A stretch of DNA of 64,000 nucleotides, taken from contig NZ_CP048021.1 of assembly GCF_010092505.1 (NCBI RefSeq), positions 2,356,001 through 2,420,000 on the forward strand, in the 5' to 3' direction. The stretch's first letter is position 1, and every line of letters starts with the position of its first letter. Made by a program: the position numbers and the translations under genes. Origin of the DNA: Virgibacillus sp. MSP4-1. Lineage in GTDB: Bacteria > Bacillota > Bacilli > Bacillales > Alkalibacillaceae. The notes under the pieces were generated by a model. It was not told the origin of the DNA. It saw nothing but the letters and a program-made list of their open reading frames with translations, and did no database searches. Below, piece after piece: positions 1 through 64,000 of the stretch.

Positions 1-126
1 AAAAGCCATCAGCGTGGCAACCTCATCAACAAGCTCTCTAAATTCTTTTGTTCCCGTACTTTTATCACGAATAAATGTTAATTTGTGCTGAATCAATGGA
101 TGGTCAAATACGTACACTTTTCCCAT
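1..126 (-). CDS. upp: Uracil phosphoribosyltransferase, N-terminal part (cut by window edge)
   Basis: Uracil phosphoribosyltransferase makes UMP from uracil and PRPP in pyrimidine salvage. Only the first 42 codons are inside the window. They start [15 protein letters not shown] and continue through [14 protein letters not shown], the well-conserved N-terminus of Upp; the PRPP-binding loop lies outside. The ATG at 126 is preceded by an AAAGGAGA ribosome-binding site. Upstream lies glyA, as in Bacillus subtilis, but glyA ends in its own terminator, so upp is probably transcribed separately. Confidence 0.93.
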
Positions 127-310
127 GAGCCGAACTCTCCTTTATTAAAAGATATATCTTACAAATTGTACTGAAATAAAATGGCCGTTTCAACCGAATC
201 ACGGATTTCTGAAAAGTTTCATAATTGTGCCGGCATGTCCGTTTACAGATGCCAGCCTGTTCCATATTGCTGACTGCCGGAACCAGCAGATCCTTCCAAA
301 AATCTCTCAC

Positions 311-347
311 AAAAAAGACTGGCATCTATCGTCCTTTGCCAGTCTTT
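311..347 (-). terminator. Rho-independent terminator after glyA
   Basis: Read on the minus strand, an AAAGACTGGCA arm pairs with TGCCAGTCTTT across a 9-10-nt loop and is followed by a T run. It lies about 110 nt past the glyA stop and before upp. Confidence 0.85.
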
Positions 348-454
348 CTCTCAGCTGCCGGGCCTTCCTTGCCCCGGAATCAGCCTCAGCCACAGGTCGT
401 ACGGTCACGGGCTGAGAACGTCCCGGTTTTCCATAACAGGCCGGCCAAACAAAT

Positions 455-1693
455 CTACTCCTCATACAGCGGATATTTCGCTGATAAGGCTGATACACGT
501 TGTTTGGCTTCCTCCAGCTTCTCTTCGTCTTCTGTATGTTTTAACGTCAGTGCGATAACAGCCGCGATTTCATCCATGGCCTCCCCATCAAAGCCGCGGG
601 TTGTGACAGCTGCGGTTCCAATCCGTATGCCACTGGTAACGAATGGGCTTTCCGGATCGAATGGAATGGTATTTTTATTAGCCGTAATCCCTACCTCATC
701 AAGGGCTTTTTCAGCAGTTTTTCCGGTAAGTTCAAGTGGGCGCAGATCGAGCAATAGTAAATGGTTGTCTGTTCCCCCAGAAACGACACGTACCCCTTCA
801 CTTGTCAGGGATTCACCCAGACGTTTCGCGTTGTCAATAATTTGCTGTGCATACTCCTTAAAACCTGGCTCAAGCGCCTCTTTCAACGCAACAGCCTTGG
901 CAGCAATAATATGCATGAGGGGTCCGCCCTGCATGCCAGGGAAAACGGATTTATCCAGTTTCTTCGCGAATTCTTCCTGGCAGAGAACCATTCCGCCCCG
1001 TGGTCCACGTAAAGTTTTATGGGTCGTCGTTGTGACAAAATGGGCGTGTGGAACCGGATTTGGATGAAGGCCTGTGGCGACAAGTCCGGCAATATGGGCC
1101 ATGTCGACCATTAAGTATGCGCCAACCTCATCGGCAATTTCCCGGAATTTGGCAAAGTCGATTTCCCGCGGGTAGGCACTGGCTCCAGCCACAATAAGCT
1201 TTGGCTGTACCTCTTTTGCTTTCGCTAACACAGCCTCGTAATCAATTTGTTCGCTGTCCTCATCCACCCCATAGTCCACAAAGTTGTATAGAGTTCCGCT
1301 AAAGTTGACAGGGCTTCCGTGCGTTAAGTGACCCCCATGGTTTAAGTTCATCCCTAACACGGTGTCTCCTGGTTCAAGGACCGTGAAGTAGACGGCCATA
1401 TTAGCCTGAGCGCCGGAGTGAGGCTGTACGTTGGCATGGTCCGCACCGAACAGCTTCTTCGCGCGGTCACGGGCTAAATTTTCGGCAACATCGACATACT
1501 CACACCCTCCATAATAGCGGCGTCCCGGGTAGCCCTCTGCATATTTGTTGGTCATCACAGATCCTGCTGCTTCCATCACGGCTTCGGAGACAAAATTTTC
1601 CGATGCAATCAGTTCAATTTTATCCTGCTGTCGCTTTTTTTCCTTCTCAATCGCTTCCAAGATTTCCGGATCTACGTTTTGTAAATGCTCCAC
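455..1693 (-). CDS. glyA: Serine hydroxymethyltransferase
   Basis: PLP enzyme that converts serine and tetrahydrofolate to glycine and methylene-THF, the main one-carbon source. The 412-residue length is normal. The N-terminal IELIASENF motif, [13 protein letters not shown], and the PLP-lysine region [15 protein letters not shown] are all present. Translation begins at a GTG (1693), six bases after a GGAGGAG site. It heads the conserved glyA-ywlG-rpiB-ywlE order but is separated from ywlG by a 190-bp gap carrying a palindromic repeat, so co-transcription is not certain. Confidence 0.97.
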
Positions 1694-1708
1694 AGCTTTC
1701 TCCTCCTC

Positions 1709-1726
1709 ACATGATTAATCACATGT
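1709..1726. promoter_or_regulatory. Palindrome just upstream of the glyA ribosome-binding site
   Basis: TGATTAATCA is a perfect 10-bp palindrome lying inside a longer imperfect one with ACATG/CATGT arms, directly upstream of the glyA Shine-Dalgarno sequence. The position would suit an operator or a 5' mRNA structure. No regulator is recognised; chance is possible. Confidence 0.3.
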
Positions 1727-1749
1727 ATGGTTTAATGAATCATTTTCTG

Positions 1750-1850
1750 GTAAAGTGAAACTTCCATCAGTGGGGGCTTTTTCCATCCCGCACTGATGGT
1801 TAGTTGAACTTATCAGGGATTTACTGGCCGTTTATCCCTCACTTATTTTT
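1750..1850 (+). repeat. Interspersed palindromic repeat (AAACTTCCATCAGTGGGG type)
   Basis: Starts TAAAGTGAAACTTCCATC, with a CCATCAGTG arm pairing with CACTGATGG across about 17 nt. Shorter or degenerate copies recur near 27.03, 43.18, 46.07, 48.14, 53.54 and possibly 60.77 kb, always between genes. It fills the gap between ywlG and glyA. Confidence 0.6.
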
Positions 1851-1882
1851 GTTGGTTTACTCTCAAGCCTTGAAGGTGGGTA

Positions 1883-2452
1883 TTACGGCCAGTTAATTCG
1901 TGGTAAAGAATAAACGGCCCGCTCGCCTCCGATTAGTTTTGGACGGGTATAGGCGGCTGTCACATGGGCTTCCCCAAGGTTTTTTCGGCTTAACCGGACC
2001 GGGACAGCTACAGGCTTTAAGTGCATACCTATAAACGTATCCCCAATATCCATTCCTGCATGGGCCGTGATGGATTCGACCAGTACAGGCTGCTCCATAT
2101 GCCGATACGCATAGGCTGCCATCGATCCACCTGCCTTTGGTACAGGTACGGCAGAGACTTCTGTGAATGCGTATTTTTCCATCGCCGCTCGCTCGACCAC
2201 AAGAGAACGATTTAAATGTTCACAGCATTGAAACGCCAGGTGGGCACCGGTCTCTTTTTGCAGCCTCTGCATTTCCTGAAAAATAACGCTGGCAATCTCT
2301 TCACTGCCTGAGGTCCCGATTCTTTCCCCGGCAACTTCACTGGTCGAACAGCCGAGGACAAACAGCTGACCTGGCTGTAAATGCTCACCTTTGCACCAAT
2401 CGTCCACCAGTTCCTTGAGATGACTTTTGATTTCTGTCTGTAAATCAGTCAT
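1883..2452 (-). CDS. ywlG: YwlG family protein (DUF436 / UPF0340)
   Basis: Protein of unknown function, 189 residues, matching the conserved YwlG family by its LGCSTSEVAGERIGT segment near residues 33-47 and the central ALEKYAFTE-like and HAGMDIGDTFIGMHL segments. No transmembrane segment or signal peptide is visible, so it is probably cytosolic. The ATG follows an AGGTGATGG site. It sits between rpiB and glyA as in other Bacillaceae, and is probably co-transcribed with rpiB and ywlE upstream of it on the minus strand. Confidence 0.9.
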   Translation of the reverse strand: MTDLQTEIKSHLKELVDDWCKGEHLQPGQLFVLGCSTSEVAGERIGTSGSEEIASVIFQEMQRLQKETGAHLAFQCCEHLNRSLVVERAAMEKYAFTEVSAVPVPKAGGSMAAYAYRHMEQPVLVESITAHAGMDIGDTFIGMHLKPVAVPVRLSRKNLGEAHVTAAYTRPKLIGGERAVYSLPRINWP

Positions 2453-2533
2453 AGTCCATCACCTGATTCCGTGAAAAGACGGGCAGCCTGAGCCTGGCGT
2501 ATGCCCTGTCTCTTCCATAATTTTGATAAAAAC

Positions 2534-2974
2534 TTACTTATTCTCGTATTCCGTGATTTTACCGATGCGGTTTTCATGGCGGCCGCCTTCAAATTCGGTC
2601 TCCAGCCATGCTTTTACGATCTCTTTTGCCAATCCAGGTCCAATGACACGCTCTCCCATGGCAATCACGTTGGCATTGTTGTGCGCCTTAGTCATTTTCG
2701 CACTGAACACATCGTGAACGAGGGCACAGCGGATCCCTTTTACTTTGTTGGCAGAGATAGTCATACCGATACCTGTTCCGCAAATCAAAATCCCTAAATC
2801 ATAATCTCCAGCTGCAACCTTTTCCGCGGCCGGGATTCCGTAGTCAGGATAATCAACGGAGCCTTCACAGTCACAGCCCATATCGTCATACGCTATATTC
2901 ATTTCCTGTAAAAGTCCTGCAATTTCCTGCCTTAGATTGACACCACCGTGATCGGATGCGAGTACAATTTTCAT
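2534..2974 (-). CDS. rpiB: Ribose-5-phosphate isomerase B / RpiB-LacAB family sugar-phosphate isomerase
   Basis: Interconverts ribose 5-phosphate and ribulose 5-phosphate in the pentose phosphate pathway. The 146-residue protein begins MKIVLASDHGG, contains the GILICGTGIGMTISANK active-site segment (catalytic Cys near residue 66) and the HDVFSAKMTKAHNNANV segment typical of RpiB. Its position next to ywlE and ywlG agrees with YwlF of B. subtilis. The start follows a GGGGGCTG site. Allose-6-phosphate isomerase activity also occurs in the family, but the housekeeping context favours RpiB. Confidence 0.95.
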   Translation of the reverse strand: MKIVLASDHGGVNLRQEIAGLLQEMNIAYDDMGCDCEGSVDYPDYGIPAAEKVAAGDYDLGILICGTGIGMTISANKVKGIRCALVHDVFSAKMTKAHNNANVIAMGERVIGPGLAKEIVKAWLETEFEGGRHENRIGKITEYENK

Positions 2975-2992
2975 AGCGGTCAGCCCCCTTCT

Positions 2993-4282
2993 TTATTTTT
3001 CGAATTTATGAATTTGCCTGTTCAGCTGCTGTGCCTGCTGTTCCAGTTGGGCAGCCATTTGACTGATTTCTTCAATGACGGTGTTCTGCTCCTGAATCGA
3101 GGCACTTACTTCTTCTGTACCGGCCGTCGTTTCCTCGGCAATGGCTGCAACTTCCTGGGATTCCTTTGATGTTGCCTCCATTGTTTCTAGTTGTTTATCC
3201 ATCAGATCAGAAATATGCCCGACAGCATCTGCCACCTCATTGACCGATGATGATACGTTGGCAATCGCGACGTTGGATTCTTCCCCTTTAGAAGCTTCCT
3301 GTCTGGCATAGCTGACCTGACCCTGGATACGCTCGACCACACTGCTGACATCCTTTTGAATATTGGTAATAAATCCGGAAATATTCTGCACAGCATTTGA
3401 GCTTTCATCCGCCAGCTTACGAACTTCTTCGGCGACCACCGCAAAGCCCTGGCCGTGCTCCCCGGCTCTGGCCGCTTCAATCGAGGCATTTAAGGCTAAA
3501 AGATTGGTCTGTTCAGCAATTTCCCCGACTAATGTAATAATCTTTTCAACCTCTGTAGCATTTTTCTCCAGACGTTCCACCGCTTCCAGAGAGTTTTCCT
3601 GGTCTTTAGAGATATTCTGCACACTTGTAACAAGCTTTCCAATAATCCCTTTAGACTGATCAAGCGTCTCCAGCATCCCCTGTGACAGGGAATGGGAATG
3701 CTTAGCCTTCTCCTGAACCTCTCTGGCCAGTCTTGTTGCTTCCTCTACTGAATCTGCCGTTTGTAAAATCGATGACGAAGAGTTTTCGGCACCTGAGGCA
3801 ATTTCCGTGATAGTCCGGGAAATGGACGTCGCCTGCTGTTCTGCCTTCATGACCGATTCCCTGATGGCGCTCACGGACTGATTGGTCTGATCAAAATTTT
3901 TCTCTATATTTGTTATGATACCACGCAGACTGGCCAGCATGGTATTAAATGCTACCCCAAGTGAGCGAATTTCATCATCTGATTTTGACACATCGGCATC
4001 CTCTGCAATATTGCCGCTCGCTGCTTCTGTGGCAGCATCCTTCAGTTTTAACAACGGTTTAATAATCAGACCCGCTGCAAAATAAGCCAAAATTCCTGAC
4101 CAGAAAATCCCAAGCAGTAATATCAGAATTGTATAAACGGCCTCCGAAAGTCCTAAAAATGATTGCAAAATGTCACTTAAAACATAAATAAAAAAGGCGC
4201 TCGTCCCGTATGTAATCAGAGCTAAAACCGTGATGAAAACGACAAGCTTTACCCTTAAACTGAAACGGTGCTTTTCTGCCAT
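2993..4282 (-). CDS. Methyl-accepting chemotaxis protein with minimal sensor
   Basis: Transducer that signals to the CheA/CheW complex. From this start the protein has 429 residues: two hydrophobic segments near residues 10-33 and 39-68 separated by only a few polar residues, a HAMP linker ([17 protein letters not shown]), then a long coiled-coil methylation/signalling region with the hairpin tip [19 protein letters not shown]. There is almost no extracellular loop, so it probably senses an internal or membrane-borne cue. The ATG at 4282 has an AGGGGGA site 8 bases upstream; an in-frame ATG at 4327 would overlap ywlE and lacks such a site. It is inserted between rpiB and ywlE, which are adjacent in B. 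subtilis. Confidence 0.9.
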
Positions 4283-4313
4283 TCTCGTCTCCCCCTGTTT
4301 TCCCAACGATTCC

Positions 4314-4904
4314 CTACTTATTTCCATTGTCTAACTTTTTTACAAGAAGTTCAATATATTTTTCGAGTTCGTCCAGGGTTTTTCGATAAACGTTCACATC
4401 TCCGCCAAAGGGATCCTGAATGTCCTGACTGTCCATCTGTTTCTCCAGATGATCGATTTTATTTTGAGTATCCTGTATTTTTCCATGAAGATCGGGATCA
4501 TCGGAGGATTTCACTAGGGCACGATCACTCTCCAGGGCTGCATAGGCCTCCTTAAGTTCCTGCCAGATTTCCTGCTGGCTGTCATCTACATATTCCTTTA
4601 AGGTAAATACCTTTTCCTCGGCATGTGGATACTGCATGATGATGGATTGCTTATGATTAGCCGTCATGGTCAGGATCACATCCGACCACTCAACCAGTTC
4701 AGGAGTCAGCGGCCGGGATTGATGATTAAGCTGAATTCCTTTTTGCTCCAGGATTTCTTCTGTCTGGGGCGATGCGGGTGCCCCCTGCCCGGCAAAAAGG
4801 CCCGCCGACTTCACTTCAGCATCCTTATTTTTATCCTTTAAAAGCGCTTCTGCCATCGGACTTCGACACGTGTTTCCCGTACAGACAAACAGTATATGAC
4901 TCAT
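4314..4904 (-). CDS. ywlE: Protein-arginine phosphatase, with inserted helix
   Basis: Removes phosphate from arginines phosphorylated by McsB, countering ClpCP tagging. The low-molecular-weight phosphatase loop CTGNTCRSP is at residues 8-16, including the Thr that in YwlE favours phospho-arginine, and the catalytic Asp lies in DPFG (164-167). The protein is 196 residues against about 150 in B. subtilis. The extra length is mostly residues 109-160, a charged, helix-forming stretch placed just before the DPFG loop. Neighbours rpiB and mntP confirm orthology. The ATG follows a GAGGGG site. Confidence 0.93.
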
Positions 4905-5020
4905 GCTGGTACCCCCTCATTTCTTCTTAGCCAAAATATATCATTAAACAGGGAGATCTGTCACTTTTCGGGTGGGGATAAATCGGGCGGAGCTTAGCGG
5001 CGGCGCGGCGTGCGGGTGGT

Positions 5021-5890
5021 ATGCGGGGTGGCGGCTTAATTCCGGGGTGAGTGGATTGATTTTGGGTAGAATAGATGAATTTTATAAGAACCGGATCAAT
5101 TCTGGGGTGCGGGGATTGATTCCGGGAAAAACGGATCAATCCTGGGCTGTGCGGATGAATTCCCGTAAAATCGGATCAATCCCGGGATGAGCAGACGAAT
5201 TCCCGGAAAATCAGATCAATTCCGGGATGAGCAGACGAATTCCCGGAAAATCGGATCAATTCCTATAAAATTGGACGAATCTGTTTTAAAACTGGATTAA
5301 TTTTTTCCGAAATCGGATTAATTATTTCGAAAACAGGCGTAATCCCGGGGCTGTGCGGATTGATTCTGAATAAAATAGATGAATTTTATAAAAGCCGGAC
5401 CAATTCTGGGGTAGGCGGATTGATCCCAGGTTTTTCCGCTTAATTCTGGGGTGCGGGGATTGATTCCGGGAAAAACGGATCAATCCTGGGCTGTGCGGAT
5501 CAATTCCGGGAAAATCGGATCAAATCCTGGATGAGCAGACCAATTCCCGGAAAATCGGATCAATTCCTATAAAATTGGACGAATCTGTTTTAAAACTGGA
5601 TTAATTTTTTCCGAAACCGGATCAATTATTTCGAAAACAGGCTTAATCCCGGGACTGTGCGGATTGATTTTGAATAAAATAGATGAATTTTATAAAAACC
5701 GGATGAATTCCGGCCTTTTCTGCTCAATTCCCGGGACGGGCGGATCAATTCCAGTCTTTCCAGCTCAATTCCAGGGACGGGCGGATCAATTCCAGTCTTT
5801 CCCGCTCAATTCCCAGGACGTGTGGATCAATTCCGGTCTTTCCCGCTCAATTCCCGGAATTCGTCTGCTCATCCCGGGTTTTTCCGCTCG
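5021..5890. repeat. Array of degenerate 20-bp repeats (array 1)
   Basis: About 0.9 kb between ywlE and mntP contains no credible gene. From 5021 to 5280 the motif GGATCAAT or a variant (GGATTGAT, AGATGAAT, AGACGAAT) recurs exactly every 20 bp, followed by TCCGGG or TCCCGG; further on the step is 20-21 bp. A larger unit of about 300 bp is visible: the segment around 5051 recurs near 5353 and 5657. Towards 5720-5880 the units read CGCTCAATTCC. Arrays at 36.85-38.5 and 49.45-49.88 kb share the CGGMTCAATTCC core. Confidence 0.85.
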
Positions 5891-5987
5891 ATCAACCCTG
5901 GACCCAAAGCATGAAACGCCCTTCATTCCACCGGCCTGATTTTATCCCGGCCTTACCTCAGCCGCAGTCGCCCGGAATCTCCGCCAG

Positions 5988-6536
5988 TTACAATAACAAC
6001 TGTATCCCGAACGCACAGAGGATGCTGCCGCCGAGCACTTCACTGTAAGAGCCTAGTAAACTGGAGGCTTTGCGGGCGAGAAGAAAGCCGAGCCAGGTGA
6101 GCACCATGCTGAAAAAGCCGAACAGAAACAGGGCTACAACGGTCCGGACGCCGAACATACCCAGACTAAGCCCCACAGAAAAGCTGTCCAGGCTGACGGT
6201 GAGAGCAAACAGGAATAAGCCCAGTCCTCTTACTAAATAGGTATTGTTCTGTTCTGAAAAGGAATGGATAAACATTTGGATGCCTAATACAATGAGGAGG
6301 ATTCCCCCCACATAGATGGCGAAAGATCCGAATTTTTCCGATAAAATATTTCCAAGTACGATCCCAAAAAACGGCATGAAAATATGGAAAATTCCAATTA
6401 ATATTCCTATAAAAGCGATTTTCCGCAGGCGGAGATTGAGCATTCCCATTCCTAAACTGACTGAAAATGCATCCATTCCGACTGCGATGGCCATTAATGA
6501 TAAGGTCAGCCATTCTCCGATTACATATGAAATCAT
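5988..6536 (-). CDS. mntP: Manganese efflux pump
   Basis: Inner-membrane Mn(II) exporter of 182 residues with six hydrophobic helices and the two pseudo-symmetric MntP motifs, MDAFSVSLGMG in the first half and SLDSFSVGLSLG in the second, which hold the metal-site aspartates. The ATG at 6536 has GGAGGG six bases upstream, so the in-frame start ten codons earlier is unlikely. Position between ywlC and ywlE matches ywlD/mntP of B. subtilis. No yybP-ykoY-type riboswitch was recognised upstream; it probably belongs to the ywlC transcript. Confidence 0.94.
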   Translation of the reverse strand: MISYVIGEWLTLSLMAIAVGMDAFSVSLGMGMLNLRLRKIAFIGILIGIFHIFMPFFGIVLGNILSEKFGSFAIYVGGILLIVLGIQMFIHSFSEQNNTYLVRGLGLFLFALTVSLDSFSVGLSLGMFGVRTVVALFLFGFFSMVLTWLGFLLARKASSLLGSYSEVLGGSILCAFGIQLLL

Positions 6537-6608
6537 GTGAACCCTCCTCGGACATGCTACCTCCAATATATGCGGGGAGGGTTCGGTTTAGACTAGCTGT
6601 TTAGTGCC

Positions 6609-7655
6609 TCATTTTATGATTTTGGTTGCTGCTTTTTCCAGCCGGTTCATGACAGCAACCCCTACTCCCTGTTTCGGAAAGGTTTCCCCGAGGATGATAT
6701 CCACAGAGGAGTCGTTAAAGAAGCGCAGGCAATCGTATATTTTATGGGCCACTTCATGTAAATTTTTCCGTGATCCACAGCTTCTGACCGTGGCGCCCCG
6801 ATACTGTCCGGCGTGCTCCTCACTGGCAATGAGACCAACCGTGTGTCCCTCTTTTTTCAGGCGATCGATTTCCTGCTGCACCTCATCAACTCCGCCCTCG
6901 ACTAACCAAAATGGGGCATCCGGGGCATAATGGGTATATTTCATCCCGGGGGCTTTGGGCTGTTCTTTTTCATTTTTAAAATCGGTGGCGGTTTTAACCG
7001 GGCCAATAACTGCCTCAAGGTCCTCCTTAGTAGCGCCGCCCGGACGAAGGATAACGGCGGTCTCTCCTGTACAATCCACAACCGTTGATTCCACCCCTAC
7101 ACCCGTTGCTCCACCGTCCACAACTCCGTAAATTTTTCCGGTTAAATCATCTAATACATGCTTGGCGGTGGTCGGACTTGGCCGGCCGGATTGGTTGGCA
7201 CTTGGTGCGGCAACCGGAAGCTCGCAGGCCTTAAGCAACGCCTGGGCTACAGGATGATCCGGCATCCTGATTCCTACTGTGGACAAACCGGCCGTTACAT
7301 TTTCCGCGGCCGATCCATTACTCTTTAAAATAATCGTTAATGGTCCCGGCCAGAACGCATCCATTAGTTTGTGTGCCTGATCGGGAATGTCTTCAGCTAC
7401 CGTCTCCACTTGTTCACGGGTGGCGATATGGACGATTAACGGGTTATCCCCAGGCCGGCCCTTGGCTTGAAAAATTTTATCCACAGCTTCCGGAGTTGTC
7501 GCATCCGCTCCCAATCCATAAACCGTTTCAGTCGGAAAAGCTACCGCCTCCTGATTCTGAATAGCCGCAGCTGCTTCCCGAATGTTTTCGTTTGTTTCCT
7601 GAATTTCTTCCTGCTTAACGTTCCAATATTTTGTCTCGTATCGTCTGTCTGTCAT
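6609..7655 (-). CDS. ywlC: Threonylcarbamoyl-AMP synthase (Sua5/YwlC)
   Basis: Makes L-threonylcarbamoyladenylate for the t6A37 modification of ANN-decoding tRNAs. The 348-residue protein has the YrdC domain (PTETVYGLGADA near 40, KGRPGDNPLIVH, PSANQSGRPSPT) followed by a C-terminal Sua5 domain after a KAPGMKYTHYAP linker, so it is the long Sua5 form. The ATG at 7655 is 8 bases from GGGAG; a GTG three codons upstream has no spacing to that site. The gene carries one perfect DnaA box (TTATCCACA, 7477-7485) and abuts the DnaA-box cluster. Confidence 0.95.
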   Translation of the reverse strand: MTDRRYETKYWNVKQEEIQETNENIREAAAAIQNQEAVAFPTETVYGLGADATTPEAVDKIFQAKGRPGDNPLIVHIATREQVETVAEDIPDQAHKLMDAFWPGPLTIILKSNGSAAENVTAGLSTVGIRMPDHPVAQALLKACELPVAAPSANQSGRPSPTTAKHVLDDLTGKIYGVVDGGATGVGVESTVVDCTGETAVILRPGGATKEDLEAVIGPVKTATDFKNEKEQPKAPGMKYTHYAPDAPFWLVEGGVDEVQQEIDRLKKEGHTVGLIASEEHAGQYRGATVRSCGSRKNLHEVAHKIYDCLRFFNDSSVDIILGETFPKQGVGVAVMNRLEKAATKIIK

Positions 7656-7818
7656 TTCCGGCACTCCCAGATGAATTTTTTCTGTACTCTATTATGAGCT
7701 TGTTCAGGGTACGTTGGCAAGTCAGGTGGAATCTAACCGTTGAAAAGGGACTCTTTTGGAGTTTTTTAAAAGGAATATGGACCGGACTTTATGCCATTCA
7801 GGAAGGACTCTCAACCAC

Positions 7819-8003
7819 TTATCCACAAAAATTCATCTGCAACCGTTAAGAAACCCTCCTTATCCACAAATAAGGAGGGTTATGCACAGGTAGTTCACGT
7901 TATACACAAGTTTTGCACAATTTATCAAGGGGTTTTATCCACATTTGTGGATGAAGTCACAGATGTCATCCACCATTCTCCCTCTTCACTCGGTTTATCC
8001 ACA
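7819..8003 (+). promoter_or_regulatory. DnaA-box cluster at ywlC/ywlB
   Basis: Four perfect TTATCCACA boxes lie at 7819-7827, 7860-7868, 7935-7943 and 7995-8003, with one-mismatch boxes at 7880-7888 (TTATGCACA) and 7900-7908 (TTATACACA), and an inverted one-mismatch box at 7946-7954. A further perfect box is inside ywlC at 7477. B. subtilis is known to have an oriC-proximal DnaA-box cluster at ywlC that titrates DnaA; this looks like the same site. The last box lies inside ywlB coding sequence. Confidence 0.85.
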
Positions 8004-8368
8004 GAAATCGGTGGCTTGCCGGTGATTTTTTCGAATCCCCAAGTTTCAAACAGGGTATCTGTTGATAAACGATGACTGAAGACCATGAGCTGCTGGTAGC
8101 CATTTTCAGCTGCTTCGTCTTTGATCCAGTCAATGAGGCTAAGTAATAGACTTGCCTGTAGCTGCTCGGTGAAATACAGGGTTCGCAGCTGACCGATTCC
8201 CTTTTCTTTAGGAACAATCGCATAAAATCCTTTCCGATCGCCGTTGATTTCTATAAATCTACCATGGGTAAGCAGCTCGTGGCGATTCGTCTGGCTTGTC
8301 CAATGGTCACCAAAAAACGTCTCGACCGTTGTGGCATCATAGTTGCTTGCTGGCACAATATTTAACAT
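7925..8368 (-). CDS. ywlB: GNAT-family N-acetyltransferase-like protein
   Basis: A 147-residue protein that fits a small GNAT fold: a central FYAIVPKEKGIGQLRTLYF strand pair resembles the acetyl-CoA-binding region, and the C-terminal half ends in a GYQQLMVFSHRLSTDTLFETWGF segment usual for the last GNAT strands. Acceptor unknown. The position between ywlC and spoIIR corresponds to ywlB of B. subtilis; ywlA is absent. The ATG follows GGGAGTG. The 3' end contains two DnaA boxes of the adjacent cluster, so its C-terminal codons may be shaped by DNA binding. Confidence 0.75.
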   Translation of the reverse strand: MLNIVPASNYDATTVETFFGDHWTSQTNRHELLTHGRFIEINGDRKGFYAIVPKEKGIGQLRTLYFTEQLQASLLLSLIDWIKDEAAENGYQQLMVFSHRLSTDTLFETWGFEKITGKPPISVDKPSEEGEWWMTSVTSSTNVDKTP

Positions 8369-8430
8369 AAAAAATCACTCCCGCATCTTCATTTCTAGTA
8401 TTACTCTATGAAAATGGAGAGTGATGTATG

Positions 8431-9054
8431 TCAGGAAAATAGATTTTTTACCCAGTCTACAACATTATGGAACCAGTCGATGACAAAAAACTTAACTTCG
8501 ACCTTTTGTTCATCCGGTGTCGGAGTGGCTGATCCTTCCTCGGCGGATGCTACGGTTGTTCCATTTGAAAAGTCGAGAAAACAGAGGGGCGGAAACAGTA
8601 CGCACCACCAGTTATCTCCCTTCCCATCGCCAATGGTAATTAACAATGCTTCGTAGGTTCCGGCCGGGTAGACTTTGCCTCCATACAATTTGCTCGGGAA
8701 TTGGACGTCGCCAAATTTTAAATCAAATGTTTGTTTGATGTCATTTTGCTCAAGAACCTTGGCTACAATCTCTTCTATTTCCGGAAGTTTCGATTGAATC
8801 AGGTCACGTGCACCGTCGATATCATTCAGTTCGTTCACCCATTTTGTAATTTCTGCATTAACCTGATCGCGAATTTCACGTTTTACTTCCTGGTCCTTTT
8901 CGCTGTTCGAATGAGCCAATATTCGCAGACGAATCGATTCGTCCGGGATTACCTGATATTGTTCTTCCTGATTCCCATTAGAATTTCCGTACCCTATCAT
9001 TGGATTATAAAAAAATATAAATGCACTTACAAAGATAAAAATCAACTTTTTCAT
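8431..9054 (-). CDS. spoIIR: Stage II sporulation protein R
   Basis: Forespore-secreted signal that activates the SpoIIGA protease, leading to pro-sigma-E processing in the mother cell. The 207-residue protein has an N-terminal signal peptide (hydrophobic residues 4-20), then the conserved IPDESIRLRILAHSNS segment and the GDNWWCVLFPPLCFLDF signature near residues 145-161. A low-complexity acidic/Pro segment and an amphipathic tail follow. In B. subtilis the gene is transcribed by sigma-F; no clear sigma-F promoter was identified here. The ATG follows an AAGGGGGC site. Confidence 0.95.
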   Translation of the reverse strand: MKKLIFIFVSAFIFFYNPMIGYGNSNGNQEEQYQVIPDESIRLRILAHSNSEKDQEVKREIRDQVNAEITKWVNELNDIDGARDLIQSKLPEIEEIVAKVLEQNDIKQTFDLKFGDVQFPSKLYGGKVYPAGTYEALLITIGDGKGDNWWCVLFPPLCFLDFSNGTTVASAEEGSATPTPDEQKVEVKFFVIDWFHNVVDWVKNLFS

Positions 9055-9174
9055 GATTCTTCTGCCCCCTTAACCTTGCGTTCTGTTCACAAGTATGGGC
9101 AGCAATCTAGCAATTTATACATCCAGTTTTAAAATTTTTCAGTTTGATAGATTTTGTTTTCCTTTCAGCGTCTA

Positions 9175-10041
9175 TCAAACCCACGCATAGACGATTCGGT
9201 CCTTCTGGTTAATATCCTGAATGACTTTTGGCTCAGCAGTCGGGAAGGCGGATTGGAGCAGTTTTTTTACAGCCCTGCCCTGTTCGTCCCCAATTTCAAA
9301 GGCAACCAGGGCTCTGTCTGCCACGACTTCCAGCAGCTGCTGGATCATTCTTTTATAGGCAGCCAATCCGTTATCCTCCGCAAATAATGCCAATCCGGGA
9401 TCATGCAGCCGTACGACATCATCCAGGCTCGCTTCATCTTCCGGCGAAATGTAGGGAGGATTGGAAATAATAACTTCTGCCTTTTGCCCGGCATCTATGA
9501 ATGGTGTTAAAAAATCACCCTTTAAAAATTCAACATCAGCTTCCAGTTCCTGCGCATTTTGTCTGGCCACATTTAAAGCCTCTTCTGAAATATCCACAGC
9601 CTGTACCTGTAAGGAGGGATTTTCCTTTTTCAGAGTGATGGCAATAATTCCAGAGCCTGTTCCTATATCGATAACCTTTACAGGCTGCCCGTCCTGAAAT
9701 TCCTGAGCGATCTGTCCGAGAGCAAGCTGGACGAGCTCCTCTGTTTCCGGTCGGGGGATGAGAACAGCCGGGCTTACGGTAAATTTTCGCCCGTAAAAAT
9801 GGGCATAGCCTGTCAAATGCTGAACCGGCGTCCCGTTTTCCACATGTTGATAAATCTGTTTGATGAACGTATCCTGAACTTCCTGTGGAAAGTCATCCCG
9901 CATCGCTGCCAGGAGCTGGGCTTTTGACATCGACATCAGATCCATGAGCAGCCAATCGGCCACGCCTTCTTCACGGTTATACTCTTTTAAAAAAAGGGAA
10001 GCCCAGCGGCGGGCCTCCCAAAGGTTTGAAAATGATGTCAC
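9175..10041 (-). CDS. prmC: Peptide chain release factor N5-glutamine methyltransferase
   Basis: Methylates the glutamine of the GGQ motif in release factors using SAM. The protein has 288 residues from the GTG at 10041, the same length as the B. subtilis protein, and contains the SAM loop VIDIGTGSGIIAI and the catalytic NPPY in IISNPPYISPED. The GTG lies one base past the prfA stop, so the two genes are tightly coupled; upstream in-frame codons inside prfA do not resemble PrmC. Substrate and modifying enzyme are therefore made from one transcript. Confidence 0.95.
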   Translation of the reverse strand: MTSFSNLWEARRWASLFLKEYNREEGVADWLLMDLMSMSKAQLLAAMRDDFPQEVQDTFIKQIYQHVENGTPVQHLTGYAHFYGRKFTVSPAVLIPRPETEELVQLALGQIAQEFQDGQPVKVIDIGTGSGIIAITLKKENPSLQVQAVDISEEALNVARQNAQELEADVEFLKGDFLTPFIDAGQKAEVIISNPPYISPEDEASLDDVVRLHDPGLALFAEDNGLAAYKRMIQQLLEVVADRALVAFEIGDEQGRAVKKLLQSAFPTAEPKVIQDINQKDRIVYAWV

Positions 10042-10042
10042 A

Positions 10043-11113
10043 TTAATCACCGATTTCTTCAAGTCTGTTGGTCTGCTCTTCAATAATGAGTGCTTCCGTA
10101 ATTTCATCCAGGTTGCCTTGTAAAACCTGATCGAGCTTTTGAATGGTTAAGCCGATACGATGGTCTGTCACACGGGACTGCGGGAAATTGTACGTGCGAA
10201 TGCGCTCAGAGCGATCCCCGGAACCAACGGCAGATTTACGTGTTTCATCAATTTCTTCCTGTGCTTCCTGCTGAAATTTTTCATACACTCGGGCGCGGAG
10301 AACTTTCATAGCCTTCTCCTTGTTTTTAATCTGGGATTTTTCATCCTGACAGGACACCACAATGCCTGTTGGTTCGTGAGTAAGACGTACCGCTGACATG
10401 GTCGTGTTTACACTTTGCCCGCCTGGACCACTGGATGCAAACGTATCAACACGAATGTCTTTTTCATTAATGTCCACTTCTACATCTTCCGCTTCCGGCA
10501 ATGCCGCTACCGTTGCGGTTGACGTATGGATCCGTCCCCCGGATTCTGTTTCCGGAACACGCTGGACACGATGGGCTCCATTTTCAAATTTGAGTTTAGA
10601 ATAGGCACCGTTTCCGTTTACCATAAAAATGATCTCTTTAAAACCGCCAACATCTGATTCATGGGACTCAATCACATCAATTTTCCAGCCCTTGGATTCC
10701 GCATAACGGGAATACATACGGAATAAGTCGCCCGCAAACAATGCAGCTTCATCACCGCCGGCCGCTCCACGAACCTCCATAATGACGTTTTTCTCATCGT
10801 TCGGATCTTTCGGGATGAGCAGAACTTTCATAGTTTCCTCAAGTTCCTCCTGCTCGGTGGTCAATTCGGAAATTTCCTCCTTAACCATATCCTGCATATC
10901 ATCATCTAACTGATCATCAAGCATGGCCTTCGCATCCGTCAGCTCATCCTTCACCTCTTTATAGCGGCGATACTTTTCCACAATTTCCTGGAGATCAGCC
11001 TGCTCTTTAGAGTACTCTCTTAATTTCTTTGTATCATTAATAACTTCAGGATCACTTAGCATTTCATTGAGTTTGTCATAACGATCTTCAATGGATTGTA
11101 GCTTCTCTAACAT
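10043..11113 (-). CDS. prfA: Peptide chain release factor 1
   Basis: Class I release factor for UAA and UAG codons. From the ATG at 11113 it has 356 residues, the same as the B. subtilis protein. The GGQ loop is in [16 protein letters not shown], and the codon-recognition region carries a variant of the PxT motif within [23 protein letters not shown] site is six bases upstream of this ATG; the GTG three codons earlier is too close. It leads the prfA-prmC unit, with spoIIR and ywlB probably downstream in the same direction. Confidence 0.96.
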
Positions 11114-11146
11114 CTTCTCCACCTCTACTTTTCATAAACCATACTT

Positions 11147-11176
11147 ATTATATTATAGGTTATGTACGATGGTCAA
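11147..11176 (-). promoter_or_regulatory. Sigma-A promoter of prfA
   Basis: TTGACC (11171-11176) and TATAAT (11147-11152) are separated by 18 bp on the minus strand. A transcript would start about 25 bases before the prfA ATG, just long enough for the ribosome-binding site. Confidence 0.65.
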
Positions 11177-11257
11177 AATCGGGATGGGACAAATAGGGGA
11201 TTTACGGCTGTTGAGAGTGCTGCATGCGGATGCTCAACCGCGGGAAAAGCTTAAATG

Positions 11258-11286
11258 AAAAAACTACCGGTTTCGGTAGTTTTTCT
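11258..11286 (-). terminator. Rho-independent terminator after tdk
   Basis: AACTACCG/CGGTAGTT stem with a short loop, flanked by T runs on both strands; it lies four bases past the tdk stop and separates tdk from prfA. Confidence 0.85.
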
Positions 11287-11289
11287 GAA

Positions 11290-11907
11290 TTATTTAACCG
11301 TCGTTTTTTTTAGCTTGTCCGCAATTTCCGGTCTGTTTGGCACTTCATGATGGTGCCGGCAGCGCGGCTCATAGGATTCGGATGCTCCGACTAAAATAAC
11401 AGGATCATCATAAGAGGCCGGTCTGCCATCAATTAACCGCTGAGTTCTGCTTGCTGGTGAGCCGCACACAGGGCAAATGGCGTTTAATTTCGTTACGGAT
11501 TCGCTTAAAGCCATTAAGTCGGGAACCGGTCCAAAAGGCTCACCCCGGAAATCCAAATCAAGGCCCGCCACGATAACTCTGTAGCCCTGTTCCGCTAAAT
11601 CCTGACTGACAGCAACGACCTGCTCGTCAAAGAACTGGACTTCATCGATGCCAATGACGTCATCATTTTCATTAATATGATCATAAATGTTACTGGAATG
11701 TTCGATGGGTCTGGCAATTATGGAATTACCGTTGTGGGAAACCACTGATTCATCCGAATAACGATTATCTATGACAGGCTTAAATACTTTCACTTTTAAA
11801 TGACCGTATGTAGCACGGCGAACCCGTCTTATGAGCTCCTCAGATTTTCCGGAAAACATACTCCCGCATATAACCTCTACCCAGCCGCTTTGCTTCATGA
11901 TATTCAC
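11290..11907 (-). CDS. tdk: Thymidine kinase
   Basis: Phosphorylates thymidine to dTMP. The 205-residue protein has the P-loop [14 protein letters not shown], the [10 protein letters not shown] Walker-B-like segment, a lasso region with YRVIVAGLD-type strand, and the zinc ribbon cysteines [12 protein letters not shown] and the terminal CRHHHEVP. The GTG at 11907 gives the start [10 protein letters not shown], which aligns with B. subtilis Tdk (MYIMKQSGW), and has GGGGAGAG six bases upstream. It lies between prfA and rpmE in the conserved order. Confidence 0.95.
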
Positions 11908-12148
11908 TGAAGCCTCTCCCCTTTCCATGCATCATTGCTTATCTCAATCGTTACATATTGATATTCAAGATTCGATGTTTTTTAATTTAGCTTATTGCTG
12001 AATCAGGTTTAGTGATCAATCCTGCAGCAGTGGATCCTGTAGAACCCATTGCAATAATAGGAAACATAATAAAAAAATATATGAATGGCAAATAATTAAA
12101 GCTAAAAGTGGATGATTTTCTTCCTTAGTTTATACGAATTTGACGAAT

Positions 12149-12188
12149 AAAAAAACAGGCAAATTTAAGCAAGTTTGCCTGTTTCTTT
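12149..12188 (-). terminator. Second terminator after rpmE
   Basis: ACAGGCAAA pairs with TTTGCCTGT around a 6-9-nt loop; a run of T follows on the minus strand. With the hairpin at 12247 it forms a tandem pair in the 415-bp gap between rpmE and tdk, which otherwise shows no gene. Confidence 0.75.
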
Positions 12189-12246
12189 AACTGTACTGCC
12201 CTTTCCTTTAAGGGAGAAAAACATAAATAGAATTTGCTTTTAAAGA

Positions 12247-12280
12247 GGAAAAATCGGCTTATCAGCCGATTTTTTCTCTT
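12247..12280 (-). terminator. First terminator after rpmE
   Basis: AAAATCGGCTGAT/ATAAGCCGATTTTT hairpin with T runs on both sides, 43 bases past the rpmE stop. It could stop transcription from either direction. Confidence 0.85.
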
Positions 12281-12322
12281 ATGTCGAGCTAAAGGCTTAA
12301 ACGATCGCCTTCGCTTTTCTTC

Positions 12323-12568
12323 TTACTTAAGATTATATTTCTTCTTAAAGCGGTCTACACGTCCGCCTACTTTGTCGGCTTTTTGCTTACCAGTGTAGAA
12401 TGGGTGGGATGCAGAGCTGATTTCCACGCGGATGAGTGGGTAAGTGTTGCCATCTTCCCATTCAATGGTTTCATCAGATGATTGAGTTGATCCGCTCAAG
12501 AATTTGTAATCTGAACTTGTATCAAGAAATACAACTTTTCTGTATTCTGGATGAATTCCGTTTTTCAT
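12323..12568 (-). CDS. rpmE2: Ribosomal protein bL31, zinc-independent type B
   Basis: 81-residue bL31 of the 50S subunit. It begins [19 protein letters not shown] and contains [17 protein letters not shown] and HPFYTGKQK, and lacks the CxxC zinc ligands, so it is the C-minus (YtiA-like) type. In B. subtilis the gene at this place beside rho is the zinc-binding RpmE. The ATG at 12568 follows AAGGAGTGG; earlier in-frame starts lie in the leader. A sigma-A promoter at 12669-12697 and two tandem terminators make it a single-gene unit. Confidence 0.95.
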
Positions 12569-12668
12569 GCTTTTCCACTCCTTTTTGCCCTGAATCCTTA
12601 GGAAACAGAGTAATTGTCGAAAATCGCAGTTAGACGATTTTAGTTTGAAATTAAGCTCACATGAACAG

Positions 12669-12697
12669 ATTATACCAAGCTGATATTCTTTTTGCAA
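12669..12697 (-). promoter_or_regulatory. Sigma-A promoter of rpmE2
   Basis: TTGCAA (12692-12697), 17-bp spacer, TATAAT (12669-12674) on the minus strand, about 100 bases upstream of the start codon. The leader between could host translational feedback, but no specific structure was assigned. Confidence 0.75.
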
Positions 12698-12847
12698 CCA
12701 TGATTAGAATCGGTCAACTAAATTTGAAAATGGCTGCTTAAGCTTAAGAACAATACCACATGTGCCTGTTAAATAATAAAGTTTCCCAATGCTGTTTTAC
12801 AAATGCACCCACATCAGGCCTGAGCATAAAAACTTCACGCTAGCCAA

Positions 12848-14128
12848 TCAGACCCGCTTCACTTTCCCTTTCATTTCTTTCTCCATCATTTGGAAGAATT
12901 CTTCGTTCGTTTTGGAACCTCTTAACCTTCTCAGGAAGCGTTCCAGAAAATCAGGGGAATCCTGCATCGTTTTATGGATGGCCCACATTTTCTCAATATG
13001 TGATTTCGGTAATAGCAGTTCTTCTTTTCGTGTACCGGATTTGGCAATATCAATCGCCGGAAAGATTCTCCGCTGAGCCAGACTGCGATCAAGATGTAAC
13101 TCCATGTTTCCTGTTCCTTTGAATTCCTCATAAATGACATCATCCATACGTGAGCCTGTATCCACCAGCGCAGTGGCTAAAATGGTTACACTGCCGCCTT
13201 CTTCAATGTTCCGGGCGGCTCCGAAAAATCGTTTAGGGCGGTGGAAAGCAGCAGGGTCAATACCCCCGGATAAGGTTCGTCCACTTGGAGGAATGACCAG
13301 GTTATAGGCACGGGCCAGTCTTGTAATACTATCCATAAGGACGACCACATCTTTTTTGTTTTCCACTAAACGCATGGCACGTTCCAGCACAAGCTCCGAC
13401 ACCTTAATATGGTTATCCGGCAATTCATCAAACGTTGAGCTTACAACATCTACATCATCATGTACGGACCGTTCAATATCGGTCACTTCCTCTGGACGCT
13501 CATCAACAAGCAGGATGATTAGCTTCGTGTCCGGATGGTTGACCGAAATACTGTTAGCGATTTCCTTTAAGAGCATCGTTTTCCCTGCTTTAGGTGGTGC
13601 CACAATCAATCCCCGCTGTCCATAACCGACAGGAGCCATGATGTCCATAATTCTGGTTGAGAGATTGTTCGGTTTGGTTTCAAGCTGCATTAAACGATCT
13701 GGGTATAAAGGAGTTAAGGCTGGGAAGTGAACCCGTTCTTTTGCTGTCTCTGGGTCCTCGCCGTTAACTGCATCAACATGGAGGAGTCCGTAGTAGCGTT
13801 CGTTCTCTTTTGGTGGTCTGACTTTTCCTGAAACTTTATCCCCATTTCTTAAATCAAAGCGCCGGATCTGTGAGGCTGAAATGTAAATATCCTCTGCACT
13901 TGGTGAATAATTGATCGGTCGGAGGAATCCGAATCCTTCTGAAGGGATGACTTCCAGAATTCCGTCCATAAACAGAAATCCGTCTTTTTCAGCTTGTGCT
14001 TTTAAAATAGCAAAAATTAATTCTCGTTTTGTTAATTTACTGTAATACGAGATTTTTAAATTTCTCGCCTGTGTATATAATTCTTTTAATGTCATTGTTT
14101 CAAGTTGTCCAATTGTAATCGTTGACAC
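12848..14128 (-). CDS. rho: Transcription termination factor Rho
   Basis: Hexameric RNA-dependent ATPase helicase that ends transcription. 426 residues, close to B. subtilis Rho, with an N-terminal helical domain, the primary RNA-binding cold-shock-like region (EGFGFLRP near 64-71), Walker [15 protein letters not shown], Walker [16 protein letters not shown] and the Q-loop/R-loop region. The start is a GTG at 14128 after a modest GGTGAT site. It lies between glpX and rpmE2. About 290 bp upstream hold only a hairpin and AT-rich DNA in which a promoter is likely but not clear. Confidence 0.97.
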
Positions 14129-14373
14129 AATATCACCACTTTTGCTTTCTAGTAATTAAATTTATTTAAAATATAACAATATGAATCCATTAAATAGGAA
14201 ATCCTTCTGGAGAGAAGAATATGAAGTGATTCTGAAGTCACTTTGAACAGGGGGCTCTATTATAAAACATTATCATTTTAACCTTATTTGTATAATTTAT
14301 TCAATACAAAATGTGAAATTCCTTTAATTTGTTTGATTTGGAGTAAGATGAAGGACAAAAATCTTCATATGAG

Positions 14374-14408
14374 AAGTGCTAAGCAGGGAACATCCTGCTT
14401 AGCACTGT
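14374..14408 (-). terminator. Hairpin after glpX
   Basis: A 13-bp perfect stem (AGTGCTAAGCAGG and its complement, 6-nt loop) lies 9 bases past the glpX stop. The following T run is weak, so it may be an mRNA-stabilising hairpin or a Rho-assisted terminator. Confidence 0.6.
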
Positions 14409-14416
14409 TTAATATG

Positions 14417-15388
14417 TTAGCGATCTTTCATCACCAGGTTTGGTTTTTTCTGCAGGCTGTGATTGCCGTCGATGAATCTTACTGTTCCGGATTTTGCCCG
14501 CATGACGACGGTTTCGGTTGTTCCTTTAGAGCCCTTAAACTGCACGCCTTTTAAAAGCTCGCCGTCGGTAACTCCTGTGGCTGTAAAGATGGCATCGTCT
14601 CCGCCACAGAGATCCTCCATGGTGAGTACGCGGCTTACGTCATCGATGCCCATCTTCAAGCAGCGCTGGTATTCATCGTCATTCTGTGGAACTAATTTCC
14701 CTTGAAGCTCACCGCCTAAACATTTTAAGCCAACAGCAGCTAAAACACCCTCAGGGGCGCCGCCGATTACAAGCAGCATGTCGACACCTGTATGGTCAAA
14801 GGCTGTATTAATGGCTGCAGCCACATCGCCGGCTGGAATCAGCTTTATCCGGGCTCCGGCCTCTCGAATATCCTCAATAATGCGGCTGTGACGTTCACGG
14901 TGCAGCACCGTTACGACCACATCCTCCACATCTTTATTTTTCGCTTTTGCCACGGCTTCCAGATTATCTTTTACCGGAGCATTAATGTCAATTTTCCCTA
15001 CCGCTTCAGGGCCTACTGCAATTTTATCCATATACATATCCGGAGCATGCAGCATTTTGCCCCGATCTGTAACAGCTAAAACGGCTAAGGCATTCCAGAC
15101 ACCTAAAGCAACAATATCGGTTCCTTCCAGTGGATCTACCGCAATGTCCACTTCCGGACCATCGCCACTTCCCAGTCTTTCCCCGATATAGAGCATGGGA
15201 GCTTCATCTCTTTCTCCCTCTCCAATGACAACTCTTCCTTTCATCGGAATGGTGTCAAAAACCTTGCGCATGGCTGTTGTCGCTGCATCATCAGCCTCTT
15301 CTTTCTTTCCTCTTCCCATCCATCTGGCAGAGGCTAATGCCGCCGCCTCTGTTACACGAACGAGTTCCATTGTTAAACTTCTTTCCAT
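14417..15388 (-). CDS. glpX: Fructose-1,6-bisphosphatase class II
   Basis: Hydrolyses fructose 1,6-bisphosphate in gluconeogenesis. The 323-residue protein carries the metal-binding [15 protein letters not shown] (near 57-71) and DPLEGTD (near 87-93) motifs and the [11 protein letters not shown] substrate segment. The ATG at 15388 is 8 bases after GGGGAGG. It is next to murZ, tal and, in relatives, fbaA; here the aldolase gene is reduced to a remnant (17522-17650), so the local gluconeogenic cluster is incomplete. Confidence 0.95.
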
Positions 15389-15465
15389 GGTTGGTTCCTC
15401 CCCTGATTTTCTTTATCTCTTTATCTTTTTTATATTTTCTCTCATATCCCATGGAAACAATTTGG

Positions 15466-16752
15466 TTATGAATTCTGGAATTGTTCAGCTTCTTCCTCTG
15501 TCATATCTTCGCGCCATACATTGGCACCCAGCTGTTTTAATTTTCCTGTCAGATCTTCATAGCCTCTGTCAATATGCTCTAGCCCGGCAATTTCCGTGAT
15601 CCCCTCTGCCACCAGGCCTGCAGCCACAAGTGCCGCCCCAGCCCGGAGATCGGTTGCTTTTACTTTTGCACCCTCCAGTTGTACGGGGCCGGCTACAACA
15701 GCTGAACTTCCCTCCACCTTTATATCTGCATTCATGCGCCGCAGTTCATCAATATGCTTCAGGCGTGACTGGTAAATCGTATCGGTGACAATTCCAGTTC
15801 CATCTGCCTGAGTCAGAAGAGTAGTAAACGGCTGCTGCAAGTCTGTCGGAAACCCCGGATAAACCAGAGTTTTAATATCAACACTTTTCATCCGCTTATT
15901 ACCACGAACAATTAGTTGATCCTCAATAACATCAATAATGACCCCCATCTCCTGCAGTTTCGCAATAATGGACTCCAGGTGTGTCGGGATGACATTATCA
16001 ATCAAAACCTCTTCGCCAATCGCAGCCGCAATAATCGTATAAGTGCCTGCTTCAATACGGTCAGGAATAATCGTATGCTGACAGCCACTCAGGTGATCAA
16101 CCCCTTCTATTCGGATGACATCGGTTCCTGCCCCTTTAATCTTTGCACCCATACTGGTTAAAAGCGTGGCCACATCAATAATTTCCGGCTCTTTAGCTGC
16201 GTTTTCAATCACAGTTTTTCCTTTTGCCTTTACAGCTGCAAGCATAATATTGATGGTTGCGCCAACACTAACCACATCTAAATAAATTCTGGCCCCTGTT
16301 AATTCATCGGCTCGAAGGTAAATCGCTCCCTGCTCATTGGTGACCTTGGCTCCCAGGGCTTCAAATCCTTTAATGTGCTGATCAATCGGGCGCGGACCCA
16401 GATTACAACCACCCGGAAGACCGATCACTGCCTTTTTAAAACGCCCCAGCATGGCACCCATGAAATAATAGGAAGCACGGAGCTTTTTCACCTTCCCATT
16501 CGGCAAAGGCATGGAAATCATCGCTGAAGGATCAACGGTAATATCCTGTCCGGATTGATCCACCTCACCGCCGATTTCTTCCAGCAGGTTTCGTAAAATT
16601 TGTATATCCGATATATACGGAAGTCCCTCTATCGTTACCGGAGACTCAGCCAGAATGGTGGCAGGAATCAGCGCAACTGCACTGTTTTTCGCCCCGCTGA
16701 TTCGCACTTCGCCTTTGAGAGACTTCCCGCCCTCCACTAACAATTTTTCCAT
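15466..16752 (-). CDS. murZ: UDP-N-acetylglucosamine 1-carboxyvinyltransferase
   Basis: Transfers enolpyruvate from PEP to UDP-GlcNAc, the first committed step of peptidoglycan synthesis. 428 residues with a double EPSP-synthase-like fold; the catalytic, fosfomycin-sensitive Cys is in [15 protein letters not shown] near residue 117. The N-terminal [13 protein letters not shown] motif (Lys22, Asn23 type) is intact. Its place between tal and glpX is that of murAB (murZ) in B. subtilis; the main paralog murAA is elsewhere in that genome. The ATG has GAGGAG upstream. Confidence 0.94.
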
Positions 16753-16857
16753 CTTGATTACGCTCCTCTAACAACTGCCAAAAGTTGTAAATGGTTGTAT
16801 CTATACTTTGCTATAGAATTTATACAATTATTTTTTACCATATCATAAGATTTATGC

Positions 16858-17499
16858 TTACTTCTGTTGATTCCAATCATTAAGAAATTTCTCAATTCCC
16901 TGATCAGTTAGTGGGTGCTTCACTAAACTTTTCAAAACCTTTAAAGGGACAGTGGCAATATGAGCACCGTTTTCAGCGGCTTCTGTAACGTGCATAGGAT
17001 GGCGTATGGATGCTGCAATCATTTCTGTGTGGATATCGTGGATGTTGAAAATGTTAGATATTTGGGCGATTAAATCAATGCCATTGTGGCCAATGTCATC
17101 AAGCCGCCCAAGAAATGGAGACACATAAGTAGCGCCTGCACGGGCTGCCAGTAATGCCTGATTAGCGGAGAATACTAAGGTTACGTTGGTCTTAATATGC
17201 TTATCACTCAACGTTTTAACGGCTTTTAGTCCTTCAAGAGTCATGGGAACCTTAATGGTTATATTCGGTGCAATGGCTGCGAGTTCCTCTGCCTCTTTTA
17301 ACATTCCGTCCGCATCCTCGGAAATGACCTCTGCACTGACAGAGCCGTCAACCTCAGCAGTGATTTCCTTTAAACGATCATGAAAAGACACACCCTCTTT
17401 AGCCACAAGGCTCGGGTTGGTCGTTACCCCTGCTAATACTCCGAGTGCTTTTGCTTCCCGAATCTCTTCTATACTTGCCGAATCGACAAAAAACTTCAT
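16858..17499 (-). CDS. tal: Transaldolase / fructose-6-phosphate aldolase family protein
   Basis: Small 213-residue transaldolase of the TalB-short/FSA type ([29 protein letters not shown]; Schiff-base Lys in NITIKVPMT near residue 84). It would exchange dihydroxyacetone units between sugar phosphates in the non-oxidative pentose pathway. The ATG at 17499 has an AGGGGAGGG site. It starts 22 bases past the stop of the fbaA remnant and probably still uses the promoter of the old fbaA-tal unit. Sequence alone does not separate transaldolase from fructose-6-phosphate aldolase. Confidence 0.9.
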
Positions 17500-17521
17500 G
17501 ATATTCCCTCCCCTTTTCATT

Positions 17522-17650
17522 TCAATCATGCATGAAAAGGAAACCATCCCTCAGACGGCTTCCTTTTAAATAACTCAAGTTAAACGGCCCGACTGCATAT
17601 CCGTTGTTCTTCGGCTTGTTAAGCATTTCTTTCATGGATCCTAATGGCAT
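17522..17650 (-). pseudogene. fbaA: fbaA remnant: first ~24 codons of class II fructose-bisphosphate aldolase
   Basis: A 42-codon reading frame starting MPLGSMKEMLN, then NNGYAVGPFNL, matches the N-terminus of FbaA (B. subtilis MPLVSMTEMLN...GYAVGQFNL). After about residue 24 similarity stops; the frame runs through [12 protein letters not shown] and ends just before tal. An AGGGAGG ribosome-binding site seven bases before the ATG is intact. Its place between spo0F and tal is where B. subtilis has fbaA. The end overlaps a GGAAGCC...GGTTTCC hairpin, which may be the old fbaA terminator, so a single internal deletion explains the scar. It may still be translated as a leader peptide. A functional aldolase must be encoded elsewhere. 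Confidence 0.85.
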
Positions 17651-17814
17651 GACAGAGCCTCCCTATACACATACGAGCTGTCTTTGAGTTGATTCTGACA
17701 CCCTTACTTTATGTAAATCTTATCACTTTTTTAGCATACCAAGACAGACCACCCTGTGCAACAAAAGGAGCGCCACTCTGCTGAATGAAATGTTCATAAA
17801 AACAGTATTTTAGC

Positions 17815-18192
17815 CTATTGGACATCCTGGGAGACATGCTGCTTTAACAGGCTTTTTATTTCAGCTACATCAAAGGGCTTCTCCAAAAACTTTTTTACAT
17901 TCGATGGAGTTTCCTTTAAATCGGTCTCCTGAATGGTAAAACCACTCATTATACAGACCCCTGTTTCCTCGCCGAAGCGCTTTTCCAGTTCTTCAGCCAC
18001 CTGCCTCCCATTCATGAAAGGCATATTATAATCCACAAAAACAAATGCAGGCTGTCCGGTTTCACATTCCTTCAGCATATCCTGGCCGTTTTCAAATTCC
18101 TTCACCTCATAGCCTGCATCTAAAATAATTTCTTTTAATAAAAAGCGTATGCCCATTTGGTCATCTACAATGTACATCATTTTTTTCCCCAT
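17815..18192 (-). CDS. spo0F: Sporulation phosphorelay response regulator Spo0F
   Basis: Single-domain receiver of 125 residues that passes phosphate from sporulation kinases to Spo0B. Acidic pocket in YIVDDQ, phospho-acceptor Asp in FVDYNMPFMNG near residue 54, switch Ser in CIMSGF and Lys in FLEKPFDVAEI. The DDQMGIRFLLKEI helix resembles the Spo0F-specific DDQ-GIR-LL motif, though the rest is divergent from B. subtilis. The ATG at 18192 follows AGGGTG. Upstream pyrG and downstream fbaA/tal remnants match the spo0F locus; the gene lacks a dedicated output domain. Confidence 0.85.
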   Translation of the reverse strand: MGKKMMYIVDDQMGIRFLLKEIILDAGYEVKEFENGQDMLKECETGQPAFVFVDYNMPFMNGRQVAEELEKRFGEETGVCIMSGFTIQETDLKETPSNVKKFLEKPFDVAEIKSLLKQHVSQDVQ

Positions 18193-18328
18193 CAACATCA
18201 CCCTATGTCTAACATATTTAAACCGTTCACAGCACACACCTTTACATTTCGATATAATCAGAAAAATTCCTTTATATTTTTTACATATTTGGTGATTTTT
18301 GAAAGTTTTTGCTGGATGGGCTGAATCT

Positions 18329-18382
18329 TAAAAAAAGGCTGATACCAAAAGTGCCAGCATGGCACTTTCAGATCAGCCTTTG
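18329..18382 (-). terminator. Terminator after pyrG
   Basis: Nested hairpin: outer AAAGGCTGAT/ATCAGCCTTT, inner AAGTGCCA/TGGCACTT, followed by TTTTTTT on the minus strand. Confidence 0.85.
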
Positions 18383-18389
18383 TGTATTC

Positions 18390-19994
<1,605 letters not shown>

Positions 19995-20167
19995 CTACCC
20001 CTCTTCCATTTCTAAAGCTAAATAGTATAAGTGAAAATTATAACTGATTCCTAATTGACTAAAAATATGTACGGCCTTAGTTTGACCGTTTTAAGTAAAT
20101 ATAACCAAAAGAATACGGGGTGCTTCCCGTTTCTTCACAAAGCTGATCATTCTCTGTATAAAATACG

Positions 20168-20202
20168 AAAAGCGCCCCCGATTTATCATCGGGAGCGCTT
20201 CG
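20168..20202 (-). terminator. Terminator after rpoE
   Basis: AAGCGCTCCCGAT pairs with ATCGGGGGCGCTT around a short loop, with TTTTCG following on the minus strand. Confidence 0.85.
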
Positions 20203-20264
20203 ATCCGTTCTAAAGAGCCCAAATAAAATTCTATCCATTTCTTTCAGGAAAGTCAATACTGTTT

Positions 20265-20774
20265 TTAATCTTCATCTTTGTTATCACTGGAGGAGGTGTC
20301 TTCACTTTCTTCATCATCAAAGCCCTCATCCAGGTCTTCATCTAAATCTTCATCCAGATCCAGATCCTCATCAAGATCGGCTAAATCATCTTCTATATTA
20401 TCTTCCGGTTCTTCCACAGGGGGCGCTTCAGGCAATTCTTCTTTTGGTTCCTCTTTTTTCTTTTTCTTCTTCTTTTTCTTCTTTTTGCCGCCTGTATGAT
20501 GAACATCATCATCAATCTGATCCACTGGGTACCAGCGCTTGGCTCCCCACATATTCGAGCCCACTGTCAGGAATCGTCCATCTATGTTTAATTCAGCATA
20601 AAACTGGGAGATATTTTCTTCTTTTTGCTCAGTAGTAAATCCTTTTGCTTCAGCTACCAGATTATATAGTTCATTGAATTCCATTGCCCGCTTTTCTTCA
20701 GCTAATATTTCAATGGCTACATTTAGCATTGACATTTCTTCTAATTCTTCTTGAGTGTATGTTTCCAAGCCCAT
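20265..20774 (-). CDS. rpoE: RNA polymerase delta subunit
   Basis: Gram-positive-specific RNAP subunit that speeds polymerase recycling. 169 residues: N-terminal HARE-HTH domain (about 1-90, with EEMSMLNVAIEILAEEKRAM), then an uninterrupted run of 11 lysines near residue 95, then an unstructured acidic tail of Asp/Glu to the end. The lysine tract and acidic tail are family features that regulate RNA binding; here the Lys run is made largely of AAG/AAA codons and could slip. ATG at 20774 follows a GGGAGTG site. It lies upstream of pyrG as in B. subtilis. Confidence 0.95.
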   Translation of the reverse strand: MGLETYTQEELEEMSMLNVAIEILAEEKRAMEFNELYNLVAEAKGFTTEQKEENISQFYAELNIDGRFLTVGSNMWGAKRWYPVDQIDDDVHHTGGKKKKKKKKKKKEEPKEELPEAPPVEEPEDNIEDDLADLDEDLDLDEDLDEDLDEGFDDEESEDTSSSDNKDED

Positions 20775-20948
20775 GACCAGCACTCCCTTTTCTATCATTT
20801 GCTAACCTAACAACGCTTCACACTTCATGTTTTCCGGTTTTAACCATAGTATACATTATATACAAAAAAATAGCATTTATGCCACGAACTTTCAAGTGAT
20901 GAGGCCGGATTAAGTTAAAAATGGTAGTGTTATATTTTTTATCGGTGG

Positions 20949-21204
20949 TGCTGATAGTTATGAAGGACACTTCTCCAGATGGTTTTATGGCTTTTGGCCT
21001 TCATTAACTTATGATCTTGGTTTATTGCACCATCAGGGCTGGTGCTGATGGCTATGAAGGACATTTCTCCTGGTGATTTTATGGCTTTTGGCCCTCATTC
21101 GGTGTATGAAGGCCAATTCCCCGGGTGATTTTATGACTTATGGCCTTCATTCGGCGTATGAGGGACATTGCGGTTATATGGTTACGCAGAAGTGTCCTTC
21201 ATCG
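20949..21204. repeat. 52-bp-phased inverted-motif array, left part
   Basis: ATGAAGGACA or a variant starts at 20960, 21054, 21106 and 21158; its complement (GGCCTTCAT, GGCCCTCAT or TGTCCTTCAT) lies between. From 21054 the same-strand spacing is exactly 52 bp. Neighbouring opposed motifs form hairpins with 6-8-nt loops. The insertion sequence begins at 21205; deleting it and one target copy puts the next motif at virtual position 21210, again 52 bp on. No gene is seen. Confidence 0.85.
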
Positions 21205-21235
21205 TGTTGTGACCCCCAAAAGTTAAAGTTTTTTG

Positions 21236-22006
21236 TTATGCAGTTAATTGGTTGGTGTGAAGTCGGTATTGAACCGGATTCATACCTCCCAGTTTTTGCT
21301 TTATACGCTTATTATTATAATAGTTGATGTACTCCTCAATCTTCTTTTTTAAATTTTCATAGGAGCACAGTTCATTGCCATGATACATCTCTTGCTTTAA
21401 TAAACCGAAAAAGTTTTCCATAGGTGAATTATCTATACAGTTCCCTTTTCGCGACATACTCTGGAACACCTTGTTTTTCTTGAGTGTTTTTACCCATTTT
21501 TTATGTTGGTAATGCCAGCCCTGATCAGAGTGAACAGTGGTTCTGTATTTTGAGTTTTTTACGATTTCCAGAGCTTCCTCAAGTGGTTCAAGGGCCAAGT
21601 TTAAAGTTGGACGCATACTTATTCCGTATGAAAGAATTTCACCATTAAACATATCCATGATAGGATTCAAATATAATTTCAAACCCTCTAAACACTTAAA
21701 TTCTGTAATATCTGTTGTGAGCTTTTGATAACATACAGATGTGTGAAAACGACGATTTATACGGTTTTTGGCAACAGTTCCGACAGTTCCTTTATAAGAG
21801 CTATACTTTCGTGACTTCCCAAAAAAGTTATCTGCTTTAAGCCCTAGTTTCTTCATAAGCCGTTGAACCTTCTTATGGTTCACTTTCCGTTTTTCATTCC
21901 TCAATTCTAATTGTATACGACGATAACCATAGTTACCGTTATGTTCATCAAAAATGGATTGAATCCGTTCCTCAAGTTCCTGATCTGGATTATCCCTTTT
22001 CATCAT
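21236..22006 (-). CDS. IS transposase catalytic subunit OrfB
   Basis: DDE integrase of 256 residues from its first ATG: HTH_21 region (FDEHNGNYGYRRIQLELRNE), then the triad TTDITEF, VHSDQGWHY and the glutamate in NSPMENFFGLLKQE. The natural product is probably the OrfAB fusion: minus-one slippage at 22075-22081 adds KKDFRLKDVLKIVGIPESS and following residues before the ATG. Frame intact, so this copy may be active. Confidence 0.93.
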   Translation of the reverse strand: MMKRDNPDQELEERIQSIFDEHNGNYGYRRIQLELRNEKRKVNHKKVQRLMKKLGLKADNFFGKSRKYSSYKGTVGTVAKNRINRRFHTSVCYQKLTTDITEFKCLEGLKLYLNPIMDMFNGEILSYGISMRPTLNLALEPLEEALEIVKNSKYRTTVHSDQGWHYQHKKWVKTLKKNKVFQSMSRKGNCIDNSPMENFFGLLKQEMYHGNELCSYENLKKKIEEYINYYNNKRIKQKLGGMNPVQYRLHTNQLTA

Positions 22007-22062
22007 CTTTATATGATAATGGTAAGACGATTCCGGAATACCGACTATCTTTAAAACATCTT

Positions 22063-22629
22063 TTAATCGGAAATCTTTTTTGAGTTCGAGTGATAACGCT
22101 GCTTGTGCTTTTCGAGATAGCCTTCCGGATCCATCTGAAAAGCCCGCAACTTTTTTAAGTATTCTACCTCCAAACGAAGGAGTTCGTTTTCTCTTTCTAA
22201 TTTTTGTTCGTGTGTTACGTCTTTTTCTTCTTTGGGTTGTTTTCTTCTGTTCTCAGCTTTATCTGACATCGACTGCCGCCGTCCTTTCGGCTTCTCCAGG
22301 GCTCCAGCCCCACCCTCAAGGAAAGCTTTTTTCCAAGAAGAAATAAGAGGAGGGCTTGTCAGTCCAAATTGAAGGGCTGTTTCCAACTCTGAAGAGCCTG
22401 TTCTCTCCATAAATCTTATTACATTCAGCTTAAATTGAACAGAGTAAGTTTCCTTATGCCTCTTACTCATTAATCCATTCGCTCCGAATTGTTCATATAC
22501 TTTTATCCATCTTCTCATTAATTTCGTATCATTCATACCATACTTCTTAGCTAAACGTCTATATCCTAGTTTCCCTTCCTGGTATTCTTTGACTATCATT
22601 AGCTTGAATTTTTCACTATATTTTGCCAT
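22063..22629 (-). CDS. IS transposase DNA-binding subunit OrfA
   Basis: 188 residues starting MAKYSEKFKLMIVKEYQEG, with two helix-turn-helix motifs (GYRRLAKKYGMNDTKLMRRW and a second near residues 75-95) and a C-terminal leucine-zipper-like helix (EQKLERENELLRLEVEYLKK). It recognises the terminal repeats. The stop lies just past the A-AAA-AAG heptamer (22075-22081), placed in frame for minus-one shifting into OrfB. The start is near the left terminal repeat. Confidence 0.92.
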   Translation of the reverse strand: MAKYSEKFKLMIVKEYQEGKLGYRRLAKKYGMNDTKLMRRWIKVYEQFGANGLMSKRHKETYSVQFKLNVIRFMERTGSSELETALQFGLTSPPLISSWKKAFLEGGAGALEKPKGRRQSMSDKAENRRKQPKEEKDVTHEQKLERENELLRLEVEYLKKLRAFQMDPEGYLEKHKQRYHSNSKKISD

Positions 22630-22682
22630 TTGTATACACCCCAAAAAGTAGATTTTGACTCCAACTTTTGGGGTGCAGGACA

Positions 22683-23380
22683 TCGGCTTGATGAAGGACA
22701 CTTCCGTATGTTTATCACTAAGCTTTGGCCGTCAGCGGCTTCCAGGAGCCTTTGATCAGGATTATTCCTCCATTTACGAGTCCCGGCTTAGCTTCTGAAG
22801 GACTATTTTATGAGGCCTGTTCTTTCTTTTGGCCTTCATTAACTTATGATCTTGGTTTATTGCACCATCAGAGCTGGTGCTGATAGTTATGAAGGACATT
22901 TCTCCTGGTGATTTTATGACTTATGGCCTTCATTCGGAGTATGAAGGCCATTGCGGTTATATGGATACGCAGAAGTGTCCTTCATCGGCTTGATGAAGGA
23001 CACTTCCGTATGTTTATCACTAAGTTTTGGCCGTCAGCGGCTTCCAGGAGCCTTTGATCAGGATTATTCCGCCATTTACGAGTCCCGGCTTAGCTTCTGA
23101 AGGACTATTTTATGAGGCCTGTTCTTTCTTTTGGCCTTCATTAACTTATGATCTTGGTTTATTGCACCATCAGGGCTGGTGCTGATGGCTATGAAGGACA
23201 CTTCTCCTGGTGATTTTATGGCTTTTGGCCCTCATTCGGTGTATGAAGGCCAATTCTCCGGGTGATTTTATGACTTATGGCCTTCATTCGGCGTATGAGG
23301 GACAATTCATCTATTTTCATGCGTGGAAGTGTCCTTCATCGGCTTGATGAAGGACACTTCCGTATGTTTATCACCTAGTT
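22683..23380. repeat. 52-bp-phased inverted-motif array, right part, with larger tandem copies
   Basis: Motif starts at 22889, 22941, 22993 and again at 23191, 23243, 23295, 23347, each series stepping exactly 52 bp. A larger unit beginning TCGGCTTGATGAAGG recurs at 22683, 22985 and 23339 (steps 302 and 354 bp). The junction GAAGTGTCCTTCAT-CGGCTTG-ATGAAGGACACTTC is a 14-bp perfect stem with a 7-nt loop; it is intact twice here and broken once by the IS. No gene is seen. Confidence 0.85.
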
Positions 23381-23421
23381 TTGGCCGTCATTTACCTCTC
23401 CTAGCCCTCCATTAAATAAAC

Positions 23422-23463
23422 AGCCCCCATGAAGCGGCGAATTATCGCCGCTTCATGGGGGCT
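23422..23463. terminator. Strong palindromic hairpin, probable terminator of the icmF operon
   Basis: AGCCCCCATGAAGCGGCGA pairs perfectly with its complement around ATTA. On the minus strand it is followed by a TGTTTATTT stretch. It lies about 280 bp past icmF, separated by the repeat at 23481-23745. Confidence 0.65.
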
Positions 23464-23480
23464 TATACAATTTAAACTCA

Positions 23481-23745
23481 GTCGCCTCCGCTTTTCTTTG
23501 TCCAGCTACGGCTCGCAGGCCCAAGCGGTCATAAGCAGAATCCCCCTCCATGGCCAAACAACGGCCACTCCGGATATTCTGCTTATGCCGTCGGGCCTGA
23601 CCGCTCGCCTCCGCTTTTCTTTGTCCAGCTACGGCTCCTAGGTCAAAGCGGATATAAGCCAAAGCCATTACGTGGCCAAAATCATGCCACTCCATGACTT
23701 CGTCTTATCCCGCATGACCTGAACAGTCGCCTCCGCTTTTCTACC
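23481..23745. repeat. Tandem repeats with GTCGCCTCCGCTTTTC heads
   Basis: TCGCCTCCGCTTTTCT recurs at 23482, 23605 and 23727 (122-123-bp steps), each with TTTGTCCAGCTACGGCTC where full. Between heads, imperfect inverted arms such as GGTCATAAGCAGAAT and ATTCTGCTTATGCC could fold. A degenerate copy is at 52.05-52.16 kb. From general knowledge, similar CGCCT-CGCTTTTC-TCCAGCT elements are common in Bacillaceae intergenic DNA. Confidence 0.7.
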
Positions 23746-26700
23746 TACATATTCCTTCTATACTGGCCGCCTACTTGGTAGAGGGCGTTGGTGATTTGGC
23801 CTAGGCTTGCGTGTTTTACGGTTTCCATGAGTTCGGCGAAGATGTTTCCGTTTTCTGCTGCTGTTTTTTTCAGCCGATCTAAGGCTTCTTCTGTTTTGTT
23901 CTTGTGCTGGTTCTGGAACTGGCGGAGGTGTTTAATTTGCTGATTTTTTTCTTCTCTGGACGCACGGGCAAGCTCCATGGAGTTAATGTCGTCTTCGGAT
24001 ACTGGATTTGGATTCAGGTAAGTATTGACACCTACAATCGGCAGCTCTCCTGAATGTTTCTGACCCTCATAATACAGGGACTCCTCCTGGATTTTTCCGC
24101 GCTGATACTGACGCTCCATTGCTCCAAGTACTCCGCCACGGTCATTGATTCGTTCAAATTCCTGCAGTACCGCTTCCTCCACCATGTCCGTGAGCTGTTC
24201 AATAATGAAGGAGCCCTGGATGGAGTTCTCATTTTTCGTTAAACCAAACTCTTTATTAATAATCATTTGAATGGCCATCGCACGGCGCACAGAATCTTCG
24301 GTTGGTGTTGTAATGGCCTCATCATAAGCGTTCGTATGCAGGGAGTTCGTATTATCCTGAATAGCGATTAACGCCTGCAGGGTGGTGCGAATATCATTAA
24401 AATCGATTTCCTGGGCATGAAGAGAGCGCCCGGAAGTCTGAATATGATATTTCAGTTTTTGACTTCGCTCATTAGCCCCATACTTTTCCTTCATCACAAT
24501 CGACCAGATTCTTCTTGCCACCCTGCCAATCACGGAATATTCCGGATCAAGCCCATTGGAAAAGAAGAATGATAGATTCGGGGCAAAGTCATTAATATCC
24601 ATCCCGCGGCTCAAATAGTACTCCACGTAAGTGAAGCCATTGGCAAGCGTAAAGGCCAGTTGTGTAATAGGATTGGCACCTGCTTCGGCAATATGATAGC
24701 CGGAAATGGACACAGAATAATAGTTTCGCACGTCTTTATCAATAAAGTATTGCTGAATGTCTCCCATCATACGAAGCGCAAATTCTGTAGAAAAGATACA
24801 TGTATTCTGCCCCTGGTCTTCCTTTAAAATGTCGGCCTGAACCGTACCTCTTACGACCGATAAGGTTTCCGCTTTAATGTTTTCATATTCGGATGCATCC
24901 GGCTCCCGCCCCTGCTCTTCCTTAAAATTTTTCACCTGCTGATCAATGGCGGTATTAAAGAACATGGCCAGGATAATAGGGGCCGGCCCGTTAATCGTCA
25001 TGGAAACTGAGGTGGTCGGATCACATAGATCAAAGCCATCATACAGCTTTTTCATGTCCTCCAGTGTACAGATATTAACCCCGCTTTCGCCAACCTTTCC
25101 GTAAATATCCGGACGTTCATCAGGGTCCTCGCCGTAAAGTGTCACCGAATCAAACGCCGTACTTAGCCGTTTTGCCGGTTCATCCTTGGATAAATAATGA
25201 AAGCGGCGATTCGTGCGCTCCGGGGTTCCTTCCCCTGCAAACTGACGGGTTGGGTCCTCTCCCTTTCGCTTAAAAGGGAACACTCCTGCCGTAAATGGAA
25301 AGGCCCCGGGTACGTTCTCCTTCAGCATCCAGAGCAGACGGTCGCCCCAGTCGTGATAGGCAGGAAGGGCCACTTTAGGAACCTTTAAGCCCGAGAGACT
25401 CTCTGTTTTCAGATCCATCGTAATTTCTTTGTTGCGTACTTTATACGTCATTTGATCCTGATTATATTGCTCTTTCAGCTCATCCCAGTTTTCCAGCTTT
25501 TCCGTGTTTTCATGATTGAGCTGTTTTTCGTACTCTTCCATGGTCTGATGGAGCTCTTTTACGACGGAGTCCTCTTTGATATCCTCGGCAGCTCCTTTCA
25601 GTTGATAGAGCTTTCGGGCGGCCTCTGCCTGCTGTTCCGCCTTATCATGATAACCCCGGACCGTCTGGGCAATATCCCGTAAATACTGCTTCCGTTCATT
25701 CGGAATAATGAGGTTCTGCTTTTCCACATGCTTTGTTTTTTCCAGTGAAGTCGTCACATCCCACTGGTAGTCCTCGTTCAGTTTATCAATTAATGCACGA
25801 AAAAGGGTGTTGGTCCCCTGATCATTGAACTGACTGGCAATTGTCCCGTACACCGGCATGGTATCCGGATTCTGGTCAAAAAGCATATGGCTGCGCTGAT
25901 ACTGTTTGCGAACCTGACGCAGGGCATCCTCTGAGCCCTTCTGCTCAAACTTGTTAATGACGATAAAGTCGGCAAAATCAATCATATCAATTTTTTCAAG
26001 CTGGGAAGGGGCACCAAATTCACTCGTCATCACATACATGGACAGATTGGTGACATCCGTGACGGCTGCATCTCCCTGGCCGATACCGCTCGTTTCTACA
26101 ATGATAAAGTCATACCCGGCGGCTTTGACCACTTCAATCGCATCATGTATGGAATGGGACAGCTCTGTGCGGGAGCCCCGGGTTGCAAGCGAGCGCATGT
26201 AAATACGTTCATGGAAGATGGCGTTCATCCGAATCCGGTCCCCAAGCAATGCTCCACCTGTTTTCTTTTTTGTCGGGTCAATGGATAAAATGGCCAATTT
26301 TTTGTCCGGAATCTCATTTAAAAACCGGCGAATCAGTTCATCTGTTAATGAGCTTTTGCCTGCTCCGCCTGTACCTGTTATGCCCATCACAGGAACGGTA
26401 TCGAGGTTATCTCTGGTGGCCTGCTCTAAAAGGGCGGCTGTTTCTTCCTTGTGATCTGCCTGGTTTTCAACATAGGTGATCATTTTTGCGACGGCCTTGG
26501 ACTCCCCAGCTTTCAAACCATCGATATCCACTTCAGGCTGCCTACCCTGAACAGCCTGATCGCATTCCTCCAGCATCGTGTTGATCATTCCCTGGAGTCC
26601 AAGCTCGCGGCCATTTTCCGGTGAAAAAATACCTGCAACCCCATACTCATGAAGCTCTTCTATTTCCCGCGGGATGATGACGCCCCCGCCACCTCCATAA

Positions 26701-26990
26701 ACCCGAATGTGGCCGGCTCCTTTTTCCCGTAATAAATCCACCATATATTTAAAATACTCCACATGTCCGCCCTGATAAGAGGAAATGGCAATTCCGTTTG
26801 CATCCTCCTGAATGGCTGCATTGACGACTTCTTCCACAGAACGGTTGTGGCCAAGATGAACCACTTCTGCACCACTAGCCTGTAAAATCCGGCGCATAAT
26901 GTTAATCGATGCATCGTGACCATCGAACAAGCTGGAAGCGGTTACAAAACGTATTGGATTTTTCGGCTTATATACCTCTGTTTTCCCCAT
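23745..26990 (-). CDS. icmF: Fused isobutyryl-CoA mutase
   Basis: Coenzyme-B12 mutase that interconverts isobutyryl-CoA and n-butyryl-CoA (related acyl-CoAs such as isovaleryl-CoA are also used by this family). 1081 residues in the IcmF order: B12-binding domain with the cobalamin His in [13 protein letters not shown] (near 20-30), a MeaI-type G-protein with P-loop [16 protein letters not shown] (near 205) and NKFE base motif, a linker, then the TIM-barrel mutase ([20 protein letters not shown] through [11 protein letters not shown]-like segments). The ATG follows a GGAGAG site. It is the last gene of the acyl-CoA operon, after its TetR regulator. Confidence 0.96.
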
Positions 26991-27027
26991 ATTCTCTCCT
27001 CCCTTGCCTTTTTATGATGAACGTTCC

Positions 27028-27078
27028 GATAAAGGGATCTTCCATCAGTTGGTGTTTCCTCCATCCCCCACTGTTGAT
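27028..27078 (+). repeat. Degenerate AAACTTCCATCAGTGGGG-type repeat between tetR and icmF
   Basis: GATAAAGGGATCTTCCATCAG and CATCCCCCACTGTTGAT flank a short spacer, a worn copy of the repeat at 1750. It overlaps the 3' end of the TetR gene, so it may supply that protein's C-terminus. Confidence 0.5.
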
Positions 27079-27683
27079 ATCTTCAGTGATTGAAACAGGA
27101 GATCGATCTGTTTTTCCGTATATTCTTCAATGGTAAATTCCTTCTGCATGAGCCACCGGCGGAATCCCCACATCTGACCGTGAACGAAAATGTTGTTGGC
27201 GACAAGCTTCAGATCCTTTTCCGCAATGGAATAGGGCAGGCTGTTTCTAATCACAACCTCAAGCATGTGCACCATATCCCGTTCCTTCTGCAGCACATAC
27301 TCCTGAGCGTCTCTCGATAAGGCTTTCACCTCCTGATACATTACCAGCACCTCATCCTGCATTTCATCCATCAGCCTGAAATAAGAGTGTACCGCATCAC
27401 TTAAGCAATCCACACTTTTCTTTTCCATATCAAGAACCTGCCCCATCCGCTTTTTTACCCGTTCATAAATATAATCACAGACCAGGAACAGAACGTCCTC
27501 TTTTTTCCGAATATATTCATAGAGGGTTCCGATACTAAAGCCTGACGCTTCAGCAATTTCTCTCGTTGTGGTACGGTGAAACCCTTTTGCTTTAAACAGG
27601 GTCACTGCCCCCTTCACCATCTGATTCCGGCGTTTTTCAATTAAAAACTGGTCTTTAATCGAGGTGGGCACATTTTTTACCAT
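27045..27683 (-). CDS. TetR-family repressor, FadR-like
   Basis: 212-residue regulator: N-terminal TetR helix-turn-helix (about residues 20-65; FHRTTTREIAEASGFSIGTL, then YEYIRKKEDVLF) and an all-helical ligand domain. By context it probably controls the acyl-CoA operon in response to an acyl-CoA, as FadR does in Bacillus. Candidate operators lie upstream of fadF (35562-35575) and thl (33176-33199). The ATG at 27683 overlaps the end of meaB by translation coupling and has AGGGGGTG upstream; an earlier start at 27725 is less likely. The C-terminus is within a repeat. Confidence 0.85.
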   Translation of the reverse strand: MVKNVPTSIKDQFLIEKRRNQMVKGAVTLFKAKGFHRTTTREIAEASGFSIGTLYEYIRKKEDVLFLVCDYIYERVKKRMGQVLDMEKKSVDCLSDAVHSYFRLMDEMQDEVLVMYQEVKALSRDAQEYVLQKERDMVHMLEVVIRNSLPYSIAEKDLKLVANNIFVHGQMWGFRRWLMQKEFTIEEYTEKQIDLLFQSLKISTVGDGGNTN

Positions 27684-27688
27684 CCTAT

Positions 27689-28627
27689 TCACCCCCTGTA
27701 CGTTCGTTTCCATTCTGAAAGCCACTGTTCGGCTAATTGATAGGGATCCTCCATTTGCTGAAGCTCCTGCTTTTTGGCCTCATCTGCTTCAATAAATGCG
27801 GCAACGTCCTTCCACAATTCTTCGCGTATCAGCTCATAGACCTCAAAGCTGAGCTGCTCCTGTCTCTTTTGTTTTCCTTCTTCGGTTTCAGTTAAATACG
27901 TTTCATGGGCCCGGCACTTTTCCCAAAGCTTTTCGATGCCTTTATTTTCGGTTGAAATGGTCTGAACGATCGGTGCCTTCCAGCCATCAGGGTCCATGAT
28001 GTGCAGAAAATCCTTTAGTTGACCCCGGAGTTTTCCCACTCCATCCAGGTCTGCTTTGTTAATGATAAATAAATCGGCAATTTCCATAATGCCGGCTTTA
28101 AAAATCTGCAGAACATCGCCGCTGTTCGGTGTAAGTACCACAGCGGTTGTATCGACGACCTTCATAATATCAAGCTCAGATTGGCCCACGCCCACTGTTT
28201 CAACAATGACATAATCAAACCCGTATGCGTCACACACACGTATGGCATCCTTCGTTGAGCGGGCAAGCCCACCGAGACTTCCTCTGGTTGCCATACTGCG
28301 AATAAATACACCAGGGTCGGTAAAATGGTGATGCATGCGCACACGGTCTCCGAGCAATGCCCCACCGCTGAACGGACTCGTGGGATCAACGGCAATGACT
28401 GCAACCGTCAAGTCCTGTTCCCTTATATGGGTAACCAGTCGATCGACTAACGAGCTTTTGCCTGCACCAGGAGAGCCGGTAATCCCGATGTAATAGGATT
28501 GTTTTTTGAGGGAAGCAATATCACTCAGAAGAGGCAGCTTCTCCTCGTCATCATTTTCCACCATGGAAATGGCTCTCGCTAACGCCCGCTGCTCCTGTTT
28601 CTGTATCCGTTCAGCCAGTGAATGCAT
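27689..28627 (-). CDS. meaB: MeaB/ArgK-type G3E GTPase
   Basis: GTPase chaperone that gates loading and repair of cobalamin in acyl-CoA mutases. 312 residues with P-loop GSPGAGKSSLVDRL (near 54), switch regions ([28 protein letters not shown]) and base-recognition NKAD. It sits four genes into the operon, two genes before icmF. IcmF already carries a fused G-protein of the same family and no separate methylmalonyl-CoA mutase is in the window, so its client may be encoded elsewhere. Start follows AAAGGAAG. Confidence 0.93.
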   Translation of the reverse strand: MHSLAERIQKQEQRALARAISMVENDDEEKLPLLSDIASLKKQSYYIGITGSPGAGKSSLVDRLVTHIREQDLTVAVIAVDPTSPFSGGALLGDRVRMHHHFTDPGVFIRSMATRGSLGGLARSTKDAIRVCDAYGFDYVIVETVGVGQSELDIMKVVDTTAVVLTPNSGDVLQIFKAGIMEIADLFIINKADLDGVGKLRGQLKDFLHIMDPDGWKAPIVQTISTENKGIEKLWEKCRAHETYLTETEEGKQKRQEQLSFEVYELIREELWKDVAAFIEADEAKKQELQQMEDPYQLAEQWLSEWKRTYRG

Positions 28628-28640
28628 CGAATCTTCCTTT

Positions 28641-29783
28641 CTATTCTTTCGTAACCATCCTGCCTATGACAAGACGCTGAATTTCATTGGTTCCTTCATA
28701 GATTTGGGTAATTTTCGCATCCCGCATATAGCGTTCCACCGGATAATCCTTTGTAAATCCGTAGCCGCCAAAGACTTGAACAGCTTCAACGGTGGATTTC
28801 ATTGCTGTGTCTCCGGCAAACAGCTTAGCCATGGCAGACGCTTTTGCATATGGAAGCCCTTCTGATTCAAGGTATGCAGCCTGGTAGGTCAGAAGCCTTG
28901 AAGCCTCCACCTCTGTTGCCATGTCTGCCAGTTTAAAAGAAATTCCCTGATTCTTAGCAATCGGCTTGCCGAATTGCTCTCTTTCCTTGGCATAGTCTGC
29001 AGCGGCATCCAGGGCGCCCTGGGCAATTCCTACTGCCTGAGCAGCTATTCCATTACGACCGCCATCAAGGGTCATCATGGCAATCTTAAAGCCTTCTCCC
29101 TCTTCGCCAAGCAGGTTTTCCTTAGGTACTTTACAATTTTCAAAGATTAATTCTGTTGTAGGAGACGAACGAATTCCCAGTTTCTTTTCCTTCTTTCCAA
29201 ATGAAAAACCTGGTGTTCCCTTTTCGACAATAAAGGCGCTGACTCCTTTGTGACGTGCATCCGGATCTGTTTTGGCAAACACGACGTAAATATCTGCAAC
29301 TCCGCCATTGGTGATCCATACCTTATTTCCGTTTAAAACATAGTGATCCCCTTCATCTGTAGCAGTGGTTCGCATGGATGCAACGTCTGAACCTGCGCCC
29401 GGCTCGGATAATGCGTAGGCGCCCAGCTTTTCTCCGGAGGCAAGCTGCTGCAGGTAATGCTTCTTCTGCTCTTCATTTCCGTACTTATAGATCGGCCAGC
29501 TTGCCAGGGAAATATGAGCGGACAGGGTCACCCCCGTGGACGCACAGACTCTTGAGAGCTCCTCTATTGCAATCACGTAGCTGACAAAGTCCGCCCCAAT
29601 TCCTCCGTATTCTTCCGGCCACGGAATTCCGGTTAACCCCAGTTCAGCCATTTTATCAAAAATTTCACGGTCAAAGCGTTCTTCTTCATCCCGCTCGGCT
29701 GCGGTTGGCTCTACATCATTTTTGGCGAAATCCCGGACCATTTTTCGGAGCATTTCCTGTTCTTCGGTTAATTGAAAGTTCAT
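28641..29783 (-). CDS. Acyl-CoA dehydrogenase (first of operon pair)
   Basis: FAD flavoprotein that introduces the 2,3 double bond in acyl-CoA and passes electrons to ETF. 380 residues; signatures [24 protein letters not shown] and the catalytic Glu in [16 protein letters not shown] near residue 365. It is close to B. subtilis AcdA and to short/branched-chain enzymes. It lies between its paralog and meaB, suggesting substrates derived from branched-chain amino acids, but specificity cannot be read from sequence alone. Strong AGGGGAGG site before the ATG. Confidence 0.93.
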
Positions 29784-29824
29784 GTGTTTTCCTCCCCTTG
29801 TTAATGATGTTTACGACTCACTCA

Positions 29825-30967
29825 TCAAATCCCTAGTAAATGTTTGCTTATGACTTTATGCTGGATTTCATTGGTTCCTTCGTAGATTTCTGTGACTTTG
29901 GCATCGCGGAATAGGCGTTCTGCCGGGTAATCCTTTGTGTATCCGTAGCCGCCTAAGATCTGGACGGCTTCTATAGCTGCCTGTCTGGCGGTTTTGGAGG
30001 CATACATTTTGGCCATGGAGGCTTCCTTTCCACAGGGTGCGCCTTTAGACTGAAGGCTTGCAGCGTAATAGGTCAGTTGTCTGGCCGCTTCTGCCTGAGT
30101 CGCCATATCAGCCAGTTTAAAAGAGACGCCCTGATGCCTGGCGATGGGTTTGCCGAACTGATGTCTTTCCTTTGCATAGTCTGTGGCGTACTTGACGGCT
30201 GCCTCCGCGATGCCAAGTGCCTGTGCTGCTATGCCAATCCGTCCCCGGTCCAGGTTAGCCATGGCGATTTTAAAGCCTTCTCCCTCTTCGCCCAGACGGT
30301 TTTCCTCGGGAACTTCACATTGATCAAAGGTAAGGGTGACCGTATTTGACCCGTGCAGCCCCATTTTTCTTTCCTTTTTCCCAACAATCAGCCCTTTTGC
30401 ATCCTTTTCCACAATAAAGGCTGTGACTCCCTTTGCTCCTTCTTCCGGACTTGTGCGGGCAAACACCACATAGGTATCAGCTTCTCCTCCATTGGTGATA
30501 AAAACCTTAGAGCCTGTTAACAAATAGGTGTCTTCTTTTTTTACTGCCTTTGTTTTTAACCGGGCGGCATCTGATCCGGCTCCAGGTTCTGTCAAAGCAA
30601 AGGCCCCTAAAAATTCACCGGATGCAAGCTTTGGGACGTACCTTTTCTTCTGTTCCTCGGTTCCGAAGTAGAGAATCGGATTGGTTCCAACTGATGTATG
30701 AACGGATAAAATCACTCCCAGAGCTGCATTCTCCCTGGCCAGTTCATGAATGGCAATAATGTAGGAGGTGAAATCGAAACCGGAGCCTCCATATTTTTCA
30801 GGGATGGGAATCCCCATCAGTCCAAGCTCCCCCATTTTCTGTACAAGCTCCCTCGGGAACCGGTCCTCCTCTTCCATTCGCTTAACAGCTGGTGCCGCCT
30901 CCCGCTGAGCAAAGTCACGAACCATTTTCTGCATCATTTCCTGTTCTTCTGTGAATTGTAAGTTCAT
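29825..30967 (-). CDS. Acyl-CoA dehydrogenase (second of operon pair)
   Basis: A 380-residue paralog of the neighbouring enzyme with the same architecture: [24 protein letters not shown] and catalytic Glu in [14 protein letters not shown]. The two differ throughout, consistent with an old duplication and different chain-length or branch preference (one candidate butyryl-CoA, the other isobutyryl- or 2-methylbutyryl-CoA; inference). The ATG is 14 bases past the hbd stop, pointing to one transcript with hbd and thl. Confidence 0.93.
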
Positions 30968-30980
30968 GTCGTCACCACCG

Positions 30981-31835
30981 TTAATTGTCGTACACGTAAA
31001 AGCCCCGGCCGGTTTTTCTGCCTAACCAGCCCGCTTTTACATATTTTCTCAGCAGCGGACATGGGCGGTATTTGCTGTCTCCAAAGCCCTCATATAGGAC
31101 CTCCATAATATACAGACAGGTATCAAGACCGATAAAATCCGCCAGAGTGAGCGGTCCCATCGGATGATTCATTCCAAGCTTCATTACTTCATCCACTGAT
31201 TCAGGTGTGGCTACCCCCTCATGGACGGTAAAAATTGCTTCATTTATCATCGGCATCAACACCCGATTGGAAACAAACCCGGGATAGTCGTTCACTTCCA
31301 CAGGGGTTTTGCTAAGAGCCTTAGTAGTTTGATCAATCGTTTGATAGGTTTCATCCGACGTTGCCAGTCCGCGGATCACTTCGACCAGCGGCATAACGGG
31401 CACAGGGTTCATAAAGTGCATGCCAATCACCTTCTCAGGGCGATTCGTAGCCGCGGCGATTTCCGTAATCGGCAGGGATGAAGTGTTGGAAGCTAAAATG
31501 GTATGCTCCGGTGTGACTTCATCCAGCTTACGGAATACTTTCGTTTTGACGTCCATATTTTCCACGACTGCTTCCACAACGAGATCACAGTCACCGGCAT
31601 CTTTTAAAGAGGTTGTGGTGGTCAGTTGGTTAAGCGCAGACGTCTTATCCTGCTCCGTGATCCGCTCCTTTTTTACCGACCGGGATAAATGTTTATCAAT
31701 CGTCTCGATCCCTTTGTTCAGGGCATCCTCGGAAATGTCGTTCAGTTTCACTTGAAAATTGGATTGAGCAAAAACCTGAGCGATCCCTGCCCCCATTTGC
31801 CCCGCACCAATGACCATAATTTTATTGGGCTGCAT
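30981..31835 (-). CDS. hbd: 3-hydroxybutyryl-CoA dehydrogenase
   Basis: NAD-dependent oxidation of 3-hydroxyacyl-CoA to 3-ketoacyl-CoA (or the reverse). 284 residues: Rossmann loop [16 protein letters not shown] at the N-terminus, catalytic His in [15 protein letters not shown] and the C-terminal dimer domain ([16 protein letters not shown]). It resembles MmgB/PaaH-type enzymes of Bacillus. An enoyl-CoA hydratase, needed between this step and the dehydrogenases, is not in the operon. ATG follows AAGGAGGGG. Confidence 0.94.
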
Positions 31836-31940
31836 ATCGTTCCCCTCCTTTGAACTTGGTGAATAGATTTATATTTTATTTGTTACTCGCTCCAAACGAA
31901 GATCTCCAGCCTGGGTCAGAGCTGTTCAGTCTGCCTGAAG

Positions 31941-33128
31941 CTAGGACTTCGGTACGTCTACCAGCACGGCATCACCCTGGCCGCCTCCGGAACAGATGGC
32001 TGCGATACCCAGTCCGCCACCACGTCGCTTTAATTCATAGATTAAGGTTAATAGAATCCGGGCACCACTCGCTCCGATTGGGTGTCCAAGGGCAACAGCG
32101 CCACCATTGACATTGACCTTCTCCGGGTCCACATCGGCAATTTTTCCACTGGCAAGGGCGACGGCAGCAAAGGCCTCATTGATTTCGAACAGATCAATAT
32201 CCTCCAGGGTTTTGCCCGATTTTTTCAGTAAGGAGTTAATGACTAATCCGGGTGTCTGCGGGAAATTTTCGGCTTCCACAGCAACCTCATCATGAGCAAG
32301 AATCGTGGCCATCGGAGTGTATCCTTCCTGTTTCGCTCGTTCATCTGACATAAGCAGCATCGCACCTGCTCCATCGTTGACGCCCGGCGCATTTCCGGCT
32401 GTGATGGTTCCATCTTTATCGAAGGCTGGTTTCAGTTTGCTAAGTTTTTCTACGGAGGTGTCTTTTCTTGGAGCTTCATCGGTGTCCACAACAACAGGTT
32501 CACCCTTGCGCTGCGGGATTTCCACGGGGACAATTTCCTCTGCAAGCCTTCCTGCTTCTATTGCCTGGGCAGCCCGTTGGTGACTGCGGTAGGCCCATTC
32601 ATCCTGAGCTTCACGAGTGAGCCCGTATTCCTGTGCGGTCTTATTGCCATACGTGCCCATGTGAACTCCGGCGAATGAGCAGGTTAATCCATCATGAACC
32701 ATCATGTCGACAACCTTCTGATCCCCCATTCGCATGCCAAATCTTGCCTTTGGTAAGAAGTAAGGGGCCTGGCTCATACTTTCCATACCACCGGCGATAA
32801 TAACCTCTTCATCTCCTGCTCGAATGATCTGGTCGGCTAACGTTACGCTGCGGAGACCTGAGGCGCACACTTTGTTAATGGTTTCCGTTTTGACCTCCCA
32901 GGGAAGGCCTGCTTCTCTGGCCGCCTGACGTGAAGGAATCTGACCCTGTCCTCCCTGAAGAACGCTTCCCATAATGACCTCATCAACGTTTTCCGGCGAA
33001 TAGCCAGCTTGCTCAAGTGCAGCCTTAATCGCTGTTCCTCCCAGTTTTGAGGCTGTAAGAGAACTTAAAGCTCCCCCTAGTTTGCCAAAAGGTGTTCTGG
33101 ACCCTGACACAATAACGCTTCTTGCCAT
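31941..33128 (-). CDS. thl: Acetyl-CoA C-acetyltransferase (thiolase)
   Basis: Cleaves acetoacetyl-CoA or condenses two acetyl-CoA. 395 residues with the acyl-accepting Cys in [12 protein letters not shown] near residue 88, the [10 protein letters not shown] histidine segment and the second Cys in [13 protein letters not shown]. The upstream region holds a near-consensus cre box and a 24-bp palindrome, so this gene probably opens its own transcript with carbon-catabolite and TetR control, followed by hbd, the dehydrogenases, meaB, tetR and icmF. ATG follows AGGGGAGG. Confidence 0.95.
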
Positions 33129-33153
33129 ATTAAATCCTCCCCTTAAACAGAAT

Positions 33154-33170
33154 TTGATAACGTTTTCAAA
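33154..33170 (-). promoter_or_regulatory. Candidate cre (CcpA) site upstream of thl
   Basis: On the minus strand TGAAAACGTTATCA fits the cre consensus TGWAARCGNTWNCA. It sits about 30 bases upstream of the thl start codon, where CcpA binding would repress. Confidence 0.65.
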
Positions 33171-33175
33171 ACAGG

Positions 33176-33199
33176 TTGATTGAACGCTCGCTCAATCAA
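33176..33199. promoter_or_regulatory. 24-bp palindrome upstream of thl, candidate TetR operator
   Basis: TTGATTGA and TCAATCAA arms flank an 8-bp centre; inner TGAACG/CGCTCA halves resemble TetR-type fatty-acid operators. It adjoins the cre site and lies in the promoter region of the operon that encodes a TetR-family protein. Confidence 0.6.
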
Positions 33200-33204
33200 T
33201 ATTC

Positions 33205-33245
33205 AAAAGGCAGGGCCACCCCTGCTTTCGCCTCTTACTTAAGAG
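33205..33245 (-). terminator. Hairpins after fadF
   Basis: Minus strand: GCCTCTT/AAGAGGC hairpin, then GCAGGG-GTGG-CCCTGC followed by CTTTTG. A probable partial terminator between fadF and thl. Confidence 0.5.
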
Positions 33246-33320
33246 GCACATTCAGGTGATGACCACTGCTTCCACTTCCCAGTTTCATCCTTTACGAATT
33301 TTATGTTTAGCTTGCTTCCA

Positions 33321-35462
33321 TTATGAAGCGGTTTTTTCCTCTTTTTCGTCTCCGAAAATGGACTTGGCTAACACTTCAGCTACATCCATTGTGCTCACAT
33401 CCTCTTCCACTTCTTTTGCCTTCGTTCCGTCGCTTAACATCGTCAGACAGAATGGACATGCACTTGCGATCGTATTTGGATCGGTTTCCAGTGCCTGTTC
33501 TGTACGGGCAACATTCACACGATTTCCGGTTTTCTCTTCTGTCCACATCAGTCCTCCGCCAGCACCACAGCACATGGAATTCTCCCTGCTGCGCTCCATT
33601 TCCACCACTGTTACACCAGGGATGGCTTTTAGTACGTCACGGGGTTCTTCATAAACCTCGTTGTAGCGTCCCAAGTAACAGGAGTCGTGGTAGGTAATAC
33701 GTTCTTTCACCTCATGTTCAGGGGTTAGGCGTCCTTCTTCCACAAGCTTTGCCAGGAATTCGGTATGATGGTAAACTTCGGCCTCCAAACCGAAATCCGG
33801 ATATTCATTTTTAAAGACGTTGTATGCGTGAGGGTCTGTTGTGACAATCTTTTTCACGCCATTTTTCTCGAAATCCTTAATGTTTTTCTCTGCCAGCTCC
33901 TGGAATAAAAATTCATTCCCCAGACGACGGGCTGTGTCTCCGGAGTTACGCTCTTTGTTTCCAAGAATGGCGAATTTCACACCAGCCTTATTCATAAGAC
34001 GGGCAAAATCCTGAACAATCTTTTGACTGCGGTTGTCGTAAGATCCCATCGCGCCAACCCAGAAAAGATATTCGAAGTCTTCCTCTTCCTTCTTAAGCTC
34101 TTTTACAGTTGGCACATAAAGATTCTCATCGGCATCACGCCAGTTCTGACGCTCCTTCTTGGATAGTCCCCAAGGGTTACCCTGACGCTCAATATTCATC
34201 ATGGCACGCTGAGCATCCGGATCCATTTTTCCTTCTGTCAAAACCAGATAACGACGAAGGTCAATGATTTTGTCCACGTGCTCGTTCATCACCGGGCAGG
34301 CATCCTCACAGTTACGGCAGGTTGTGCAAGCCCATAGTTCTTCTTCAGTGATCACATCGCCAATCAGGTTTGTTGATTCCATGGCTTCAATAGTTGCAGC
34401 GGCTTCATCCTGGCCACTGTAGCCTTCCTTTGCCATTTTGGCCAGCTGATTTCCTTCTGTTCCAGCGAATGCATAGGATGGAACCCATGGTGATTTACCT
34501 GTGACCACTGCACCTTTTTCCGTAAGATGGTCTCTTAATTTTACAATCAGGTCCATTGGTGACAGCATTTTTCCACTGCCAGCAGCTGGACAAACGTTTG
34601 TACAACGCCCGCATTCCACACAGGCATAAAAATCAATCATCTGGAGCTGATCGAAATCCTCAATTTTTCCAACACCAAAGGAAACGTCTTCTTCGTCCTC
34701 TTCATCAATATTAAAGTCGATTTTGGACAGCTTCCCTGGTGGGTCATTACGACTCAGGAACACATTTGTCGGTGCTGCCAACAGGTGTGCGTGCTTGGAT
34801 TGCGGCACGTATACCAGGAATGACAACAATGCGATTAAATGGATCCACCAGGCTACAAAGAACACAACCGCTGCTGCTGTTGGGCTCATCCACGCGAATG
34901 CTGCGGCAATGCCTGATGCAACAGGTTCAGTCCATGTAAGCTCCTCGCCATGCCAGACAATCTCCATTCCATTTCCAAGTAATACGGACAACATTAAAGT
35001 TCCAATAAAAATGAGTACGAGTCCTGCTTTAAAACCTCTCTTCAGGCGGACAAGCTTTTCAATATAACGGCGATAAAACGCCCAGATAACGGCAATCAGA
35101 ATCATTAAGGTTACAAGTTCCTGGAAAAAGGTAAAGCCAGGATACAAAAATCCAAGCGGTAGATGAGACCCTGTGGCCAGTCCCTTCCAGATAAAATCAA
35201 TGGCCCCAAACTGAACGAGAAGGAAGCCGTAAAACATCATGACGTGTATAGTCCCTGACTTTTTATCCTTCAGCAGCTTCTTCTGGCCAAACACATTCAC
35301 CATGACTTTGTTGATGCGTTCCTTCCAGGCCTTGTCAATTTCCACTTTTCTGCCCATTTTAATATAGGCAATTCGGGTGCGAACCACCTGAACAAACAAC
35401 CCTAATGCGTAAACGGTTACAGCTAAAAATAAAATCCAATTGATGACTTCCAGTGTATTCAT
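33321..35462 (-). CDS. fadF: Membrane iron-sulfur oxidoreductase FadF
   Basis: Thought to pass electrons from acyl-CoA dehydrogenases (through ETF) to quinone. 713 residues: an N-terminal membrane part with about six hydrophobic helices (NarI-like, residues 1-230), two 4Fe-4S clusters (CVECGRCTNVCP near 285 and CTTCRNCEDACP near 385), then two CCG domains (HDSCYLGRYNE and MCCGAGGG). It matches B. subtilis YwjF. Transcription probably starts at 35553-35580 under the TetR operator. ATG follows a G-rich site. Confidence 0.93.
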   Translation of the reverse strand: MNTLEVINWILFLAVTVYALGLFVQVVRTRIAYIKMGRKVEIDKAWKERINKVMVNVFGQKKLLKDKKSGTIHVMMFYGFLLVQFGAIDFIWKGLATGSHLPLGFLYPGFTFFQELVTLMILIAVIWAFYRRYIEKLVRLKRGFKAGLVLIFIGTLMLSVLLGNGMEIVWHGEELTWTEPVASGIAAAFAWMSPTAAAVVFFVAWWIHLIALLSFLVYVPQSKHAHLLAAPTNVFLSRNDPPGKLSKIDFNIDEEDEEDVSFGVGKIEDFDQLQMIDFYACVECGRCTNVCPAAGSGKMLSPMDLIVKLRDHLTEKGAVVTGKSPWVPSYAFAGTEGNQLAKMAKEGYSGQDEAAATIEAMESTNLIGDVITEEELWACTTCRNCEDACPVMNEHVDKIIDLRRYLVLTEGKMDPDAQRAMMNIERQGNPWGLSKKERQNWRDADENLYVPTVKELKKEEEDFEYLFWVGAMGSYDNRSQKIVQDFARLMNKAGVKFAILGNKERNSGDTARRLGNEFLFQELAEKNIKDFEKNGVKKIVTTDPHAYNVFKNEYPDFGLEAEVYHHTEFLAKLVEEGRLTPEHEVKERITYHDSCYLGRYNEVYEEPRDVLKAIPGVTVVEMERSRENSMCCGAGGGLMWTEEKTGNRVNVARTEQALETDPNTIASACPFCLTMLSDGTKAKEVEEDVSTMDVAEVLAKSIFGDEKEEKTAS

Positions 35463-35552
35463 CCTCTGCCCCCCAGTCCTATTCTTACAAGTTGTAATTT
35501 TGGTTCCGTATTTTTTGGAAACGAACTAATTTTCAGACTCTTATAGTACTAC

Positions 35553-35580
35553 TTTAAATTATGAATGAACATTCAGTCAA
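35553..35580 (-). promoter_or_regulatory. fadF promoter overlapped by a TGAATG-N2-CATTCA operator
   Basis: Minus strand: TTGACT (35575-35580), 16-bp spacer, TTTAAA (35553-35558). The spacer contains TGAATGTTCATTCA (35562-35575), a perfect inverted repeat like the FadR box (TGAATGAMTANTCATTCA) but with a shorter centre. Confidence 0.65.
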
Positions 35581-35658
35581 TACCCTGAGGCAATTTATTT
35601 TGGTTTAGCCTGTTTCCTTTGCGAGAATAATATAGTGGAGAAAGGAGAATGGACAACG

Positions 35659-36849
35659 TTGATATTTATAATCATAAGCCTTGTATTTATATTCCTTCTA
35701 TTTTTTATCTGGCTTGACCTTTATTTGGGTCAAAAAAGTCATTTTAAACATTCACAGTCTCTTTCATTTCCCTTGTCCAGCGCCCAGGTAAAGCTTTTTC
35801 AATCGGGACACTCTTTATATGATGATATGTTCCGCGCGATTAAGGATGCAAAAAAGGAGATTAATCTGCAGTTTTATATCGTGAAGCGTGATGAAGTCGG
35901 TGAAAAGCTCCTGGACCTGCTGGAAGATAAAGCACAGGAAGGGATTGCCGTGAAACTTTTAGTGGACCGTCTCGGCGGCTATCAATTTGGACCGTCCACC
36001 CTTAAACGGCTGCGAAATGCAGGCGTTGACTTTGCCTTCAGTTCAAGACCGGGATTTCCTTATTTATTTTATAAATTGAACCGGCGAAATCATCGGAAAA
36101 TCGTCGTCATTGACGGGAATCTCGCCTACACTGGCGGATTTAACATCGGCCGTGAGTATGTAGGCAAAGATACGAATTTTAATCATTGGCGCGATTATCA
36201 TTTGAAATTATACGGGAAGGCCGCCCATCACCTGCAGCAGGTATATCAGGCGGACTGGCAGGAAAGTGCAGGTCCTGTGGAAGTCTATGAGCCCGAGTTA
36301 AAAGAGGAAAATCAGGAAGTCAAAATCATGGCAACAGACGGACGCGATCTTGAAAGCACATTTTTTCAATTTCTCAATTCTGCCCGTGAAGAAGTCATCA
36401 TCGGTTCGCCTTATTTTATTCCGAGCAAAACCCTTCTTAGCGGGATCAGAGCTGCTCTTAACAAGGGAGTATCCATTAAAATACTTGTACCGATGAAGGC
36501 TGATCATCCACTTGTGAAAGAGGGAGGCATCCCTTATTTGTTTGACCTGAAAAAAGCCGGTGCAGAAGTCCGGCTGTTCGATCAGGGCTTCTACCACGGA
36601 AAATTAATTGTCGTGGATGACAAATTGTGCGACATCGGCACCGCCAACTTTGACCGGCGCAGCCTGTTCCTGAATAAAGAAGTCAATGCGATTTTATATG
36701 ACCGAGGCTTTATTCAGGAGGTCAGAGGCAAATATATGGAGGACTTTAACGCAAGTGTGGAGCTCAGTGAAAAATGGTACAGACAGCTGAGCTGGACGAC
36801 TAAAAGAGTGAAGATCCCGCTCGCACGTCTGATGCGGCGGTGGCTGTGA
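35659..36849 (+). CDS. clsB: Cardiolipin synthase / phospholipase D family protein
   Basis: Membrane enzyme joining two phosphatidylglycerols to cardiolipin. An N-terminal hydrophobic helix is followed by two PLD HKD motifs, NHRKIVVIDGNLAYTGG and YHGKLIVVDDKLCDIGTAN. From the TTG at 35659 (AAAGGAG 11 bases upstream) it has 396 residues and starts like B. subtilis YwjE; a GTG at 35635 would add eight residues but has no ribosome-binding site. It is divergent from fadF, as in B. subtilis, and its 3' end runs into array 2. Confidence 0.9.
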   Translation: MIFIIISLVFIFLLFFIWLDLYLGQKSHFKHSQSLSFPLSSAQVKLFQSGHSLYDDMFRAIKDAKKEINLQFYIVKRDEVGEKLLDLLEDKAQEGIAVKLLVDRLGGYQFGPSTLKRLRNAGVDFAFSSRPGFPYLFYKLNRRNHRKIVVIDGNLAYTGGFNIGREYVGKDTNFNHWRDYHLKLYGKAAHHLQQVYQADWQESAGPVEVYEPELKEENQEVKIMATDGRDLESTFFQFLNSAREEVIIGSPYFIPSKTLLSGIRAALNKGVSIKILVPMKADHPLVKEGGIPYLFDLKKAGAEVRLFDQGFYHGKLIVVDDKLCDIGTANFDRRSLFLNKEVNAILYDRGFIQEVRGKYMEDFNASVELSEKWYRQLSWTTKRVKIPLARLMRRWL

Positions 36850-36852
36850 AGG

Positions 36853-38530
36853 CTGTGGTGCTGGCATGGGATTGAGCGGGTTTTGACGGAATTAAGCCTG
36901 AATGGCGGGGATTAAGCTGGGTTGGCCGGGATTGTGCCGGGTTGACCGGGATTATGCTGATTTGTCGGGAATTGAGCCGGTTTGACCGGGATTGAGCGGG
37001 TCCGGCCGGAATTGAGCCGATCCACCCGGGATTGAGCCGGTTTGACCGGGATTGAGCGGGTCCGGCCGGAATTGAGCTGATCCACCCGGGATTGAGCCGG
37101 TTTGACCGGGATTGAGCGGGTCCGGCCGGAATTGAGCTGATCCACCCGGGATTGAGCCGGGTTGGCGGGGATTGAGCCGGTCCGGCCGCGATTGTGCTGA
37201 TTTGTCGGGAATTGAGCCGGTTTACCGGCAATTAAACCTTTTTACCCAGATTTCAACCTTCAAGATGCTGAATTCGTCCTGTTTTAAAATTTTTTCATCC
37301 AGTTTTGAAATGAATTCATCCTGTTTTCTCAATCATTAAGCCAGCATGCGGCGAATCTGGCTAAAAATTCATTAATTAAGCCCGTTTCCTCTGATTCAAG
37401 CCTGAATCCGAGGAATCAATCCTAAACGCCTGGAATTGAGCCGGTTTGACCCGATTTGAGCCGACCAAGCCAAAATTTAGCCGAGCCACCCGGAATTGAG
37501 CCGAGCCATCCGGAATTGAGCCGTTCACACAGGAATTGAGCCGAACCACCCGGAATTCAGCCGATTCACCCCGGATTCAGCCGATCCAACCGGGATTGAG
37601 CCGATCCACCCGGGATTGAGCCGGTTTACCGGCAATTAAACCTTTTTACCCAGATTTCAACCTTCAAGATGCTGAATTCGTCCTGTTTTAAAATTTTTTC
37701 ATCCAGTTTTGAAATGAATTCATCCTGTTTTCTCAATCATTAAGCCAGCATGCGGCGAATCTGGCTAAAAATTCATTAATTAAGCCCGTTTCCTCTGATT
37801 CAAGCCTGAATCCGAGGAATCAATCCTAAACGCCGGGAATTGAGCCGGTTTGACCCGATTTGAGCCGACCAAGCCAAAATTTAGCCGAGCCACCCGGAAT
37901 TGAGCCGATCACACAGGAATTGAGCCGAACCACCCGGAATTCAGCCGATTCACCCCGGATTCAGCCGATCCACCCGGGATTGAGCCGGTTTACCGGCAAT
38001 TAAACCTTTTTACCCAGATTTCAACCTTCAAGATGCTGAATTCGTCCTGTTTTAAAATTTTTTCATCCAGTTTTGAAATGAATTCATCCTGTTTTCTCAA
38101 TCATTAAGCCAGCATGCGGCGAATCTGGCTAAAAATTCATTAATTAAGCCCGTTTCCTCTGATTCAAGCCTGAATCCGAGGAATCAATCCTAAACGCCGG
38201 GAATTGAGCCGGTTTGACCCGATTTGAGCCGACCAAGCCAAAATTTAGCCGAGCCACCCGGAATTGAGCCGATCACACAGGAATTGAGCCGAACCACCCG
38301 GAATTCAGCCGATTCACCCCGGATTCAGCCGATCCAACCGGGATTGAGCCGAGCCAGCCGGGATTGAGCCGAGCCAGCCGGAATTGAGCCGATCACAAAG
38401 GAATTGAGCCGAACCACCCGGAATTCAGCCGATTCACCCCGAATTCAGCCGTTCCACCGGGAATTGAACCGTTCACACAAGAATTCAGCCAATCTCACAG
38501 CAATTAAGCCCAAATCAGACCAATCAATCC
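36853..38530. repeat. Array of degenerate 20-bp repeats (array 2)
   Basis: 1.7 kb between the convergent clsB and argS. Units such as GGGATTGAGCCGGTTTGACC follow one another at 20 bp, with 21-bp steps in AT-rich stretches. Read on the other strand the core is CGGCTCAATTCC, the same family as array 1 in opposite orientation. A long block beginning ATTGAGCCGGTTTACC occurs at 37211, 37615 and 37979. Long open frames here are by-products of the period (three units equal 20 codons) and have no ribosome-binding site. Confidence 0.88.
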
Positions 38531-38606
38531 ACACCCACACCCATACCCATACCTCATCCCACACCCGCGCGCACGTGCACAACCAGACCAGAGCTTAAAC
38601 TCATAT

Positions 38607-38637
38607 AAAAAAGCCTCCCATAGCGGGAGGCTTTTTT
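38607..38637. terminator. Bidirectional terminator between array 2 and argS
   Basis: AAGCCTCCC-ATA-GCGGGAGGCTT hairpin with A and T runs on both sides, seven bases past the argS stop. Confidence 0.9.
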
Positions 38638-38643
38638 CATGTA

Positions 38644-40317
38644 TTACATCTTCTGCGGTGCGTGCACGCCAATCAGGTTCATGGCATTAGCCAGGGTGAT
38701 GCGCACGGCTTCAATCAAAGCTAGGCGGGCTTTGCTGAGTTCCATTTGGTCGGAGTTGATGACTTTTTCTGCATTATAAAAGCTGTGCAGGTCGGATGCC
38801 AAATCGTAAATGTACTGGGTGACCCGGTGCGGCGTACGTTTTACCGCTGAGTCTCCAACGATCTGCGGGAATTCTCCCAAGCGCTTCAGCAGGTCAATTT
38901 CTTTTTCCGATTGCAGCAGGTTTAAATCTGCTTGTGCATTTGGTTCGAGGCCTTTCTCCTCGGCCTGGCGCAGCATGCTGCAAATCCGGGCATGAGCGTA
39001 TTGGACGTAGTAAACAGGGTTTTCATTGGACTCGGATGTTGCCAGATCCATGTCGAAGTCCAGATGTGTATCGTTCGAGCGCATCACGAAGAAATAACGT
39101 ACGGCATCAAGGCCTACTTCCTCAGCCAGTTCCACCATCGTCACGGCTTTTCCGGTACGCTTACTCATTTTGACGATTTCGCCGTCCTGAATCAGATTGA
39201 CCATTTGAATAATGGAAACCTCTAGCTGTTCCGGATTATAGCCGAGTGCTTCAATGGCAGCTTTCATCCTTGGAATATATCCGTGGTGATCCGCGCCCCA
39301 GACATTGATGAGCGTATCAAAACCGCGGTCGAATTTATTCTGGTGGTAAGCAATGTCCGGTGTTAAATACGTATAGTTTCCGTCCTTTTTCACCAGTACA
39401 CGGTCCTTATCATCGTTGAATTCCGTTGTCTTAAACCAGACCGCACCATCTTTTTCATACAAATAGTCATTTTCTTTAAGATAGTCCAGGGTTTGCTGTA
39501 CTTTTCCTTCTTCATAAAGGGAGGTTTCCGAAAACCAGTTGTCAAACGGCACACGGTAGTCCTCCAGGTCCTTTTTAATCCGGTCCAGCAGGAAGTCGAG
39601 TCCGTACTGTCTGCAGAATTGCACACGGGCTTCCTCTGACTCCTGAACCCACTTTTCGCCATATTCCTTTGCCATCTTTTCACCGAGCTCTACGATGTCC
39701 TTACCATGGTAGCCATCTTCCGGCATATCAAAATCCGTATGACCGAGCGCCTGCATATAGCGCGCTTCCACAGATTTTGCCAAATGGTTCATCTGGTTGC
39801 CAGCATCGTTAATATAATATTCCCTCTGCACCTCATAGCCTGCTTTTTCCATAATGTTCGCGAGGGAATCTCCAAATACGGCTCCGCGGGCATGCCCTAA
39901 GTGAAGAGTTCCTGTTGGGTTGGCCGAGACAAATTCAATCTGGACCTTTTCTCCCTCACCCGCATTTGTTTTTCCGTAGTCTTCCTGGTCCTTCAGAATG
40001 GTTGGAATTAAGTCGGTTAAATAGGCCGTATCCAGGAAGAAGTTGATAAATCCGGGCCCGGCAATTTCAATATTTTTAATCGACGCTTTGGACTGGTCAA
40101 AATTCGCTACGATGTCCTCGGCAATTTGACGGGGGGCCTTTTTCGCAATACGTGCAAGCTGCATCGCCATGTTTGTGGCATAATCTCCGTGTGCCTTTTC
40201 TTTCGGTGTTTCAAGAACGACTTCCGGCAGCTGCTCCTCTGTGGCAAGGCCGGCCTTCACAACTGCCTGAGCAATTTCAGCTTTTAATTTCTGTTCGGTT
40301 TTTTCGACTATGTTCAT
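38644..40317 (-). CDS. argS: Arginyl-tRNA synthetase
   Basis: Class I synthetase of 557 residues. HIGH-type motif in [18 protein letters not shown] (near 130), KMSKR as [11 protein letters not shown] (near 378), N-terminal Add1 domain and C-terminal DALR anticodon domain. It starts five bases past the ywiB stop, so both are probably translated from one message, as in B. subtilis. Confidence 0.97.
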
Positions 40318-40322
40318 TTCCT

Positions 40323-40754
40323 TTACTCCCTTTCATATGTAAGCGTCAGTTTATGTCTTTGGGGTTCCTGCTGATTAAGGCTTAACGAATACGAGATGGA
40401 GAGCCTGCCCTCATCTCCATTCCCGCTTCTGGAAAAATCAATCTGGTTCGTTTTCGTTTCCATATGCATCGTCCCATATGGATGATAATATGTGCTTTCG
40501 GTTGCACGGTTTTCTCTGAAGATCTGGTTCATTTTCACAGTGCCCTTACGTTTGATGGTCACTTTATCAGAGGTGATGGTCGTCATATTTTTCACACTGT
40601 TCCCATCCTCGTCCTGCTCATTAAAAATTAAAACCAGGGAATCTCCATTGTCATAGCATTTCCCTCTGCCAGTCACACCCATTTGCTCCCGGGCGTTATC
40701 ATCGGTTATGTCCGTTTTTACTGTTACTTTAACACTCATCGGTTCTGTAGCCAA
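40323..40754 (-). CDS. ywiB: YwiB family beta-barrel protein (DUF1934)
   Basis: Small calycin-like beta-barrel protein of unknown function, about 143 residues. Beta-rich pattern with KVTVKTDI near the start and ending [10 protein letters not shown]. The TTG at 40754 has GGAGAG seven bases upstream; an ATG five codons later lacks a good site, and the ATG at 40844 would add 30 unrelated residues. Upstream of argS as in B. subtilis. No signal peptide is visible. Confidence 0.8.
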
Positions 40755-40956
40755 GATGAATCTCTCCGATCCGTGATGTAGGTCTATCCTATTATAAAGA
40801 TTTCCGTTCAATTTCTCAAATCCCTCATCTGCATACCCGTTCATACTTGATAAAAAATTGTCGCACGGGCTGTTATTTTATCGTTTAAAATGATGCTGCT
40901 GTTTCCATACTGTTAGTAGCTTGCATCTGTGTAACAAAACGAAAGGTGGAACTCGT

Positions 40957-43011
40957 ATGGAACAACGGCGCCGGCACACCAGAACGAGAAAACGTAAGCA
41001 ATGTATGATCTATAGTGTTATCAGTGCATTTATCCTTTTTATACTGGGAATCGGGAGTGTTTTTCTTTTCAGTTACCTCCAGGGGCCTCCTTCTCTGACC
41101 AGCCAGCAAAATACGGTCCTCTATTCTGCAGATGAGGAAGTGATTGGTGTTAAGCATGGGAATCAAAGTCGTTATTGGGTACCTCTGGATGAAGTGTCCC
41201 CTGATTTAAAACAGGCGTTTCTGACCACGGAGGATGACGAGTTTTATGACCATTTCGGATTTGATTTCACACGTATTTTCGCAGCTGTTGGCAAAAACAT
41301 AGTCAATATGGACAAGGTGGAAGGAGCCAGCACCATTACCCAGCAATACGCAAGAAATTTGTTTTTAACCCATGAAAAATCCTGGAGTCGTAAAATAAAG
41401 GAAGCCTTGTATGCCCTCAGGCTTGAAATGTTCTATGACAAAGATAAAATTCTCGAAGGCTATTTAAATACGATTTATTTTGGGCATGGAAACTACGGTG
41501 TCGAAGCTGCCAGCCGTTTTTATTTTGATAAACATGCAAATGAGCTGACCGTAGCTGAAGCGGCCATGCTTGCAGGTATTCCTAAGGGACCCACTTATTA
41601 TTCACCCATTCGTCATCCGGAAAATGCCAAAGATAGGCAGGAAACCATTTTGCGTCTGATGGCTAAAAAGGGAGACATCACTCAGAACGAACTGGATAAA
41701 GCCCTGCAGGAAAAACTTGCTTTTGCCGAGGAAGATGAACGGGAAGGAAAGCAAATTGCCCCCTATTTTCAGGACGCCGTTATGAATGAAGCCAGCCAAC
41801 TGCTGCGCATATCCAGAAAAGAGCTTAAAACCGGCGGCTATAAGATTTATACAACGTTAAATAAAGACATGCAGAAAAGTCTTAAGCAGACAGCCGAGCA
41901 GGAAATAGATGAAGCTTCCAAAATCCAGGTGGGCGCTTTAAGTCTGGATCCAAAAACTGGCGGTATTCAGGCACTTCTGGGCGGACGTGATTTTGAGGAA
42001 AGTCAGTATAACCGGGCATTACAGGCGAAGCGGATGGCCGGCTCCACCTTTAAGCCTTTTTTGTATTATGGTGCCCTGGAAAATGGGGCCACGCCGGCAA
42101 CACCACTGGAAAGTGAGCCGACAAAATTTAAATTGGCCAATGGAAAAGTCTATGCGCCAACGAATTATAATAATTACTATGCCAATGACGAAATTACGTT
42201 AGCACAGGCATTGGCCCTTTCCGACAATATTTATGCGGTCAAAACCCATATGTATTATCAACCGGAAACGTTAGTAGAGAACGCTCGGAAGTTTGGGATT
42301 CAAAGTGAGCTGCCCGCAGTTCCTGCCCTCGCGTTAGGTTCTGCCTCTGTATCGGTTCTGGAGATGGCCCGGGGGTATGGAATGCTGGCTAATGGGGGAA
42401 AAGCTGTGCATCCGCATACCATTACCAAAATTACGGATTCATCCGGTACGGTTTTGTATAAGCGAGACAAGCCGTCAGCTAAACAGGTCCTTGATCCCAA
42501 TACATCCTTTGTGCTTACAGATTTAATGACGGGAATGTTTGACACGTCGCTCAATGACTACAGCCGTGTCACCGGTGCAGCCATTAAAGACCAGCTCACC
42601 AGGGAGTATGCAGGGAAAACCGGCTCTACAGATAAAGACAGCTGGATGATCGGCTTCAGCCCTCAAGTAGTGACAGCCGTCTGGACGGGTTATGACAATA
42701 ATAAGGACATTACGAAAGTTGAGGAATACCGTTATGCACGAAACATCTGGGCGGATCACATGGAAACCATTCATAAGGATTTGCCTGAGCGCGAATTTAA
42801 ACCGCCTGAGGGAGTCACAGCCGTAGCGATGGACCCACACACTGGAAAACTCGCACATTCAGGCTGCGACGACCGGCGTGTCACGTATTTTCTTGAAGGG
42901 ACAGAGCCAAAAAACTATTGTACGGTCCACGTACCAAACCCGGAAGAGACCGATGAAAATAAACAAAGAAAGAAAGACGGCCGCTCGATTTGGGATTGGA
43001 TTGGATTTTAA
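40957..43011 (+). CDS. pbpG: Class A penicillin-binding protein, PbpG-like
   Basis: Bifunctional peptidoglycan glycosyltransferase/transpeptidase, 684 residues. Basic N-terminus and one membrane anchor (about 20-42), GT51 domain with TTEDDEFYDHFGFD and STITQQYARN, then the transpeptidase motifs AGSTFKP, SDN and GKTGST. Closest in context to B. subtilis PbpG (YwhE, PBP2d), a forespore enzyme; the spermidine genes found next to it there are absent. The ATG at 40957 follows AAAGGTGG. No sigma-F promoter could be assigned. Confidence 0.92.
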   Translation: MEQRRRHTRTRKRKQCMIYSVISAFILFILGIGSVFLFSYLQGPPSLTSQQNTVLYSADEEVIGVKHGNQSRYWVPLDEVSPDLKQAFLTTEDDEFYDHFGFDFTRIFAAVGKNIVNMDKVEGASTITQQYARNLFLTHEKSWSRKIKEALYALRLEMFYDKDKILEGYLNTIYFGHGNYGVEAASRFYFDKHANELTVAEAAMLAGIPKGPTYYSPIRHPENAKDRQETILRLMAKKGDITQNELDKALQEKLAFAEEDEREGKQIAPYFQDAVMNEASQLLRISRKELKTGGYKIYTTLNKDMQKSLKQTAEQEIDEASKIQVGALSLDPKTGGIQALLGGRDFEESQYNRALQAKRMAGSTFKPFLYYGALENGATPATPLESEPTKFKLANGKVYAPTNYNNYYANDEITLAQALALSDNIYAVKTHMYYQPETLVENARKFGIQSELPAVPALALGSASVSVLEMARGYGMLANGGKAVHPHTITKITDSSGTVLYKRDKPSAKQVLDPNTSFVLTDLMTGMFDTSLNDYSRVTGAAIKDQLTREYAGKTGSTDKDSWMIGFSPQVVTAVWTGYDNNKDITKVEEYRYARNIWADHMETIHKDLPEREFKPPEGVTAVAMDPHTGKLAHSGCDDRRVTYFLEGTEPKNYCTVHVPNPEETDENKQRKKDGRSIWDWIGF

Positions 43012-43054
43012 GGTTGGATGATTCTCTCCCACAGCAAGAGAACAAATCCCATAG

Positions 43055-43089
43055 AAAAAGGGGCGACATTAACGCCGCCCCTCTTTCTT
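43055..43089. terminator. Bidirectional terminator between pbpG and ywhD
   Basis: AGGGGCG-ACATTAA-CGCCGCCCCT hairpin with T-rich flanks on both strands. Confidence 0.85.
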
Positions 43090-43180
43090 GTCCCAGTAAA
43101 CATGTAAAACCCATGTGCCCTTATTTTACAAACTTCCAATTCAAAGCACAAGATTTTCACAAAACGTTCACAATTCTTTC

Positions 43181-43235
43181 ATAAAGTGGAACTTCCATCA
43201 GGGGATTTTCTCCATCCCCCAATGATCGTTCACTA
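43181..43235 (+). repeat. AAACTTCCATCAGTGGGG-type repeat
   Basis: ATAAAGTGGAACTTCCATC, then CATCCCCCAATGATCG; copy of the family described at 1750, downstream of ywhD. Confidence 0.6.
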
Positions 43236-43271
43236 AACGAATCAGGAATTTCCCAATGGTCAATCAGGATT

Positions 43272-43799
43272 TTATTCACTGGTGCCATCAAAGGCATTCT
43301 TTAACTCATCCCTTGAGTTTTCCCACATTTCCGGATTAAATTCACGGAGAAATTTTTCTAAAATACCTTTAGATTTCTCATCCATATGATCGATAACAAC
43401 CCGGCCTTTCAGGGATTTATCCATATGATTCACATGCTCCGGCAACAGCTTATAACCTCTGCGGATTTCTCTGTCCACTACCAGTTCACTGGCAGCCAGA
43501 CCATAATAGTAGGCGCCGCTCTCACTGCGTTCAACCGTTGTCCAGGCAATCCAATAGAGTTTTCCATTTGGCACTTCATTGCGGTCAGACAAAAATTTAA
43601 TGCGTTTTTCCACTTTACTTCTCGCATGCATGGCCCCCATATCAACAAAGGCTTCCTCTTCATTGGGGTCTACTATAATTGGTGACATATTTTCAAGACT
43701 AATCGCTCCACCCCCGCTATAGCCAGGGTGACCGTCAATGGGATCATCTTTCATAATCGTAAACTGCTGTGTTTTCTTTGGTTCTTTTTCGTTGGACAC
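43272..43799 (-). CDS. ywhD: YwhD family protein
   Basis: 175-residue soluble protein of unknown function matching YwhD of Bacillus (QQFTIMKDDPIDGHPGYSGG near the start; LYWIAWTTVERSESGAYYYG centrally). Ends in a charged helical tail. The start is GTG (43799), eight bases after AGGAGG. Flanked by pbpG and the fused permease; it appears to be a single-gene transcript. Confidence 0.88.
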   Translation of the reverse strand: MSNEKEPKKTQQFTIMKDDPIDGHPGYSGGGAISLENMSPIIVDPNEEEAFVDMGAMHARSKVEKRIKFLSDRNEVPNGKLYWIAWTTVERSESGAYYYGLAASELVVDREIRRGYKLLPEHVNHMDKSLKGRVVIDHMDEKSKGILEKFLREFNPEMWENSRDELKNAFDGTSE

Positions 43800-43916
43800 G
43801 ATGTAAACCTCCTTTGATTAAAACTCAGGAAAAGTTTGTCTTTTATTCTAACATATCACAACTGTACAAAACATGATAAACGACTCTGGTACAAGGATAA
43901 CCAGTGCACCAGAAAT

Positions 43917-45977
43917 TTAAGCAAAGTGATCATGATTCCTCACTCGTGTAAAATTCTCAGGGTCCGGGTCCGGATGCAGCGTCGTCGTATGCACATCCAT
44001 TTTGAACTGTCTGTCTTTTTTCCGTTTCCACTTATAGATAACCCCCACTTTTGCCTGCTGCACCTCCTTGACTCCCTGAATGATGAATTGCATGGCAAAA
44101 ATGGCGAGCATAAAGGCAAGAAGGGGAAGAAGGACGATCCAGTAATGTCCGCTTGAAAGCGACATTTTTGCAGAGCCGAGCAAACCGGACCACTCATAAG
44201 TCATCGATCTTGGCGGGTCACCGACGAGACCAAAGCTTCTATTGGTTCCGCCTAAGAAAAAGTCAAAAACGCCAAGGTGCATAAAAATGAGTAAAACCTG
44301 AATGAACTGCTGACCAAACAAAATCGTTAACCTTGGACCCAGATGAGGCAGAATGTGCTTTTTCAGGATATGAAGCTTACCTCCACCCATCACTCTGGCA
44401 CTGGTGATAAACTCCTGCTGCAGCACCCCCTTGATTTCCCGACCGGACAAAACGGCTGTCAGGGGAACGACCAGAATCGTCAGGATCAGAATCTCGAGCA
44501 TAATTCGTTCTGTAAAGGAATATTGAAACCCCATGGCTGACTCTATCAGTATAGGCCGAAGCAGGATGTAAGCAATGATACTTAGCGGCAGAAAGTGTAT
44601 GGAGTCAACGATTTTTTCCACCCACTTCTGTCCTCTTGGCTTTAAGCTGAATGCATAAAAGATTCCGGCAAAAAATCCAATCCCAACTCTTAGCAGAGCA
44701 ATAAGCAGCGCAAAGAACAGCGTATATTTTGCTCCGATCACAAGCTGATCAAACATACTGAACCCCAATGAGTCCGTGCCCAGTAAATATGGCTCTGGAG
44801 GGGAATGAGGGGGTGCACTGATTAATTCACCATCTTCCCCATAAAAGAGCCTGGTCTGATCAATATGGTTATCCGTACCAGCCGAATAAATGACGCTATA
44901 CGTGATGGCACCGATGAAAAACAAACTTCCAACTGCAAACTTCGGATTTTTCATATGGTTAAAAAACAGCTTCAAAGGCTTCCAGACTGCATTCCACGGC
45001 TTACGGATCCGCATAATACTCCTGCCTGCATCTCCTGCCAGATCCGCCAGCCATTTCACAGGCTGTAAACGCCCCCTTCCCGACCTTTTTCTGACAATCG
45101 CCTGGCCATATACACGCTCCTCATCCAGCCACAAATCCACTCCCTGGAAGAAAAGAAAAAACGGGGTAAATACGAGAATGAGAGAAACAGCAATCACCAT
45201 CGGCTGCAGACTCTCTGTCATATAATACGTGATTCCGTTAATATTATAGATTCGCTCCACGATAAATAGACTGGACAGGGTTCCCCAGACGATAACCTTG
45301 GCATGACGGAATGTACTTGGGGTAATATTTTTCAAAATATGCTGAAGCACGATCACTTTTTGCTTCAGTCCCTTGCTTTTCGCAAAGGTCACATACTCCT
45401 TAAGGTACTCCTCTTCTATTAACAGCAGAATGATTTTAAACAGGGCAACCATAGGGATGATAGCCAGTGTAATCATAGGACCTGTAAATACCTTCTCATC
45501 CATATATGTTGCTACCCGAAACAAGCGTACATCGGTTGCCTGATAAACCCAGATCACCATCATTTGAAGGAGTATGGCAACGACAAGGTCCGGTACCGAT
45601 TCAAAAATATCAAGTATGCGTTTCAAAGGATTTAATAGAAACTTAGGCAGAAAATTTGCGGTAAAGGCTAACAGAAACGCAAGAACAAATCCTAATAATA
45701 AAGCACCGACCAGCACCTGCATGGAGTAAACAAAGGGCTCCCATAACGTCTCCAATAATGGAAAAGGCTTTTGGGGGCGCCCATACATGTACACCCAGGA
45801 ATCAGGGTTGAAAAAATCCACGATAAATGGCCACAGCGTCTGCACATATTCCCCTATATGAAACAGTCCGCCCGCGTCCGGCTGCTGTGCCTCCATAAAC
45901 CTCTTCGGCATGATACTGACACAGAGAATTCCAAAAATCCCTAATATGTAGTAAACGATCGGTTTTAAAATTTTCAT
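43917..45977 (-). CDS. Fused two-domain peptide/nickel-type ABC permease
   Basis: 686 residues that combine a DppB-like permease (about 1-300) and a DppC-like permease (about 340-650) in one chain. Each half has a run of hydrophobic helices and an EAA loop: EYVTFAKSKGLKQKV near 195 and EFITSARVMGGGKLHI near 550. Normally these are two proteins. Neither ATPases nor a solute-binding protein are adjacent, so it must use partners encoded elsewhere. Substrate unknown; oligopeptide is the family default. The ATG follows AAAGGAG. The tail after 650 is basic and His-rich. Confidence 0.85.
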   Translation of the reverse strand: MKILKPIVYYILGIFGILCVSIMPKRFMEAQQPDAGGLFHIGEYVQTLWPFIVDFFNPDSWVYMYGRPQKPFPLLETLWEPFVYSMQVLVGALLLGFVLAFLLAFTANFLPKFLLNPLKRILDIFESVPDLVVAILLQMMVIWVYQATDVRLFRVATYMDEKVFTGPMITLAIIPMVALFKIILLLIEEEYLKEYVTFAKSKGLKQKVIVLQHILKNITPSTFRHAKVIVWGTLSSLFIVERIYNINGITYYMTESLQPMVIAVSLILVFTPFFLFFQGVDLWLDEERVYGQAIVRKRSGRGRLQPVKWLADLAGDAGRSIMRIRKPWNAVWKPLKLFFNHMKNPKFAVGSLFFIGAITYSVIYSAGTDNHIDQTRLFYGEDGELISAPPHSPPEPYLLGTDSLGFSMFDQLVIGAKYTLFFALLIALLRVGIGFFAGIFYAFSLKPRGQKWVEKIVDSIHFLPLSIIAYILLRPILIESAMGFQYSFTERIMLEILILTILVVPLTAVLSGREIKGVLQQEFITSARVMGGGKLHILKKHILPHLGPRLTILFGQQFIQVLLIFMHLGVFDFFLGGTNRSFGLVGDPPRSMTYEWSGLLGSAKMSLSSGHYWIVLLPLLAFMLAIFAMQFIIQGVKEVQQAKVGVIYKWKRKKDRQFKMDVHTTTLHPDPDPENFTRVRNHDHFA

Positions 45978-46072
45978 GGCGACTCCTTTATTTAAATATC
46001 ATTTTAGCTTCATCCGACCCGCAGTTAGCAGGCACAGCATGACCTCAAGTGCATTTATCAAGTATAAATAAC

Positions 46073-46127
46073 CAGTATAAAGTGAAACTTCCATCAGTGG
46101 GAGTATTACGGCCGGTTAAGGCGTGAT
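46073..46127 (+). repeat. AAACTTCCATCAGTGGGG-type repeat
   Basis: TATAAAGTGAAACTTCCATC then AGTGGGAGTATTACGGCC; shares both the head and the TATTACGGCC tail with the copy near 1750-1890. Confidence 0.6.
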
Positions 46128-46234
46128 AAAAGTACTGATTAAATTTTCACTGTCTATGGCAATATTACATAATGATCTGAATTATGTAAATATTAAATAC
46201 AAATGCACAGGAATTCCCCGTTTTTGGCAGATAA

Positions 46235-46276
46235 ACAAAAAACACCATCCATCCCGCCCGGATAAATGGTGCTTGC
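46235..46276 (-). terminator. Terminator after ywgA
   Basis: AGCACCATTTATCC and GGATGGATGGTG form the stem on the minus strand, followed by TTTTTTG. Confidence 0.8.
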
Positions 46277-46287
46277 CAGTATCATAC

Positions 46288-46797
46288 TTAGTGCTTCACA
46301 TTCATTTCCGCAATGAATGCCCAAGCTCTCTCAAGCTCTTCCCGTGTATAATTCTGCTTCTTTTTTACTGTAAATACTTTATCCTCGATTTCTTCCCTGG
46401 GGCGATTGTCAAAATACAACATGGTAGCAATCAACTCCAGAAATCTTGAGCTCATCCCCTTCATCTTTTCAATCCAATGATCCATATCAGGCATGTTGAT
46501 GTTGTAATGCGTCAGGAATTTCTGCCCTTCTTCAGTAATGGAATAACGATATTGATAAAAGCCTTTTTTCTTCTCTTTTTCTTCCTCTAAAAAACCAAGA
46601 TTAATAAGCTCCTGAACGCGTAACGTCAGCTCTTCTGAGTAGGGACCATAGAAGTGGAACTGATAGCGTTCGGAAAATGGATAATCACATTTTTTTAAAA
46701 TATAAATCATCTTCTGTAGTTTCTTTCTTCCGATGAGTTCGTGACACTCCGAAAAAAACGAAACTAGTTTTGCATGATCCTGTAACACAAACGTCAT
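46288..46797 (-). CDS. ywgA: YwgA family protein
   Basis: 169-residue protein like B. subtilis YwgA. Residues 15-90 have the layout of a winged-helix fold (GRKKLQKMIYILKKCDYPF, YQFHFYGPYSEELT, GFYQYRYSITEEGQKFL), so it may bind DNA or act as an antitoxin-like adaptor; that is inference. Its ATG lies three bases past the ywfO stop, so the two are translationally coupled. Confidence 0.85.
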   Translation of the reverse strand: MTFVLQDHAKLVSFFSECHELIGRKKLQKMIYILKKCDYPFSERYQFHFYGPYSEELTLRVQELINLGFLEEEKEKKKGFYQYRYSITEEGQKFLTHYNINMPDMDHWIEKMKGMSSRFLELIATMLYFDNRPREEIEDKVFTVKKKQNYTREELERAWAFIAEMNVKH

Positions 46798-46800
46798 CTC

Positions 46801-48096
46801 CTATCCTTCTAATATCTCCAAAATCCGCTTCTTAATCGGACTATGATCTGATAATCCCTCAATAAAATCTGAAGGGAAGTAAAGCTTATGATCTGTTCGT
46901 TTTTTCCCCGAAATCGCCTCAACAATATCCGAATGCCTGGAAAGCTCCTTTAACTCATCGTTTTGCATTAATAAATGAATCGGCAGACGCTCCTCATCCT
47001 CTCCCGGGCGGTAAAAGTCATAAGGTAAGTCAGACGAGGAATCCACTTCCAGATAATAATCCGGGTCAATGCCGGCTTCGGTGAAGAGCTGATGCAGCTC
47101 CATAAATTGCTCAAACTGGTGGTTCGGATTGAATTCAATATACTTAAACAAATGACGATTAACGAATCGATCGCATAAATCACTTAGTATCGGATCGTTT
47201 TCCTCTTGCCAGATCTGGAAGTAATAGAAAACAATCGATTCATCTAATTTTAAGTAGTCCTTCAGTGTCGGATTCCCTTTAAAAAAGGATTCAAAATGAG
47301 AAGGAGCCAGTTTGAAATCATAGTTATTTTCATATAAGTAACGGGCACGATGTAAAATCTTGGTCAAAATAACCTCAGAGCTTCTCGTGACCGGATGGAA
47401 ATAGACCTGCCAGTACATTTGATAGCGGCTCATGATGTAATCCTCCACGGCATGCATACCGGTCGCTTTAATCACAACCTGATCATCCAGCGGGCGCATC
47501 ACCCGTAATATCCGCTCCATATCAAAATGCCCGTAGCTCACCCCTGTAAAATAAGCATCACGCTGGAGGTAATCCATTCGATCCGCATCAATCTGGCTCG
47601 AAATCAGACTGACCACAAGCTTGTTCGAATAGGTTTTTCCAATGACATCGGCTACATCCTGTGGAAAATCAGGATGGACACGCTTCAAAATGGTATTGAC
47701 ATTCGTATCGCCCAGGATAATCTCCCGGGTAAAATCCTCATGATCCAGATCAAATACTTTTTCAAAGGTGTGGGAAAACGGACCATGTCCCAGATCGTGC
47801 AAAAGTCCTGCTGATAAACACAAGAGCCGCTCCTTTTCATTCCAGTCCGGGTGTTCCTTGAAGTTTTCCAAAATCCGCCTGACAATCTCGTACACCCCGA
47901 GGGAATGATTAAACCTGCTGTGCTCGGCACCATGAAAGGTATAAAAGGAGGTCCCTAATTGTTTAATCCGTCTTAACCTCTGAAACTCCGGAGTTCCGAT
48001 TAAATCCCAGATCACCCGGTCCCGTACGTGCACATACCGGTGAACCGGATCTTTAAACACCTTCTCTTCGGTTAATTGTTCATTACGATATTCCAT
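46801..48096 (-). CDS. ywfO: HD-domain phosphohydrolase YwfO (dNTPase-like)
   Basis: 431 residues of the SAMHD1/dGTPase-related HD superfamily. Metal ligands: His in EHSRFNHSLGVYE (near 60), HD in GLLHDLGHGPFSHTFE (near 107), and a later Asp in SQIDADRMDYL. Homologs in B. subtilis and Enterococcus hydrolyse dNTPs with allosteric activation; activity here is inferred. The ATG at 48096 is 8 bases from AAGAAGGG; a TTG three codons upstream is possible. Operon with ywgA. Confidence 0.92.
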   Translation of the reverse strand: MEYRNEQLTEEKVFKDPVHRYVHVRDRVIWDLIGTPEFQRLRRIKQLGTSFYTFHGAEHSRFNHSLGVYEIVRRILENFKEHPDWNEKERLLCLSAGLLHDLGHGPFSHTFEKVFDLDHEDFTREIILGDTNVNTILKRVHPDFPQDVADVIGKTYSNKLVVSLISSQIDADRMDYLQRDAYFTGVSYGHFDMERILRVMRPLDDQVVIKATGMHAVEDYIMSRYQMYWQVYFHPVTRSSEVILTKILHRARYLYENNYDFKLAPSHFESFFKGNPTLKDYLKLDESIVFYYFQIWQEENDPILSDLCDRFVNRHLFKYIEFNPNHQFEQFMELHQLFTEAGIDPDYYLEVDSSSDLPYDFYRPGEDEERLPIHLLMQNDELKELSRHSDIVEAISGKKRTDHKLYFPSDFIEGLSDHSPIKKRILEILEG

Positions 48097-48140
48097 TTTT
48101 TTCAACCCTTCTTAAACCCGCCTATTTTGCGCAAAATATA

Positions 48141-48182
48141 CATAAAGTGAGACTTCAATCAGTGGGCCACTGATTGTAAGCG
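48141..48182 (+). repeat. AAACTTCCATCAGTGGGG-type repeat, degenerate
   Basis: CATAAAGTGAGACTTCAATC then CAGTGGGCCACTG palindrome. The rest of the 490-bp gap up to lipL shows a TTTACTGA/TCAGTAAA hairpin at 48284-48308 and no gene. Confidence 0.55.
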
Positions 48183-48530
48183 TTACGTATCAGGCCTTTA
48201 ACGAGCTGTTCAGCCCCACCTTCTTATACGAATGCTGAGCGACAGGGAAATGACAGCTCCTCCATTCGTAAAAAACCGACATCTTTACTGAAATCAATAC
48301 TCAGTAAATGACGTTTAACTCCTTCCATTATATAAAAACTGTCGTAAAAAAACACCACTTGACATTTAAATGGGTGAATTTTTCATGTCGAATTATCTTT
48401 ACGGGAAAGCAGAGGCGAATGCTCAGGTCCTGTGAGATAGGAAGAAGACAGCGAGTGGCAGGAAGAGGACCAGGGGATTGCTTTGGTCTTTTTCTGCTCA
48501 GACCGGTCGGGCGCAATCACGGCAGCAGAT

Positions 48531-48539
48531 GTGGTATAA
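48531..48539 (+). promoter_or_regulatory. Extended -10 promoter of lipL
   Basis: TGGTATAAT (extended -10) about 50 bases before the lipL ATG; no good -35 element is present. Confidence 0.5.
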
Positions 48540-48586
48540 TAATCTAGGTTATACAAGCATAACGTTTTTAGTAAAGGAGAAGCCTC

Positions 48587-49414
48587 ATGACGAATCTTCA
48601 TCCATTATTACACTTCGACAAAATTCGGTTTCTTGATCAATCGATGAATACAGAAGCTCCAGCAATGCAGTCCTTTGCCATAGACGATGCGCTTTGCCTT
48701 TCAATAAGCAATGGATTATCCCCGCATGTGGCACGACTGTGGGTTCATGATCAAACGATTGTATTAGGGATTCCTGATAGCCGCCTCCCCCATTTAAATG
48801 AGGGTATTTCCTTCTTACAAAAGGAAGGCTACCGTGTGGTGGTCCGAAATTCAGGAGGACTTGCGGTAGTGCTGGATCAGGGGGTCCTCAACCTTTCCTT
48901 TCTGTTTCCGGATGGTAAGCAGCTTGGCATTCATGATGGCTATAAAGCGATGGTTTCCTTCATCCAGTTTTTATTTGCTGATGAGGACGCTTCGTTAGAT
49001 GTCTATGAAGTGGAAGGCTCCTATTGTCCCGGCGAGTATGACATGAGCGTGAACGGACAAAAGTTTGCCGGCATTTCCCAGCGACGAGTGAAAAATGGTA
49101 CAGCTGTGCAAATTTATATGTGTATTGAGGGGTCCGGTTCCGAGCGGGCTGAAGTGGTAAGAAAATTTTATTCAGAAGCTCTTCAGGAGGAGGATGCAAG
49201 CTATGACTATCCTGTCATCCGACCGGAAACGATGGCATCTTTAAATGAGCTGTTGGGAACATCCATGACTGTATCGGACGTTCGGGATAAAATTTTATCT
49301 AAGTTAGAAGAAATCTCAACGTCGATAACGACCGATCCTCTTAACGGCCAGGAGCTTGAATGGTTTGAAAAGCGTTTGAAGCAGATGAGAGCAAGGAATG
49401 AAAAGGTTTTATGA
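48587..49414 (+). CDS. lipL: Octanoyl-[GcvH]:protein N-octanoyltransferase
   Basis: Moves octanoyl groups from GcvH to E2 subunits in lipoate synthesis, through a Cys thioester. 275 residues of the lipoate-ligase-like fold: VVVRNSGGLAVVLDQGVLNLS near 85-105, and the catalytic Cys in EGSYCPGEYDMSVNGQKFAG near 145-165. It lacks a ligase adenylation motif and aligns with B. subtilis YwfL. ATG follows AAAGGAG. Neighbours ywfO and pta match the B. subtilis order. Confidence 0.92.
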   Translation: MTNLHPLLHFDKIRFLDQSMNTEAPAMQSFAIDDALCLSISNGLSPHVARLWVHDQTIVLGIPDSRLPHLNEGISFLQKEGYRVVVRNSGGLAVVLDQGVLNLSFLFPDGKQLGIHDGYKAMVSFIQFLFADEDASLDVYEVEGSYCPGEYDMSVNGQKFAGISQRRVKNGTAVQIYMCIEGSGSERAEVVRKFYSEALQEEDASYDYPVIRPETMASLNELLGTSMTVSDVRDKILSKLEEISTSITTDPLNGQELEWFEKRLKQMRARNEKVL

Positions 49415-49440
49415 TGTTCGTTGAGGCGGACATCTTTTTT
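49413..49440 (+). terminator. Terminator after lipL
   Basis: GATGTTCG-TTGAGG-CGGACATC stem followed by TTTTTT, overlapping the lipL stop codon. Confidence 0.8.
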
Positions 49441-49447
49441 GATTACC

Positions 49448-49880
49448 TGGTTTTTGGTGATGTCGGGATTCAATCTGGGTTGGGATTTGATCGGATTTGG
49501 ATCGGATTGGACTTTATCGGAATTGGATTAAATGAGCTTTATTTGGCTTAATTGTTATTTTTATGGATTGATTGCTGATATTTTGAATTGATTCTTCCGA
49601 TTTTGGAATATTTATCCTGAATAAGGAGCAATTCTCTCCAATCCGGACGAATCATCATCAAAACCGAATTAATTATTTTTACTCAACTTTCGCACCAAGA
49701 AATCTGTAGTGAAATCAATACGTGTAGGTGCTTATAGCAACTGACATATCATGCTTGAAATAAATTATGTGACTATAGCATCATTTTACCTTTTCCGGCT
49801 TAATCCACTCAAATTCAGATCAATCCCCAGCAGCCCGGACCAATTCCCAATCTTTCAGACATATTCCCGCTCAGTGACCT
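49448..49880. repeat. Array of degenerate 20-21-bp repeats (array 3)
   Basis: Between convergent lipL and pta. GGATTGGA, GGATTAAAT, GGCTTAATT, GGATTGATT, GAATTGATT recur at 20-21 bp from about 49448 to 49680; after a short break CCGGCTTAATCC, CAGATCAATCCC, CGGACCAATTCCC repeat to 49880. More worn than arrays 1 and 2 but with the same core and period. No gene is seen. Confidence 0.7.
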
Positions 49881-49934
49881 GCAACTACTCTCCTTCTTTC
49901 CCGGAACATAGACAAACAGACAGACACATAAAAT

Positions 49935-49968
49935 TAGCCAGGCGCTCAACTCTAGCACCTGGCTTTTA
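49935..49968. terminator. Terminator between array 3 and pta
   Basis: AGCCAGG arms with an 18-nt centre containing further pairs (AGCGC/GTGCT-like), T-rich on both sides, past the pta stop. Confidence 0.7.
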
Positions 49969-49998
49969 ACATCCTTTATTCAAGAAATAGCGAACCGT

Positions 49999-50973
49999 TT
50001 ACTCAAGGGATTGTGCGGCTGTAATCATGGAAAGCTTATAAACATCATCAACGCTGCAGCCTCTGGAAAGGTCGTTTACCGGCTGGTTGAGCCCTTGCAA
50101 AATTGGACCGACTGCGTCAAAGTTTCCTAAACGCTGGGCAATTTTGTAGCCAATGTTTCCGGCTTCAAGACTTGGGAAAATGAAGGTGTTTGCATCGCCC
50201 TGAATAGGAGAATCCGGTGCTTTTTTCTGTGCAACAGATGGAACAAAGGCTGCGTCAAATTGGAATTCACCATCGATGACGAGCTCACTGTTTTTCTCTT
50301 TCGCCATTTCAATCGCCTGCTCGACTTTTTCTGTTTCCTCGGATTTCGCTGAACCTTTTGTTGAAAAGCTTAGCATTGCCACACGTGGATCAATATTAAA
50401 CAGGTTTGCGGTTTCTGCACTTTCCACAGCAATCTCGGCCAGGTCTTCGTTATTTGGAGCAATGTTAATCGCACAGTCAGCAAATACGTATTTTTCTTCA
50501 TCGCGGACCATGATGAACACACCAGAAGTTTTCTTCACACCTGGCTTTGTTTTAATAATTTGCAGGGCTGGACGAACGGTGTCAGCTGTGGAATGGGCAG
50601 CACCACTGACAAGTCCATGGGCTTCATTCATATAAACCAGCATGGTCCCAAAGTAATTTTCGTCCTGCAGGATTTTACGGGCATCCTCTTCTGTGGCTTT
50701 TCCTTTTCTTCTCTCTACAAAGGCCTGTACCATCTCGTCAAAACGGTCATAGGAAGCAGGATTGATGATCTCACACTGATCTACTTGAACCCCTAAATCG
50801 CCCGCTTTCTGTTTCACTTCCGCTTCATCTCCAATTAGTACAGGAGTGACAAGTTTGTCTTCTGAAAGCTTGCTGGCGGCTTCCACAACACGCTCATCAG
50901 AAGCTTCCGGAAGCACGATTTTTATATCTTTATTATGTAATTTTTGTTTTAAATCTGTAAATAAATCACTCAT
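49999..50973 (-). CDS. pta: Phosphate acetyltransferase
   Basis: Converts acetyl-CoA and phosphate to acetyl phosphate in acetate overflow. 324 residues from the ATG at 50973, which has AGGAGG upstream; the earlier in-frame ATG at 51135 would read through a palindromic repeat. Family segments EASDERVVEAASKL, GLVSGAAHSTADTVRPALQI and a C-terminal FDAVGPILQGLNQPVNDLSR. Divergent from hemQ as in B. subtilis, where CcpA activates pta; no clear cre was found here. Confidence 0.96.
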   Translation of the reverse strand: MSDLFTDLKQKLHNKDIKIVLPEASDERVVEAASKLSEDKLVTPVLIGDEAEVKQKAGDLGVQVDQCEIINPASYDRFDEMVQAFVERRKGKATEEDARKILQDENYFGTMLVYMNEAHGLVSGAAHSTADTVRPALQIIKTKPGVKKTSGVFIMVRDEEKYVFADCAINIAPNNEDLAEIAVESAETANLFNIDPRVAMLSFSTKGSAKSEETEKVEQAIEMAKEKNSELVIDGEFQFDAAFVPSVAQKKAPDSPIQGDANTFIFPSLEAGNIGYKIAQRLGNFDAVGPILQGLNQPVNDLSRGCSVDDVYKLSMITAAQSLE

Positions 50974-51034
50974 GATTATTCCTCCTAAAATTTCATCTGT
51001 TATATATTCTACACCACTTTCTGTATTATTGAAA

Positions 51035-51103
51035 GGGACAGGGGGACAGGTTCCTTGTCCCAGCGGGACGAGGAACCTGTCCCTCCGTCCCGGCCTCTCG
51101 TCC
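51035..51103. repeat. REP-like GGGACAGGTTCC palindrome between pta and hemQ
   Basis: Two 19-nt arms (51043-51061 and 51065-51083; GGGACAGGTTCCTTGTCCC and its near-complement) around a 3-nt loop, flanked by further GGGAC/GTCCC half-copies. Similar GGGAC-type palindromes are frequent in Bacillaceae and are linked to REP-associated tyrosine transposases (general knowledge). It lies in a promoter region. Confidence 0.75.
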
Positions 51104-51251
51104 CACCTATCTTTCCTCACACTTAATCTTTTCATTCGATTTGCAACAGAATTGTCGATTTTACGGGAGCATCTGTTTGCAGGTAGAGGTTACAATTATG
51201 GTATAGTATACTCGAAATGAAAAACTTGAACGTTTAAAAGGAGCGATATAC

Positions 51252-51998
51252 ATGGCTGAAGCAGTTGAAACATTAGATGGCTGGTATTGCCTGCACGATT
51301 TCCGCACCATCAATTGGGCCGAGTGGAAAAAAGCAGGCTCCGATGTCCGGAAAGAAGCTATGGAGGAACTGAAAAACTTATACGCACAATGGGATGAAAT
51401 AGACGAAAACAAAAATGGCAGCTACGGCGTTTACTCCATCGTCGGTCAAAAGGCGGATCTTTTATTCATGCATCTGAGACCTGCAATGGATGAACTAAAT
51501 GAGCTGGAGACTGCCTTTAATAAAACAAAATTCGCTGAGTTTACCGAACCTGTTTATTCCTATGTATCTGTTGTTGAAATGTCCACTTACATGGCTAAGG
51601 ACAAGGACCCTGAAACAGATCCGGCAATTCAGTCCAGACTCAAGCCGATCCTTCCAAAAGGCTGGGAGTATGTATGCTTCTATCCAATGGACAAGCGTCG
51701 TGAAGTCCATGATAACTGGTACAGTCTTCCTATGGAGGAACGGAGCAGGCTCATGTACGAACATGGCATGACCGGCCGTAAATACGCCGGCAAGGTGCGT
51801 CAGATTGTAACAGGCTCCATTGGTTTTGATGACTGGGAATGGGGCGTAACCTTATTTGCCAAAGACGTTCTTCAATTTAAAAAGCTGGTTTATGAAATGC
51901 GTTTTGATGAAGTAAGTGCACGGTTTGCCGAGTTCGGTTCCTTTTATATCGGAAAGCGTAAAACCTATGAGGATATCGTGCCTTTATTAGAAGTTTAA
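51252..51998 (+). CDS. hemQ: Coproheme decarboxylase
   Basis: Last step of the coproporphyrin-dependent heme pathway of Gram-positives: decarboxylates coproheme to heme b with hydrogen peroxide. 248 residues, chlorite-dismutase-like double domain; catalytic Tyr in [17 protein letters not shown] near 145 and proximal heme His in [12 protein letters not shown] near 172. ATG follows AAAAGGAG. Divergent from pta; ends in a strong terminator. Confidence 0.96.
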
Positions 51999-52009
51999 TA
52001 AAGGATTGT

Positions 52010-52050
52010 GTCCCCTGTCAGCGGTGAATGCTGGCAGGGGATTTTTATTT
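52010..52050 (+). terminator. Terminator after hemQ
   Basis: CCCCTGTCAGC and GCTGGCAGGGG arms, then ATTTTTATTT. Confidence 0.9.
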
Positions 52051-52051
52051 A

Positions 52052-52160
52052 TCCAGCTCCACCTCCTGGGTCAAGGCGGATATAAGCAATTCGCCACCGC
52101 TTTTTTATTGGTCAGCTGCGGCTCCCAATCCTAATCAGTCGCCTCCGCATTTCTTTTAAA
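52052..52160. repeat. Degenerate GTCGCCTCCGCTTTTC-type repeat
   Basis: ATCCAGCTCC, AAGGCGGATATAAGC, CAGCTGCGGCTCC and GTCGCCTCCGCATTTC match parts of the repeat at 23481-23745. The rest up to cwlJ shows no gene. Confidence 0.55.
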
Positions 52161-52344
52161 CTTCACACATATCCTTCCTTTTTCCCGCATATAAATTTAA
52201 AGAAAAAGGAAGCAAATCCTGTAACCCTCACCCATTTTATTACATAGACTGAGGTGAAACGTCTAGTAGGATAAAAGTCTAACAGGAACCCCTGCTGGCT
52301 AATTTTTAATCAGTGTACATCACAGAAGAAGTGAGGTGAAGGAT

Positions 52345-52767
52345 TTGGCAGTCATTCCTTTTACTGCAGCAGGACAAAAGCTGTTAGCCCGGCTGATGCG
52401 TGCTGAGGCCGAGGGTGATGGCAAGTTAGGGATGTTAATGGTAGGAAACACCGGTGTCAACCGAGTTCGCGCCGATTGCCTGGATTTTAAAGACATTCGG
52501 AACCTCAGGGAAATGGTTTTCCAATCCCCGGGAGGCTTCGAGGCTACACAAAAGAGCTACTTCTATCAACGGGCCAGAGCTAAGGATCTGGATTTAGCTC
52601 TGAAAGTTTTACGTGGACGCAGGGAGCATCCTGCAACCAATTCACTATGGTTTTTTCGACCTGCAGGAAGCTGTCCCGCACAGTGGTTTGGGCAGTGGAA
52701 TACAGGCAGATATAAATCTCATTGTTTCTTTGCTCCAACACAATCGGAATGTCCTAACATATTTTAG
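52345..52767 (+). CDS. cwlJ: Spore cortex-lytic cell wall hydrolase CwlJ
   Basis: Hydrolase that degrades spore cortex during germination, triggered by Ca-dipicolinate. 140 residues of the SleB-like hydrolase_2 domain: LLARLMRAEAEGDGKLGM with the catalytic Glu, MLMVGNTGVNRVRADC, FYQRAR and SLWFFRPAGSCPAQW. The TTG at 52345 gives MAVIPFTAAG, matching B. subtilis CwlJ (MAVVRATSED), with AGGTG six bases upstream; a GTG three codons earlier is less likely. It is followed after 17 bases by gerQ, whose product it needs for coat localisation. Confidence 0.93.
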   Translation: MAVIPFTAAGQKLLARLMRAEAEGDGKLGMLMVGNTGVNRVRADCLDFKDIRNLREMVFQSPGGFEATQKSYFYQRARAKDLDLALKVLRGRREHPATNSLWFFRPAGSCPAQWFGQWNTGRYKSHCFFAPTQSECPNIF

Positions 52768-52784
52768 AAAGGAGAGTCTAAATA

Positions 52785-53381
52785 ATGGCGGAAGAACAAC
52801 CATCATTCGGAATGTCCCCTAACGGAGGTCAAGGTCAGCAAGGTCAGGGACCACAACAGCAGGCGCCATTTTATCCTGCACCAAGCGCACCATTTCAAGG
52901 AGGGCAGCAGGCACCTGGTTTTCAGGGAGGTATGCAGCCCCAGCAAGGGCCTGGTTTCCAGGGAGGTATGCCATCTGGAGGTATGATGCCAGAGGGTATG
53001 GGGCCTGGCATGCAGGGTGGAATGCCTGGTATGATGCAAGGACAAATGGGTCAAATGGGTCAGATGGGCCAAATGGGTCAAATGCCGCCATCAGGAGGTC
53101 AGATGGCAGGAGCGCCTGGAAATGGAGTTCCATTTGAAGAACAGTCCTACATTGAAAATATTCTTCGTTTAAACAGAGGAAAAATGGCGACCGTTTACAT
53201 GACGTTTGAAAATAATGAGCAGTGGAATGCAAAGGTATTTAAGGGCATTATAGAAGCAGCCGGTCGTGACCATATCGTTCTAAGCGATCCGGAAACAGGC
53301 AGACGTTACCTCCTGTTAATGATTTACCTGGATTATGTCACCTTTGATGAAGAATTGAACTACCAATATCCTTTTGGATAA
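52785..53381 (+). CDS. gerQ: Spore coat protein GerQ
   Basis: Coat protein needed to keep CwlJ on the spore; cross-linked by transglutaminase in B. subtilis. 198 residues: a low-complexity Gly/Gln/Pro/Met N-terminal half with tandem MGQ repeats (near residues 83-98), then the conserved C-terminal domain (SYIENILRLNRGKMATVYMT ... YLDYVTFDEELNYQYPF). AAAGGAGAG site precedes the ATG. Co-transcribed with cwlJ. A mother-cell sigma-E promoter is expected but was not resolved. Confidence 0.95.
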   Translation: MAEEQPSFGMSPNGGQGQQGQGPQQQAPFYPAPSAPFQGGQQAPGFQGGMQPQQGPGFQGGMPSGGMMPEGMGPGMQGGMPGMMQGQMGQMGQMGQMGQMPPSGGQMAGAPGNGVPFEEQSYIENILRLNRGKMATVYMTFENNEQWNAKVFKGIIEAAGRDHIVLSDPETGRRYLLLMIYLDYVTFDEELNYQYPFG

Positions 53382-53396
53382 CAAAACGGGAAATGA

Positions 53397-53439
53397 AAAT
53401 CCCTTGTCACAGCATAGTTAAGACAAGGGATTTTACTTT
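53397..53439 (+). terminator. Terminator after gerQ
   Basis: AAAATCCCTTGTC and GACAAGGGATTTT arms, then ACTTTA. Confidence 0.85.
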
Positions 53440-53534
53440 ACAACCTTAAGGGACGAGTAGAATTGCAGCTAACCACGCATGAACCGGCCTGAATATCCTC
53501 ACTTCTAATTTTGAGGATAACCAAGGAAGAGCAC

Positions 53535-53572
53535 GGGGATGGAGACCCCACTGATGGAAGTTTCACTTTATT
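53535..53572 (-). repeat. AAACTTCCATCAGTGGGG-type repeat, reversed
   Basis: Minus-strand ATAAAGTGAAACTTCCATC then AGTGGGGTCTCC, ending just before the ribosome-binding site of the small membrane protein. Confidence 0.6.
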
Positions 53573-53591
53573 GTTTGAAAGGAAGTTCAGG

Positions 53592-53837
53592 ATGAGACAT
53601 AAATCTGAAAAATACTTTAAATATCAGTTCCTTTCTTTAATCGCCTGTATTTTGCTGGCTGTTTTAGCCATCTGGCAGCAGATACAGATTCTATACCTGC
53701 TGTCCTTCTACGCTCTCACCTTAAGTTTTATTTTTGATGGACTTGGTCATTATATCCGTAATGAACAGACTGATTTTTACCAGCAGCTGATTCGTGCGTT
53801 CCTTATTTTTCTTTTGACGACTCTGTTTTACTTTTAA
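53592..53837 (+). CDS. Small membrane protein of unknown function
   Basis: 81 residues starting MRHKSEKYFKYQFLSLIACI with two or three hydrophobic helices (about 14-32, 36-52 and 66-80) and charged ends. No family recognised. The ATG at 53592 has GAAAGGA seven bases upstream; the longer frame from 53511 would be encoded by an intergenic repeat. It converges on ywdK with an 8-bp gap. Confidence 0.65.
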   Translation: MRHKSEKYFKYQFLSLIACILLAVLAIWQQIQILYLLSFYALTLSFIFDGLGHYIRNEQTDFYQQLIRAFLIFLLTTLFYF

Positions 53838-53845
53838 CCAGCCTT

Positions 53846-54214
53846 TTAAATATACTTGATAATCGCATAGCCTAATAGAATCCAGCCAATTAGAAATGAT
53901 ACGCCTCCAAGTGGTGTAATCATCGCAAACAGAGTTACACCTGTCGTAGAGTAAATGTATAGACTTCCTGAAAATAAAAGGATCCCAACAAAGAAAAACC
54001 AGCCGGCACTTTGCAAAGGACCCTGGCTCAGTTTCATCCCGACCAGAGCTGTGATAAACAGGGCCATCGTATGAAACATCTGATAAGTAACGGCCTTATC
54101 CCACGTATTCAGCATTTTTTCACTTAGTTTTCCTTCCAGGCCGTGTGCCCCAAAGGCCCCAAGCGCAACAGCAAGAAACCCATTAATCGCTCCTAAAATA
54201 AGAAATAGTTTCAT
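53846..54214 (-). CDS. ywdK: YwdK family membrane protein (DUF423)
   Basis: 122-residue integral membrane protein with four predicted helices and the family signature AVALGAFGAHGLEGKLSEKML near residues 15-35, YQMFHTMALF in the middle and GGVSFLIGWILLGYA near the end. Function unknown. Located between ywdI and gerQ as in B. subtilis. The ATG follows a GGGAGGATC site. Confidence 0.92.
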   Translation of the reverse strand: MKLFLILGAINGFLAVALGAFGAHGLEGKLSEKMLNTWDKAVTYQMFHTMALFITALVGMKLSQGPLQSAGWFFFVGILLFSGSLYIYSTTGVTLFAMITPLGGVSFLIGWILLGYAIIKYI

Positions 54215-54247
54215 TTGTGATCCTCCCCGTATGTATGGCTGCTTCCA

Positions 54248-54556
54248 TTAAAAATCAAAGATAGAGTCCCCATTGGCACCCTCATGATCAATCGTTGTCT
54301 GACGCTGCCCGGTTGACGGAGATGGTGAAGGGGTTGTGGCCTGCTGAGTGGCTGAGCTTTCAGGTACGGACTCCTGAGTAAGCTTTCGCATCACCTCGGT
54401 TTCACTTGTGGATGTGTCTTCATCTATAAACAAATCCGTCAGTACCCGGACAGATTTAATATGCTCTTTCATTTTCCCCGGATCATGAGCATTTTCCATG
54501 GCCTGATGCACTTCATTCAACATTTTCTTTAGTACCTTTCGATCTGAGACAGGCAT
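54248..54556 (-). CDS. ywdI: YwdI family protein (DUF5327)
   Basis: 102 residues. Helical N-terminal part MPVSDRKVLKKMLNEVHQA and KEHIKSVRVLTDLFID, then a Ser/Thr/Pro-rich linker and a short acidic end ANGDSIFDF. Function unknown. The ATG at 54556 follows AAAGGAGG; the upstream in-frame ATG at 54679 has no site. Paired with ywdK as in B. subtilis. Confidence 0.8.
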   Translation of the reverse strand: MPVSDRKVLKKMLNEVHQAMENAHDPGKMKEHIKSVRVLTDLFIDEDTSTSETEVMRKLTQESVPESSATQQATTPSPSPSTGQRQTTIDHEGANGDSIFDF

Positions 54557-54677
54557 GCGGCCTCCTCCTTTATGTACATAGTGTCTGTTATTATAACATG
54601 ATTCGGACGCAGGATGCAGGCTTCTGCTGTTTGGAAGGTTATGCCGCATTTTATGTATATAGATAAAAAGAGCATAC

Positions 54678-54830
54678 ATGAGGAACAGAAAACTGCAGAA
54701 ACATCGTGGAAGTGTCCTTCATCGCGGTTATGAAGGACTGATGAGCCGAAAAATGCAGCGAGACTGTCCTTCATTAGGTGCATGAAGGACATTATAAACC
54801 AAATTTGCCATGGGTATGTCCTTCATTCGT
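54678..54830. repeat. 52-bp-phased inverted-motif array (small)
   Basis: Direct motifs start at 54678 (ATGAGGAAC), 54730 and 54782 (ATGAAGGAC), steps of 52 bp. Complement GTCCTTCAT starts at 54714, 54766 and 54818, again 52 bp apart. TGTCCTTCAT-CGCGGTT-ATGAAGGAC and TGTCCTTCAT-TAGGTGC-ATGAAGGACA form hairpins with 7-nt loops. No IS here. Confidence 0.8.
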
Positions 54831-54895
54831 TCCATTTTATTTCATTCAAATTCCAAAACTGTGCTCCGGGATGGATCGCACTTGTCAAACAAATT

Positions 54896-54922
54896 AAAGC
54901 CCCAGGGATCACAACCCTGAGA
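54896..54922 (-). terminator. Hairpin after the amino-acid permease gene
   Basis: CAGGG-TTGTGAT-CCCTG core extended by weaker pairs, then CTTTAATTTG on the minus strand. Confidence 0.45.
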
Positions 54923-54939
54923 CTTCTTCCGTACACATT

Positions 54940-55599
54940 TTATGAAAATTGCACCCATTTTCTTTCTACAACCTGCAGGACATAGGACAGGCCTAAGACG
55001 ATGATCAAATAAATGATCGCTACGGTAATGTAAGGCTCCCAGACCACATAATGCTGGCCTACTGCTGCATCGCCCCAGTACATCAATTCTTTGGCTGCGA
55101 TAACGGAAGCAAGAGAAGATTCCTTAATCAGTGTAATAAACTCATTGCCAAGCGGCGGAACCATCCGGCGAACTGCCTGAGGAAGAATGACGTGCCTCAT
55201 CGTTTGCGCCTTTGACATCCCCAGCGACCTTGATGCTTCCGTCTGTCCCTTATCAATGGACTGGATTCCTGCTCTGAAAATTTCCGCCACATATGCTGAT
55301 GAATTCAGGCTAAGCGTGACTACAGCCGAAGCCACGGCTGTGCCATCCGGATAAACGGCCGGCATAACGGCAAAGTGGAAAATAAACAGCTGAACCAATA
55401 CAGGTGTTCCACGCAGACAGTTAATGTAGGCCAGAAAAGGAAAGCGAATCAGCTTGTTTGGAGCCATTCTTCCTAAGGCGATAAATAAACCAATCAGAAC
55501 GCCCAGGAAAATACCTGCTAGTGAAATTCCGAGTGTCAGTAATGTCCCATCAAGGAAAAAAGGTAAATACTCCCTGATAATATCCCATCTAATGTCCAT
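54940..55599 (-). CDS. Polar amino-acid ABC transporter permease
   Basis: 219-residue HisM/GlnP-type permease with about five helices and the EAA loop EASRSLGMSKAQTMRHVILPQA near 140-160. It probably forms a homodimer importing a polar amino acid with the adjacent binding protein. The ATG follows AAGGAGG. The usual ATPase gene of such operons is missing, so an ATPase must be shared. A candidate ArgR box before the first gene suggests arginine or a related amino acid. Confidence 0.92.
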   Translation of the reverse strand: MDIRWDIIREYLPFFLDGTLLTLGISLAGIFLGVLIGLFIALGRMAPNKLIRFPFLAYINCLRGTPVLVQLFIFHFAVMPAVYPDGTAVASAVVTLSLNSSAYVAEIFRAGIQSIDKGQTEASRSLGMSKAQTMRHVILPQAVRRMVPPLGNEFITLIKESSLASVIAAKELMYWGDAAVGQHYVVWEPYITVAIIYLIIVLGLSYVLQVVERKWVQFS

Positions 55600-55625
55600 G
55601 CTAATGATCCTCCTTGGGTGCTTGC

Positions 55626-55658
55626 TTTAGCGCTTTAAAGCGTGTGGGGACAGTCCCT
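55626..55658 (+). repeat. GCTTTAGCGCTTTAAAGC / GGGGACAGTCCC repeat
   Basis: GCTTTAGCGCTTTAAAGC followed by TGTGGGGACAGTCCC; near-identical to 56871-56904 in the same orientation. It fills the gap between the binding protein and permease and reaches the stop codon of the former. Confidence 0.7.
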
Positions 55659-56445
55659 AAAATTTATCAGGCTTCTGTCCAAACCATTCTTTATAAATCT
55701 CGTCGTAGGTTCCGTTTTCCATAACGGTTTCCATGGCCTGATTGATTTCGTTTACTAAATCACTGCCTTTTGGAAACATAAATCCGTAATACTCTGATTC
55801 AAAGGCGTCCTTATCCTTAACGATTTTAATCCCCGAATCAGGATTGTTCTTGAGGTATTCCTGTGCTACCGCATTGTCTACGATTACGGCATCCACATCA
55901 TTCTGCTGCATCGCCATAATGGCCAGTGGAACCTGATCATACTGGTGGATCTGGTCTGAATTTTTACCAAAGATTTTCTGAGCGGCTTCTGCTCCTGTGG
56001 TAGAAATTTGTACACCTACATTTTTATCTTTTAAATCTTCAACACTGCTAATCTGTGAATCTTCCGGAACCAGGATTAATTGAGTGGATTCAAAGTACGG
56101 CTTGGAAAAATCGTACGTTTTCTTTCGTTCATCCGTGATAGTAATTCCGGCCACCCCTAAATCCGCTTTTTCATTTACGATATTCTGCAGCATTGTTTCC
56201 CATCCGACGTTATCAAAGTTTGCTTTATATCCTGCCTCTTTCAGTACCGCTGTGGCAAAGTCAACATCGAAACCAGTCACTTCGCCTTTGTCCATAAATT
56301 CAAATGGCGCGAAGGCTGCATCAGTTGCGATGGTCAGTTCTTTCAGTTCTTCTCCACCTGAAGCGTTTGAAGGGGTATCTTCCCCTCCACAGGCTGTTAA
56401 TAGAATTACAGATATACCCATAATAAGTGCGACGATCTTTTTCAT
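55657..56445 (-). CDS. Amino-acid ABC transporter substrate-binding lipoprotein
   Basis: 262 residues of SBP family 3. Lipoprotein signal with lipobox LTAC (Cys near residue 19), then ATDAAFAPFEFMDKGEVTGFDVD and GVAGITITDERKKTYDFSKP, the typical amino-acid-binding core. ATG at 56445 has AAGGGG nine bases upstream. The promoter TTTACA-N16-TATAAT (56501-56528) and an ArgR-like box precede it. Substrate not certain: arginine, glutamine or cystine are possible. Confidence 0.92.
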   Translation of the reverse strand: MKKIVALIMGISVILLTACGGEDTPSNASGGEELKELTIATDAAFAPFEFMDKGEVTGFDVDFATAVLKEAGYKANFDNVGWETMLQNIVNEKADLGVAGITITDERKKTYDFSKPYFESTQLILVPEDSQISSVEDLKDKNVGVQISTTGAEAAQKIFGKNSDQIHQYDQVPLAIMAMQQNDVDAVIVDNAVAQEYLKNNPDSGIKIVKDKDAFESEYYGFMFPKGSDLVNEINQAMETVMENGTYDEIYKEWFGQKPDKF

Positions 56446-56472
56446 AGCTTCCATCCCCTTAGTGTTTTTGGT

Positions 56473-56490
56473 TTTGTATATTTATTCATT
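56473..56490 (-). promoter_or_regulatory. Candidate ArgR/AhrC box
   Basis: AATGAATAAATATACAAA resembles the Bacillus ARG box CATGAATAAAAATKCAAK (about 14 of 18). It lies just downstream of the predicted start of transcription. Confidence 0.4.
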
Positions 56491-56500
56491 ATATTTTATT

Positions 56501-56528
56501 ATTATACATTTCACTGAATATTTGTAAA
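56501..56528 (-). promoter_or_regulatory. Sigma-A promoter of the binding-protein/permease operon
   Basis: Minus strand TTTACA (56523-56528), 16-bp spacer, TATAAT (56501-56506). Confidence 0.65.
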
Positions 56529-56638
56529 GGGGAATGGAATAAAAAAATAGAATGAAATGTTTACTTGCTATTCCATCCTTTGACGATGATCATATCCGCT
56601 TCGGCAACCATTCCTTTGAAAGCGTTTTATATTTACTG

Positions 56639-56667
56639 TTTACAAACTTTTCTCAATATTATAAAAT
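56639..56667 (+). promoter_or_regulatory. Sigma-A promoter of the structured RNA / CoA-transferase operon
   Basis: TTTACA (56639-56644), 17-bp spacer, TAAAAT (56662-56667). A weak cre-like TGAAAGCGTTTTAT lies at 56617-56630 just upstream. Predicted start is within the 5' arm of the first hairpin at 56670. Confidence 0.6.
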
Positions 56668-56669
56668 AA

Positions 56670-56854
56670 AATCAGGTTAAAGCTTGCTGAAACTTTATGC
56701 CAAAGTTCTGACCGCAAGCCAGCAACCTGATTGTATATAAAAATGAATGAAAATATAACTGTTCAGTCTGTTCCCAATCCACACCGGAATTGGTCCAGCA
56801 GATGAAATGCCAGTTACAATTCTTATTCCGATAAGATTGTGCTGGCATTTTTTA
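56670..56854 (+). ncRNA. Candidate structured leader or small RNA with intrinsic terminator
   Basis: Three consecutive structures follow a promoter. First: nested stem AATCAGGTT/AACCTGATT, then GCTTGC/GCAAGC, then AACTTT/AAAGTT (56670-56733). Second: CCAAT-C-C/G-A-ATTGG (about 56775-56795). Third: AAATGCCAG/CTGGCATTT enclosing ACAAT-CTTAT/ATAAGATTGT, followed by TTTTTT (56807-56854), an evident terminator. GCCAGCA in the first domain can pair with TGCTGGC in the terminator arm, which would allow switching. No T-box, lysine, SAM or purine signature was recognised. It precedes the CoA-transferase gene by about 70 bases. Confidence 0.55.
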
Positions 56855-56870
56855 ATGGACAACGGGGACG

Positions 56871-56904
56871 CTTTAGCGCTTTAAAGCATGTGGGGACAGT
56901 CCCG
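56871..56904 (+). repeat. GCTTTAGCGCTTTAAAGC / GGGGACAGTCCC repeat
   Basis: Second copy of the element at 55626, differing by one base in the shared part, placed directly before the CoA-transferase ribosome-binding site. Confidence 0.7.
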
Positions 56905-56920
56905 AAAAGGAGGAGAGGCT

Positions 56921-58096
56921 TTGGATGGAATTCGTGTTTTGGATTTATCGAGGGTGCTGGCCGGTCCCTTTTGTTCGATGATTTTAGGGGATCTTGGGGC
57001 CGAGGTGATTAAGGTGGAAGCGCCAGGTGGCAGTGATGAGACGAGACGCTGGGGGCCGCCGTTTAAAAACGGAGTGAGTGCCTACTATTTATGTGCCAAC
57101 CGCAACAAGAAAAGTGTCACGATTGATCTCAAATCGGCCAAAGGTAAGGAAATCATTGAAAGGCTCGTGAAAAACAGCGATGTCGTGATTCACAATTTTA
57201 AAACCGGAACGATGGAGCGGCTTGGGCTCAGTTACGAGGAACTAAGCAGCATCAACCCGGGCATCATCTATTGTTCCATTACCGGCTTTGGGGAAACTGG
57301 GCCGTATAAAACCCACCCTGGCTATGATTTCATTATTCAGGCCATGAGCGGGCTGATGAGCATTACCGGAACCGACGAATCCGGCCCGCAAAAGGTCGGA
57401 GTGGCCATGACCGATGTGTTAACCGGGCTGTATGCTTGTATCGGAATCCAATCCGCCCTGCTCGAACGTCAGCAATCCGGGCAAGGCCAGAAACTTGATC
57501 TCTCATTATATGAATCTGCTGTCAGTTCACTCGTAAATATTGCCAGCAACTACTTAATGTCAGGGAATCTCCCGTCCAGGCTTGGCAACCACCACGCCAA
57601 CATTGTTCCCTATCAGACGTTCCGTACAAGTGATGGGGAAATGGTGATTGCAGTTGGAAATGACCGTCAATTTCAGGCCTTATGCACGATTATTAACAAG
57701 CCCGACCTCGCTCACAATCCAAAATTTAAAACCAATCCGGATCGGGTGGAACATCGCGAGGAACTCACGGCTATCTTACAGACGGAATTGGAAAAGCAGC
57801 ATACATCCTACTGGCAGGAGCAATGTCATGCCCATAACATTCCTGTGGGACCTATACAGAATATGGAGGAAATCAGAAACGATCCACAGCTTAACGCCCG
57901 AAACTTTTTTCAATCTATTAAGCATCCAAAAGCTGGTGAGATGGATATCCTGGGCAGTCCACTTCACCTTTCCCGGACACCGCCCAAAGTCAGAAGCCAT
58001 CCACCGGAACCTGGCGAGCATAATGATGAAATTTTTACATCAATCGGATTATCACCGTCCGAAATACAGGAATACAAAAACAATCAATGGATATAA
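56921..58096 (+). CDS. Class III (CaiB/BaiF/Frc) CoA-transferase
   Basis: Moves CoA between carboxylic acids. 391 residues with GIRVLDLSRVLAGPFCSMIL at the N-terminus, the catalytic Asp region VGVAMTDVLTGLYA near residue 165 and family end motifs. The TTG at 56921 lies six bases after AAGGAGG; the frame upstream reads into a repeat. Operon with an acyl-CoA dehydrogenase and a semialdehyde dehydrogenase: together these could turn a diacid such as glutarate into its CoA ester (as succinate-glutarate CoA-transferase does). Substrate is inferred from context only. Confidence 0.9.
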   Translation: MDGIRVLDLSRVLAGPFCSMILGDLGAEVIKVEAPGGSDETRRWGPPFKNGVSAYYLCANRNKKSVTIDLKSAKGKEIIERLVKNSDVVIHNFKTGTMERLGLSYEELSSINPGIIYCSITGFGETGPYKTHPGYDFIIQAMSGLMSITGTDESGPQKVGVAMTDVLTGLYACIGIQSALLERQQSGQGQKLDLSLYESAVSSLVNIASNYLMSGNLPSRLGNHHANIVPYQTFRTSDGEMVIAVGNDRQFQALCTIINKPDLAHNPKFKTNPDRVEHREELTAILQTELEKQHTSYWQEQCHAHNIPVGPIQNMEEIRNDPQLNARNFFQSIKHPKAGEMDILGSPLHLSRTPPKVRSHPPEPGEHNDEIFTSIGLSPSEIQEYKNNQWI

Positions 58097-58110
58097 AGGA
58101 GTCGATACGT

Positions 58111-59310
58111 ATGAATTTTGAATTTAGTGAAGAGCAGAATCTATTAAGAGAAACGGTGCGAAACTTTGTGGATAGCGAGATTAATCCCTACATGCAAAAG
58201 TGGGAAGAGGAAGGAAAATATGATGAAGGAATCAACCGGAGACTTGGAGAACTTGGTCTTATGGGTGTATGTATTCCGGAACAATACGGTGGCAGCGGAA
58301 TGGATTATAACTCGCTGGCTATTGTATGTGAAGAGCTCGAGCGTGGGGATACCGCCTTCCGTACAGCTGTATCCGTTCATACCGGTCTTAACAGTATGAC
58401 CCTGCTTCAATGGGGAAATGAAGAACAAAAGCAGAAATACCTCACCCCTCAGGCAAAAGGAGAAAAAATCGGGGCTTTTGGACTGACCGAACCCGGAGCC
58501 GGCTCGGATGTGGCCTCCATGCAAACGACAGCCAGGAAAGACGGGGATGATTACATTTTATCCGGACAGAAAACCTGGATTTCCCTATGCGATGTCGCCG
58601 ATCACTTCCTCGTTTTTGCCTATACAGATAAGGATAAAAAGCATCATGGCATTTCCGCATTCATCGTAGAACGAACGATGCCGGGCTTCTCTTCAAAAGC
58701 GATTAAAGGCAAGCACGGGATTCGAGCTGGAAATACCGGGGAGATTTTCTTTGATGACGTCAGAGTACCTAAAGAAAATCTGCTTGGTGAAGAAGGGGAA
58801 GGATTTAAAATTGCCATGTCCGCCCTTGATAATGGCCGCTTTACGGTTGCAGCAGGAGCGTGCGGATTAACCATGGCCAGTCTTGAAGCGAGCGTGAAGT
58901 ACTGTCATGAACGGAAAACTTTTGGCAAAGAAATCGGAAAGCATCAGCTCGTACAGCAGATGATTGCCAAAATGGAAGCAGGACTGCAAATGAGCCGTCT
59001 GCTTGTTTACAGAGCCGGTGAACTTAAGAATCAGGGAACACGTAATACTCGGGAGACCTCTTTAGCCAAATGGCAGGCGTGCGACATTGCCAACCAGTCT
59101 GCCGATGATGCCGTGCAGATCCACGGTGCCTATGGCTATTCAAACGAGTATCCAGTCGAACGCTACTTACGGAATTCCAAAGCACCCGTCATCTATGAAG
59201 GTACACGAGAGATTCATACCATTATGCAGGCAGAATATGTATTAGGGTACAGGAAGGATAAACCACTTAACAAAATGTTACCTGCCTGGAATCCAGATTC
59301 TGAAAATTAA
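58111..59310 (+). CDS. Acyl-CoA dehydrogenase, possible glutaryl-CoA type
   Basis: 399-residue flavoprotein. [29 protein letters not shown], and catalytic Glu in VIYEGTREIHTIMQAEYVLG near residue 375. The EGT-IH end recalls glutaryl-CoA and CaiA-type enzymes more than the AcdA pair at 28.6-31.0 kb, which end EGTNEIQ. ATG at 58111 has AAAGGAG eight bases upstream. Between the CoA-transferase and the aldehyde dehydrogenase; a role in oxidative decarboxylation of glutaryl-CoA to crotonyl-CoA is plausible, not shown. Confidence 0.9.
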   Translation: MNFEFSEEQNLLRETVRNFVDSEINPYMQKWEEEGKYDEGINRRLGELGLMGVCIPEQYGGSGMDYNSLAIVCEELERGDTAFRTAVSVHTGLNSMTLLQWGNEEQKQKYLTPQAKGEKIGAFGLTEPGAGSDVASMQTTARKDGDDYILSGQKTWISLCDVADHFLVFAYTDKDKKHHGISAFIVERTMPGFSSKAIKGKHGIRAGNTGEIFFDDVRVPKENLLGEEGEGFKIAMSALDNGRFTVAAGACGLTMASLEASVKYCHERKTFGKEIGKHQLVQQMIAKMEAGLQMSRLLVYRAGELKNQGTRNTRETSLAKWQACDIANQSADDAVQIHGAYGYSNEYPVERYLRNSKAPVIYEGTREIHTIMQAEYVLGYRKDKPLNKMLPAWNPDSEN

Positions 59311-59323
59311 GGGAGAGATGCAA

Positions 59324-60772
59324 ATGGTCCAATTTGAATCAGCCATTCATAGCATTTTTATTGATGGAGAATGGCGCAGTGCCGTATCCAATCAGACTGA
59401 GCCTGTATATAACCCGGCTACACTTGAGACGATTACAGAGGTTGCCTATGGTGGACAGAAGGAAACCAATGAAGCCGTGCAGGCAGCTAAAAGAGCGTTT
59501 GCCGATTGGTCCCGGCTTTCCCCGCGCAAGCGTTCCAACATTCTTTATAAAGCATCGGAATACATGCTGGAGGACGTCGATCGGCTGGGAACCATTTTAA
59601 CGATGGAACAGGGAAAGCCCTTAAAGGAGGCGAAGGGTGAGGTGAAAGGGGCCGCCGGATTTCTCCGTTGGTACGCAGAAGAGGCCAACCGGGTTTACGG
59701 GGAATGGATCCCTTCCTCCAATACCCGCAACAGGCTGCTTGTCATCCCGCAGCCCGTGGGCGTTGTCGGAGCGATTACGCCATGGAATTTTCCAGCTTCT
59801 ATGATTACGAGAAAAATTGGTCCGGCTTTAGCTGCAGGCTGTACCGTAATCCTTAAACCTGCTCCGGAGACACCGCTGTCAGCTATTGAGATTATAAAGA
59901 TAATGGAAAAGGCCGGTATGCCAAAAGGTGTGGTCAACCTCGTTACCGGAAATGCCGAGGAAATCGGACAGGAGTTTTTATCCAATAAGGACGTACGAAT
60001 GATTACCTTCACAGGCTCTACGGCGGTTGGAAAATACTTAATGAGGGAAAGTGCCGAGCATGTCAAAAAGGTCTCCCTGGAACTTGGCGGCCACGCACCG
60101 ATCATCGTATTTGATGACGCCGATTTAGATGTAGCCGCGGAGCTTACATTAGGGAGCAAATTCCGGAACAGCGGCCAGACGTGTATTTGCGCCAACCGAG
60201 TCTACGTTCAGCGCTCCATCTGGGAACCATTCCAGCAAAAGCTGACTGAAAAAATTAAGGAGCTGCAGCCCGGAAATGGCTTAGAGGACGGCACCACAAT
60301 GGGACCTTTAATTAATCAGCAGGCGGTTGAAAAGGTGAAGGATCATTACGATGACGCCACCTCCAAAGGCGCCGAGGTCCTTTATACCGGAAAGACCCAA
60401 AAGGACGACTTACAGGGCTACTTTTATCCACCGACCGTATTAGGCAATGTCAATGATGATATGAAGGTGATGAACGAAGAAACCTTTGGACCAATCATCC
60501 CGCTCCAGCCATTTGATGATGAAGAGACAGCCATTACCTGGGCTAATGATACAGACTACGGATTAGCCGCCTATATTTTCACAGAAGGCTATCGCCGCTC
60601 CGTACGTGCATCCGAACAGCTGGACTATGGCATTGTCGGAATCAATGAAGTCTTCCCTGCCAGGGCTGAAGCACCATTCGGCGGCATCAAACAATCAGGC
60701 ATCGGCAAGGAAGGCGGACATTACGGAATAGAGGAGTTTGTGGAGCATAAGTATATTGCCTCTTCGGTATAA
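59324..60772 (+). CDS. gabD: NAD(P)-dependent (succinate/glutarate) semialdehyde dehydrogenase
   Basis: 482-residue aldehyde dehydrogenase. PWNFPASMITRKIGPALAAG with the catalytic Asn, the Glu in LELGGHAPIIVFDDADLD and the nucleophilic Cys in NSGQTCICANRVYV (near 285). Resembles GabD/DavD enzymes that oxidise succinate or glutarate semialdehyde. The start at 59324 is 8 bases from GGGAG; an ATG two codons earlier is too close. Ends in a terminator after a worn intergenic repeat. Confidence 0.9.
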   Translation: MVQFESAIHSIFIDGEWRSAVSNQTEPVYNPATLETITEVAYGGQKETNEAVQAAKRAFADWSRLSPRKRSNILYKASEYMLEDVDRLGTILTMEQGKPLKEAKGEVKGAAGFLRWYAEEANRVYGEWIPSSNTRNRLLVIPQPVGVVGAITPWNFPASMITRKIGPALAAGCTVILKPAPETPLSAIEIIKIMEKAGMPKGVVNLVTGNAEEIGQEFLSNKDVRMITFTGSTAVGKYLMRESAEHVKKVSLELGGHAPIIVFDDADLDVAAELTLGSKFRNSGQTCICANRVYVQRSIWEPFQQKLTEKIKELQPGNGLEDGTTMGPLINQQAVEKVKDHYDDATSKGAEVLYTGKTQKDDLQGYFYPPTVLGNVNDDMKVMNEETFGPIIPLQPFDDEETAITWANDTDYGLAAYIFTEGYRRSVRASEQLDYGIVGINEVFPARAEAPFGGIKQSGIGKEGGHYGIEEFVEHKYIASSV

Positions 60773-60824
60773 GATGAAACTTTCATACGTGGGGATTGAG
60801 GACGGTTAAAGCGAGATAAACGGA
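60773..60824 (+). repeat. Degenerate AAACTTCCATCAGTGGGG-type repeat
   Basis: GATGAAACTTTCATACGTGGGG then GGACGGTTAAAGCGAGATAAACGG; related to the tail GGCCGGTTAAGGCGTGATAAA at 46.1 kb. Confidence 0.4.
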
Positions 60825-60863
60825 ACACGGGTGCAGGGATTTTTACATGCACCCGTGTTTTTC
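60825..60863 (+). terminator. Terminator after gabD
   Basis: ACACGGGTGCA and TGCACCCGTGT arms, then TTTTTCG. Confidence 0.9.
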
Positions 60864-61087
60864 GTCTGTTATATATACTGAAGTCGTTCCCCATTTCCCG
60901 AAAATATTTTAAGATATGAAGGAATTGGGTTACAGTTAAACGAAAGGAAAAAAGAGATAATGATAGAGGATCATTCATACAGATGAAAATCGCTCTCATA
61001 TCTATATGATAAAAAAACGTTATATTAAGACAAGACTGACCCATCTGAGAAATGGATGATTTATGGAAGAAAAAGGGGTGAAAATTA

Positions 61088-61585
61088 TTGAATATAAAGA
61101 ATGTCCTTTTTGTAAACATCTTAATCCTGCTGCTTACAGGCTGCAGCCCACAAGCGAACTTTGATACGACCTACTTACTGGAAAGTGATGAAATTATAAT
61201 CACAGCCCGCACCTTCCAGGATGGAAAGCGTGTGACGAATATTGGTGGTTATCAGGGAAGATTAACGACTGAAGAAAACATCGAATCCTTTTCCAATCTG
61301 GTCAGCGGAATGAACTTTAAAGAGATATCTTCCAATCAAGCAGGGAAGATCACTACAAGCAATACATCCGATTCATTAACCGTCGGGACAAAAACAACTG
61401 ATCAAACAAAGAAGGAAAACTTGACGGTTCTAACCTTTTACAAAGATGGCACCGTCCTTGGTATTGAATTCGAAAACGGCACAGGGAAGCATTTCTACCA
61501 GGGAAAACCTAAAAATAAGTCTCTGTACAGTAAAATCTATAAATGGTACGAAAAAAATAAGGAAAACTCTCTTAAAATCCAATAA
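61088..61585 (+). CDS. Small lipoprotein of unknown function
   Basis: 165 residues. Signal peptide with lipobox LTGC (Cys19), then a small domain rich in beta strands (IIITARTFQDGKRVTNIGGY, NLTVLTFYKDGTVLGIEF) and a lysine-rich end. No family recognised. The TTG at 61088 has AAGGGGTG seven bases upstream. No operon partner. The 220-bp gap upstream holds AT-rich DNA in which a promoter is likely but unclear. Confidence 0.75.
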   Translation: MNIKNVLFVNILILLLTGCSPQANFDTTYLLESDEIIITARTFQDGKRVTNIGGYQGRLTTEENIESFSNLVSGMNFKEISSNQAGKITTSNTSDSLTVGTKTTDQTKKENLTVLTFYKDGTVLGIEFENGTGKHFYQGKPKNKSLYSKIYKWYEKNKENSLKIQ

Positions 61586-61647
61586 TAATTCCCCATCATC
61601 CTGTCGTTCACACAAATGGCGTAATCAAAACCTATTTTAAAATACTG

Positions 61648-61677
61648 AAGACCGACTCCGGACAGTCGATCTTTTTT
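61648..61677 (+). terminator. Terminator after the lipoprotein gene
   Basis: AGACCGACT and AGTCGATCT arms (one mismatch) followed by TTTTTT. Confidence 0.75.
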
Positions 61678-61818
61678 CTGGTGCTGCTTTTCTGATTATG
61701 AAAGATTTTCAGGAGTCCTAGCCATTTCCCCTGAATGTGTTAGACATGAATGATTCAATGGTAGCCAAGTACTGCGCCAGATGTTAAATCCCCCCTGAAT
61801 GTTAGTAATGAATCCCTT

Positions 61819-62133
61819 TCATCCTTTTACTGCTGATTGTTCATATTGCTTCGCCAGATCCTTGAGTGCTGAAGCAACGGCATTTCCCGCTTTGCCTAAG
61901 TAATGCTTTTTTACTTCCTCCACCGGCTCTTCAACGCCATCCTTCAGACTGTAACCCTTAAGAAGTTTTTGGACAAACTCCCGGCCATGCGCCGTGGCTA
62001 ATGTACAGCCAGCCTCCACAATAACCCCGTATTTTTTGTCCACCTCTGCGGTAATCGTCAGAGTCTCATACATATTCTGAGCCGCCATTCCACCCGGAAG
62101 CCTGGCATGACCTGCGACGAAGAATGTATTCAT
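61819..62133 (-). CDS. DUF3870 family protein
   Basis: 104 residues. MNTFFVAGHARLPGGMAAQN and TITAEVDKKYGVIVEAGCTLAT match the DUF3870 family; a conserved Cys is at 43. Function unknown. In some genomes the family accompanies amino-acid or carboxylate metabolism (weak recollection). ATG follows GAGGTG. It is isolated between the lipoprotein gene and the repeat array. Confidence 0.75.
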   Translation of the reverse strand: MNTFFVAGHARLPGGMAAQNMYETLTITAEVDKKYGVIVEAGCTLATAHGREFVQKLLKGYSLKDGVEEPVEEVKKHYLGKAGNAVASALKDLAKQYEQSAVKG

Positions 62134-62225
62134 GTGCCTTCACCTCAATTTACTGTTTGATGTCATGTTTCCATCTGTATCTATGTAAAGTTTCGTCAAT
62201 AGACGGAGAAGTCCTGCTTTTATTT

Positions 62226-62382
62226 ATGAAGGACGTATCTGTATTATTTGAGTGTTATTTTGGTCATCATTTGGTTGATGAAGGACATTTATGATTTGGT
62301 TCGATCTTCTTTTGGCCTTCATTCCCTCGATGAAGGACATTCACCATATGATTTGATGTTCAAATGGCCCTCATCCCCTGAG
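62226..62382. repeat. 52-bp-phased inverted-motif array, part before IS copy 2
   Basis: ATGAAGGAC starts at 62226, 62278 and 62330 (52-bp steps) with GGCCTTCAT and GGCCCTCAT between. With the IS and one GAG copy removed, the next TGAAGGAC falls in phase at virtual 62382. Confidence 0.85.
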
Positions 62383-62435
62383 TGTCCTGCACCCCAAAAG
62401 TTGGAGTCAAAATCTACTTTTTGGGGTGTATACAA

Positions 62436-63002
62436 ATGGCAAAATATAGTGAAAAATTCAAGCTAATGATAGTCAAAGAATACCAGGAAGGGAAACTAGG
62501 ATATAGACGTTTAGCTAAGAAGTATGGTATGAATGATACGAAATTAATGAGAAGATGGATAAAAGTATATGAACAATTCGGAGCGAATGGATTAATGAGT
62601 AAGAGGCATAAGGAAACTTACTCTGTTCAATTTAAGCTGAATGTAATAAGATTTATGGAGAGAACAGGCTCTTCAGAGTTGGAAACAGCCCTTCAATTTG
62701 GACTGACAAGCCCTCCTCTTATTTCTTCTTGGAAAAAAGCTTTCCTTGAGGGTGGGGCTGGAGCCCTGGAGAAGCCGAAAGGACGGCGGCAGTCGATGTC
62801 AGATAAAGCTGAGAACAGAAGAAAACAACCCAAAGAAGAAAAAGACGTAACACACGAACAAAAATTAGAAAGAGAAAACGAACTCCTTCGTTTGGAGGTA
62901 GAATACTTAAAAAAGTTGCGGGCTTTTCAGATGGATCCGGAAGGCTATCTCGAAAAGCACAAGCAGCGTTATCACTCGAACTCAAAAAAGATTTCCGATT
63001 AA
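62436..63002 (+). CDS. IS transposase DNA-binding subunit OrfA (copy 2)
   Basis: Same 188-residue protein as in copy 1. The slippery heptamer A-AAA-AAG is at 62984-62990, with the AAA and AAG codons in the OrfA frame, four codons before the stop TAA. Slippage by minus one would give the OrfAB transposase ending at 63829. Intact. Confidence 0.92.
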   Translation: MAKYSEKFKLMIVKEYQEGKLGYRRLAKKYGMNDTKLMRRWIKVYEQFGANGLMSKRHKETYSVQFKLNVIRFMERTGSSELETALQFGLTSPPLISSWKKAFLEGGAGALEKPKGRRQSMSDKAENRRKQPKEEKDVTHEQKLERENELLRLEVEYLKKLRAFQMDPEGYLEKHKQRYHSNSKKISD

Positions 63003-63058
63003 AAGATGTTTTAAAGATAGTCGGTATTCCGGAATCGTCTTACCATTATCATATAAAG

Positions 63059-63829
63059 ATGATGAAAAGGGATAATCCAGATCAGGAACTTGAGGAACGG
63101 ATTCAATCCATTTTTGATGAACATAACGGTAACTATGGTTATCGTCGTATACAATTAGAATTGAGGAATGAAAAACGGAAAGTGAACCATAAGAAGGTTC
63201 AACGGCTTATGAAGAAACTAGGGCTTAAAGCAGATAACTTTTTTGGGAAGTCACGAAAGTATAGCTCTTATAAAGGAACTGTCGGAACTGTTGCCAAAAA
63301 CCGTATAAATCGTCGTTTTCACACATCTGTATGTTATCAAAAGCTCACAACAGATATTACAGAATTTAAGTGTTTAGAGGGTTTGAAATTATATTTGAAT
63401 CCTATCATGGATATGTTTAATGGTGAAATTCTTTCATACGGAATAAGTATGCGTCCAACTTTAAACTTGGCCCTTGAACCACTTGAGGAAGCTCTGGAAA
63501 TCGTAAAAAACTCAAAATACAGAACCACTGTTCACTCTGATCAGGGCTGGCATTACCAACATAAAAAATGGGTAAAAACACTCAAGAAAAACAAGGTGTT
63601 CCAGAGTATGTCGCGAAAAGGGAACTGTATAGATAATTCACCTATGGAAAACTTTTTCGGTTTATTAAAGCAAGAGATGTATCATGGCAATGAACTGTGC
63701 TCCTATGAAAATTTAAAAAAGAAGATTGAGGAGTACATCAACTATTATAATAATAAGCGTATAAAGCAAAAACTGGGAGGTATGAATCCGGTTCAATACC
63801 GACTTCACACCAACCAATTAACTGCATAA
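63059..63829 (+). CDS. IS transposase catalytic subunit OrfB (copy 2)
   Basis: Same 256-residue DDE integrase as in copy 1 (TTDITEF, VHSDQGWHY, NSPMENFFG). The frame is open upstream to the slippery site, so the functional product is the fusion OrfAB (62436-63829). Intact. Confidence 0.93.
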   Translation: MMKRDNPDQELEERIQSIFDEHNGNYGYRRIQLELRNEKRKVNHKKVQRLMKKLGLKADNFFGKSRKYSSYKGTVGTVAKNRINRRFHTSVCYQKLTTDITEFKCLEGLKLYLNPIMDMFNGEILSYGISMRPTLNLALEPLEEALEIVKNSKYRTTVHSDQGWHYQHKKWVKTLKKNKVFQSMSRKGNCIDNSPMENFFGLLKQEMYHGNELCSYENLKKKIEEYINYYNNKRIKQKLGGMNPVQYRLHTNQLTA

Positions 63830-63860
63830 CAAAAAACTTTAACTTTTGGGGGTCACAACA

Positions 63861-64000
63861 GAGTGAAGGACATTCACAAGGTACAGCTCTCACGATTTGT
63901 CCTTCACCCCCTCAATGAAGGCCACTTCCGCACCATTCATGCATGATTGTGTCCTTCACATACCTTCACAAGCCTTCACAAACCTTCACAGAAATCAACC
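63861..64000. repeat. 52-bp-phased array after IS copy 2, and CCTTCACA tract
   Basis: TGAAGGACA at 63864 and ATGAAGGCC at 63915 keep the 52-bp step. TGTCCTTCAC-type complements lie between. The last 40 bases change to CCTTCACA repeated about every 10 bp up to the window end. Confidence 0.75.

Follow-up and report, generated by a model that had tools for sequence, protein, structure and literature searches.

An IS150-type insertion sequence in hairpin repeats of Virgibacillus sp. MSP4-1 and the probable use of extragenic stem-loops as landing sites by its Bacillota lineage

RESULTS

Two identical IS copies lie in hairpin repeat arrays

The window analyzed here is a 64,000-nucleotide stretch of the Virgibacillus sp. 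MSP4-1 genome (3,332,438 bp, one contig). It contains two copies of an insertion sequence (IS), each within an array of short hairpins carrying the motif TGAAGG, and its relevant features, in window coordinates, are the following.

20960..23356, 52-bp-phased hairpin array hosting copy 1
21193..21202, minus strand, hairpin arm TGTCCTTCAT, split by copy 1
21202..21204, target duplication TCG, left of copy 1
21205..22682, minus strand, IS copy 1, 1,478 bp, ends TGTTGTGACCCCC / TGTCCTGCACCCC
21236..22006, minus strand, orfB of copy 1, DDE integrase core, D-D-35-E, IS3 family
22063..22629, minus strand, orfA of copy 1, 188 aa, helix-turn-helix
22075..22081, minus strand, A AAA AAG heptamer of copy 1, in the orfA frame
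22683..22685, target duplication TCG, right of copy 1
22691..22700, plus strand, partner arm ATGAAGGACA at the copy 1 site, preceded by loop CGGCTTG
22976..23002, intact 27-bp palindrome, same sequence as the copy 1 empty site
23330..23356, second intact 27-bp palindrome
54713..54826, IS-free hairpin array of the same family
62217..63959, 52-bp-phased hairpin array hosting copy 2
62365..62374, minus strand, arm TGGCCCTCAT, split by copy 2
62380..62382, target duplication GAG, left of copy 2
62383..63860, plus strand, IS copy 2, identical in sequence to copy 1
63861..63863, target duplication GAG, right of copy 2
63864..63872, plus strand, partner arm TGAAGGACA at the copy 2 site

Both orfA and orfB are intact and lie in a −1 register, with the A AAA AAG heptamer in their overlap (in copy 2 at 62984-62990 in the orfA frame, orfB being the −1 frame). 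This is the usual IS3 arrangement, and the heptamer is a probable programmed frameshift site. OrfB (256 aa) contains HTH_21 and integrase core domains, scores 275.8 bits against the NCBI IS3 model NF033516 (cut-off 160) and has the catalytic triad D99-D161-E197, with 35 residues as the D-E spacing. The terminal inverted repeats are imperfect (TGTCCTGCACCCCAAAAGTT / TGTTGTGACCCCCAAAAGTT), and the target duplications are 3 bp long. With its frameshifted orfA/orfB, DDE core, 3-bp duplications and imperfect inverted repeats, the element belongs to the IS3 family. The genome holds four copies that are 100% identical across all 1,478 bp, which suggests that the element has been active recently.

The three arrays are BIME-like: inverted TGAAGGACA motifs alternate in them and recur strictly every 52 bp (17 + 35). 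The hairpin motif was matched 40 times in the window versus 5.5 times in shuffled sequence, and degenerate TGTCCTTCA/TGAAGGACA hairpins numbered 200 genome-wide versus 8 for a reversed-pattern control. Perfect TGAAGG hairpins occurred 39, 19 and 8 times in genomes of the genus but 0-2 times in other genomes, and the idea of a repeat common to the whole family was therefore rejected in favor of one concentrated in the genus. These hairpins are without the A/T tracts typical of terminators. The window also contains 20-bp-phased repeat arrays of the CGGATCAATTCCCGGGAAAAT and GGAATTGAGCCGATCCACCC types at 5033-5889 and 36868-38471. Elsewhere in the genome, two Y1 transposases resembling REP-associated tyrosine transposases are encoded at 2022718 (L232) and 2111404 (L233), flanked by the repeats TTTAAAGCATGTGGGGACAGTCCC and GGTGGTGCCTGTCACGCCCC, respectively. 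The palindromes beside the two genes are GGGGACAGTCCC and GGTGCCTGTCAC, not TGAAGG, and a tie between such a transposase and the TGAAGG hairpins was rejected, the motif being absent within 1.5 kb of both genes. In other Bacillaceae, the IS lineage has palindromes of the L232/L233 type among its targets.

All four host copies interrupt TGAAGG hairpins at the same offset

The original prediction placed both copies exactly, with TCG and GAG duplications, and this was reproduced on the sequence. It also held that excision of the IS restores the repeat phase and that the uninterrupted palindrome stands twice beside copy 1: subtraction of 1,481 bp indeed left the split hairpins 52 bp from the adjacent ones (centers 21154 and 21206 for copy 1), and the palindrome was found downstream of copy 1 at both intact positions listed above. 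The empty site of copy 1 was rebuilt as TGTCCTTCA-TCG-GCTTGATGAAGGACA. That of copy 2 reads TGGCCCTCATCCCCT-GAG-TGAAGGACA on the plus strand and TGTCCTTCA-CTC-AGGGGATGAGGGCCA from the duplication-bearing arm. A search of the remaining genome for further copies returned two, both identical to the first and both in TGAAGG hairpins, one with the empty site TGTCCTTCA-TTC-AGCGAATGAAGGACA when read from the duplication-bearing arm and the other, mirrored, with TGTCCTTTA-TTG-GGTTAAATGAAGGACA. Thus, all four copies reside in TGTCCTTCA/TGAAGGACA hairpins, and in each case the 3-bp duplication abuts one 9-bp arm. Since these hairpins, each about 15 bp long, make up about 0.09% of the genome, simple arithmetic puts the chance of four out of four at about 7 × 10−13.

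The arrays are recombinogenic tandem repeats, through which IS copies might have spread along with the repeats rather than by transposing into them. However, the four loci show four different duplications (CGA, GAG, GAA and TTG in gene orientation) and different flanks, and this origin, already disfavored, is scarcely credible.

Folding of two of the four host sites as DNA was weak (−2.4 and −4.0 kcal/mol), yet the insertion offset was unchanged, so the arm sequence matters in this host.

Relatives of the element land in unrelated stem-loops

We collected 148 insertions of the lineage for which both ends were found, the four host copies included; once redundant or unusable sites were dropped, 124 distinct sites flanked by 3-bp duplications remained, nearly all of them from relatives. 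Their sources were Niallia, Neobacillus, Halalkalibacter, Heyndrickxia, Oceanobacillus, Lysinibacillus, Sporosarcina and other Bacillaceae and Caryophanaceae, together with further genomes from this order, and their transposases were 53-82% identical to that of the host element. Very few of these sites are TGAAGG-like. The commonest layout was A-tract, GC-rich arm, loop, arm and T-tract, as in L153 (AAAAGGGCCATTTCC GAT TGGAAATGGCCTTT), and judged by sequence most of the target sites in relatives look like intrinsic terminators. The remaining sites are other palindromic repeats, such as GGGGACGGTTC in genome G402, GGGGACAGG..CCTGTCCC in Oceanobacillus and GGTGTCAGGCACC in Neobacillus. Most copies in relatives thus occupy hairpins other than TGAAGG, so that a restriction to this one palindrome, as first proposed, holds for the host copies and not for the lineage.

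For 52 sites with long flanks, the neighboring genes were convergent in 23 cases, co-directional in 20 and divergent in none; two sites lay inside ORFs and 50 were intergenic, with a median distance of 38 bp from insertion to stop codon. This context, convergent or co-directional and just past stop codons, is a property of terminators.

Pairing of the arms is kept whereas their sequence is not

Hairpins were scored as ungapped inverted repeats enclosing the insertion point, with a threshold of at least 20. This score was reached by 75.8% of the 124 sites; the corresponding figures were 4.9% for 2,728 points at a distance of 41-95 bp and 5.05% for random window positions. Swapped pairs, in which a left flank was joined to the right flank of a different site, reached the threshold in only 12.2% of cases, and at a score of at least 25 the values were 61% for matched and 3.1% for swapped flanks. 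Since matched flanks pair far more often than swapped ones, the property that is kept is arm pairing and not a motif. Mean folding energy in 51-nt windows reached −16.5 kcal/mol at the insertion but stayed near −6 kcal/mol from 24 nt outwards, the dip being confined to about ±16 nt of the insertion. At the duplication and neighboring positions of the lineage sites, no sequence consensus was detected (maximum 0.17 bits); only A-rich and T-rich blocks stand out in the flanks, 8-20 bp from the insertion.

About one-quarter of the 124 sites fall short of a score of 20; on visual inspection, several of them contain long-loop repeats or bulged stems, but a few (L046, L057) show no hairpin. In a strict minimum-energy test that asked for the insertion center in a hairpin loop, 46% of sites passed versus about 22%; frequent overlap of the duplication with the edge of the loop makes this test less sensitive than the inverted-repeat score. 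An orientation bias of the IS relative to the terminator was suspected by eye and rejected on count (A-left 34, T-right 19, both 8, none 33), A and T content being equal on both sides of the insertions.

As controls, other elements were examined. An IS4-like element with 9-bp duplications in G187, a genome where the lineage is also present, showed no hairpins at six sites (scores 12-18.5), and in G274, 12 copies of a different element have left flanks that look AT-rich and unstructured. Some of the PF01609 elements chosen as controls turned out to be IS1182-type hairpin inserters themselves.

That 50 of the 52 sites are intergenic would also be expected if insertion were close to random and copies survived only where they do no harm, in intergenic terminators or repeats. 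Such survivorship, already disfavored, is very improbable: hairpins occur at only 5% of points 41-95 bp away, the energy dip is narrow, and an unrelated IS with 9-bp duplications, in a genome shared with the lineage, lies outside hairpins.

A transposase reading the TGTCCTTCA arm as its site, as proposed for palindromic units, with the hairpin incidental, would account for the equal offset of all four host insertions from the TGTCCTTCA/TGAAGGACA arm, weak hairpins included. It would also fit the insertions in G402 and G331, which are tied to, and lie next to, a conserved GGGGACGG, and whose flanks pair about equally well whether matched or swapped. However, relatives with 73-82% transposase identity use many unrelated arms, and the missing consensus together with the matched-versus-swapped difference speaks against it. 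We consider recognition of this kind improbable as a general explanation. Rather, across the lineage the position and the duplication recur and the arms pair despite differing in sequence, without a lineage-wide consensus, which suggests that the transposase recognizes DNA shape more than a fixed sequence. Nevertheless, the weakly folding host sites and the GGGGACGG-tied copies indicate that structure alone is not the full explanation, so sequence or a host protein contributes.

Guidance could alternatively come from a host factor or the transcription machinery (paused RNA polymerase, an R-loop, or a gyrase- or IHF-like protein on repeats) that leads the element to terminators, with the transposase not reading structure at all. 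The terminator context and the position just past stop codons agree with this, and the repeats may bind host proteins; on the other hand, the IS shows no orientation bias relative to the T-tract, the host hairpins are without terminator A/T tracts, and other palindromic repeats are used as well. We regard such guidance as unlikely, though less so than recognition of a fixed arm sequence.

The host element belongs to a Bacillota clade

A tree was built from 75 OrfB proteins. The host element and 68 others (69/75) formed one Bacillota clade with support of 100/100, which takes in a Staphylococcus aureus plasmid element, a Listeria element and ISEfa10. IS150, ISKpn8, ISKpn1, ISEnfa3, L242 and L231 fell on the other side of the split. 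OrfB identity to the host element was 43.7% for IS150/ISKpn8, 44.5% for ISKpn1 and about 34-37% for more distant IS3 types, groups that the tree does not cover. L242, on an Enterobacter cloacae plasmid and outside the Bacillota clade, is an IS3-type element with a 4-bp duplication (AGAC) in the terminator loop AAAAACCGCC..GGCGGCTTTT, and ISEnfa3 (L239), also outside the clade, likewise sits in a terminator-like palindrome.

The closest relatives of the host element (G257: L152 and L153) are inserted in terminators. Either the host element has therefore switched its preference, or it just takes the most abundant extragenic hairpins that its host offers, a type largely restricted to the genus.

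DISCUSSION

We conclude that the element is probably an IS3-family, IS150-type copy-out/paste-in element of a Bacillota lineage whose landing sites are extragenic stem-loops. The target should be restated as stem-loops in general, terminators being the commonest, with the TGTCCTTCA repeat as this host's own version. Whether the whole lineage picks its targets by secondary structure, with a transposase that recognizes an extruded or single-stranded hairpin and makes a 3-bp staggered integration at the loop, we rate as evenly balanced; on this view terminators would be the default target, and repeat hairpins an alternative specific to certain hosts.

By analogy with other IS3 elements, the OrfAB transposase would generate a circular intermediate, and the circle would be pasted into the target with a 3-bp stagger. 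Target binding may be favored where DNA can form a hairpin, as a cruciform or in single-stranded form, mostly at intrinsic terminators; there the transposase, perhaps as OrfAB with OrfA, would carry out strand transfer across 3 bp at the loop. Where a host offers an abundant palindromic repeat, the element would settle there, and the fixed position that it takes up points to some sequence preference superimposed on the hairpin preference. Landing in terminators or repeat arrays would spare genes. Terminators and BIME-like repeats may be safe harbors for DDE elements, and insertions there could affect read-through between adjacent genes.

Comparison with known systems

Targeting of REP or palindromic units is established for the IS3 elements IS1397, ISKpn1 and ISPsy8, and for IS1397 and ISKpn1 the transposase has been held responsible for target specificity (summarized in PMC1525189). 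The analogy with IS1397 and ISKpn1, made in the original prediction, applies to the way of working, as these too are IS3-family elements whose copies insert in an extragenic palindrome. It does not extend to descent: the host element lies outside the clade of ISKpn1 and IS150 (the 100/100 split above; IS1397 not in the tree), so the resemblance to ISKpn1 would be functional. The lineage further differs in its 3-bp duplication and its use of unrelated hairpins, mostly terminators, and targeting of one repeat family is seen only in the four host copies. Loop targeting by an IS150-type element was borne out by all four host copies and a large excess in relatives, while a Bacillaceae counterpart with its own palindrome describes the host copies but not a lineage with diverse targets. 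One plasmid copy of the ISKpn1 family showed no hairpin. PMC2817692 cites a paper titled 'Palindromic unit-independent transposition of IS1397 in Yersinia pestis'. Whether palindromic units are recognized by sequence, by structure or through a host protein has been an open question for IS1397 and ISKpn1, and a lineage that uses many unrelated hairpins while keeping their pairing is a natural system in which to decide it.

IS150 of E. coli is, judging by similarity, probably of the same IS3 group as the host element, and resembles it in its ends and in its 3-bp duplications. However, only one of eight duplication-flanked IS150 sites exceeded the hairpin threshold, and insertions inside genes were seen. 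IS150 recurs beside hokA, hokB and hokE (L314, L315, L317, L320, L321, L322 and L234), where its flanks are imperfect, partly palindromic GCCCC..GAGGC sequences; this recurrence raises the possibility that a weaker preference for palindromes is older than the Bacillota lineage.

Group IIC introns also insert at intrinsic terminators, but they are RNA-based retroelements with a mechanism unrelated to that of this IS. In the literature searched, which excluded most subscription papers and ISfinder, we saw no IS150-type element of Bacillota described as systematically targeting terminators or stem-loops and leaving a clean 3-bp duplication.

The IS1182 family (IS1272/TnSha1 of staphylococci) likewise targets hairpins, often terminators, with little sequence specificity, and IS1272/TnSha1 inserts in terminator stems with a blunt partial deletion and no duplication (PMC4923244, PMC5678879). 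Its transposase belongs to a different family from the IS3-type OrfB, and whereas IS1272 removes or replaces part of the stem, the present lineage inserts at the loop or next to it and leaves a clean 3-bp duplication. Two further IS1182-family elements came to light among the genomes examined. One, in G268 (L273-L282; 456-aa transposase; ends TCAGCTTGTAGACA..TGTCTACAGTCTGA), has ten copies, each flanked by direct repeats that constitute an entire terminator hairpin (17-30 bp), a different one every time; its target duplication appears to be the whole stem-loop, unlike the stem deletion described for IS1272. The other, in G187 (L289-L292 and L312; 485 aa; ends GAGGCCACT..AGTGGCCTC), lies in terminator loops with about 7-bp duplications in four of five copies by eye. 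Together with the IS3 lineage described here, IS1182 elements in the same order suggest that unrelated IS families have converged on the hairpin niche.
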